A DNA stretch of 35,924 nt from a virus: positions 1 to 35,924 of IMG/VR virus record IMGVR_UViG_3300045933_000156, one strand, 5' to 3'. Both the position numbers and the translations under genes were made by a program. Shown here piece by piece: positions 1 to 35,924 of this stretch (within the stretch, counting starts at the first letter, position 1; every line of letters starts with the position of its first letter). Under the pieces are notes generated by a model, which worked only from the letters and a program-made list of their open reading frames with translations, did no database searches and was not told the DNA's origin.

Positions 1-2305
1 CGTCGACATTGAACGCCCGCGGCGCGAGCTCGGCATAGCTGCCGGTCGGCAGCCGCGGCCGGGCGGCGAGGTCGACATTGCCGGCCTCGAGCAGCGTCTT
101 TTGCTCCGGCACCGGCGGCGGCGCCAGGCTGCCCGGGACGATGACGCGCCGATAGACCGGGTTGCCGAACTCGTCGCGCCGGATCCAGCCTTCATCGTCG
201 GGGCTCGCGACCCAATTGCCGCGCAGCACCGATTTCAGATACTCGGCGTCGGTCTGCTGCTGGGTGAGCCCGGTCGCGGGATCGGCCGTCGGCGTGTCGA
301 TATCGGACGGCTTGAGCTGATCGAGCACGCGCGAGCCATAGGCTTCATATTGCCGGCCCTGGCCGCGCGGCGCCCGGGCGATGGCGCCGGCGGCGCCGTT
401 CTTGATGAAATCATAATCGTTGGTCGCGAGATGCTCGACCGCCTTCTGTGCCGCCTTGGTCGGCGTGTCACCGCCCGATGCATAGCGGTACGCCAGCAGC
501 TTCGCCGCGTCGATCTGGCGCGCGGTGATCTTCTGCCCGTCGGCGGAATAGGCGAAGGATTTGGCGAACTCGTCGAACTTGCTCTCGACCTGGCTGTCGA
601 TATCCTTCTTCTTGTCGGTGCCGATCACCTTGGCGAGCGCCTCGGGCCCCTGGGTCTGCGCGTCGGCGAGCTGCGCCCGGGCCGCTGCATCGCTCACCGT
701 CGACAGCACGATCAATTCCTCGGGCAGCTTGCCGCGCTGCAGGTCGCGCACGGCATACGGCCAGTCCTTGCCGAACTCCTTGCGCAGGTCGTTTATAAAA
801 TTTCCCTTCTGCTGCCCGGTGAGGCTGGCCGCGCGCTGCTTGATGCGCTCGACGTCGCCTTTGGTCAGGAACCATTCCTCGCCCGGCGGCACGCCGACAT
901 GGCGCTGCGCCTCGAATGATTTCTCGCGGTCGACCTTGCCGCCGGCGCCGGCAATGTTGGGCATGCCGAGCACGAACGCGGCGGGGTCCTCCTTGATCGC
1001 CTTTTCGACGTCGGCGACGACGCCGAGCTGCGCCTTGAAAAATTCCTGCTGCAACTGGAAGCCGGGCGCGCCGGCCTGCGGCTCGAGCTTCATGAGCTCG
1101 GCCTGGCGCTCGGCCGGCGTCATGTACTGCACCTTCTCGCGGAACGCGTAAGCGTCGTCGGCCAGCTTGGCCTTCTGGCGGTACTGCGCCGCGGCGACCG
1201 GCCCGAGCAGCTCGAGCGTACGCGCCTCGCTGACGCCTTCGACACCCGTGCCGCGGGCGGCCCGGCTCGCCAGGTCGTCGTCGACCAGCTTGACATAGAA
1301 CGAGCGGTCGACTTCCTGGCTGGCGTTGAGCTTGGCGAGGTCGGCATACATGGCGTTGCTCAGCTTCTGCACCTGTTCCTCGCGCAGGGGCGAGCCGGTC
1401 TTGGGATCGAGCTGCTCGCGCTTCCATGTCTCGATATAGGCGGCGGTCTTGGGTGCTGTGGCCCATTTGCCGAGCTCGCGGTTCTCGCGCGATTCGTCGA
1501 GCGCCTTGTTATATTTCTCGGTCATGGCCTCGAGGCTGAACGCGCCGGCGCGGGTCGGATCGGCGGGGAATGTCTTGCCGTTGAACGCGAACGCCTCCTT
1601 GGGCCCGAAATAGACCAGCTTGCCCTCGAGCCGCTGCAGGTCCTGCTCGACCGCGATTGCCGCGGCGGGATCGGTCGCGGCGCTGCGGCTGTTCTTCTGC
1701 AGCGTCGCCATGAACTCGGGCTCGCTCGCCTTGAAGGCGGCCTTGGCCTTGTCGTGCTCGAACGCCTCGGCGCCGGCGCGCGTGCGGTTGAGCGCAGGCT
1801 GGCTCAGGCCGCGGAACATGAGGCTGTATTGCGGCCGGATTTCCGGCGGCACCTCGCGCGCAACGCTCTGCTGGAACGCGTCCGATTCGGTCATGAAGGA
1901 TTGCGGGTCGCGCGGATATTTCTGCTCGAGCTCGGCAATCTTGTTGCGGGCGTCGAGCTCGAAGCGCTGTGCCGCGGTCTGCAGGCCGGCGCGGTTGAAC
2001 GCCTGGGCCCGCACGGTGAACTCGTCCTTGGTGGCAAAGCCCGGCTCGGCGCCGGCGGCGGCGCCTGCCTTCTCGCCCTCGAGCTCGGCCTGTTTCTTCT
2101 CGCGCTCGAGCTCGAAATTGACCAGCTTGTCGATGCGATCGGCGAGCGCGCCCTCGCGCCTGCCGGCGTCGGAAATCGGCGTGCCGAATTCCTGGCGCGA
2201 CACCGTGGCCACGCCCGGGCTGTCCTCGAACACGGTGCGCGGCCGGGCGCCGATATCGGTCTGCGGCAGGATGCTCTTGTTGTAGCTCGGAACCGGGCTA
2301 GCCAA
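1..2305 (-). CDS. Internal virion protein with C-terminal lysozyme; N-terminal part, runs off left edge
   Basis: This is the N-terminal 768 codons of a long virion protein in the position of T7 gp15. The frame is open from 2305 to position 1 with no stop; I checked every line for in-frame stops. It starts at a TTG that has AGGAAGG about six bases upstream and overlaps the end of the previous gene by 8 bp. The protein is charged, mostly helical-looking and rich in Ala, Glu, Lys and Gln. Its last visible residues contain GNVDLAARPR and end FNVD. This matches a motif I associate with phage structural proteins (GNxDLxxRP...xDGxEVLxPT). The frame continues at 35924-35017, where the lysozyme domain lies. 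The joined protein would be about 1070 residues. Its likely role is as an ejected core protein that helps DNA cross the envelope; that role is inferred from position. Confidence 0.85.
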   Translation of the reverse strand, partial: MASPVPSYNKSILPQTDIGARPRTVFEDSPGVATVSRQEFGTPISDAGRREGALADRIDKLVNFELEREKKQAELEGEKAGAAAGAEPGFATKDEFTVRAQAFNRAGLQTAAQRFELDARNKIAELEQKYPRDPQSFMTESDAFQQSVAREVPPEIRPQYSLMFRGLSQPALNRTRAGAEAFEHDKAKAAFKASEPEFMATLQKNSRSAATDPAAAIAVEQDLQRLEGKLVYFGPKEAFAFNGKTFPADPTRAGAFSLEAMTEKYNKALDESRENRELGKWATAPKTAAYIETWKREQLDPKTGSPLREEQVQKLSNAMYADLAKLNASQEVDRSFYVKLVDDDLASRAARGTGVEGVSEARTLELLGPVAAAQYRQKAKLADDAYAFREKVQYMTPAERQAELMKLEPQAGAPGFQLQQEFFKAQLGVVADVEKAIKEDPAAFVLGMPNIAGAGGKVDREKSFEAQRHVGVPPGEEWFLTKGDVERIKQRAASLTGQQKGNFINDLRKEFGKDWPYAVRDLQRGKLPEELIVLSTVSDAAARAQLADAQTQGPEALAKVIGTDKKKDIDSQVESKFDEFAKSFAYSADGQKITARQIDAAKLLAYRYASGGDTPTKAAQKAVEHLATNDYDFIKNGAAGAIARAPRGQGRQYEAYGSRVLDQLKPSDIDTPTADPATGLTQQQTDAEYLKSVLRGNWVASPDDEGWIRRDEFGNPVYRRVIVPGSLAPPPVPEQKTLLEAGNVDLAARPRLPTGSYAELAPRAFNVD

Positions 2306-3029
2306 TGTATGCCTTCCTCTGCCCGAACTCGAGCAGGCTCAAGCCGCCCTGCAGAAACCCGAAGGTGCGCGCCCGCCCGGCCTGGCGCCGGTACGCGGCG
2401 GCGTCGAGCCGCGCCATGTCGGCGTCGCTCAACAGGGACAGGCGGTTGGCGATGCCGGTTTTCAATTCGTCGACGGCGCTGAGCCGCAGCTCGGCCGCGT
2501 CGGCGCGGATGTTGGCGACCGAAACGCGTTTCGCCGCGGCGGCCATGGCGGCGTTCTGCTCGACCGTGCCGACGTCGTATTCCGTCTCGGCCCTGGTCGC
2601 CGCGGCGACGTCGACGGGGGTGCCGCTCGAGACTTCGATGCCGCGGGCGCCGAAAATGGCGCGCTGCGTCGACAGGGTGCGGCGCAGATTTTCGCGCAGG
2701 GTGTTGGCCGATGCCTTGCCGGCGAGCGTCGCGCCGCGCGCCTCGAGCGCCGTGAGCTCGGCCGACTCGTCGCTCGAGCCGGCCCGCCGTCGCAGCGCGT
2801 CGGCCTTGCTCTCGGCAACGCGCATGGCGTCCTCGGCGCGCATCACATAGGCGTCGGCGCGCCGGCCCGAAATCATCGCCCGGTCGAGATAGGATTCGGC
2901 CTCGGCCTGGCCCTGCGCGACGCGCATGCCGGCGCTGGTGAACGCCCCGATGGTCGACAGCAGTCCGCCGCCCGTGCCGCCGCCGCCGGCGGCGCCGCCC
3001 AACATGCCGAGCCCGAGCATCGCGCCCAT
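2298..3029 (-). CDS. Internal virion (core) protein, T7 gp14-like position
   Basis: A 243-residue protein that follows the tubular protein B gene after 3 bp and overlaps the TTG start of the next core gene by 8 bp. The first 40 residues are Gly/Ala/Met-rich and hydrophobic (GLGMLGGAAGGGGTGGG), like a membrane-seeking segment. The rest is a long Ala/Arg/Glu-rich helical region. In T7-like phages the gene after tubular protein B encodes gp14, a small core protein ejected into the outer membrane. Length and order fit that role here. I see no sequence motif that proves it, so the call rests on synteny and composition. Confidence 0.75.
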   Translation of the reverse strand: MGAMLGLGMLGGAAGGGGTGGGLLSTIGAFTSAGMRVAQGQAEAESYLDRAMISGRRADAYVMRAEDAMRVAESKADALRRRAGSSDESAELTALEARGATLAGKASANTLRENLRRTLSTQRAIFGARGIEVSSGTPVDVAAATRAETEYDVGTVEQNAAMAAAAKRVSVANIRADAAELRLSAVDELKTGIANRLSLLSDADMARLDAAAYRRQAGRARTFGFLQGGLSLLEFGQRKAYIG

Positions 3030-3032
3030 GCC

Positions 3033-4955
3033 TCACGCCTGCACGGTGTAGGCGATGCCGAGCACGGTCGCCGGCAGCGGCGCGTCATTGTTCAACGTGA
3101 GCTGCGCCCGATCGGACCAGCCCTGCAGGCCGCTCACCCGGAAGTCGCCGCTGCGGGGCAGGATCGGCGCGTCGAGCGGCGTCAGCGGCGCGTCGGCGAA
3201 TTGCCGGAACGGAACAATCTGCCCGTTGACCTTGATGCCCTTGGTGCGGTCGAGCCGCACGGTCGCCCGCACAATGCGCGCCTTGCGCCCGACCATGGTC
3301 GAGCCGTCGCGCAGTTGCATTTCAACCGGCATGGTCTTGACCAGCCAGGTATAGAACAGGCCGGCCTCGGCCTGCGTCTCGGCCGGCGGCTCGAGCGGGA
3401 TCTGGCCGGCGCTCACGGTTTTCGGCTGCTGCACCGCGCCGTCGACCACGGCGACAACCGGCTCGCCGTTCAAATGCGCGAGCCCGGTCATGATCGCCAG
3501 CGGGTAGCTGATCTGGATTGTGTCGCCGGCGGCGGCCGGCGTGTTCAGGGTGATGCTGCCGCTCGCGCCCGGCAGGCCGGCGACGGAATAGCCGGTCGGG
3601 TCGATCGTCACGCCGTTGCGCCGCACCTTGACGGCGCTGACCGAAACGCCGGCGCTCCAGGCGAACACGGTCTGCCCGGCAACCGCGATATTGCGGGTCG
3701 GCGCCGGCCTCGTCGTGAACACGGCGGCGTCGGTCAAGCCGTCCTCGCGGAAGCGCTCGACGAAATGCTTGACGGCGCCGGCGATGGTCCGTTTCGTAAT
3801 CCAGAAGGTCGCGCCCTCGACCGTGGCCACGCGCCGGAACTCGCCCGCCGTGTTGAGCAGGGTGAAGGCCTTGACTTCCTCGTCGCGCAAGCTGGTGAAC
3901 GCGGTCGCGCTGCCGTCGCTGTTGGCCATGAAAATGAAATCGGCGTCGTCGAGCGCGTTGGACTTGCGGACCGCCAGGCTGCGCGGGTCCTGAATCAGAT
4001 GCGGCGCCACGACGCTGATATTCGTCGCCTTGTAGACCTGCTCGATATCGGCGAACAGGAATTGACGCAGCGCCTTGCCGCCGCGCTGGATGTAATAGGT
4101 TGCGCTGTCGAGCTCGCCCGGGCGCACGCCCGGCTTTGAGCCGCGCCGGGTCTGTTCCTTCACCTGAACGTTTTTCGGCGTCACCGGCGCGTCGCCCGGG
4201 TCGCAGATGAATTCCGAGCCCGTGGTGAAAATCTGCAGGGTCGGCCCGGCGTGCAGGTTGACGATCGGGTTGATTTGGTCGGTGTCGAGCGTGACATTCA
4301 ACGCGTCGGCGTCGGCCGCGGTGCCGACGTCGAGATTGAAGAAATCGGCGACTTTCGATGCCAGGATGGTCTGCGGCCGCGAGCGCAGCCCGGCGAGGAA
4401 CAGGCGCTGCTGAAAGAACGTGATGGCGCGCGGCCAGCCGCGCGTCGCGCTCATGACCGGCTCGGGCCCGGCGCCGAAATCGTGATTGGGAATATTGGTG
4501 AAGGGGATCGCGCCAACGCTCCATGAGACATCGCTCATTCGGATGAAGCGCTGCGGCGCGACGTCGGGATGCACGGTCAGCAGCGTGTCGGCCGACTGTG
4601 CCCAATTGATCAGCGGCAATTGCGCCTCGGTGTAGGGCTGCGCGCCCGATGACACCCACACGTCGTTATAGCCGAACGGGTCGACCACAATGATATCGAA
4701 GCCGCCATTGCGGAACACCAGCAGATAGAGCTGCTCGGTGTTGAAGCTGAACGGGATCGGCAGGTAATCGTCGCCGCTGGTCAATGCGTAGGTGAGCTGC
4801 AGGCCGGGCCGGCGCTTGAAGCCGCCCTGCGGAATGACCAGCACGTTGCGCATGAGCTCGGCGCCGTTGAAATAGGCTTTCAGCCTGGTCTGCGCCAGCA
4901 GGCGGGGATCGAGCTCGCCGGCGGTGAAATTGGTCTGCATCTGGCGCGTTGCCAT
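3033..4955 (-). CDS. Tail tubular protein B-like (tail nozzle) protein
   Basis: A 640-residue protein starting MATRQMQTNFTAGELDPRLL, typical of the tail protein that follows tubular protein A in T7-like and related podoviruses. The N-terminal stretch with NFTAGELDP, LMRNVLVIPQGGFKRRPGL and PFSFNTEQLYLLVF is the conserved signature of this group. It should form the distal tube (nozzle) of the short tail. The ATG at 4955 lies 4 bp after the tubular protein A stop, with GGTGAAG just upstream. The open frame extends further upstream, but that part lies inside tubular protein A and looks non-coding. The next gene follows after 3 bp. Confidence 0.88.
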   Translation of the reverse strand: MATRQMQTNFTAGELDPRLLAQTRLKAYFNGAELMRNVLVIPQGGFKRRPGLQLTYALTSGDDYLPIPFSFNTEQLYLLVFRNGGFDIIVVDPFGYNDVWVSSGAQPYTEAQLPLINWAQSADTLLTVHPDVAPQRFIRMSDVSWSVGAIPFTNIPNHDFGAGPEPVMSATRGWPRAITFFQQRLFLAGLRSRPQTILASKVADFFNLDVGTAADADALNVTLDTDQINPIVNLHAGPTLQIFTTGSEFICDPGDAPVTPKNVQVKEQTRRGSKPGVRPGELDSATYYIQRGGKALRQFLFADIEQVYKATNISVVAPHLIQDPRSLAVRKSNALDDADFIFMANSDGSATAFTSLRDEEVKAFTLLNTAGEFRRVATVEGATFWITKRTIAGAVKHFVERFREDGLTDAAVFTTRPAPTRNIAVAGQTVFAWSAGVSVSAVKVRRNGVTIDPTGYSVAGLPGASGSITLNTPAAAGDTIQISYPLAIMTGLAHLNGEPVVAVVDGAVQQPKTVSAGQIPLEPPAETQAEAGLFYTWLVKTMPVEMQLRDGSTMVGRKARIVRATVRLDRTKGIKVNGQIVPFRQFADAPLTPLDAPILPRSGDFRVSGLQGWSDRAQLTLNNDAPLPATVLGIAYTVQA

Positions 4956-4959
4956 GGCT

Positions 4960-5550
4960 TCACCGCAGCGAGCCGAACCGCGCGTCGACCAGCGCGAACT
5001 GCCGGATCTGCTGCGGCGGCTGCTGGCGGGCGTCGATGCGGCGGGCCGTGGCGGTGATGCTCTCGGCGGCGCCCGACCACAGCTCGGCAATTTCGGTTTC
5101 CTCGGTAATCGGTTTGGCGAACACCGCCGCCAGCGACACCTGCAGGGCCTGCTTGAAGTAGGCAGGGAAGCGCGATTCGTCGGGGCGGAACTGATACTCG
5201 GCCCACAGCTCGAGCGCGTTGCAGGCAATCACATTGCCGAACACCTCGTATTCCCGGAAGGGTTTGGCGCCGGGCGTGCCCGACGTGTAGCAGGCGCGCA
5301 GAATCAAATTGTCGGCCGGCAGGGTGAACTGGTGCTGATACTCGTTAACCGGCACCGCCGTTTCGCGGGCGAGCTGCATCTTCTTCATGGTGAAGCGCCA
5401 GGGGTAGCTGGCGATCAGCGTCTCGAGGACGCCGGGATAGAGCTCGCCGGCGACCAGCGCCTTGTCGGTGCCTTCGGTGAATGAGGTAATCGAGCCGGCG
5501 CCGAGCATCAGAAGCGCATTGCTGCAAATCGACACCGCAATGTCAGACAA
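4960..5550 (-). CDS. Tail tubular protein A-like (adaptor/gatekeeper) protein
   Basis: A 196-residue protein beginning MSDIAVSICSNALLMLGAGS. This resembles the N terminus of podovirus tail tubular protein A, the adaptor ring under the portal. It is a usual size for the family and lies directly before the tubular protein B gene. It starts at a TTG at 5550 with GGGAGGG about six bases upstream, one of two strong TTG starts in the virion operon. Conserved features include the segment around YPWRFTMKKMQLA and the FREYEVFGNVIAC region. Confidence 0.87.
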   Translation of the reverse strand: MSDIAVSICSNALLMLGAGSITSFTEGTDKALVAGELYPGVLETLIASYPWRFTMKKMQLARETAVPVNEYQHQFTLPADNLILRACYTSGTPGAKPFREYEVFGNVIACNALELWAEYQFRPDESRFPAYFKQALQVSLAAVFAKPITEETEIAELWSGAAESITATARRIDARQQPPQQIRQFALVDARFGSLR

Positions 5551-5568
5551 GGCGCCCTCCCGTCAGAA

Positions 5569-5609
5569 GGCGGCGGACGCTTCGCGTCAGGAACAAAGCG
5601 CCCGCCGCC
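5569..5609 (-). repeat. Strong hairpin after the capsid/decoration genes
   Basis: The two 12-bp arms at 5569-5580 and 5598-5609 are complementary except for one G-T pair, with a 17-nt loop. On the transcribed minus strand the stem is almost all G/C and is followed only by TTCT, so it is a weak terminator at best. It lies between the decoration-like gene and the tail tubular gene. It could lower read-through or stabilise the abundant capsid mRNA, which is inference. Confidence 0.6.
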
Positions 5610-5624
5610 AGGTGGCCGGCGGGA

Positions 5625-5939
5625 TCAGCCGGCGTCGGTGATGGTAAGCGCGGTCACGTCGGTGGTGTCGATGCTGGTCGCGGTCTTGTCCTTGACCACG
5701 AGCCAGCCAGCGGACGCGAGCGCGCCGGCGGCATAAACCACGACATAGATCAGGTCGCCGATCTGCAGCAGGTCGCGGACCGAATTGAAGTAATCGGCCG
5801 CGGCCACGGTCGCCGCGACGTCCTGCGTGGCATAGGAGAACATGCGCGGCGAGCCGGGCGACGGCAGGCCGGTCGCCACGGTCGGCAGTCCTTTCGACTC
5901 GTTGCCGATCGGTGCGAAGTTTTCCTTCTTGAACGCCAT
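5625..5939 (-). CDS. Small head (decoration-like) protein
   Basis: A 104-residue protein directly downstream of the major capsid gene. It starts MAFKKENFAPIGNESKGLP, has a Gly/Pro/Ser-rich loop near residues 20-33, then DVAATVAAADYFN and a beta-rich second half (GDLIYVVVYAAG). Small proteins of this pattern are common directly after podovirus capsid genes and are usually annotated as structural. A GAAGGAG site lies eight bases before the ATG. I infer a capsid decoration or stabilising role; no catalytic motif is present. Confidence 0.7.
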   Translation of the reverse strand: MAFKKENFAPIGNESKGLPTVATGLPSPGSPRMFSYATQDVAATVAAADYFNSVRDLLQIGDLIYVVVYAAGALASAGWLVVKDKTATSIDTTDVTALTITDAG

Positions 5940-5957
5940 TTGCGAAACTCCTTCGTC

Positions 5958-5980
5958 GGATAGCGGGATAGCCGGATAGC
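5958..5980 (-). repeat. Three tandem 8-bp units (GGATAGCn) between capsid and decoration genes
   Basis: GGATAGC occurs at 5958, 5966 and 5974 on the plus strand with an exact period of 8 bp. The repeat fills most of the 55-bp gap between the capsid stop and the next ribosome binding site. No function can be assigned. Confidence 0.6.
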
Positions 5981-5994
5981 AGGCGCGCCGGCTC

Positions 5995-6834
5995 TTACGG
6001 CTCGGTGGTCTGCACCTCGACCACGCCCAGCGGGTCGATGACCGTCGCCCCGGCCTTGAACAAGCCGTTTGCGAGCCAGCTCGTCTTTTCGGCGATGTAG
6101 TTGACCTCGGTGCGAAAATCGATGCCGATGGCGAGCCCCACGGCGTCCTTGTGGAACGCGAAGTTGCTGCGCAGGGTCGCGGCGTAGGCGAGCCCGCCCT
6201 CGGCCCGGGTTTCGATCATGACCCACAGGAAGCCGACCCAGGTGTTGATTTCGCCCTGCACCAGCGCCTTGATCGAGTTGTAGTCGCTGCTGGTGACTTC
6301 GGTGATGCCGAGCAACGTCTCGAGCCCGGCGGCGGAATGCACGAAGGTGCGGTCGGTGTTGGGCACGGCGCGGTCGTCGAGGATTTTTTTCGCGCGCCGG
6401 ATCTTGGCCATGTTGAGCCCGCTCGCGGCGCCGCCGACGGCGGTGTCGACGTCGGGCGAGCCGGCATTCGCCTCGAGCACATCGATGATCATCTGGTCCT
6501 CGCGGCGCCCGATCGCGCCGGCGATGTTGGTTGCGACAACCGGCCGCTCATCGATATTGGTCGCGGCCTGGTCGAATAGGTCGCTGTACTCGGCAGCTAC
6601 CCAGTCCTGCATGGCGGCAGTCGCTTCGCCGTAAGTGATGTTCATGGGCACGACGTCGGTCTGCGTGATGCGGGGCGTTGCCATGCCCTTGTTGAAGCGC
6701 CGGAACTTTGCCGAGCTGCCGACGACGCCGGTCTTGACGCGCACCCGCGAGCGCAGCTTGCCGCTGCCCTGGTAGGCAGCCTTGACCATGGCGTCGAATT
6801 CGATGATGGCGATTGCGGGAAGTCCAACGGACAT
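5995..6834 (-). CDS. Major capsid protein
   Basis: A 279-residue protein in the capsid position, after the scaffold and before the decoration and tail genes. The sequence fits a podovirus capsid family: an N-terminal arm, then RRFNKGMATPRITQTDVVPM, a region DERPVVATNIAGAIGRREDQ, and a C-terminal half with TLRSNFAFHKDAVGLAIGID. That last stretch is typical of capsid proteins of this group. It is a normal length for a bare HK97-fold subunit. The ATG has GGAGG seven bases upstream. The leader is unusually long for this compact genome (about 240 bp) and structured, which suggests separate control of this highly expressed gene. Confidence 0.88.
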   Translation of the reverse strand: MSVGLPAIAIIEFDAMVKAAYQGSGKLRSRVRVKTGVVGSSAKFRRFNKGMATPRITQTDVVPMNITYGEATAAMQDWVAAEYSDLFDQAATNIDERPVVATNIAGAIGRREDQMIIDVLEANAGSPDVDTAVGGAASGLNMAKIRRAKKILDDRAVPNTDRTFVHSAAGLETLLGITEVTSSDYNSIKALVQGEINTWVGFLWVMIETRAEGGLAYAATLRSNFAFHKDAVGLAIGIDFRTEVNYIAEKTSWLANGLFKAGATVIDPLGVVEVQTTEP

Positions 6835-7073
6835 ATAGGGCCTCCGAAACGTTCGGGTTGCTACGTTTCGCGCCTATATGCCGCTCTTGCCGGCGAACGC
6901 GGGTCGTAACCCTCATCGGGTCCGATATGCCGCGGCCGCTTGCCCTTGCGGGTAGTGCACTTCCCCCTTGCCGCGGGGCCTACGTGAGCGTCTGTCCGCC
7001 CGGTCGCCGGGTTCCTGGCTCAAGCCAGGGCTCGGCCGGCACCGGCAACGCTGCGCCCGCTGCCGCGGGATTG
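6835..7073 (-). promoter_or_regulatory. Structured leader between homing endonuclease and capsid gene
   Basis: A 239-bp segment without a convincing gene. It holds a 7-bp inverted repeat at 6845-6851 / 6864-6870 (CGAAACG / CGTTTCG), which ends a few bases from the capsid ribosome binding site. It also holds a compact hairpin at 7014-7029 (CCTGGC-TCAA-GCCAGG) and several G/C-rich self-complementary stretches. No clear sigma70 promoter is visible. A capsid-specific promoter, an mRNA stabiliser or a remnant of the mobile endonuclease insertion are all possible. Confidence 0.4.
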
Positions 7074-7622
7074 TCAAGAGGCTTCGTCAGGGAAATTCAG
7101 GCAGGCGAACGCGCCAAAATGCTCTCGCGCCGCTCGATCGTAGGCTTTTGCCGCCTCGACAGGATTGCCCCAATTCCCGAGAAATTGACGTTTCCCATTG
7201 ATGCAGATTTCGGCCTGCCATCTCGAATGGCAACTGCTGGATCGGCTGACGCCCTTGAAGCCAGTGACGTTGACGCGTTTCCGATTCTGCGTGTTCTGAC
7301 GCCTAGTCACGAAACGCAGATTGGCGCGCCGGTTATTCAGCCCATTCCGGTCAATATGATCGATTTCCATTCCTGGAGGCGGGGGCTCTAGAAATTGATG
7401 CAGCCGGAGATAGCGTCGATTGACTGCGCGACCGGCGTACCATGTTTTATTGTATCTATCTTCGCGCAATGCACACCAGTTCCACCCCTCGACCAGCGAT
7501 ACGTCGGCCCTGTCGATAATCGCGACCCTGCCTTGCGTGAGCGGGATGTAGGCCACGTCGCCGTCAATCGTGATTGGCCGCACCTTGTAACGCCACGTTC
7601 GCTTTGAATTCTGATTGATCAT
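7074..7622 (-). CDS. HNH homing endonuclease with C-terminal AP2-like DNA-binding domain
   Basis: A 182-residue free-standing nuclease. The HNH region spans about residues 70-110, with H75, DHIDRNGLNNRRANLR from residue 88, and the Asn/Arg-rich tail typical of phage HNH_3 proteins. An AP2-like domain follows at about 121-177 (GFKGVSRSS...RWQAEICINGKRQFLG...EAAKAYDRAA), as in many mobile phage HNH genes. It would cut a specific site and promote its own spread. Its ATG overlaps the methyltransferase stop (ATGA). It is the last gene before the capsid leader. No paired intron was recognised, so it is probably a free-standing homing gene. Confidence 0.9.
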   Translation of the reverse strand: MINQNSKRTWRYKVRPITIDGDVAYIPLTQGRVAIIDRADVSLVEGWNWCALREDRYNKTWYAGRAVNRRYLRLHQFLEPPPPGMEIDHIDRNGLNNRRANLRFVTRRQNTQNRKRVNVTGFKGVSRSSSCHSRWQAEICINGKRQFLGNWGNPVEAAKAYDRAAREHFGAFACLNFPDEAS

Positions 7623-8170
7623 TGGTATTTGCCGACTTCCTCGCCCCAGCAAGCCCAGCCCTTGCGTTTGCTTCGCGCAAACATTTCGAGCCACGGCCCG
7701 GCATAGAGTCGCTCGACGCGCTCGAGCGCGCAATCCGGCTTGCGGCTGTGCTCGCGGCGCGGCTCCATGATGAGCTGCCGCACGTCGCAGGCCCGGCGCT
7801 TCGGCTTGCCGCGGAACGCGAGCAGGCACTGCTCGGTTTCCTTGCGCGTGGTGAAGCCCATGCCCATGCGTGGGCGCGTCGGGTCGCTCTGACAGGTCTT
7901 GACCCAGATAAACGCCACGGACGTAAAGGCGAAGCCCCAGGCGCCGAGCAGGCGCCAGGCCTGCGGCAGATGCGAGTCGATGACCCAAAGGAACAGCGCA
8001 CAGTCGCGGCTGGCGACCGCCGGCACCGGCAGGCGGGCGAGCTCGTCAAAGCTCATGGTGTCGTAGGGCTCGGCGGCGCGCGTCGGCGTGCCGTGCCCGA
8101 CATATTTGACAAAGCGCCAGGGCGGATCGGCGACGATGACACCGAACGGGCCTGGCGGAAACGGTTTCAT
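7619..8170 (-). CDS. MT-A70 family adenine methyltransferase
   Basis: A 183-residue protein with the MT-A70 hallmark DPPW at residues 15-18 (GVIVADPPWRF). Downstream features such as FLWVIDSHLPQAWRLLGAWG and a late KRKGWACWGEEV are typical of phage members. These enzymes transfer a methyl group from S-adenosylmethionine to N6 of adenine; phage copies are thought to act on DNA. Modification of phage DNA against host restriction is the likely role. No cognate restriction gene is nearby. The ATG overlaps the previous stop (ATGA), and its own stop overlaps the homing endonuclease start. Confidence 0.9.
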   Translation of the reverse strand: MKPFPPGPFGVIVADPPWRFVKYVGHGTPTRAAEPYDTMSFDELARLPVPAVASRDCALFLWVIDSHLPQAWRLLGAWGFAFTSVAFIWVKTCQSDPTRPRMGMGFTTRKETEQCLLAFRGKPKRRACDVRQLIMEPRREHSRKPDCALERVERLYAGPWLEMFARSKRKGWACWGEEVGKYQ

Positions 8171-8316
8171 CGGGTCAGCGACTTGCGCTTGCGGCGCTTG
8201 AAATACTCGACCTGTTTGAGCCGGCGCTCGGCCTCGCCCTTGCTGCGATAGGGCCCGCCGAGATTCTTGCCGCTCTCCGAGCGCACCTCGTAGCCCTTGC
8301 CGGTTTTTCGGATCAT
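8167..8316 (-). CDS. Small basic protein, 49 aa
   Basis: A 49-residue, very basic protein (MIRKTGKGYEVRSESGKNLG, ending KRRKRKSLTR). It begins with a short beta-hairpin-like segment, GYEVRSESGKNLGGPYRS, followed by a charged helix. ATGA overlaps at both ends tie it to its neighbours, which supports its being translated. Similar short proteins are frequent next to phage methyltransferases. A nucleic-acid-binding role is inferred from charge only. Confidence 0.7.
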   Translation of the reverse strand: MIRKTGKGYEVRSESGKNLGGPYRSKGEAERRLKQVEYFKRRKRKSLTR

Positions 8317-8507
8317 GACGCGTCGTCCATGCGATCGCGGATTTTTCGCATGCTGCCGCCGACCTGGCGCCCGGCCTCGAATGCAATGTTCAATTGCTCG
8401 GCAAGCCGGATCGCGGCTTGCAGGCTGTCGACTGCAATCGACAGCTCGGGGCCCGATACGAGCGGTGCGCCCGAGCGCGACATGCTGTGCTGATAGGGGC
8501 CATTCAT
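8313..8507 (-). CDS. Hypothetical protein, 64 aa
   Basis: A 64-residue protein, MNGPYQHSMSRSGAPLVSGP..., with a predicted helix in the second half (LQAAIRLAEQLNIAFEAGRQVG). Its ATG sits in an ATGA overlap with the upstream 72-aa gene and its stop overlaps the downstream 49-aa gene. No family recognised. The tight coupling on both sides is the main support. Confidence 0.65.
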   Translation of the reverse strand: MNGPYQHSMSRSGAPLVSGPELSIAVDSLQAAIRLAEQLNIAFEAGRQVGGSMRKIRDRMDDAS

Positions 8508-8722
8508 CGGCGGCGGCCCTCGGCGTAGCGCTGCATCGCGTCGGCACATTGCCGCGCCTCGGCAACTTTCGCCGGATCCTCGCCCCTGGCCTCGCGCCAG
8601 TCCGCCCACAATCGCACCAATTTCGGCGCCTGCAGGTCGCGCCCGAGCAGAATGAACATCGGCTCGTCAGGCTCGGCGTTGGCGTAGCAGTCAAACGGAC
8701 TCGGATGGTTTTTCGTGCCCAT
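8504..8722 (-). CDS. Hypothetical protein, 72 aa (NHPSPFDCYANAEPDEPMF type)
   Basis: A 72-residue protein with the segment NHPSPFDCYANAEPDEPMF followed by LLGRD and a helical second half (LVRLWADWREARGED...AEARQCADAMQRYA). I recognise this as a small phage and prophage protein family of unknown function. The segment looks like a compact binding motif. It starts one base after the 721-aa gene's stop and overlaps the next gene by ATGA. Confidence 0.75.
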   Translation of the reverse strand: MGTKNHPSPFDCYANAEPDEPMFILLGRDLQAPKLVRLWADWREARGEDPAKVAEARQCADAMQRYAEGRRR

Positions 8723-8723
8723 G

Positions 8724-10889
8724 TCACGGTGCCCGGAACGCCCAACGCCACGGCGTCCAATTATCGGGCCGGTTATGCTGCGCGGCGAACCATTCGAGAT
8801 TATCCTCGGCGCTGCCGCTGCTCATATCGAGCTGCACCAGCGCGCAATGCGCGGCCCGCGCATAACACCAGTAATTCCACCAATCAATCCATTCGTCGCC
8901 GCAATGCGCCTCGTCGAGATTGCCGAGCTCGTCGTTCATCGCGAGCGCCTCGGCCCAGCTCTCGGCGAACGGCGCGCCGTATTCCAGGTTGACGATGATC
9001 CGGTACGGGCAGCCGAACGCCCGCGGCCAGCCGTCGCGCTCCGAAAACCGGGCGATAGAGCTGTCGGCCTTCCAGACAAGCGCGCGGTCCCAGGTGTCGA
9101 ATCCGTTCTTGCAAATCTCCGCCAATGTCACCACGCCGAATTCCTCCTGCCACGGCGCCGTCTGCTGATTCGACCAGCCCTCGTAATCGGCCGGCGTCTG
9201 CACCGCCTGGCGCAGCACGGCATGCAACGGCGTCGGGTCCTCGACAAAATCGCGCGTGAAGTTTTCCCGGTTGTGCTCGAGCCGCTCGGCAAAATAGTCG
9301 CGGCCCAGCAGCCAGGCCGGCGGGTTGGCCGGCGAGATTTTCGCCGCCCGCGCCAGGCTGCGGAGCTGCCAGAAATACGAGCGCGTCTGCTCGTAGCCGA
9401 TGCGGCCTTTTTCCTGCTCGCGATACTGCTGGTGATAGTTGAACCATGCCCAGGTGACGTTGCATTGCAGAAGCCACAGATGCCAGGGATCTTCGCTGGC
9501 GAGGTAGGCGACAAAGCCGAATCCCGGCATATGCCCGGTGTCGAGCGTGAGCTCGCACGCAATCGTCGGCACCTTGTAGGGCGAGCCCGAGCCGTCCTTG
9601 CTGTCGATCGTCGGATAATCCGCGAGCGAAACCGGCCTTCCGGCATGCTCGTCGATCCAGCCCATCGGAAAGCAGGCGCCTTCCTCGTCCTGCACGATCA
9701 TCGCCTCATAGGCGCGCGGGTTGCCGCTGGCGAGCCATTCGCCCTGAAACTCGGTATAGAGGCCGATTTCGCCGCGGTCGCCGGTGTCGCCCATGGATTT
9801 CGTCATGGTCTTGACCTGCATCGGCACATAAAGCGGCGCCGTCGCCAGCGGCGTCACGCCGCGCACGGCGGTCGGATCCATCTCGAGCACCCAATCGAGG
9901 CAGGCCGGCGGCTGGCGGACCAGCGGCCAGGCTTCGCTGACATGGCGCCATTGCCCGGCCCAATAATGCCGGTCGACGTCGTAGCTCGCCACGACCGCGC
10001 CCGCCTTGCGAATCGTCGCGTGGTAGCCGGGCAGGTCGGCCGGTTCGTGGTCGCCCCACAGGGCGAAATTCTGGAACCAGACCTGCCAGTAGCGCTCGGG
10101 CTCGCTGCGGTCGCGCACGATGAGCACGTAGAGCGGCGAGTCGGGATGGCGCACGCGCACCATGCGCGCCCCGTGGCTGAACGGCGCGTCGGGCACGAAT
10201 TCGCCCAGGTCCTCGCCCTCGGCCTCGGCAAAATCCAGCGTGACGCCGCGCCCGTGCCGGCCGCGATGCTCGCCCCGGCCGCGGCGCCCGATGCGCTCCG
10301 GGTCGGGCGCGGTCCATTCAATCTCGACGGTAATGTCGCCCGCCGTCACTGCGGGAAAAATGACCGGCGGCAAGGGCTCGAATTCGCCGTCGGGCGGCGC
10401 CGGTCCGTTGCCGCCGTCGGGCGGCGCCGCGCCCTCGAACGGCAGGTCGGCGAGCGGCGTCGACGGTGCGCTGGCGGCGTCGCGAATATAGGTAAGATTG
10501 CGCAGCGTCACCTTCTGCCCGCTGGCATGACTCTCCACGCCGTACACCGAGCCGTCGTCCTGGCGATACCAGCGCCAGTAGCTGAGGGGCCACGACACCT
10601 GCACGAGGTCGCAATGGCCGTTGCCGTCCACGGTGGTCCAGTTGACACCTGCGGGCATGTCGGCGGTCTTGGGCAAGATCAACACTTCATCGCCCGGCTG
10701 CCCGAGCAGGATCGTCGGATCCGGCTCGGGCTCTGGCTCGGGCGGCTCGGGCTCTGGCGGGATGACGGCGGCCAGCGCGGTCAAGGTCCGGTGATGCTGG
10801 TCGAGCGCCACGGCCTGCGCCGCGTTCTGCTCGATCAGCGTGTCGGTTTCGCTCAACGCCTGGTCGATCAATGCCCGCGGGTCGTCCAT
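8724..10889 (-). CDS. Large protein of unknown function between scaffold and capsid genes (possible alpha/alpha-toroid domain)
   Basis: A 721-residue protein. It has a helical N terminus, a Pro/Glu linker at about residues 45-57 (PEPEPPEPEPEPDP), a Gly/Pro-rich middle, then a beta-rich part (MVRVRHPDSPLYVLIV, YWQVWFQNFALWGDHEP). The C-terminal half is very rich in Trp and Tyr (DPWHLWLLQCNVTWAWFNYH, RSYFWQLRSLARAA). Repeated helix pairs with aromatic and Asn/Glu residues recall alpha/alpha-toroid proteins of carbohydrate-active families; this is a resemblance, not a proof. No signal peptide or transmembrane segment is visible. Its place among head genes suggests a virion or assembly role, but function is unknown. 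It starts 28 bp after the scaffold stop. Confidence 0.85.
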   Translation of the reverse strand: MDDPRALIDQALSETDTLIEQNAAQAVALDQHHRTLTALAAVIPPEPEPPEPEPEPDPTILLGQPGDEVLILPKTADMPAGVNWTTVDGNGHCDLVQVSWPLSYWRWYRQDDGSVYGVESHASGQKVTLRNLTYIRDAASAPSTPLADLPFEGAAPPDGGNGPAPPDGEFEPLPPVIFPAVTAGDITVEIEWTAPDPERIGRRGRGEHRGRHGRGVTLDFAEAEGEDLGEFVPDAPFSHGARMVRVRHPDSPLYVLIVRDRSEPERYWQVWFQNFALWGDHEPADLPGYHATIRKAGAVVASYDVDRHYWAGQWRHVSEAWPLVRQPPACLDWVLEMDPTAVRGVTPLATAPLYVPMQVKTMTKSMGDTGDRGEIGLYTEFQGEWLASGNPRAYEAMIVQDEEGACFPMGWIDEHAGRPVSLADYPTIDSKDGSGSPYKVPTIACELTLDTGHMPGFGFVAYLASEDPWHLWLLQCNVTWAWFNYHQQYREQEKGRIGYEQTRSYFWQLRSLARAAKISPANPPAWLLGRDYFAERLEHNRENFTRDFVEDPTPLHAVLRQAVQTPADYEGWSNQQTAPWQEEFGVVTLAEICKNGFDTWDRALVWKADSSIARFSERDGWPRAFGCPYRIIVNLEYGAPFAESWAEALAMNDELGNLDEAHCGDEWIDWWNYWCYARAAHCALVQLDMSSGSAEDNLEWFAAQHNRPDNWTPWRWAFRAP

Positions 10890-10917
10890 GTTCTCCGGTG
10901 CTCCCTGGCCTTGCGTC

Positions 10918-11859
10918 TCAACGTTTTGCCGCCGGTGTCGGCGCCGTGGTGGCGACGCGTTTGACGCCGAGCCCGACCGGCGCCTCGCCCGGCAGCGCGC
11001 CGGCCTTCTCGATATTGGCCAGAATCTCGCGGCCCTTCTTCAGCAGCTCGCGGCCCTCGGGCGTGGTTTCGCCGCCCTTGGCATAGCCTTCGATCAGCAG
11101 CGCGTGGCCGTCCTCGAGCGAGCCGGCGCCGAGCGCGGCGACGTCGCCCATCGGCATCACGCCGGGCTGCGTCATGGCCATGATCTTGGTTAGGCCGCGC
11201 ACGGCCTCGGCGCTGGTCATGCTGGCGTGAATGCCGGTGTGCTCGTCGGGCCCGATGACGCCCTTTTTCATCAGCCCGTTGAGCCAGGTCGCCACGTTCT
11301 TGACGATGGCCGGCGCCTGGGGCCCGAGTTTTTTCATCTCGTCGGCGGCGACGTCCTCGCGCAGCTTGGCGAGGTCCTGCTCGCTCGGCTCGCTCGATTT
11401 CGGCAGGCTTTGCAGGATGGAAAAAACCGGCTTCAACAGCGCGTCGAGCTGCGCCTGGCTCACGCCCTGGGCGTGCGCCGCGGCGAGGAATGCCGGCAGC
11501 ACCTTGTCGTCCTTGGCGATGGCGAAGCCCTCGGGCGTCGGCACCTTGTAGCCCTCGACCTTCTCGGGCGGCTTGTGGTCGCCGCGGGCAATCTTGCCGC
11601 GCAGGTCAACGAACGCCTTGGCGAGGTCCTCGACCCGGGCCTCGCTCTTGTCGGCGTCCCAAAAATTCTCGGGCAGATAGTCGGGCCGCGCCGGCCTGGT
11701 ATCGCGTGGCGGCGGCGTCGCGGTCGTCGCCGGGTGCGCGCCGTCGGTCAGCGTGGCGCTGTCGGGTTTGACGCCCTCGAGCAAGGATTTGCCGTCGCTC
11801 AAGGCCGTCGTGGTGCCGCCCGGCGGGGCGGCACCGTTGGTTGTTGCGGGTTCTGCCAT
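10918..11859 (-). CDS. Capsid assembly scaffolding protein
   Basis: A 313-residue acidic/Ala-rich protein lying between portal-side genes and the capsid gene, as in T7-like phages (gp9 position). It has a disordered Thr/Pro/Ala-rich N terminus, a conserved RPDYLPENFWDADKSEARVE segment near residue 57, helical stretches, and a basic C terminus (GVKRVATTAPTPAAKR) of the kind that contacts the capsid. The ENFWD...AKAFVDLRGKI pattern is common to podovirus scaffolds. Its ATG at 11859 overlaps the upstream stop by one base (TGATG). The open frame continues upstream but inside another gene. Confidence 0.85.
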   Translation of the reverse strand: MAEPATTNGAAPPGGTTTALSDGKSLLEGVKPDSATLTDGAHPATTATPPPRDTRPARPDYLPENFWDADKSEARVEDLAKAFVDLRGKIARGDHKPPEKVEGYKVPTPEGFAIAKDDKVLPAFLAAAHAQGVSQAQLDALLKPVFSILQSLPKSSEPSEQDLAKLREDVAADEMKKLGPQAPAIVKNVATWLNGLMKKGVIGPDEHTGIHASMTSAEAVRGLTKIMAMTQPGVMPMGDVAALGAGSLEDGHALLIEGYAKGGETTPEGRELLKKGREILANIEKAGALPGEAPVGLGVKRVATTAPTPAAKR

Positions 11860-12272
11860 CAGGTGCCCTTTTCCAGCTCGGGCATCGGCGGCGCCGGCGG
11901 CGCCGCGGGCCCGTGCTTCTCGAGATAGCGGACAATCTGCTCGTCGAGCCGGTACAGGTCGTCGCTCACCTGGTCGCGCGGCATGCGCTCGACCAGCCTG
12001 TGCACGGTCCACAGCGAGCGGCCGATGGATTCGGTCTGCTTCTGGTTGGCGGCAATATCGGCCTGGCGCCGGGCCCGCTGCTGCTCCTGCTGCGCGCGTC
12101 GGTCCTGCTGCTCGCGCTCGATATCGGCGCTTCGGTCGGTGTCGCGGTCCGGCCGGCGCTCGGCCTTGGTCGGCAGGGTTTCTTCCTCGGCGCGCTTGCG
12201 CGCATTGGCGCTGCGCTCGTCCTGGGCGTTGTCGTCGTCGCGCTCGCCATATCGTTTGCCCCGTGGCGGCAT
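11859..12272 (-). CDS. Hypothetical charged coiled-coil protein, 137 aa
   Basis: A 137-residue protein with an extremely charged and Gln-rich first two thirds (RKRAEEETLPTKAERRPDRD, QQDRRAQQEQQRARRQADIA). A helical C-terminal part (RSLWTVHRLVERMPRDQVSD) and a Pro/Ala tail follow. The ATG at 12272 has a strong AAAGGAG site about nine bases upstream, the best ribosome binding site in this part of the operon. This suggests fresh ribosome loading for this gene and the scaffold that follows. No family recognised; an assembly accessory role is guessed from position. Confidence 0.75.
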   Translation of the reverse strand: MPPRGKRYGERDDDNAQDERSANARKRAEEETLPTKAERRPDRDTDRSADIEREQQDRRAQQEQQRARRQADIAANQKQTESIGRSLWTVHRLVERMPRDQVSDDLYRLDEQIVRYLEKHGPAAPPAPPMPELEKGT

Positions 12273-12310
12273 GATGACAGTTCTCCTTTGCCTGGCGGGT
12301 TTATGTGGTT

Positions 12311-12502
12311 TCAGCTCTGCGGCTGCTCGGCGGCGGGTTCCGGCGCCGCATGCGGCGCCGCCAGATAATCGGTAATCGCCTGGTCGAGCTGCGCCAGGTC
12401 GGGCGGTGCCGTGTCGCCCATGGCGCCGATCGCCTTCTGCGCGCTGACCAGCGCGTCGGTCACGTCGCCATGCAGTTTGTTGAAATGCGCGGGGTTGCTC
12501 AT
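12311..12502 (-). CDS. Hypothetical protein, 63 aa
   Basis: A 63-residue acidic protein, MSNPAHFNKLHGDVTDALVS..., helical through about residue 50 and ending in an Ala/Pro/Glu tail. The start is in an ATGA overlap with the Bbp19-like gene. A 38-bp gap with the strong ribosome binding site of the next gene follows. Function unknown. Confidence 0.7.
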   Translation of the reverse strand: MSNPAHFNKLHGDVTDALVSAQKAIGAMGDTAPPDLAQLDQAITDYLAAPHAAPEPAAEQPQS

Positions 12503-12789
12503 GTCGGTTTCCCTTCCTGCGGCGGGCCGGATCTTGCACGCGCGATGCGCCGCTCAATCTCGCGCACAATGGAATTCTGGCCCTCGCGGGCAAAGCCGTG
12601 GCTGGCGTCCTGGCCGGGGACCCAGGCCGGTTGCTCGATCGTTGCCGCGCGCAGATGGCGCAGCACCTCGGCGCCCTCGGCCGTGCTGAAGGCGCGGGCG
12701 AACAGCACGTCGACGCGATAGCGTTCGGCGAGCTGCGGGCGCGACAGCGGGCGCGGCGTCTCGTTGAAAACATCCCAGTCCTGGCTCAT
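12499..12789 (-). CDS. Bbp19-like phage protein
   Basis: A 96-residue protein directly after the portal, sharing the pattern of the Bbp19-like phage family. It has VLFARAFSTAEGAEVLRHLR in the first half and a later GQNSIVREIERRIARA helix. Family members occur beside portal genes of podoviruses including Bordetella phage BPP-1; function is unknown, though a head or connector role is plausible. ATGA overlaps join it to the portal and to the 63-aa gene. No reverse transcriptase or other diversity-generating element accompanies it here. Confidence 0.72.
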   Translation of the reverse strand: MSQDWDVFNETPRPLSRPQLAERYRVDVLFARAFSTAEGAEVLRHLRAATIEQPAWVPGQDASHGFAREGQNSIVREIERRIARARSGPPQEGKPT

Positions 12790-14432
12790 GTCACCGGGCT
12801 CGGCGCCGGCTCTTGCGGCTTGGTGGCGTTGGCAGCGATCTGCGCCACCGCCGGCGACTGCAGCAGCGCCTCCTGCTGCGCCGCCTCGGCCTGGGCCTCC
12901 TGCTGCGCCATGACTTCCTCGGGCGTCGGCTGAATCTCGATCGGCAGGCCCATCAAATCGCCGATACGGACCGCCGCGCGGCGCTTGTTGAGGCCGGCGT
13001 CGAGCGCCTCGGGTCCGAGCGTGCTGCCGACAAGCTGGGCGTACTGGATGATCTGCTGCACGTCGTCCATGGCCTGCACCTGGGCGAGCGGCGACAGCGG
13101 CTGGATGGCGATTTCCCTGCCGTCGACCTTGAGCGGCAGGACGATCTCGCCGATTTCGTCGAGGATATCGAGACACCTGAGAATGATCGGCGTCACGCCC
13201 TCCTGATTGAGCCGGCCGAACGCGGCGCCAATGTCGCCCTGCAGCTCCTTCATGCGCTCGACAATCTCGGTCGCCGAGCGCACCGGGCCCTCGGGCGGCG
13301 GCATCTGCGAATCGAACAGCATTTTTTTGATGTTCGTCCGCATGTCCTCGAGCACGAGCTCGGCGACGGAGAAATCGCCCGAGCGCTCGAGCGGCTGCAG
13401 GCTGGCGCCCTTCGGCCCAGCATTGAACGCGACGGGGATCACGGCGCCGGGCTCGATCACCAGCGTGTCGGGATTGAGCACGCCGTCGTCGACCGCGGTA
13501 TAGGGGCCGGCAATCGCCAGGCTGGCATTTTTCAAGACGAGCTCGACGACTTTATTGCAGGTTCGAATGTCGGGCATGGCCTGCAGGCACGGGCCGCGGC
13601 CCTCGATTTCGCCGGGCGCGAGCTGCCAGCGGATGACGATCCACGGATTCGTCCGATACACGCGCTCGGTCAGAATCGCCTTCTCGGTCCAGGCGATGAC
13701 GCAGAATTTCCAGGCCGCCTCGTCGGCGTCGTAATAGGTCGCCTGCAGAATGTCGAATTCCTGATCGGGATTCTTCTGCTCGGCCTGGGCGATGCTGTGC
13801 GGCAGGCTGCGCAAGTCGGGATAGATGCGGCGAATGTCGCGCGCCGGCTCGCGCCGCTTGTAGAAAATCCCTTCGACCGATGAAAACGGCCCGTTCTCGA
13901 ACGCCACGCAGGCCGACGGCACGGCGGTGAAGCGCAAAGCCGGCGCGTCGTGGCGCCCGCCGAGCCGGCCGTTCTCGATCAGCAGCACGCCGGTGCCGAC
14001 CGCCAGGTCATGCGCCATTTCGTTGATGGCGGTGTCGAAATTGCTCGACTGGATTTCGGCGAACAGCCGCTCGGTGATCTTCTCGAGCACCAGCGCCAGT
14101 TGGCGCTGCCATTGCGGCGGCACGTCCTTGCCCGGGCGCAGCATGGCCCAGCGCTGATAGGGCGGGAACAGGATGCGCTGGATGCGGTTCGCCAGCCTGG
14201 CGGTGCCGATGATAGCGGTCGAGTCGTACACCCGGTTGCGCTGCTGGCCCTCGCCGATCTGGGCGTAGCTCGAGCGCTCGGGCTGGGTATATTCGTAGGT
14301 GTCGCGCAGCAGCGAATAGTAATTGCTCTTGCGGCTGAACGCGCGCTCGGCGCGTTTCATCAAGCGCTCGGTCTTGTTGTCGCCGCCCGCGCCCGCCGTG
14401 CTGCTGCTGGCGGCGCCGTAGTCCTCGGCCAT
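12786..14432 (-). CDS. Portal (head-tail connector) protein, T7 gp8-like
   Basis: A 548-residue protein of the podovirus head-tail connector family. Recognisable parts are an N-terminal helix (KTERLMKRAERAFSRKSNYY), DTYEYTQPERSS, RVYDSTAIIGTARLANRIQR, the PPYQRWAMLRPG segment, and NEMAHDLAVGTGVLLIENG in the wing/stem part. T7-type portals have closely similar blocks and a similar length. Twelve copies form the ring through which DNA is packaged and ejected. The C-terminal part is Gln/Ala-rich (EEVMAQQEAQAEAAQQEALL). The gene begins 3 bp after its upstream neighbour and its stop overlaps the next ATG. Confidence 0.92.
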   Translation of the reverse strand: MAEDYGAASSSTAGAGGDNKTERLMKRAERAFSRKSNYYSLLRDTYEYTQPERSSYAQIGEGQQRNRVYDSTAIIGTARLANRIQRILFPPYQRWAMLRPGKDVPPQWQRQLALVLEKITERLFAEIQSSNFDTAINEMAHDLAVGTGVLLIENGRLGGRHDAPALRFTAVPSACVAFENGPFSSVEGIFYKRREPARDIRRIYPDLRSLPHSIAQAEQKNPDQEFDILQATYYDADEAAWKFCVIAWTEKAILTERVYRTNPWIVIRWQLAPGEIEGRGPCLQAMPDIRTCNKVVELVLKNASLAIAGPYTAVDDGVLNPDTLVIEPGAVIPVAFNAGPKGASLQPLERSGDFSVAELVLEDMRTNIKKMLFDSQMPPPEGPVRSATEIVERMKELQGDIGAAFGRLNQEGVTPIILRCLDILDEIGEIVLPLKVDGREIAIQPLSPLAQVQAMDDVQQIIQYAQLVGSTLGPEALDAGLNKRRAAVRIGDLMGLPIEIQPTPEEVMAQQEAQAEAAQQEALLQSPAVAQIAANATKPQEPAPSPVT

Positions 14433-14435
14433 GGC

Positions 14436-14822
14436 CTAGCCTCCGAACGTGGTCTGCCGCGGGATGCCGATTTCGCTGCCGCCCTGCGCCAGCAGCGACG
14501 GGCGCCCGATCGCCTTGGCGCGGGCGGCGCGCTGCTGGCGCTCGTCCTCGGCCTTCTCCTTGGCGGTGCGCTCGGCCTCGCGCGCCTCGCTCTCGGCCAG
14601 TTGCCGGCTGATATTCTCGCGCTCGGCGCGGGCCGCTTCGTCGGCGGCCTGGCGCGCGGCGAGCGCCTCCTGCTGCTGCTGGGCGAGCTGCGCGTCGAGC
14701 GCGGTGTCGCGCTGCGGCGCGGCGGGTGCGGCGGGCGGTTCGTCCTTGTCTTTGTCACCGCCCGTGAATGCCGACACAATCGAGGTGATCGGCGACAGGA
14801 TCGCCTTGATGATCTGGCCCAT
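14436..14822 (-). CDS. Hypothetical coiled-coil protein, 128 aa
   Basis: A 128-residue protein with a short hydrophobic N terminus (MGQIIKAILSPITSIVSAFTGG). A Pro/Ala linker and a long charged coiled coil follow at about residues 40-105, then a Gly-rich tail ending IPRQTTFGG. The N terminus resembles small amphipathic or membrane-anchoring segments. A GGGGGAG site lies about eight bases before the ATG, a good reason to accept this start even though it falls 68 bp inside the end of the upstream gene. Function unknown. Confidence 0.75.
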   Translation of the reverse strand: MGQIIKAILSPITSIVSAFTGGDKDKDEPPAAPAAPQRDTALDAQLAQQQQEALAARQAADEAARAERENISRQLAESEAREAERTAKEKAEDERQQRAARAKAIGRPSLLAQGGSEIGIPRQTTFGG

Positions 14823-15222
14823 GATGATATCTCCCCCAGAATCCCGGCAGCTCGGTGTACCAGATGCCGCCGGGCGCCTCCTGCCAGCCGGCGGCCCTGG
14901 CCATGGCAGAAGCCGGCGGCGTCATGCCGCCGGCGAACAGATAGCGGTGGCCCAGCAGATACGGGATGCGCTCGATATCGTGCAGCACCTCGCGCGTCCA
15001 TCGCCCGTGCAGGCGGCGATCGAGCGCCAGGTGCAGGCACAGGGACCGCGGCGGCTCGGTCATGGCGCTGTACCAGACATAGCCGCGGGCGCCGAGCCGC
15101 GCCGGGTCCTCGAGCTCGAGGGCGACGACGATCTCGTCGGCGCGCGGATAGCGCGGCAGCGCGGGAAAGCGGCACAGCCAGGCGGCAATGCGCGGACGAT
15201 CGAAGCTGAGCCGGGCCCGCAT
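14755..15222 (-). CDS. Hypothetical protein, 155 aa (distant acetyltransferase-like pattern)
   Basis: A 155-residue protein with several Arg/Leu-rich stretches and a segment RYLFAGGMTPPASAMARAAG followed by GGIWYTELPGFWG. Similar endings occur in small phage proteins placed just before podovirus portals. The hydrophobic strand followed by a late helix recalls GNAT-fold proteins, but I see no acetyl-CoA motif and do not assign an activity. The last 23 codons overlap the next gene in another frame. The start is 6 bp after the preceding stop. Confidence 0.65.
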   Translation of the reverse strand: MRARLSFDRPRIAAWLCRFPALPRYPRADEIVVALELEDPARLGARGYVWYSAMTEPPRSLCLHLALDRRLHGRWTREVLHDIERIPYLLGHRYLFAGGMTPPASAMARAAGWQEAPGGIWYTELPGFWGRYHHGPDHQGDPVADHLDCVGIHGR

Positions 15223-15228
15223 GGCGCT

Positions 15229-15483
15229 TTAATCCTGCGCCGGCCGGCCGGCGACCAGCGCCGGCCCGTGGTTCTCATCCCAGACTTCGACCACGCGCAG
15301 GATCTCCTTGCGGGTGAGCTGCATGAAGGGCAGGCCGCGCAGGATGCCCGACGGCACGCCCAAGTCGGGGTCTTGAAACTCGGGATTGCGGATGAGGAAA
15401 CGCCCGTGCAAATCCCACCAGGCCTGGGCGTGGCGCGCGGCCTCGCGGAACATCAGGCCCGATGGCATGCGCCGGTCGCTCAT
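15229..15483 (-). CDS. Hypothetical protein, 84 aa
   Basis: An 84-residue protein: MSDRRMPSGLMFREAARHAQ, then WWDLHGRFLIRNPEFQDPDL, then LTRKEILRVVEVWDENHG. It looks like a small mixed helical domain and carries no known motif. The ATG is in an ATGA overlap with the RyR-domain gene. The stop is a TAA, followed after 6 bp by the next gene. Confidence 0.7.
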   Translation of the reverse strand: MSDRRMPSGLMFREAARHAQAWWDLHGRFLIRNPEFQDPDLGVPSGILRGLPFMQLTRKEILRVVEVWDENHGPALVAGRPAQD

Positions 15484-15869
15484 TGCGCCACGCCCTCGAG
15501 CGGCGGCGCGATGCTGGTTTCGGTGGCCCGCACGATGGCCACGACCAGCCCGTCGAGCGATTGCTGCGCATAACCCAGCTTGTGCCAGGGCAGCAGCCGC
15601 GGTGTCTGCTTCAGGCCGGGATCATGCACCGGCCCATAGGTCCAGCCACGGCGGCGGGCGAGCTCGACCGAATCGTTGTGGAAATCGGCGGCGCTCATGC
15701 CCGGGTGCTTGATCAGCTCGGTCACGGTGTCGAGCGCCTCGCGCTGCAGTTCCGCCGGCGCTTCCTCCCAGGCCGGCATGACCGGCAGCCAGTCATTGAG
15801 CGTGCACCACACGCGTTGCGCCTCGTGGCACAGCGTGGCGATGGCGCGCAGCCGGTCGGCCTCGCTCAT
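15480..15869 (-). CDS. RyR-domain protein, 129 aa
   Basis: A 129-residue protein whose residues 12-105 follow the RyR domain pattern: IATLCHEAQRVWCTLNDWLP, PAWEEAPAELQREALDTV, a WTYGPVHDP turn, and a late Pro-Trp segment before QQSLDGLVVAIVRA. RyR domains were named from ryanodine receptors; bacteria and phages carry stand-alone copies whose function is not established. Ligand (nucleotide) binding has been proposed, as far as I know without firm proof for phage members. ATGA overlaps join it on both sides to small genes between large terminase and portal. Confidence 0.82.
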   Translation of the reverse strand: MSEADRLRAIATLCHEAQRVWCTLNDWLPVMPAWEEAPAELQREALDTVTELIKHPGMSAADFHNDSVELARRRGWTYGPVHDPGLKQTPRLLPWHKLGYAQQSLDGLVVAIVRATETSIAPPLEGVAQ

Positions 15870-16096
15870 GGCGGCGATTTCCGGTAGGGCTCGCTGGCGC
15901 CCTTGGCGAGCCGGTGCGGGTCGAGGCGCCAGGCTTCGGCGATCAGCCGCTGCACTTCTTCGACGGGGGTGCGCTGGTTGAGCCGGGCGGTTTCCTCGAG
16001 CCACTGCATCATGACGGTTTTGAGCGGCACGGTGATTTCCGGCATGGCGGCTTTCGGCCATGCGGCGTCGAGCTCGGCCTGGTCGGTCTTGCTCAT
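15866..16096 (-). CDS. Hypothetical protein, 76 aa
   Basis: A 76-residue protein, MSKTDQAELDAAWPKAAMPE..., with a helical core (LKTVMMQWLEETARLNQRTP) and a basic tail. The middle part VEEVQRLIAEAWRLDPHRLA resembles a short helical hairpin. No family recognised. Both ends are in ATGA overlaps. Confidence 0.68.
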   Translation of the reverse strand: MSKTDQAELDAAWPKAAMPEITVPLKTVMMQWLEETARLNQRTPVEEVQRLIAEAWRLDPHRLAKGASEPYRKSPP

Positions 16097-16404
16097 GCGT
16101 TGCCCTCTTTCGGTTGGCTGCGGGCCTCGGCCGCGGCGATTTCCTCGGCATGGGTCTGCTTGAACACGAACACGCCGGCGGCGGCTTTGAGCAGGGTCGC
16201 GCGGTATTCCGGCGCGAGCTGCTCGAATTCGGCGCGCGTCAAGCGGCGCTGGCGCAAGTCGGTGTCGAATATCGACGGCTGAAAACACGAGCTGCAAATC
16301 GACAGGTCGCCGGGCTGCGGCGCCACGTCGTCCTTGCCGGCGGCGGTCATGGCGTCGAACAGCAGCACGCCGCAATGCATGCAGAATTGCTTTTCGAGTC
16401 GCAT
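16093..16404 (-). CDS. Zinc-ribbon-like small protein, 103 aa
   Basis: A 103-residue protein with two Cys pairs in the first half, CMHC at about residue 8 and CSSC near residue 37. This is the spacing of a treble-clef or zinc-ribbon fold. A helical, charged C-terminal half follows (LTRAEFEQLAPEYRATLLKA). It probably binds zinc; partner unknown. The ATG chosen at 16404 lies 4 bp after the stop of the membrane protein gene. Earlier in-frame starts would lie inside that gene. Confidence 0.72.
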   Translation of the reverse strand: MRLEKQFCMHCGVLLFDAMTAAGKDDVAPQPGDLSICSSCFQPSIFDTDLRQRRLTRAEFEQLAPEYRATLLKAAAGVFVFKQTHAEEIAAAEARSQPKEGNA

Positions 16405-16408
16405 GGCT

Positions 16409-16603
16409 TCAAACCGCCCGCGGCCAGTAGGGCCCAGGCAAATAGCCAAGCAATCCGAAAATCAGGATTAGCAGCACGATCACCAGCAGGATCACCCGGG
16501 CGATCTGCTTGAACGTCGGGTCCATCGGCAAGAGCTCGAGCAGATACCAGACGACTCCGACGATCAAAACCACGATTAGCAGCGTGACAAGCAGGCCGAT
16601 CAT
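16409..16603 (-). CDS. Small two-helix membrane protein (holin candidate)
   Basis: A 64-residue protein with two hydrophobic helices at about residues 2-24 (LLVTLLIVVLIVGVVWYLL) and 33-53 (IARVILLVIVLLILIFGLLG), joined by a short PMDPTFKQ loop. It resembles the small Thivi_2564-type membrane protein family, as far as I can judge by eye. In a phage a 64-residue, two-helix protein beside terminase is a natural holin candidate, since T7-type holin genes also lie near terminase. The ATG overlaps the large terminase stop (ATGA). An alternative is a superinfection or membrane-modifying protein. Confidence 0.75.
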   Translation of the reverse strand: MIGLLVTLLIVVLIVGVVWYLLELLPMDPTFKQIARVILLVIVLLILIFGLLGYLPGPYWPRAV

Positions 16604-18111
16604 GCGCGGGCCCTCCCTTCTGCCGAGCGGCTCCGGTGGTCGAACGGGTCGAACTCGTGGCGCGCGACGATCGGGCGCGCGTGCTGGCGGTGCGCTTGCG
16701 TGCGCTTGCGCACCTCGAAGAATTCGCCGCCGCCGAGCAGCGCGTATTGCAGCGCGTCGACGGGATGCGAGAACTCGTTTTTGTCGGGCCGGTCGTCGTA
16801 GCGGTTCTCGCCGGCGAGCAGGAAGCGGCGATAGCGGTAGCCGGAATTCATCGCCTTGCGCATGACCTTGCAGCGCGGCGACAGGATGATGCCCGGCCTT
16901 GTGCCGTCGATGGTGCGATTGAGCACGCCGCGCACGGCCTCGAGCCGGGGTTGCAGCAGGTTGCTTGGTGCGGCGCGGAAGCGGATCCCGGATTCGCCGA
17001 ACACGCCCTCGACCCAGGTGCCCTCGTCGGTCGCCGAGCGCGCCTCGGCGGTCGGGTCGCAGAACGCCTTGATGGCAAAGCCGCGATAGCGCTCGGCCAG
17101 CAGCCTGGCGAGCTGCTCGGCGAAGCGGTGCGCGCCCATGTCGCCGCCGACCAGCTCGTCGAGCACGCGCCATTGCCCGAACGCGTCGCGCTGCAGGATG
17201 ACGCCCGCCGGCGTCAGGCCGGCGTCGGCACCGATGATCAGCGGCAGGCCGGGGATCGGCGCGAGCGCATGCTCGGCGACGTGGCGCGCGTCGTTGAATT
17301 CCGGGAACACCGGCTTGCCGTCGCGCGAATAGCCGAATTCGTTGCGCACGAAACGACGCACCCACCAGTCGGCATTGCTCATGAGATTGTCGTAATAGCC
17401 CTCGGGCAATTGCTTGACGTTCTCGGCCCGGGGGTCGAGCCCGGGCGGCTGGCGGAAGAATTTCCAGTCGGCCGGGCGCTGCGCGACGAAGCTGTCATAG
17501 GTCCAGTTTTCCGTGTCGGGCGCGTTCATGTCGCACCACACCATGCCGGGCCGCGAGCCGCCGTGAAACTTGGGCGGGTAGCGCCCGACGCGCGAGCGCA
17601 CATAGGTGAGCACGTCGGGCGGCAGGCGGTCGGCCTCGTTGAGATAGCTCGCGGTGCCCTCCCAGCCGCGCATGACGTCCTCGACGCGGTGCTCGCCGAG
17701 CGCAATGAACTCGACCATGAGGTCGACCAGGCCGGCGGGGCCCAGGTCGAACACGAGCCAATGCGTCGGCGGCGGCTCGGCGCGGAACTGGCCGGCGCTG
17801 CGCGGGATCCAGTTGAACCAGGTCGCCAGCGTGGTTTTCTCGAGCGCCGGATAGGTGTCGCGGATCACGGCGAACTTGCAGCGCCGCCGCCCGTCGATCG
17901 GCGAGCGCGGCTGCTCGGCGGCGACCCAGACGGATTTGAGCAGGCTCGCCGACGTCTTGCCGCTGCCGACCGGGCCCATGATGCAGCTCACCGGCGAGCG
18001 GTCGGTGAAGAACGCGTTGCACACCGGGCCGGGCGCCCGGAAGGCAAAGCTGGTCATGTCGAGCGAGGCCGGCGGCGGCCCGGTGAAGGGATCCGGCTTA
18101 ACCGTGGTCAT
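16600..18111 (-). CDS. Terminase large subunit
   Basis: A 503-residue ATPase-nuclease that drives DNA into the procapsid. From the ATG at 18111, Walker A is at about residues 46-53 (GPVGSGKT) and a NEADRLP block follows the ATPase core. The nuclease part includes IIGADAGLTPAGVILQ and CDPTAEARS, with acidic residues in the expected order. An upstream in-frame ATG at 18138 would add nine Gly/Val-rich residues. I prefer 18111 because it overlaps an upstream stop in ATGA form. The C-terminal SHPVDALQYALL segment is typical of terminases. Confidence 0.92.
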   Translation of the reverse strand: MTTVKPDPFTGPPPASLDMTSFAFRAPGPVCNAFFTDRSPVSCIMGPVGSGKTSASLLKSVWVAAEQPRSPIDGRRRCKFAVIRDTYPALEKTTLATWFNWIPRSAGQFRAEPPPTHWLVFDLGPAGLVDLMVEFIALGEHRVEDVMRGWEGTASYLNEADRLPPDVLTYVRSRVGRYPPKFHGGSRPGMVWCDMNAPDTENWTYDSFVAQRPADWKFFRQPPGLDPRAENVKQLPEGYYDNLMSNADWWVRRFVRNEFGYSRDGKPVFPEFNDARHVAEHALAPIPGLPLIIGADAGLTPAGVILQRDAFGQWRVLDELVGGDMGAHRFAEQLARLLAERYRGFAIKAFCDPTAEARSATDEGTWVEGVFGESGIRFRAAPSNLLQPRLEAVRGVLNRTIDGTRPGIILSPRCKVMRKAMNSGYRYRRFLLAGENRYDDRPDKNEFSHPVDALQYALLGGGEFFEVRKRTQAHRQHARPIVARHEFDPFDHRSRSAEGRARA

Positions 18112-18347
18112 ACCCCGGACCCCCACCCCCATGAGCATGAGTTTTCCCGCGCAGGTAAGCGGGCGCGGTCGAATGCCGGGCTCCTTACGCGCCGCGGCCT
18201 GTCAAGGCCCCCCCGGCCGCGCCCTGGCCTGGCGCGCAAACCGCCGGCCGGCCTCGCCTGGGTTGGCGACGGCCCGGCCGGCCGGCGGGCGCGAGCCGCC
18301 AGGCGGACCGGGGCGCCGGCCGGCCTGGTGCGGCTCGAGCAGTTCAT
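18108..18347 (-). CDS. Possible 79-aa Arg/Pro/Gly-rich protein between terminase subunits
   Basis: A 79-codon frame whose ATG overlaps the small terminase stop (ATGA) and whose TGA overlaps the large terminase ATG (ATGA). It exactly bridges the 232-bp gap. Composition is low complexity and very basic (RPAGGLRARPGRGRGGLDRP). It has no recognisable domain and no clear ribosome binding site. It may be a real coupling ORF that carries ribosomes from small to large terminase, or a chance frame in extreme GC-rich DNA. Confidence 0.35.
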   Translation of the reverse strand: MNCSSRTRPAGAPVRLAARARRPAGPSPTQARPAGGLRARPGRGRGGLDRPRRVRSPAFDRARLPARENSCSWGWGSGV

Positions 18348-18985
18348 GGCCCGGGCTCGCGCGCCGGCGGCGCGGCAGGCGACGCGTCGGGCTCGGGCGG
18401 TTCCTGGCGAAGGAATTGCCCGTTAGCGCTATCCCCTTGTTTCGCCTCGCCATTCGGCGACGCGTGCAACTCGCCGCGTGCAATTTCGCCCGGCAGCAGC
18501 GGGATAAGGTCTTGATCCTGCTCGATACTGCCCGCGGCATGCGCGCCGGCCGGCATGACCGCCAGGACCAGCGGAATGGCGCTCTCGACCTGGACCTGGA
18601 GCGCCTGCGGCAGGCGCTGGTGCAGGTAGGGCGCCAGGTCGCGCATGGCGTTGAGCTGGAGCTGCATCGCCTCATGCGTGCTGCAGGCCAGCTCCTTGGC
18701 CAGCTCGGCGACCGGGCGCGAGTAGAGCTCGGCCATGCCGACCAGCGGCGAGCGATAGCGCGACAGCAGGAAATCGACCCAGGCTTCAGTGCGTTTCGCC
18801 CGGCTGCCGACCGGACGGCCATGGCGGTTGACCGCCTGGCCGGCGTCGTTGCGGGCTGGCGATAGCGGCAGCAGGCCGAGCTGCTCGGCCTCGGCCTCGA
18901 TCGGCGCCTCGAGCGCCTCGGGCAGCACGGCCTCGGCCGCGGCGGTGAGCCCGGGCCGCGTCGGATCCGGCCGGCGGTCGATCAC
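18344..18985 (-). CDS. Terminase small subunit (probable)
   Basis: A 213-residue protein with a disordered N terminus and the conserved core RTEAWVDFLLSRYRSPLVGM, LYSRPVAELAKELACSTHEA and MRDLAPYLHQRLPQALQVQ. I recognise this as the pattern of a podovirus and prophage small terminase/packaging group. The C terminus is Ala/Pro-rich. It should bind the packaging site and hand DNA to the large subunit. I chose the GTG at 18985 because GAGG lies seven bases upstream. A longer frame to 19066 would read through a perfect hairpin and looks non-coding. Confidence 0.75.
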   Translation of the reverse strand: MIDRRPDPTRPGLTAAAEAVLPEALEAPIEAEAEQLGLLPLSPARNDAGQAVNRHGRPVGSRAKRTEAWVDFLLSRYRSPLVGMAELYSRPVAELAKELACSTHEAMQLQLNAMRDLAPYLHQRLPQALQVQVESAIPLVLAVMPAGAHAAGSIEQDQDLIPLLPGEIARGELHASPNGEAKQGDSANGQFLRQEPPEPDASPAAPPAREPGP

Positions 18986-18993
18986 GGCGCACC

Positions 18994-19024
18994 TCGGTTG
19001 CGAACGCCTCGCGTTCGCAACCGA
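18994..19024. repeat. Perfect 14-bp inverted repeat just before the small terminase start
   Basis: Arms at 18994-19007 and 19011-19024 are exact reverse complements (TCGGTTGCGAACGC and its partner) around CTC. The left arm reaches into the GAGG ribosome binding site of the small terminase gene. It could be an operator, a translational attenuator, or a small-terminase recognition (pac) element. The stem is not followed by a T run on either side, so it is not a normal terminator. Confidence 0.75.
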
Positions 19025-19128
19025 TCCTGGGCCCTGCAGCAGCGGGCGCGGTGGATAAGGTGCCAAAACAACGGTTTTTCAGCCATTTGCACCAGTTTTC
19101 TCTTACCCGACCTTCGCTACAACACTTT
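19025..19128 (-). promoter_or_regulatory. AT-richer spacer upstream of the packaging operon
   Basis: This 104-bp stretch between the iteron palindrome and the terminase hairpin is noticeably AT-richer than the genes (for example 19061-19110, with CAAAACAACGGTTTTTCAG). It is the natural place for a leftward late promoter. I find no convincing -35/-10 pair, so this is a regional call only. Confidence 0.3.
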
Positions 19129-19191
19129 ACGGACTTCATGTAACATCTGAAGTCCGTAGAATTCATCTTTAACTTCAACCTGTTAGGTTCA

Positions 19192-19218
19192 AACGGACTC
19201 AACGGACTCAACGGACTC
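19192..19218 (+). repeat. Three tandem 9-bp iterons AACGGACTC
   Basis: Exact copies at 19192, 19201 and 19210 without spacers. The core CGGACT also occurs in the outer palindrome arms as CGGACTT, suggesting that one protein could bind all sites. Confidence 0.9.
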
Positions 19219-19299
19219 GCCTCGCGCGTAAGAGAATTCTGCACAACAAGGGTGCGGGTGATTCGTGGTGCTCATTTCGCGCTGTATATACGCGCGAGG

Positions 19300-19326
19300 G
19301 AGTCCGTTGAGTCCGTTGAGTCCGTT
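19300..19326 (-). repeat. Three tandem 9-bp iterons in opposite orientation
   Basis: GAGTCCGTT at 19300, 19309 and 19318, the exact reverse complement of the other set and equally far from the centre at 19259. They would position two binding arrays facing each other. Confidence 0.9.
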
Positions 19327-19392
19327 TGGCCTTAAGCTGTTACAACGACTGACGAAGTCCACGGACTTCAGATGTTACATGAAGTCCGTAGC

Positions 19393-19434
19393 TTGACGCG
19401 GCAGTGCAGCATTTTGACGCGGCAGTGCAGCATT
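19393..19434. repeat. Two tandem 21-bp repeats after the helicase gene
   Basis: TTGACGCGGCAGTGCAGCATT occurs twice head to tail (19393-19413 and 19414-19434), followed by a partial third TTG. It lies between the palindrome and the helicase stop codon. Each unit holds TGCAGCA, which with TGC forms small dyads. It may be part of the origin or of an RNA control element. Confidence 0.85.
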
Positions 19435-19440
19435 TTGCGG

Positions 19441-21384
19441 TCATCTGTTGCCTGCCTGCGTCGGCTGTTGCTCGTGTGCATCGGTCGGCTGCTGAACCAG
19501 CGCCCAAGGCACCGCCGTGCCGCGCTGCCAGCGCCCCTCGAGCCAGGTGCGGACATTACGCAAGGCGTGGCGTATGACCGGCTGGCCGGCGCGGTCGAGC
19601 ACGGCCACGCCATTGTTGTCGGCAAGCGGCGCGTAAGAACGGGCAAGGGCCTGGGTCCATACCCCTGAAACCCCCGCCGGCGAACGCCAGCGCGAATTCT
19701 CGAACAGCTTGGCGAGCGCCTGGTGCGCGGTCGCCACGAACAGGTAGCGCTCGACCGGCAAGGGCTTGCCCTGTTCATCGAGGCCGGGCGATTGCCAGAT
19801 GATCTTTAAGCCATAGGCACCCAGCACCTCGTCGGCCTCGACCTGCTTTTCGCGCAGATGGATCCACTCGCCGATGGTGCGCGGCTTGCCGTCGCGCAGC
19901 ACGGTCGATGTCTCGAGATGGTCGATCGCGCGCTGGAACTCGGGCAGCTCGTCGCTTTCGTGCTCGAGCCGCATGGCGACGAGCGCCGACACGTAGGGCT
20001 CGACCGCCTGGGGATCGTCAGGCGTCGCGTCGCCGAGCGCCAGGTCGGCGCAGGCGAGCAGGGTGCAGAACTGGTCCGCGCTGCGTCCGCTTAAGCCTGG
20101 TAGCTGGGCCCGGTAGAAGTTGAAGGTCGGCAGCAGCCGCCCGAAATTGCGCGCCAGCCGGCCGCGCAGATGCGTGCCGATTTCGGCCAGGCGCTTCGGG
20201 TCGATCGGCGGCTTTTGCCGATCGCCGAGCGGGTTTAGCTCGAGGATGGCGAGCCGCGAGCGGTCGGCCGGCAGCAGGCCGAGCAGCAGGATCGACGAGA
20301 ACATGAAACAGGCGCGGGCCAGGAACTCGGTGCCCTTGTGATCGCTGCCGCCGCGCAGCATGACGGCACCCGAACTCGCCTTGCGCGCCAGCTTCAGCAC
20401 CGCTTCGGCTTTGCTGTTGTCGGTTTCGTTCTCGAGCTCGTCGACCGCGACCGGCAGAGTCGAGTGCCCGAGCTTCTGGTAGATGCCGGCGGCCGTAGTG
20501 TCGGCCACGGCAATCATGCCCTCCGGGCCCATGACGTGCTTCAGCACGTCATGCAGGGTGCTCTTGCCGGTCGAATAGTCGCCGGTAATCCAGATGTTCG
20601 GGCGCCAGTCGAGCGCGCCGCCCAGCATGCCGGCGGCAATCCAGCCGAGCAGCAGTTGCACGGCCAGCTCGTCGCGCTGCCAGTTCCAGGCCTGCAGCAG
20701 GCGGCGCAATTCGTCGATCGCGGCCGGATCCGGCGCGGGCGCCGGGCGCAGCAGCTTCTTGCCGGCCGGATACACATAGCCGTCGATCAGCCCGGGCTTG
20801 TGCTCCTGGCCGTCGATCAGGATGGCGTCGCCGCAATGCCAGATCAGGCTGTCGCCGGCGCCGCGCCAGGCGCCGGGCCCGCGGATATTGGAGGGGTTGC
20901 AGATGCCCTTGCGCGCCGCGGCGTCCTGCATGTCGCCTTGCGCCAGCTCGGGCGCAAAGCCCTTGACCTCGCCGTCCTTGATGCGCGGCCAGCGCTCGAG
21001 CAGATAGCCGCTCTTGGGCGCGAACAGCTTGATCAGCCCGAGCCGGCTGTGATCGGCGGCGCTCAACACGCGATACTGCCCGAGCGCGTCGAGGTAATGC
21101 GCGTCGCCGCCGTTCACGCCCAGCGGCTGCACCGGGCAATCATCCCAAAGTCCGTCGGCGTTCTTCGGGTCCTTGTACGGGTAGCGAATGATAACCGGCG
21201 GCGCGTCGCCTGGCGCCGAGTCGGGCGCCGGATCCTTGGGCTTGCGCCGGCTGCGCTCGGCCTTGGGCGCCGGCTCGGGCGCGGGCTCGGTGCGCTCGCC
21301 GGATTTCTGCACGAAGTCGGCGAGGTGATGCACGGTCGCGCCGTCGACCGGCGGCGGCGGGCCGGCGGGCTCGTCGGCGCTCAT
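19441..21384 (-). CDS. Phage replication helicase/ATPase
   Basis: A 647-residue P-loop ATPase. A charged N-terminal 70 residues and a domain of about 180 residues precede the ATPase. Walker A is at about residues 264-274 (ITGDYSTGKST) and a Walker B-like block at about 307-317 (LPVAVDELENE), followed by MLRGGSDHKGTEF and a downstream Arg-rich SRLAIL segment. It resembles primase-associated phage/plasmid helicases of the D5/DUF927-like type. Its ATG overlaps the primase stop (ATGA), so primase and helicase are made together. It should unwind the template at the adjacent palindromic origin. Confidence 0.82.
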   Translation of the reverse strand: MSADEPAGPPPPVDGATVHHLADFVQKSGERTEPAPEPAPKAERSRRKPKDPAPDSAPGDAPPVIIRYPYKDPKNADGLWDDCPVQPLGVNGGDAHYLDALGQYRVLSAADHSRLGLIKLFAPKSGYLLERWPRIKDGEVKGFAPELAQGDMQDAAARKGICNPSNIRGPGAWRGAGDSLIWHCGDAILIDGQEHKPGLIDGYVYPAGKKLLRPAPAPDPAAIDELRRLLQAWNWQRDELAVQLLLGWIAAGMLGGALDWRPNIWITGDYSTGKSTLHDVLKHVMGPEGMIAVADTTAAGIYQKLGHSTLPVAVDELENETDNSKAEAVLKLARKASSGAVMLRGGSDHKGTEFLARACFMFSSILLLGLLPADRSRLAILELNPLGDRQKPPIDPKRLAEIGTHLRGRLARNFGRLLPTFNFYRAQLPGLSGRSADQFCTLLACADLALGDATPDDPQAVEPYVSALVAMRLEHESDELPEFQRAIDHLETSTVLRDGKPRTIGEWIHLREKQVEADEVLGAYGLKIIWQSPGLDEQGKPLPVERYLFVATAHQALAKLFENSRWRSPAGVSGVWTQALARSYAPLADNNGVAVLDRAGQPVIRHALRNVRTWLEGRWQRGTAVPWALVQQPTDAHEQQPTQAGNR

Positions 21385-22586
21385 GCCGAGCGCTCGCTCT
21401 GCATCGGGGCGGCGGCCGACCCGGCCGGGTCGTGTGATTCAACGGCAGGGGTTGGAAGTCCGTCTGAATCCGCGGCCGGGTCGGTCGCCTCTCGGGATCG
21501 CGCGGCCAGGACTCGCTCGTTGTGCTGCGCGACGTCGTTCACGTCCTTGAAGCCGGCCGGCACCTCGGCCACGCGGACGATGCCGTGGCGCCGGATCAGG
21601 TGATTGAGCCCGTGGCGCAGATTCGCCCTTGCGTCGTCGCCCGCGTCGTTCTGCGCCATGAAAACGATGTGCTTGAGCTGCTCGGGCAAACGCAGATTGA
21701 CCACGTTGCCGAGCGACACGGCGGCGATGACGCGCCAGGCCGGCTCGGCGCAGGCCATGGTGAGCCCGTCCTCGATGCCCTCGGTGACGATCACGATATC
21801 GTCGGGCGGCGCTTCGGCCAGTTTCGTCGCGCTCGCGCCGCGCCATAGCCGAATGCAGCCGCCCTCGCTCTGATAGCGGCCCAAGGTTTTCTTCGGTTCC
21901 TTGAGCCGCGCTTTGATCCAGCGACCGTCGTCGCGCTGCTCGAGCCAGGTGCGATGGATGCCGACCATCTTGCCGGCGGTGCTGTGAATGGCGGCCACCA
22001 TGGCGGGCAGCGGGCGCCCGACCTCGACGCAGGCAAGCCGCGGGTGAAACCGGATCGCGCCGGGATTGCGCGGCAGCCGGCGCAGATCAATCGCGCGGCC
22101 CAGCAGATACTTGTCGACCGGCGTGCCGGCGAGCTCGCGCTCGGCCTCGAGATAGCGCTGCATGGCGGAGCGCCGGTAGCGTTCCACGCGATCGGCGTCG
22201 GCCTTGCATTCCGTCTCGAGCCGGGCCGCGGCGTAACGCGTATCGGCCAGCCGGCGCGGGTCGCGATTGTCGAGCCCGAGCCACGACAGCGCCCAGGCAA
22301 ACGCCCGCTTGCGCGAGCCGCCGAACTTGACCCAGGCCACCAGGTCGAGCGCGTCGCCGTGGCGGTCGCCTTCGGCCGGGTTGAAGTCGGCCCAGATGCC
22401 GGCCTTCTCGCCGTATAGATGCACGCTCATCGAGCCGCCGTTTTTCCCGGCGGGCTGGCCGGCGAGATTGCCAACCCGATATTCGTTGCCGTCGCGATAG
22501 CCCGCCGGCAGCAGCTCGCGGCACAGCTCGAACGCCCGCGCGTTCAGCATGCGGGCCACTTGGTCGATCGGCGCCGGGGCAATCAT
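21381..22586 (-). CDS. DNA primase, Toprim type
   Basis: A 401-residue primase-like protein. The N-terminal part has GNEYRVGNLAGQPAGKNGG and GIWADFNPAEGDRHGDALDL, the pattern of phage primase N-terminal domains, but I see no Cys zinc-finger. The Toprim core has the Glu at about residue 265 (VIVTEGIEDGLTMA) and an Asp pair near 310 (MAQNDAGDDARA). It should lay primers for the phage fork. The start at 22586 is set by an ATGA overlap with the upstream 67-aa gene; longer frames upstream are non-coding-like. Its stop overlaps the helicase start. Confidence 0.85.
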   Translation of the reverse strand: MIAPAPIDQVARMLNARAFELCRELLPAGYRDGNEYRVGNLAGQPAGKNGGSMSVHLYGEKAGIWADFNPAEGDRHGDALDLVAWVKFGGSRKRAFAWALSWLGLDNRDPRRLADTRYAAARLETECKADADRVERYRRSAMQRYLEAERELAGTPVDKYLLGRAIDLRRLPRNPGAIRFHPRLACVEVGRPLPAMVAAIHSTAGKMVGIHRTWLEQRDDGRWIKARLKEPKKTLGRYQSEGGCIRLWRGASATKLAEAPPDDIVIVTEGIEDGLTMACAEPAWRVIAAVSLGNVVNLRLPEQLKHIVFMAQNDAGDDARANLRHGLNHLIRRHGIVRVAEVPAGFKDVNDVAQHNERVLAARSREATDPAADSDGLPTPAVESHDPAGSAAAPMQSERSA

Positions 22587-22786
22587 GCCGCGGCCTCGCC
22601 GGCTTCTTCCCAGGCGGTGCAATAGGTGTAGGGCTGTGCCCGGGTGAGCTGGGGCCCGTTGCGGACGTTTCGCATCCAGGCCGGGAATGGCGGCTCGCGG
22701 TCCTCGACCGGGGCCATGCATCGGCCGTGCTTCGCGTCGCGCCAGGCGGCCAGCGCGCAGGTCGTGCAGTTATGCTCGGCCCTCAC
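22583..22786 (-). CDS. Cys-rich small protein, 67 aa
   Basis: A 67-residue protein, MRAEHNCTTCALAAWRDAKH, with CTTC near residue 7, another Cys near residue 23 and one near residue 55. This is a possible zinc-binding fold. The GTG start overlaps the upstream stop (GTGA) and its stop overlaps the primase ATG (ATGA). It may supply the zinc-finger function that the primase N terminus seems to lack; that idea is inference. Confidence 0.72.
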   Translation of the reverse strand: MRAEHNCTTCALAAWRDAKHGRCMAPVEDREPPFPAWMRNVRNGPQLTRAQPYTYCTAWEEAGEAAA

Positions 22787-22983
22787 GGGCGGAAGCCCGC
22801 CGGAAAGCGGGTCGCCGGCAGGCGCGGCAGTTGGAGTTGGCGCGGGTCGGCGTCGCGGTCGAAGGCGAGGCTGACAATCAACGCGTGGCAGCGCTCGCCC
22901 TCATCGGTCACGCCCTCCCATACATAGGCAATGGTGCCGCCGACATTCACGGTGTGATCGGTGCTGGTAGGGCTCAACTTCAT
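22783..22983 (-). CDS. Hypothetical protein, 66 aa
   Basis: A 66-residue protein, MKLSPTSTDHTVNVGGTIAY, with VWEGVTDEGERCHALIVSLA and a Pro/Arg-rich tail. It appears mostly beta-stranded and no family is recognised. I chose the ATG at 22983; the open frame reaches back to 23076, but that part lies in AT-rich control DNA. It is probably the first gene of the replication operon after the leader. The stop overlaps the next start (GTGA). Confidence 0.6.
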   Translation of the reverse strand: MKLSPTSTDHTVNVGGTIAYVWEGVTDEGERCHALIVSLAFDRDADPRQLQLPRLPATRFPAGFRP

Positions 22984-23412
22984 GCCGGCGACCACCCCTC
23001 GAGCCGGTAGGAAGGGGCAAAGGCTAGACACGAAACTGTAAACCGGGCAAGCGCAAATATTCGTAAAGTTATCCACCGTTTTTTTTGAGCCCGCTGAAAT
23101 CGTGAAAAGTGCGCCAATATGTCTCTGATATACGTCCGATATGCCATTGATTTATGTTTATTTGTCTTTCATTACCCTCTGATTTCGGGCGCGCCCAAGG
23201 CTTGACACCGACGATTGCCCTTTGTTTCATCGCTGAGTTACCCGGCATATACAGTTCATATACGGGTCAAGACAAGCATGGCGGCTTCGGTTGGTGCAAA
23301 CCCGGCCTGGCCGGGTCCGGTCGAGGCGCGGTTACGCGCGCTCGAGCGGGTCAATCCCGGACTCGGGGTGGCGTTGCGGCGGCTCGGTGCAGCGGTCGGG
23401 CGGGCGGCGGCT
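22984..23412 (-). promoter_or_regulatory. AT-rich control region upstream of the replication operon
   Basis: This 429-bp segment between the Cro-like gene and the first replication gene contains the genome's main AT-rich block. Two direct CATATAC copies (23246 and 23257, 4 bp apart) sit just upstream of a leftward start region. On the minus strand TTGTCT and TATATG 18 bp apart make a possible promoter. On the plus strand TTGACA at 23200-23205 with TTTCAT at 23223-23228 (17-bp spacer) is a weaker one. An eight-A run on the minus strand lies at about 23080-23087. A 53-codon frame inside is listed separately. Confidence 0.5.
23069..23230 (-). CDS. Possible 53-aa small protein in the early leader
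   Basis: A 53-codon frame, MKQRAIVGVKPWARPKSEGN... ending SGLKKNGG. Its sequence is not extremely GC-driven, so it is less likely to be an artefact than the GC-rich shadow frames. The ATG lacks a clear ribosome binding site and sits close to a possible leftward promoter. An eight-A run near its end could allow slippage into the frame that leads into the 66-aa gene; both ideas are speculative. Confidence 0.3.
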   Translation of the reverse strand: MKQRAIVGVKPWARPKSEGNERQININQWHIGRISETYWRTFHDFSGLKKNGG

Positions 23413-23625
23413 CTAGCGGCGGGCCCGGCAGATGGCGTCAACCTGGGCGGGCGTGAGGTCCATGTACTGCATGACGCGCACCAGCTTGGCGACGGGGACC
23501 GGAACGGCAATTTCGGCGTGGATCCAGCGCCGCGCCGATCGCTGATCGACGCCGAAAAACTGGCCGGCGGCGGCCTGGGTCAAACCAAACCCGCGCAAGG
23601 CTTGCTTGAATTGCGCGCCTGTCAT
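23413..23625 (-). CDS. Cro/XRE-like HTH regulator, 70 aa
   Basis: A 70-residue protein with a clear helix-turn-helix: FKQALRGFGLTQAAAGQFFG (residues 6-25), then VDQRSARRWIHAEIAVPVPV, the typical XRE turn and recognition helix. A short C-terminal helix, LVRVMQYMDLTPAQVDAICR, may dimerise. It is too small for a repressor with a cleavable domain, so it is Cro-like or a minimal repressor. It is read leftward toward the replication operon. The ATG at 23625 has no good ribosome binding site. A palindromic operator overlaps its likely promoter, which suggests autoregulation. Confidence 0.85.
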   Translation of the reverse strand: MTGAQFKQALRGFGLTQAAAGQFFGVDQRSARRWIHAEIAVPVPVAKLVRVMQYMDLTPAQVDAICRARR

Positions 23626-23662
23626 ACGGACAGTCTGACCGATACAAAACGCAAACTCTAGT

Positions 23663-23675
23663 GGACATAATGTCC
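23663..23675. promoter_or_regulatory. Operator O1, GGACAT-A-ATGTCC
   Basis: A perfect 6+1+6 palindrome between the divergent Cro-like and excisionase-like genes. An 8-bp inverted repeat, TCTAGTGG at 23657-23664 and CCACTAGA at 23695-23702, flanks it. A near copy lies before the integrase. It likely binds the adjacent XRE protein; binding is inferred. Confidence 0.65.
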
Positions 23676-23694
23676 GTACATGATCCAAAGTAAA
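23665..23694 (-). promoter_or_regulatory. Probable leftward promoter of the Cro-like gene
   Basis: Minus-strand -35 TTTACT (23689-23694), 18-bp spacer, -10 TTATGT (23665-23670). The -10 lies inside operator O1, a typical arrangement for repression. Confidence 0.45.
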
Positions 23695-23761
23695 CCACTA
23701 GACCGGAATTTTTCCTGCTGCCCGAGGATCGGAACAACAGATAAAGGGAAGGAAACCGGTT

Positions 23762-24064
23762 ATGGACAACAATGAGCCGCGTTTGCTGACACGCAAGGAG
23801 GTCGCCGAGCTGCTGCGAAAATCCGTCCGATGGCTCTATTACAACTACGGAAACCTCGTAAAGAAACGCGCATTCCCGCGGCCCCGGCTCGGCGTGCGGC
23901 ATGGGGCGCGATGGGCCCGCGCCGATCTGCTCAAATGGATTGACGGTGAGTTCGAGCACCGGGCCGGATCGCGCGATACCAAACCGGCCGGGCCCGCGCG
24001 GTCGGGCCTCGAGCGCCAGCGCCAGGCGCGGCAGGAGAAACGCGGCAAACCCGCCCGGCCTTGA
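23762..24064 (+). CDS. Excisionase-like HTH protein (AlpA/MerR type)
   Basis: A 100-residue protein with an N-terminal winged-helix type HTH: LLTRKEVAELLRKSVRWLYY, a wing-like RPRLGVRHGARWARADLLKW, and a basic tail (RQRQARQEKRGKP). This is the pattern of AlpA-like and phage excisionase proteins. It lies directly before the integrase on the same strand, as expected for a directionality factor. GGGAAGG lies about nine bases before the ATG. It could instead be a transcriptional regulator. Its TGA overlaps the -35 box of the integrase promoter. Confidence 0.78.
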   Translation: MDNNEPRLLTRKEVAELLRKSVRWLYYNYGNLVKKRAFPRPRLGVRHGARWARADLLKWIDGEFEHRAGSRDTKPAGPARSGLERQRQARQEKRGKPARP

Positions 24065-24089
24065 CCGGCTTGCCCGCCGGACATTATGC
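24061..24089 (+). promoter_or_regulatory. Probable integrase promoter
   Basis: TTGACC at 24061-24066, 17-bp spacer, TTATGC at 24084-24089. The -10 box is inside operator O2. A 7-bp inverted repeat, TGCTGTT / AACAGCA at 24095-24101 / 24109-24115, lies at the start of the transcript. Confidence 0.5.
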
Positions 24090-24094
24090 CCGTA
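24079..24094. promoter_or_regulatory. Operator O2, near copy of O1
   Basis: GGACATTATGCCCGTA matches 14 of 16 positions of 23663-23678. Both sites overlap the -10 box of a promoter, so one regulator could switch off both the Cro-like gene and the integrase. Confidence 0.6.
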
Positions 24095-24136
24095 TGCTGT
24101 TGTTTCTTAACAGCAAGCAACGGGAGTTCCTACGCT

Positions 24137-25366
24137 ATGGCCAAGATCGACGCGCCGCGATTCTTCGTAACCCTGAAAAACACCGACGGGTCGCACCGCT
24201 TCATGTGGCGGGCGCCCGCCTATCTGCGCCCGCTCGGCTTCACCGACGTTCGCCTCGACGATGACTTCGCCGCGGCCTGCCGCCGGGCGGCCGAGCTCAA
24301 CGTCGAGGTTGACAATGCCCGGGCCGGCAGCCCGCGCGCCATGCTCGCCGCCCAGGCGCTCGACCGGCGGGTGCAGTTCGGCACCGTCGAGCACCTCTGC
24401 CAGCTCTACAAGCAATCGCCGAAATACGCGTCGCTCTCCAAGGGCAGCCGCGGCAAATACAATTGCGCCATGGGCAAGCTGGTCGCCTGGGCGGGTGAGC
24501 ACCGGATCGACGATATCGACGAAGATGATTGCATCGAGTGGTATGAGCAAACCCTCGACTTGGCCGCGCGTGAAATGGCGCGGGCGACGATCATCTTCGC
24601 CGGCATGCTGTGGCGCTTCGGGCGCAAGTGCAAGGACCTGCGCGACATGGTGCGCGTCAATCCGTGGGAAGCGGTCGAGCTGAAGCGGGTCAAGCGGCAG
24701 AAGGACCCGCTGCTCTGGTCGCGGGCGATGATCGACGCCTTCGTGCTCATGGCGGACGCGCTCGGCCTGCACGGCGTCGGCACCGCCGTGCTGCTCAATG
24801 CCTGGCTCGGCCAGCGCCAGGGCGACGTGCTGCGGCTGCGCTGGTCGCAGTATCGCGACAACAGGTTCCGCTTCGTGCAGCGCAAGACCGATCAGCCCAT
24901 GACGCTATGGGATTGCCCCGATATCGAGGCGCGCCTGGAATGGGAACAGAACCGCCGGCCGGCGCTTTGGAGCGCCATGAGCGACCGCATCATCGTCAAC
25001 GATCGCAAGGCCGGCGCGGCGTTCGGCGAGCGCGGTTTCAACGGGCAGTTCAACTACGTGCGCGCCTGGGCGGTCAAGGGCAGTGAGCAGCTCGGGCTCG
25101 AGCCGTGCCCGGCGCTGGCCCGCGCCGAATTCCGCTGGCTGCGTCATACCATGGTCACGGACGCCGCCATGGCGCGCATGCCGACGGTGCTGATCGCCTC
25201 GATTTCCGGCCATACCGAACAGAACGTCGAGCATATCATCGCGCGCTATCGGATCCGCACCGAACGCATGGCCCAGCTCGCGGCGGAAATGCGGCTGGAA
25301 AGCGGCGGGTTGTTCGGCAAGGCGACCGTTGAAGCGGCGCCTCTGCTGCCTGCCAAGGCGGCTTGA
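24137..25366 (+). CDS. int: Tyrosine site-specific integrase
   Basis: A 409-residue tyrosine recombinase. It has an N-terminal arm-binding-like part, a core-binding domain (about residues 75-170) and a catalytic domain. Visible active-site elements are R227 (WLGQRQGDVLRL), RWLRHT with R336 and H337, H359 in SISGHTEQN, and the nucleophile Y371 in IIARYRI. The usual His two residues before the LRH box is replaced by Arg. It should integrate the phage by attP x attB recombination. I place the start at ATG 24137, with GGGAG ten bases upstream; a longer frame to 24086 encodes an implausible Cys-rich leader. Confidence 0.92.
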   Translation: MAKIDAPRFFVTLKNTDGSHRFMWRAPAYLRPLGFTDVRLDDDFAAACRRAAELNVEVDNARAGSPRAMLAAQALDRRVQFGTVEHLCQLYKQSPKYASLSKGSRGKYNCAMGKLVAWAGEHRIDDIDEDDCIEWYEQTLDLAAREMARATIIFAGMLWRFGRKCKDLRDMVRVNPWEAVELKRVKRQKDPLLWSRAMIDAFVLMADALGLHGVGTAVLLNAWLGQRQGDVLRLRWSQYRDNRFRFVQRKTDQPMTLWDCPDIEARLEWEQNRRPALWSAMSDRIIVNDRKAGAAFGERGFNGQFNYVRAWAVKGSEQLGLEPCPALARAEFRWLRHTMVTDAAMARMPTVLIASISGHTEQNVEHIIARYRIRTERMAQLAAEMRLESGGLFGKATVEAAPLLPAKAA

Positions 25367-25392
25367 ACCAAAAGCGAAAAGGATCAAAATGC

Positions 25393-25695
25393 ATGCGCCT
25401 CAACACACTGATTCTCGCCGCTCTACTGGCGGCGATTCCGTTCACGAGTCATGCCCAATGGTTCGAGCAATCCATGCGTCATAACTGGCTCGTGGAAGAT
25501 CTGCGCAAGGATATGCTTCACGACTTGGAACGCCGCCGCCTTTCAGAACAATCTGTCGCCCCGGCCTGGCCTTCGGCCGATGAAAGCGCCGAACGCATGC
25601 AGCGCTATCGGCAAGCCGAGCAAGATCTCAATTCCCGGCTCGATCAATACCGGATGGATTTGTTCATCCGTTCCCTGCAGGGCTCGCGTTTCTAA
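25393..25695 (+). CDS. Small exported protein downstream of integrase
   Basis: A 100-residue protein with a clear Sec signal peptide: MRLNTLILAALLAAIPFTSH, cleavage likely after A21 (SHA-Q). The mature 79 residues are highly charged and helical (LVEDLRKDMLHDLERRRLSE, AERMQRYRQAEQDLNSRLDQ), so it is probably a periplasmic coiled coil. AAGGA lies nine bases before the ATG. It follows the integrase by 26 bp and precedes the terminator, so it is likely expressed with integrase or from the prophage. It may be a lysogenic conversion or superinfection-exclusion gene; there is no homology I recognise. Confidence 0.8.
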   Translation: MRLNTLILAALLAAIPFTSHAQWFEQSMRHNWLVEDLRKDMLHDLERRRLSEQSVAPAWPSADESAERMQRYRQAEQDLNSRLDQYRMDLFIRSLQGSRF

Positions 25696-25750
25696 AGGGC
25701 TCGACTCGGGAACCTGCCCGGGCGTATCCTGTTCGTTGTAGGAACTCCCA

Positions 25751-25790
25751 AGCCGGCGCGCGACCTCTCGGGTGCTCGCCGGTTTTTTTT
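25751..25790 (+). terminator. Intrinsic terminator of the integrase block
   Basis: Stem CCGGCG (25753-25758) pairs with CGCCGG (25777-25782). An inner GC-ACC / GGT-GC stem extends it and eight T residues follow (25783-25790). It closes the plus-strand block. Confidence 0.85.
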
Positions 25791-26252
25791 CACATGAAAC
25801 AAATCTTGGAATGGTTCCAGACTTGCCGCCAAGCAAAAACTTGCACTGTGTCTTGCATGGCTTTACATTAACCTTTATTAACAACCATTGCATCTTATTG
25901 ATATCATTACCACGTCATTTCCCGTTCGAAGACATCCTGCTGCAATGAAATCAAAGGGATGCAACATGGATTTTCCGCCGGCATGCCGGATAAAGCGCGA
26001 ACACTTGCACGCCATTTACCGCTGATTCGCGGGGCCGGTTTTCACCGGCGCGACCCGGTGCGCGGCGCCCAGGCGCGGCCACAATCGGAACGTGCAGCGG
26101 CTGTCTTGGACGCGCTGCGTGCATGTCGCGGCGGGCAGCGCCGCAGGGCTTGAACGTCGACCGGCGCGCGGCGTGTGAAATTCGTCACCGGGTGCGCGTT
26201 GCGCCGGCCGGCAGCAGGTCGGCCCGTCCCGGGGCGGACCGCGCATGCGGCG
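25791..26252. other. Gene-free region; candidate attP and end of the late transcript
   Basis: No convincing gene here. The left part (25791-25960) is strikingly AT-rich for this genome. It holds ACTTGC at 25821 and 25839, TCTTGC at 25851, and a TGGAA-TGG-TTCCA dyad near 25808. Arm-type and core-type integrase sites would look like this, so attP is plausible. The right part is GC-rich, with a perfect CCGGCATGCCGG palindrome at 25978-25989 and a 6-bp hairpin with a GAAA tetraloop on the minus strand at 26034-26049. No T run follows, so the late terminator is not clear. A 19-codon frame at 25965 (MDFPPACRIKREHLHAIYR) is too short to call. Confidence 0.35.
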
Positions 26253-26498
26253 TCAATCGGCGGGGATTGCGGACCGCTCGGGCGGCGGCAGACGCCCATG
26301 CAAGCGGGCGCCGATGCAATCGGCGAACAGGCCCATGACCTGCATGCGCTCGAGGTGGCGGTACTGTTCCTGCCTGGCCAGGAAATAGGCGGCGCCGGAA
26401 ATCATCAGCACATTGAGCAGGACGACCACCAACAACACCGGGCTGCCGCCAAGCGAGCTAGCGACCGATTTCGCGGCCTCGCCGATGCCGTTCAACAT
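26253..26498 (-). CDS. One-helix membrane protein after the tail fibre (holin candidate)
   Basis: An 81-residue protein with one strong transmembrane helix at about residues 19-41 (SPVLLVVVLLNVLMISGAAY), an amphipathic start and a charged C-terminal tail (RQEQYRHLERMQVMGLFADC). In T7 the holin gene 17.5 lies directly after the tail fibre; this gene is in that place and similar in size. The single helix would fit a class III holin. It could also be a membrane protein with another role. It starts 9 bp after the fibre stop and is the last gene of the leftward series. Confidence 0.75.
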   Translation of the reverse strand: MLNGIGEAAKSVASSLGGSPVLLVVVLLNVLMISGAAYFLARQEQYRHLERMQVMGLFADCIGARLHGRLPPPERSAIPAD

Positions 26499-26507
26499 GG
26501 TCGGCCC

Positions 26508-28502
26508 TCATGCCAGGACGCTGCCGAACACCGCGCCCTCGCCGACGCTCGAGGCGTCGCTCTTGGCGTACAGATAGAAATTGATGGTGCCGCTGCTCGA
26601 GCGCTCGAGCGGGTAGAAGTGATGCCAGCCGATGCCGGGATAGCCGGCATAGTGCGCCGGCCCGAACGCGTAGCCGCCGACGGTCTGCACGCCGACGATG
26701 TTCGCCGCGGCGGCCGGCGCCAGCGCGCCGTCGAGGTCGATTGAAAACTGGCAGCTCTCGCCCGAGTCGACGAAACACAGATGGGTCACGTTGAGATTGA
26801 CCGGATCGACGTCGAGCCCGCGCACGAGCTGCAGGCCCATCTCGCCATTAAGCCCGTTGCCGTTGGGCCGGCGCCAGACACTGCTGCCGTAGGTGTAGGA
26901 GCTCGCCCCGCTATGCGTGCTCCGCACGCTGCGCGGCACCCGGTTATAGCGGTTCCACAGGAAGCGCCGGGCCGGGCGCTGGTCGACCTCGCCCGAGTCC
27001 TCGGTCTGCCCGATCACGCCCGTGGTGCGGAACGTGCCGAGATAGAGCCGGGTCGGGTCGCCGGCCTTGACTTCGATGCCGTCCTGCAAGGCGAGCGGCG
27101 TCGCCCGCACCGTGTCGGCGGACCATTGCACGATCTCGAGCCACGGCGCGCCGTTGGCGTCCTTGTAGGCGAACACGTCGCCGTTCTTGTCGGCCGGCAC
27201 CGCCGCCAGGTTGACCGCCGTGTCGGACTGAATCGCCAGGGTTTCCCAGGTGGCGCCGGTCCATAGCGTGATCTGCTTGCCGGCAAAGCGCTCGAGCAGG
27301 ATTTCGCCCGGCCCGATGCTGGCCGATATCGCGGCCGTCAGGTCGATCTTGTTCAGGTTGCCGTCGGCGTCGGCCCGGCTCGGGTGGAATTGGATCTGCG
27401 TCGGGCTGTTCACCCGGGCGAACACCCGGTTGCCGGCGAGCAGCCCGCCGCCATTGGCGCTCGCGACCAGGCCCATGCCGGTCACGAAATTATGCGCCGT
27501 GCCAAAGGTCACGGTGTCGGCGGCGGTGTCGGTCGCGCTCGGCGTCAGCGCGCGGACCGTGCCAATGGGAACCGGAACGCCGCGCACCAGCGTGAGCCGC
27601 CCGCCCTGCGCGTCGGGGATGGCGGCCGGCGGCAGTTGCGTGCGCGAGCCATACCAGACACCGGACGCGGCGGCGCCGCCGCCATTGTTGAAGGCGCCGC
27701 GCGCACCCTGCGGCGCCGCCAGGCTGGCGAGCCCGGGGTAAACCGTGTTCAGGCCGGCGGGCGTGAACGTGACCAGCCCGCCCAGGTTGAAGAAATCGAA
27801 ACCGAATCCGGCGGGCGCGACGTCGGTTGCCGGCAGACTCACCGCCACGCCGCCCGGGCGGTTGAACACCAGCAGGCGCTTGTCGTCGTCGGGCGCCACG
27901 GCGTAGGGCGTCGCGGTAATGACGCGCACCTGATAGCCGCTGGCGCTGCCCGTGCCGCCCTGGTCGCGCGGTATCGGAATGGTGAGCGAGCCGCCGCCGC
28001 CGCCGCCGGCCGGCAGGTCGACGAATTCGATCTGCCCGTCGGCCGACCAGCGCCAGTATTTGAGCGGCGCCGGCGGCGGGATCTCGATCACGGTTCCCGG
28101 CGGCGTGGTCGGCGGCAACTGGATGCTGTTGTCGAGCTGCGAGCGCAGCTCCTGAATCATGATGACCAGCCGGTCGAAGTCCGCATTGAGCACGGCGCTG
28201 CGCAGGTCGCCCGATTCCTGATAGTCCGATGTGCGCTCGACCGCCATGCTGCCGATCACGGTGATCACGTCGCCGGTCACGGCGCCGGTGTTGAGCACCA
28301 CATTGCCGCCATTGGCGGCACCGACGCCGCTCAACGTGTAGTCGGCGCCGTAGGTCAGCAGCGTCGTGACTGCGCCGCGCGTGCGGTACACGTCGAGGTC
28401 GGCATTGCCGAACACCGGAAAGTCGAACGGGAATTGCGTCTGGTTGAGCGTCGCCGTGTATTGCTGGCGGCGGTCGTTTTCCAGAATGGGAATGTCGGGC
28501 AT
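26508..28502 (-). CDS. Tail fibre/spike protein
   Basis: A 664-residue protein with the N-terminal virion-attachment pattern of T7-like fibres: QQYTATLNQTQFPFDFPVFG, DLDVYRTRG..LLTYGADYTLSGVG, and VIGSMAVERTSDYQESGDLR. Then come ADFDRLVIMIQELRSQLDNS, a Pro-rich hinge with PPTTPPGTVIEIPPPAP, and long beta-rich repeats with Gly/Asn. The C-terminal part, with DPVNLNVTHLCFVDSGESCQ and SSSGTINFYLYAKSDASSVG, is probably the receptor-binding domain. No depolymerase motif is evident to me. The gene follows the large virion genes after 3 bp. Confidence 0.87.
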   Translation of the reverse strand: MPDIPILENDRRQQYTATLNQTQFPFDFPVFGNADLDVYRTRGAVTTLLTYGADYTLSGVGAANGGNVVLNTGAVTGDVITVIGSMAVERTSDYQESGDLRSAVLNADFDRLVIMIQELRSQLDNSIQLPPTTPPGTVIEIPPPAPLKYWRWSADGQIEFVDLPAGGGGGGSLTIPIPRDQGGTGSASGYQVRVITATPYAVAPDDDKRLLVFNRPGGVAVSLPATDVAPAGFGFDFFNLGGLVTFTPAGLNTVYPGLASLAAPQGARGAFNNGGGAAASGVWYGSRTQLPPAAIPDAQGGRLTLVRGVPVPIGTVRALTPSATDTAADTVTFGTAHNFVTGMGLVASANGGGLLAGNRVFARVNSPTQIQFHPSRADADGNLNKIDLTAAISASIGPGEILLERFAGKQITLWTGATWETLAIQSDTAVNLAAVPADKNGDVFAYKDANGAPWLEIVQWSADTVRATPLALQDGIEVKAGDPTRLYLGTFRTTGVIGQTEDSGEVDQRPARRFLWNRYNRVPRSVRSTHSGASSYTYGSSVWRRPNGNGLNGEMGLQLVRGLDVDPVNLNVTHLCFVDSGESCQFSIDLDGALAPAAAANIVGVQTVGGYAFGPAHYAGYPGIGWHHFYPLERSSSGTINFYLYAKSDASSVGEGAVFGSVLA

Positions 28503-28505
28503 GGC

Positions 28506-31118
28506 TCACCTCATGCCGAGCAGGGTCGAGGCTTCGCTCGGTTTCAGCCAGAAGGTCTGGTTGTTTTCCTTTTCGACGCGCCGCTCGTAGCGCCGCAGGA
28601 AGCCGGGATTGAGTGCTTCCTGAAACTGATAGAGCAGCAGATAGTCGAGCACCGGCCGCACCCAGAACAGGTTGATGAACGGCGCGTTGTTGATGCCGAA
28701 ACGGACCGCGTTCGCCGAAACGTCGTCGCCGTCGGTGGCGCGTCCATACAGTCTGAGCACGTCGCCGATGAACGATATCGACGGCCCGCCCAAGGTCTCG
28801 AGCCCGCCGCCGTAGCGGTTGTATTCGCCGAACAGGAAGTCGGCATAGATCCCGAGCCCGCCGCCCTGGGTCATTGCCGCGGTCCAGGTCTTGATGCTGG
28901 TCGGGTCGCGCGGATTGCGGCCCTTCAGCAGGTCCTTCATGGTCATGGCCAGATAGCCGAACGCGGTGGTGGCCACGATCATGTGCAGGACGCCGGCCGC
29001 GGCATGGGCGCGCGAGTCGTAGCCATAGAGCTCGCGGCCGAGCAGCTTGGTCACGACCGCCACGGGGAAGGATTTGAACTGCATGAACAGGCGGGTGGCC
29101 TCGCCGAGTATGGTGCCCGGCTGGCTGCCCTGCTGCACCTTGGCGAATTCCTTGGCGTCCGCCGCCAGGATCCCGTAGCGCGAGCGGTCGGTGTAGAAGC
29201 TCTGCAGCGCAAGCGACAGGTCCTCGCGGAAGCGCTGCGCCGCGGCCTCGCGCTGCTCGGCGGTCGCTGCCTGGCGGGCCCGCTCGGTGACGCCGCGCAG
29301 CCGCTCGGGCACCAGCCCGGCCGCGTCGATCGCGCGCAGATGGGCGATGATATCCTCGCTGCGGATCGCGAACGCCCGGTCGGGCGTGACGTGCCGCCTG
29401 CCGTTCGCCTGGGTCATGACCACGCTGCCGAGCAATTGCCACTCGCCGGCGCCGATGCCGTAGCTTTCCAGCAGGGGCCCGAGCCGGGCCGGCAGCTGCT
29501 CGAACGGCGTGTCGAGCTGGCGCGCCAGGTGGCGCGACGCCATGAGCGACATGCCGAGCCGCTGCGCGTCGGTCCAGTAATTGATGCCGCTCATCTTGAA
29601 AAACAGATTCTGCGCCTTGGACAGCAGGCCGGGCGTGGTGTCCTGCCCGTCGAAGCGGGCGGCAATGTCGCCGAGCCAGCCCTCGAATCCGACATTCAGC
29701 AGGTCGGCGACGTCGCGCGTTTCGCCGCTGCCGCGCCCGCGGAACAGCGAGGCGATGCCGTCGCCGTATCCCTCGAGCAGGTTGACGCCCTGAAAGCGCA
29801 GCTCAAGCGCCTTGTTGGGCACGTCGGTGACGGCACTGACCACGACGCCGCCCAGCTTGCCCATGGTAATCAACGCCCGGGCGCCGCTGGCAATGGCGGC
29901 GCCCTGGCGGTTGACCGGCATGCGCGCCGTGCCGTCGAGCTGCATGAACTGATGGCGGGCGCGCTGCTCGATGCTCGACAGGCCGCGGCCCATGCGGTTC
30001 ATCACTTTCTCGTCGTTGCGATAGCGCTGCGTGATCCAGCGCAGATCGGCCTCGAATTCGTATTTCGGGTTGGTGCCGAATTCGCGCATGAGCGCCGCGT
30101 TCTCGGCGCTGAGCCGCAGGCCGTTGATGACCGATTCAATCAGGCTGCCCTGGCCGAACGTCGCGTGATAGTCCGACCATGCATCGGCGTCGACGAAATG
30201 CAGCTTGCGGCTTTGCGACACCTTGCGCGCCAGGTTGCCGGGCCCGACGAAAGCCGGATCCTTGAAGCCCTCGAGCCCTTCCTGGGTCAGGTGGATGCCC
30301 GACGTCAGCGCGTTGTAGGCGTCGCGCAGAAAGTCCTCGCGGTTGTCCACGCCGTCGAACGTGCGCTCGTGCAGCCGCGGCCGGCCGGTGTCGGTGCCGA
30401 GCATGAAATCGCGCCAGGCCTCGAAGCCGGCGTCGCGCATGCGGTCGGGATCATGCGAGGTGCGGGTGATGAAGCCCTGGTAGTTGCCGACCCAGGCGCC
30501 CTGGCGGTTGAGCTCGAGCCGGGCCTGCTGCTGGTAGCCGAACACGATCCTGGCAATGGTGAGCGCCGCCTGGTTGCCGGTCACGCCCGGCCGGCCGGCG
30601 TCGCCCGAGTTGAGCTCGAACAGCTCGCGCGCCCAGACACGATCGAGCGCGCCGTCGCGCACGGTGCGGAACACGCCCTGCCGCTCGAAGTCCGATATCA
30701 TGCCCTCGAGCCAGCGCGCTTTCAGCGCGTTGCCGGCGCCCTGCACCGATTTGCGCGAGTTGGGAAACAGCCGGCTCACGCCGGTGAGTTTCGCCTCGAG
30801 CCCGACCAGCACGCCCGGCGTCACGTAGCGCGTGAGCGGCGTCACCATGTCGAGCGCGCCCAGATAGAAATTGCGGCGGTTCACCCGCTTCTGCAGGTTC
30901 AGCACGCGATTGCGTTTCTCGATCTGCGCCGCCAGCGCCGTCAGGTCGGTGAGCTCGCGCCTGGCATGCTCGAAGGCCTGCTGCGGGTTGATGTTCAATT
31001 CGCGCTGCAGGCGCTTGGCGCGCGTCGTCATGTCGGTGAACAGGTCGTTGAGCTGGTCCTCGCTCAAGCGCGAGCCGGTGACGCGACGGAACTCCCGGAT
31101 GCAATCCTCATAGGCCAT
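28506..31118 (-). CDS. Large virion protein with LPD38-like C terminus (core/ejection protein)
   Basis: An 870-residue, helix-rich protein. The N-terminal 100 residues look like a coiled coil (LNDLFTDMTTRAKRLQRELN). The middle has TRYVTPGVLVGLEAKLTGVS and other hydrophobic stretches (LHMIVATTAFGYLAMTMKDL). The C terminus has NLFWVRPVLDYLLLYQFQEA, LNPGFLRRYERRVEKENNQT and a final FWLKPSEAS, the pattern of the LPD38 domain of polyvalent proteins. In gene order it takes the T7 gp16 place, so I infer an internal protein ejected with the DNA. It starts 3 bp after the polyvalent protein gene. Confidence 0.8.
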   Translation of the reverse strand: MAYEDCIREFRRVTGSRLSEDQLNDLFTDMTTRAKRLQRELNINPQQAFEHARRELTDLTALAAQIEKRNRVLNLQKRVNRRNFYLGALDMVTPLTRYVTPGVLVGLEAKLTGVSRLFPNSRKSVQGAGNALKARWLEGMISDFERQGVFRTVRDGALDRVWARELFELNSGDAGRPGVTGNQAALTIARIVFGYQQQARLELNRQGAWVGNYQGFITRTSHDPDRMRDAGFEAWRDFMLGTDTGRPRLHERTFDGVDNREDFLRDAYNALTSGIHLTQEGLEGFKDPAFVGPGNLARKVSQSRKLHFVDADAWSDYHATFGQGSLIESVINGLRLSAENAALMREFGTNPKYEFEADLRWITQRYRNDEKVMNRMGRGLSSIEQRARHQFMQLDGTARMPVNRQGAAIASGARALITMGKLGGVVVSAVTDVPNKALELRFQGVNLLEGYGDGIASLFRGRGSGETRDVADLLNVGFEGWLGDIAARFDGQDTTPGLLSKAQNLFFKMSGINYWTDAQRLGMSLMASRHLARQLDTPFEQLPARLGPLLESYGIGAGEWQLLGSVVMTQANGRRHVTPDRAFAIRSEDIIAHLRAIDAAGLVPERLRGVTERARQAATAEQREAAAQRFREDLSLALQSFYTDRSRYGILAADAKEFAKVQQGSQPGTILGEATRLFMQFKSFPVAVVTKLLGRELYGYDSRAHAAAGVLHMIVATTAFGYLAMTMKDLLKGRNPRDPTSIKTWTAAMTQGGGLGIYADFLFGEYNRYGGGLETLGGPSISFIGDVLRLYGRATDGDDVSANAVRFGINNAPFINLFWVRPVLDYLLLYQFQEALNPGFLRRYERRVEKENNQTFWLKPSEASTLLGMR

Positions 31119-31121
31119 GCG

Positions 31122-34100
31122 TCACCCGCCCCGCGTCAGGCAACCGGCCGCGAATTCGTAGCCGGCGCGCTCGGCCTGGGCCTGGTCGTCGATATCCCGG
31201 AGCGCCTCGAGCTCGGCGAGGCTCGCCGGGTCGTCGGCCCGGATCTGCCGGCGCACGGCGGCGAGCTCGGCCTCGAGCTCGGCCTGGCGCGCGGCATAGT
31301 CGGCCTCGGCCTGCACCCGGCCGGCAAGATCCTCGCCAGTGGCGCCGGCCTGGGCCCGTTCCTGGGCGAGCCGGGGCCCGCCCTCGGGCGCCGTGCGCGC
31401 TGGGCCTGGCACGTAAACCTGCGGCTCACCGAACACGGTGCGCAGAGTCTTGATAGCGTTGCCGTGGCTGTCGACGTCGCCCGGCGCCAGGTCGTCCCAG
31501 GTGATGACCACGGCGTCATGACCGCGGCGCTTGATCAGCGCGTTCATGGCGCGCTGCTCGCGGGCGATCTGCTCGGGCGACAGCCCGGCCTGGATCGGAT
31601 ATTGCCAGCCGGCCTCGCGCGCCAGCGCCTTGAACGCATCGTCGCTGCGGATCACCAGCGGGTTGCGGAATCCGGTGGTGGCAAGCTGCTCGATCTGCGG
31701 TCCGAAATACTCGGCGGCGGCGCGGCTGAAAGCGTAATACTTGCCGCCGCCGAGAACCGGCTCGGATATCGTGCCGTAAATCGAGCCCTTCTCGGGACGG
31801 CCATAGCCGCTGAACACAATCTCGGGCACTTCGGGCGGCAGCTTGACCGGCGTCTCGCCGGCAATCTGCGCCTTGACGTCGGCTGCCGCCGGCGCGCCGG
31901 CCTGCTGGCGGCGCTCCATCATGCGCGTGATCCAGGCCGGCCGCGGCTCGGCCGCGGCGGTCGTCACCGTCTCGACCGCCTGGCGAATGGCTGTTCCGGC
32001 CGCAGCCAAACGCTCGGCGGCCTCGGCCGGTGTCTTCGGCGCGGCGAGCGGCTCGGCGTCGAGTGGCCGATCGAGCGTGCGGCCGGGCTCGAGCTCGATC
32101 GCCTGCGCCGTCGGCTGCTCGCTCATCGGCGCCAGGTCAGGACGTTTGGCGGCGAGGATATCGGCGGCGCTCACCGGCGGCATGGCGTCGCCGAACAGGG
32201 TCGGGCCCGGCCGGGTCTGCATCGCCTGGTCGATGTAGCGCGACAGCCCGCCGGCGATGGCGCTGCGCGAGCGCAGCCGGGTCAACGGCTCGACCGCCGG
32301 CCGGCCCGGGCTGGCCGGCCGCGGCGGTTCATAGAACAGTTCGAGAAAGCCGCGGGCCTGCGGCGTGAGTTCGTCGCCGAACAGGCCGCGCTGGTCGGCG
32401 ATGGATTTGACCGCGATGTTTTCCCGGCGCGCCCGGTCGACGGCGTTCACGGCCGCGAGCAAATCCTGGGTGGTGTCGGTTTCGGCGATGATACGCCCGG
32501 CCCGCGCCTCGCCGCGCATGCGCACCCAATCGCCGGCGACGTCGTTGAGCGCGCCGGCGATCGGCCCGAGCGCCTCGGCCCGGGTTTCCACCAGCCGGGT
32601 CAGAAGCTGCGCGTCGTCATAGGCGATCGCCAGCATGGCGGCCTCGAGGCGTCGGCGGCCTTCCGGCGACAGCGCGCCGCTGGCGTCGAACAGGGTCGCC
32701 CGCTCGGCCACCGGCAGGCTGTCGGCGAACGCCCGGCGGAACGGCGCGTTGGCTTCGTTCTCGATATCGCCCGGGCGCAGCAGCTCGAGCGCAGTCTGCC
32801 GCATGCGCTGCGCATCGCTCCTGGCCTGCTCGGCGGCGGAAAACCGGGCGACGCCCGGCGTGTTGGCGTCGAGCGCAAAGCGCTGGCGCTCGGTCGGATT
32901 GAGCGGCGTCAGCCGCTCGCGCACCAGAACCGGATTGACCAGGCCGGTAAGATTGAAGCCGAGCCCGCGCAGGAAGCTGCGGTACTGGTCGCCGCCGACC
33001 AGTCCCTGCGCATAGGCCCGGGCGATGGCGAGCACCCGTGCGTTGCCGCTCTCGACCACGTTGTCGGGGCCGACGATCGGCGCGCCCTCCGCCGCCGACG
33101 GGTTGGGCCCGAGCAATTCGGGATTGAGCTCGGCGGCCATTTTCTGAATCTGCTCGCCGCTGGCGGCGCGGGTCCGCTCGCGCGGCTGCAGCGCCTGCGG
33201 ATAGAGCGGGTTCTCGGCGAGCTCGATCGTGTGGCTGGTCACGAGCCGGTCGAGGTCGATCACCTTCAGTCGGACGTCGATCGCGGTTCCGGTAACAGTG
33301 TGCGCGCGGGCCGTTTGTGCGGCAGCCGGGAATCCTTCATAGCCGCCGCCAATTGCTTCTCCAGCAGCTCCAATTGTCTGAGGTCGCTCTGGTCGATCAG
33401 CGCCACGTCGATCGCGGCGGCGCTGCCCGCCGACGCGCTTGGCGGCGGTGTGTTCAGGGACGTTGTTGCTGAACTCGGACCAGCTCGATATGCGCGGGTC
33501 ATTCTTGAACGCCTCGAAATTGTTGCGGGGATTGTCGCCCATGGCCAGCACGGCGTCGGGATCGGTGAAGCGCCGGATCCGGTTGAAGCGGGTAATGACG
33601 CGTTGCACCGCCTTCTCGAGCGGCAGGTCGACGAAATGCAGATGCACGTCGTAGCCCGCCTGCACCAGCGCGTTGATCCGCTTCTCGATGCTCTCGCGCG
33701 CATTGCCGGTGATCGGCAGCACCACGTTGTCGCCGTTGATCAGCGCCCGCGCCAGCACGCGCCGCGCCACCTCGTCGGCCTCCTGCTGCGTCGCCAGGCT
33801 GCCGAGGCCGGCGCGATATTCCGGGATCAGCTCCTTGATCCGCTCGGCGTCAATCTCGAGCGCGCCATGCGCGGTTTTGAGGTTGCCGGTGATGGCCGAC
33901 GATTTGCCCGAGCCGGGCAGGCCGATCACAATGTCGCCGCGCATCTGCTTGAACGCCGCGCCCTTGCCATAGGCTTCGCCTTCCCACAAATCGCGGTCGC
34001 GCTGGCGCGAAGGCGTGTCGACCATGGTCGACGGCAGGGCCTGCGCCTGGCGGCGGGCCTCGAGGATCTCGGCCGGCAGCGCCTCGCCCATGCGCCAGGT

Positions 34101-35015
34101 CGGCTCGGTGTCGAGCGTGCCCTCGACATTGACGCGCCGCCCGGTCGCCATATCGGCGACGCCCGCGCGCATGGCGCGCTCTTTGCCGTCCTGCTCGATG
34201 CGGTTGAGCTGCACCGGCGTGCGGGCCCGGTCCTCGCTCGCCGTATCGCGGGCCCAGGCGCTGATGCCGAGCCGGTCGCCGACGGCGCCGCCGACGGAAT
34301 GCAGCCCGCCGCCGAGAAAGCCGCCAAAGGCGAGATTCATCATGCTGTCGACGGCGCCGTAATCGGCCCGTTCCTGGCGCGCCGCGCCATAGATCAGCGG
34401 CTCGACCACGGCGGCGCCGGCGACGCCCTCGGCCGCGCCCAGGCCGGCCCGGGTGAGAAAGCGCCCGCCGGCGCCGGCGGCGCCGCGCAGGGCCTGCAGG
34501 TAGCGCGCCTGCGATACGATCGGAATGAACGACGAGGCGATGTTGGCGGGATCCGCCAGGCTGGCCAGCAGCCCGGCCGCGGCCTGGGTGGCAAAGCCAC
34601 CGATGCCGCCCGGGCCGCGCCGCATGATATCGCGCCGGGCAATCTCGTCGCGTTTGAGCTCGACCAGCTCCTGCGCCATGAGCTCGGGCACCTGGCCCAT
34701 GCCGATGAAGCTCAGCTCGCCCGGGATGCCGTAGCGGTTCTCCGCTTCCTCGCTCGACAGAATCCGGCTCGGCCGCTTGGCCGGCTCCCACACCTCGCCG
34801 GAAAACGCCTCCTGCCCGGTCATGGGGTCGACCACCAGATGCGGGAAATAGCTGTCGCGCTGCACCACGCGATAGAGCGACGGCACCGGGTTGCGGACCA
34901 GCCCTTCCTCGCCGCTGGCCTTGAACAGGTCGCTGTACGAGGTCGGCATGCCGGCGAGCCCACGGGCCCAGACTTCCTCATTGCGCTCGAGCGGGGCCGA
35001 CCAGATGTTCGCCAT
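31122..35015 (-). CDS. Polyvalent virion protein: Zeta-kinase, ddrB-like ParB and ADP-ribosyltransferase-like regions
   Basis: A 1297-codon gene. The first 250 residues hold hydrophobic Ala/Gly-rich stretches (FATQAAAGLLASLADPANIA), as in ejected core proteins. A Zeta-toxin-like kinase starts at about residue 360 with Walker A GLPGSGKSS and continues through LEIDAERIKELIPEYRAG. A ddrB-like ParB region spans about 575-735 (VTSHTIELAENPLYPQALQP, GAPIVGPDNVVESGNARVLA). An ADP-ribosyltransferase-like region spans about 1060-1175 (GSIYGTISEPVLGGGKYYAF, AEYFG, RRGHDAVVITWDD). The C terminus is a coiled coil. Such polyvalent proteins are thought to act on host targets after ejection. Codon third positions suggest a frameshift pair near 33310 and 33430. 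Confidence 0.8.
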   Translation of the reverse strand: MANIWSAPLERNEEVWARGLAGMPTSYSDLFKASGEEGLVRNPVPSLYRVVQRDSYFPHLVVDPMTGQEAFSGEVWEPAKRPSRILSSEEAENRYGIPGELSFIGMGQVPELMAQELVELKRDEIARRDIMRRGPGGIGGFATQAAAGLLASLADPANIASSFIPIVSQARYLQALRGAAGAGGRFLTRAGLGAAEGVAGAAVVEPLIYGAARQERADYGAVDSMMNLAFGGFLGGGLHSVGGAVGDRLGISAWARDTASEDRARTPVQLNRIEQDGKERAMRAGVADMATGRRVNVEGTLDTEPTWRMGEALPAEILEARRQAQALPSTMVDTPSRQRDRDLWEGEAYGKGAAFKQMRGDIVIGLPGSGKSSAITGNLKTAHGALEIDAERIKELIPEYRAGLGSLATQQEADEVARRVLARALINGDNVVLPITGNARESIEKRINALVQAGYDVHLHFVDLPLEKAVQRVITRFNRIRRFTDPDAVLAMGDNPRNNFEAFKNDPRISSWSEFSNNVPEHTAAKRVGGQRRRDRRGADRPERPQTIGAAGEAIGGGYEGFPAAAQTARAHTVTGTAIDVRLKVIDLDRLVTSHTIELAENPLYPQALQPRERTRAASGEQIQKMAAELNPELLGPNPSAAEGAPIVGPDNVVESGNARVLAIARAYAQGLVGGDQYRSFLRGLGFNLTGLVNPVLVRERLTPLNPTERQRFALDANTPGVARFSAAEQARSDAQRMRQTALELLRPGDIENEANAPFRRAFADSLPVAERATLFDASGALSPEGRRRLEAAMLAIAYDDAQLLTRLVETRAEALGPIAGALNDVAGDWVRMRGEARAGRIIAETDTTQDLLAAVNAVDRARRENIAVKSIADQRGLFGDELTPQARGFLELFYEPPRPASPGRPAVEPLTRLRSRSAIAGGLSRYIDQAMQTRPGPTLFGDAMPPVSAADILAAKRPDLAPMSEQPTAQAIELEPGRTLDRPLDAEPLAAPKTPAEAAERLAAAGTAIRQAVETVTTAAAEPRPAWITRMMERRQQAGAPAAADVKAQIAGETPVKLPPEVPEIVFSGYGRPEKGSIYGTISEPVLGGGKYYAFSRAAAEYFGPQIEQLATTGFRNPLVIRSDDAFKALAREAGWQYPIQAGLSPEQIAREQRAMNALIKRRGHDAVVITWDDLAPGDVDSHGNAIKTLRTVFGEPQVYVPGPARTAPEGGPRLAQERAQAGATGEDLAGRVQAEADYAARQAELEAELAAVRRQIRADDPASLAELEALRDIDDQAQAERAGYEFAAGCLTRGG

Positions 35016-35016
35016 G

Positions 35017-35924
35017 TCAGCCGGTGCCCTTCGGCCAGAATTTCGCCAGCTCGTCGCGCCGGCGGTTGGCCAGGCCCTCGAGCCGCTCGCCCTTGCGCGT
35101 GTTGACGTAAGCCATGAACCGCTCGCGCGCCTTGCCGAGCTCGCCGGCGGCAATCAGGCCGCGGAGATTGAGCGAGCCGTCTTCGTTGTAATTGCGCCGG
35201 CGGTCGCCGGGCGACAAATCCATATGCAGCCAGGAACCGCCGGTGTTGAAGGCGAGCGACGCCAGCGCGTTGCGGATGCCGGCCGGCAGATTGGGATTGA
35301 TGCGGTCGATTTCGGCGAGATAGCCGTCGAGCGACTGCACCAGCTCGCGGCGCGCCTCGGGCTCGGTGATGGTGGCGCGGCCACGGGCCGGCGTGCCGTA
35401 GCCGATATTGTCGCCGACCACATCGAAGAATTTGTTGGGCTGGAACTTCTCCCATTGCATGACGTGCTCGAGCAAACCGGCCGGCAATTCTGCCCGGGCG
35501 CCGGCGGCGGCTTTTGGCGCGGGCGCCGCGGGCGCCGGCTCGGCCGGCGGCGCGTACCACGGGCGGGCCTCGGGCAGGGTGCGCGGGATCACCTGGCGCG
35601 AGCCGGCGCCGCCCTGGCGCAGCACGGCCTCGAGCGGCGGCGCCGGCGTGTCGCCGAACATGGCGCGCTGCGTCTCGTCGGGGCCGGCGGTCAACGGCAT
35701 GTTCTTGGCGTCGGCGCCCTTGAAGCCGAGCGGCTCGAGCCGGGTCCGCGGATTGAGCGCGGCGGCATAGGCGGCGAGCTGCTTGCCATAGGCATTAGCG
35801 GCGACCTGGCTCTTGAACTTGCCCAGGTGCTGCCCGGTCGTCTTGTAGGACTCGATCGCCCGCTCGGCGGTGAGCTGCTCGCCATCGGGCCCGATGGTCG
35901 ACAGCAGCACCTCCTGGCCGTCGA
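35017..35924 (-). CDS. Internal virion protein with C-terminal lysozyme; C-terminal part, continues from position 1
   Basis: The C-terminal 302 codons of the gene that begins at 2305. The edge reads DGQEVLLSTIGPDGEQ, which completes the FNVD seen at position 1. A linker rich in Pro and Ala follows (PPAEPAPAAPAPKAAAG). From about 150 residues before the end there is a lysozyme of GH24 type: VMQWEKFQPNKFFDVVGDNI then GYGTP, with the expected Glu and, nine positions later, Asp. The usual Thr before IGYG is Asn here, with one residue less spacing, so activity may be altered. It probably loosens peptidoglycan during DNA entry. The next gene starts one base after the stop. Confidence 0.85.
   Translation of the reverse strand, partial: DGQEVLLSTIGPDGEQLTAERAIESYKTTGQHLGKFKSQVAANAYGKQLAAYAAALNPRTRLEPLGFKGADAKNMPLTAGPDETQRAMFGDTPAPPLEAVLRQGGAGSRQVIPRTLPEARPWYAPPAEPAPAAPAPKAAAGARAELPAGLLEHVMQWEKFQPNKFFDVVGDNIGYGTPARGRATITEPEARRELVQSLDGYLAEIDRINPNLPAGIRNALASLAFNTGGSWLHMDLSPGDRRRNYNEDGSLNLRGLIAAGELGKARERFMAYVNTRKGERLEGLANRRRDELAKFWPKGTG

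Follow-up and report, generated by a model that had tools for sequence, protein, structure and literature searches.

What is the function of a long, two-fold symmetric repeat array that separates the replication genes of a temperate phage from its packaging genes? The window, i.e. the whole 35.9-kb stretch of DNA analysed here, is a temperate-phage contig with a podophage-like genome, which codes for a T7-like portal, a Phage_capsid_2 capsid protein, tail and internal virion proteins, terminase, an integrase and an excisionase. It encodes TerL, portal, capsid, tail and virion proteins itself and is thus not a helper-dependent satellite of the PICI kind. As a side observation, a gene adjoining that of an internal virion protein (31122-35153, minus strand) encodes a 1343-aa protein with Zeta-toxin/AAA_33-like and ddrB-ParB domains. 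In agreement with the first-pass annotation, the array separates the primase and helicase genes from those for TerL and the TerS-like protein; it lies 51 bp past the stop of the helicase gene. Judged from sequence comparisons, it is very probably a replication origin, which the adjacent helicase would recognise through its winged-helix-like C-terminus.

Symmetry and iterons of the array

Two pairs of exact inverted arms share a common centre at 19259.0. The outer arms measure 30 nt (the two outer dyads in Table 1) and the inner arms 29 nt (19190-19218 and 19300-19328); the centre had been recognised correctly in the first-pass annotation, while the lengths of 29 and 27 nt given there were slightly too short. 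When mismatches are allowed, the palindrome arms reach 91 nt with 82% complementarity. The palindrome attains an ungapped inverted-repeat score of 51, compared to top scores of 12.5-17 in 20 shuffled windows (first-order-Markov copies of the whole window), and the symmetry reported at first sight is thus real. Each inner arm carries the 9-bp repeat AACGGACTC three times, while each outer arm is a dyad, ACGGACTTCA-N9-TGAAGTCCGT, in which two ACGGACT cores face each other. This core is common to the inner repeats and the outer dyads, so the earlier description of three 9-bp iterons per side and of outer dyads with related sequence holds. ACGGACT is found ten times in the 262 bp of the array and three times elsewhere in the 35.9 kb.

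Table 1 Features of the array and of its neighbouring genes, with positions in the window
Feature	Position	Strand	Details	Basis
Whole two-fold symmetric iteron array, putative replication origin	19128..19390		centre 19259	sequence
Outer dyad ACGGACTTCA-N9-TGAAGTCCGT	19128..19157		iteron cores 19129+, 19151-	
AT-richer spacer, outer dyad to iteron triple	19158..19189		helicase-distal side; candidate unwinding element	
Inner triple iteron	19193..19218	+	ACGGACT cores 19193, 19202, 19211; 9-bp period	
Array centre	19219..19299		81 bp; opposed CCTCGCGCGTA / TACGCGCGAGG tracts	
Inner triple iteron, inverse orientation	19301..19325	-	cores 19301, 19310, 19319	
Outer dyad, other side	19361..19390		cores 19361+, 19383-	
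Helicase/putative initiator	19441..21384	-	647 aa; SaPI-Rep/D5-like	structure model
Toprim primase	21381..22721	-		PF13362, PF23639
TerS-like gene	18344..18985	-		position ahead of TerL
Terminase large subunit	16600..18138	-		phrog_2

The array is retained in the close relatives L005/L008 and L007, from which it differs at eight positions. Four of these differences form two mirror-image pairs; in each pair, the matching iteron base is altered on either side (AACGGACTC to AACGGACTA). Two further repeats were observed in the vicinity: TTGACGCGGCAGTGCAGCATT occurs in two exact tandem copies in the gap that separates the array from the helicase stop (19393-19434; nearly identical in the close relatives), and a perfect 14-nt hairpin, TCGGTTGCGAACGC/GCGTTCGCAACCGA, lies directly upstream of the TerS-like gene (18994-19024). 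The outer dyads, with their 10-bp arms, asymmetric 9-bp spacer and inverted placement, were also considered as sites of a tyrosine recombinase, a reading that we dropped, as iteron pairs replace the dyads elsewhere.

Array layout across relatives

Helicase-based searches yielded 30 viral-contig loci and 7 bacterial-genome loci, plus further prophages (Sphingomonadales, Rhodobacterales) and plasmids; 54 non-redundant arrays at these helicase-selected loci could be clearly scored. A search based on TerS, for which narrower sets were used because the 14-member alignment was too divergent for scanning, detected an array at 36 of the 38 loci with upstream sequence, a set that partly overlaps with the helicase-selected one. 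Hence, the architecture that the first-pass annotation had suggested looking for in related phages is present in the two close relatives and far beyond them. At two TerS-selected loci, L154 and L155, TerS and the helicase are present and no clear iteron array was detected; both are candidates for a degenerate or relocated origin. Scanning genome contigs with the primase alone gave no relatives, and a distant blastn search of the array region against phages gave no matches.

One half of an array consists of a single iteron copy, followed after 22 bp by an opposed pair at 11-12 bp and after a further 40-45 bp by a pair or triple at 8-9 bp, and the two halves mirror each other around a centre of ~50-120 bp. 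Of 254 same-strand iteron spacings in the 54 arrays, 208 measure 8, 9, 11 or 12 bp, and the spacings between opposite strands peak at 22 and 40-44 bp. Individual blocks are degenerate or absent at some loci. The iteron sequence is lineage-specific (GGTAAC, AGAACC, GTGCAAC, TGAAACC, GTGTCCC, CCATACC, CACAACG and many more), and the centres of other loci are CG-alternating or contain TATATA. In the family-averaged profile, the A+T excess reaches its maximum 40-80 bp on each side of the centre; the rise thus falls between the inner and outer blocks on both sides and is strongest on the helicase-distal one. Open reading frames overlapping the array at some loci were set aside, their translations giving no evident common protein. 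Of the four loci scanned, only the window and its close relative showed long arm complementarity, and the distant relatives L014 and L015 have an array without a comparable inverted repeat. The conserved feature is the iteron layout; the long palindrome is incidental.

Helicase or terminase as partner of the iterons

Which protein, then, reads the iterons? The helicase on its own has no Pfam match, and a few of its homologues weakly match DUF927 or AAA families. It contains a Walker A motif (GDYSTGKST, ~residues 268-276), and its structure model (pLDDT 81) was placed by Foldseek nearest to the C-terminal region of NrS-1, the SaPI5 primase-helicase, poxvirus D5/E5 and SCCmec Cch (entries 6k9c, 7ola, D5/E5 and 5dgk), with low TM-scores of 0.25-0.37 over the query. 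Based on these low-scoring fold matches, the helicase qualifies as a Rep of the SF3/D5 self-loading kind, and the first-pass annotation, which had seen no Rep/O-like protein, overlooked a suitable candidate right next to the array. In the prediction, the C-terminal ~85 residues of its folded part comprise a strand, a pair of short helices and a beta-hairpin, as would suit a winged helix, and we propose that the segment around residues 545-630, which resembles a helix-turn-helix with a beta-hairpin, reads the iterons. The TerS-like gene gave no family match at the cut-offs applied, and its structure model was poor (pLDDT 55) and uninformative on DNA binding.

Phages usually have the array flanked by the helicase on one side and by the TerS-like gene on the other. 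The array end is found within ~150 bp of TerS at 47 phage loci, or at ~450-760 bp in one subgroup, and in phages its distance to TerS is steadier than that to the helicase; in L024, L107 and L030, the array sits beside TerS, 4-5.7 kb away from the helicase. At most loci the array is positioned 14-266 bp past the helicase, in some phages kilobases off, and all 35 TerS loci with more than ~800 bp of upstream sequence also contain the helicase. Where no homologue of the window's TerS is present, the array still follows the helicase at 14-266 bp or overlaps its end. The Arsenophonus plasmid L063 has the array beside the helicase, and neither TerS nor TerL was found in its 8.2 kb; in its relatives L065, L066 and L068, also from Arsenophonus, the array is again next to the helicase, with the annotated TerS ~3.3-5.9 kb off. 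The same holds for the Phaeobacter/Leisingera phage-plasmids L061/L067, which carry an unrelated HK97-type packaging module farther away. An exception is Pseudomonas phage ZRG1 (L059, 12253-12604), in which a CTAACG array is located 4.6 kb past the helicase and does not adjoin an annotated terminase. Near their annotated TerS genes, the Arsenophonus plasmids L065 (9038-9275), L066 (6987-7173) and L068 (6619-6777) carry a second, differently spaced cluster, CTACAAG, a candidate for a separate packaging site.

Covariation was analysed for 70 loci. Of the predictors compared, the 70 last alignable columns of the helicase matched iteron similarity most closely (Mantel rho 0.397). With TerS controlled for, the correlation of the helicase C-terminal columns with the iterons amounted to 0.266, and that of TerS, with the helicase C-terminal columns controlled for, to 0.114; a prior run with 46 loci agreed with this result. 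In discordant pairs with similar helicase C-termini and different TerS, the iteron was identical in 5 of 6 cases; when TerS was similar and the helicase C-terminus different, it was identical in none of 27, so that the binding sequence does not vary with TerS as a pac or cos site should. This contrast is strong, and we assign no formal probability to it since the pairs go back to a small number of independent comparisons between lineages, two in the case of the six. A telling pair is L031 and L033, whose helicases share 37% identity at the C-terminus and 65% over the rest, with 52% for TerS, and whose iterons differ. The iterons hence appear to track the helicase C-terminus and not the small terminase.

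We favour the origin because plasmids whose terminase is unrelated, distant or absent still keep the array next to the helicase, because its iterons covary with the helicase C-terminus and because an experimentally tested origin of an E. coli PICI has the same spacings; the first-pass annotation, which had offered an origin as one of two readings, gains support from these results. Computed support comprises the layout, the helicase linkage in the absence of a cognate terminase, the iteron covariation, the AT-rich flanks and the fold match. Evidence against it comes from the kilobase distances to the helicase in L024, L107, L030 and ZRG1, from the steadier array-TerS distance in phages and from L154 and L155, which showed no clear array.

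Could the origin also be a packaging start, with TerS recognising the same block or the terS-proximal flank? Such a dual use would reconcile the tight array-terS distance in phages with the helicase linkage in plasmids, and a small partial correlation of TerS with the iterons remains; the latter may, however, reflect shared ancestry alone, and our search gave no direct sign of a cut site; we regard a second role as distinctly unlikely. The main rival, as the array usually lies just ahead of terS, is a packaging start proper (pac or cos), with the iterons as binding sites of the small terminase and the centre as the place of cleavage by the large subunit. It would account for the close spacing to TerS in most phage loci and for L024, L030 and L107, where the array stays with TerS though the helicase is kilobases off. 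We nevertheless judge it very unlikely in view of the plasmids that keep the array by the helicase without a terminase or with TerS kilobases off, of the failure of similar TerS proteins to predict the iteron once the helicase C-terminus differs, and of the candidate CTACAAG sites of the Arsenophonus plasmids. The pac site of the first-pass annotation is thus disfavoured as primary function; as a second one it keeps some probability, since phages almost invariably carry the array immediately ahead of the TerS-like gene.

Highly improbable is a pRN1-type origin, cruciform or stem-loop, in which the replication protein recognises an extruded hairpin instead of the iteron sequence. The arms in the window pair well, pRN1 requires an intact stem-loop, and stem-loops 3' of the primase-helicase gene have been proposed as origins of pRN1 and Bordetella phage BIP-1 (PMC4234260). 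Both share with the array a symmetric element directly 3' of such a gene and a protein with a C-terminal winged helix (PMC4234260), but their stem-loops are described there without iterons. In our loci, iterons occur throughout and are conserved in position and orientation, with a sequence tied to the helicase C-terminus, whereas long arms are restricted as described above. A transcription-control site (operator, terminator or antiterminator) at an early/late operon boundary would suit the position between replication genes and TerS/TerL in phages, but is scarcely credible for an array that is kept on small plasmids without late genes and whose 8-9/11-12/22/42 bp grammar, common to a tested origin, it leaves unexplained.

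For the favoured replication origin, we envisage that the ACGGACT iterons are bound directly by the C-terminal winged-helix-like domain of the self-loading D5/SaPI-Rep-like helicase. Two helicase rings would assemble face to face on the symmetric halves, melting would presumably take place in the AT-rich stretches that separate inner from outer iterons, and replication, probably bidirectional, would begin with the phage primase. A bolder version holds that the arrays represent an unrecognised, widespread class of phage origins, in which strictly two-fold symmetric iterons load two head-to-head helicase rings, the iteron sequence and the winged-helix domain coevolve so rapidly that dozens of orthogonal initiator-origin pairs result, and packaging perhaps starts as well; this is conceivable, albeit doubtful. 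The analysis predicts an origin and an initiator for a broad group of temperate phages and phage-plasmids in which no initiator had been evident. Dozens of further phages and phage-derived plasmids repeat the layout with changing iteron letters and so offer matched protein-DNA pairs ready for decoding. The many diverged helicase-iteron pairs, among them closely related plasmid helicases with differing iterons, form a natural library on how a winged-helix initiator selects its DNA sequence and could also be used for building orthogonal replicons.

Comparison with known systems

The P1 pac site consists of short repeats flanking a central region near the terS gene, and PacA acts at hexamer repeats. 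Our array likewise has short repeats on both sides of a centre near terS; unlike P1 pac, it also occurs without its terminase, and its repeats follow the helicase, not TerS. Phage BcepC6B (L054, NC_005887), the TerL of which is related to that of the window, carries inverted GATAGGG/CGATAG repeats at the corresponding place: they lie at the start of the record (1-110), with gp46 (primase) on one side and TerS on the other.

P4 has two iteron sites, ori and crr. Its alpha protein combines primase and helicase functions with a C-terminal winged-helix domain that binds the origin repeats (PMC4234260). Compared by description, the phage proteins have the same functions and a predicted C-terminal winged helix, but primase and helicase are encoded by separate genes and a single symmetric site takes the place of two. 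The covariation and the predicted secondary structure favour a P4-like arrangement, in which this domain would read the iterons.

The origins of Gram-negative PICIs are located directly 3' of rep and consist of an AT-rich region between two iteron sets; the rep-ori segment of EcCICFT073 drives plasmid replication, and its organisation was deemed unique to PICIs by the authors (PMC6092414). The 'new type' of origin suggested in the first-pass annotation is therefore only partly new. The gene order xis-primase-Rep helicase-ori of EcCICFT073, SaPI5 and SaPIbov1, with terS sometimes downstream, resembles that of the phages, as do the position of ori directly 3' of rep and an AT-rich segment bordered by inverted iteron sets (PMC6092414). 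In the window, this position corresponds to the 51 bp past the helicase stop, opposed iteron sets with AT-rich sequence characterise the 54 arrays, and the helicase model resembles the SaPI5 primase-helicase. The origin of the E. coli CFT073 PICI comprises eleven GGTAGA copies with gaps of 9, 46, 22, 11, 9, 31, 11, 22, 46 and 9 bp and is nearly mirror-symmetric; with its spacings of 9, 11, 22 and 46 bp, it draws on the same distances as the phage arrays, which differ from it in block order and have four main iteron blocks around a centre of 50-120 bp and an A+T excess between inner and outer blocks rather than in the middle. Since the EcCICFT073 Rep aligns with the phage helicase around the Walker A motif only, this likeness indicates a shared design and not a demonstrated close homology. 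PICIs and SaPIs are satellites, whereas the arrays described here belong to complete phages and phage-plasmids. Most likely, the array is thus of the PICI/P4-like pri-rep-ori kind, in a variant form that is found in complete temperate phages.
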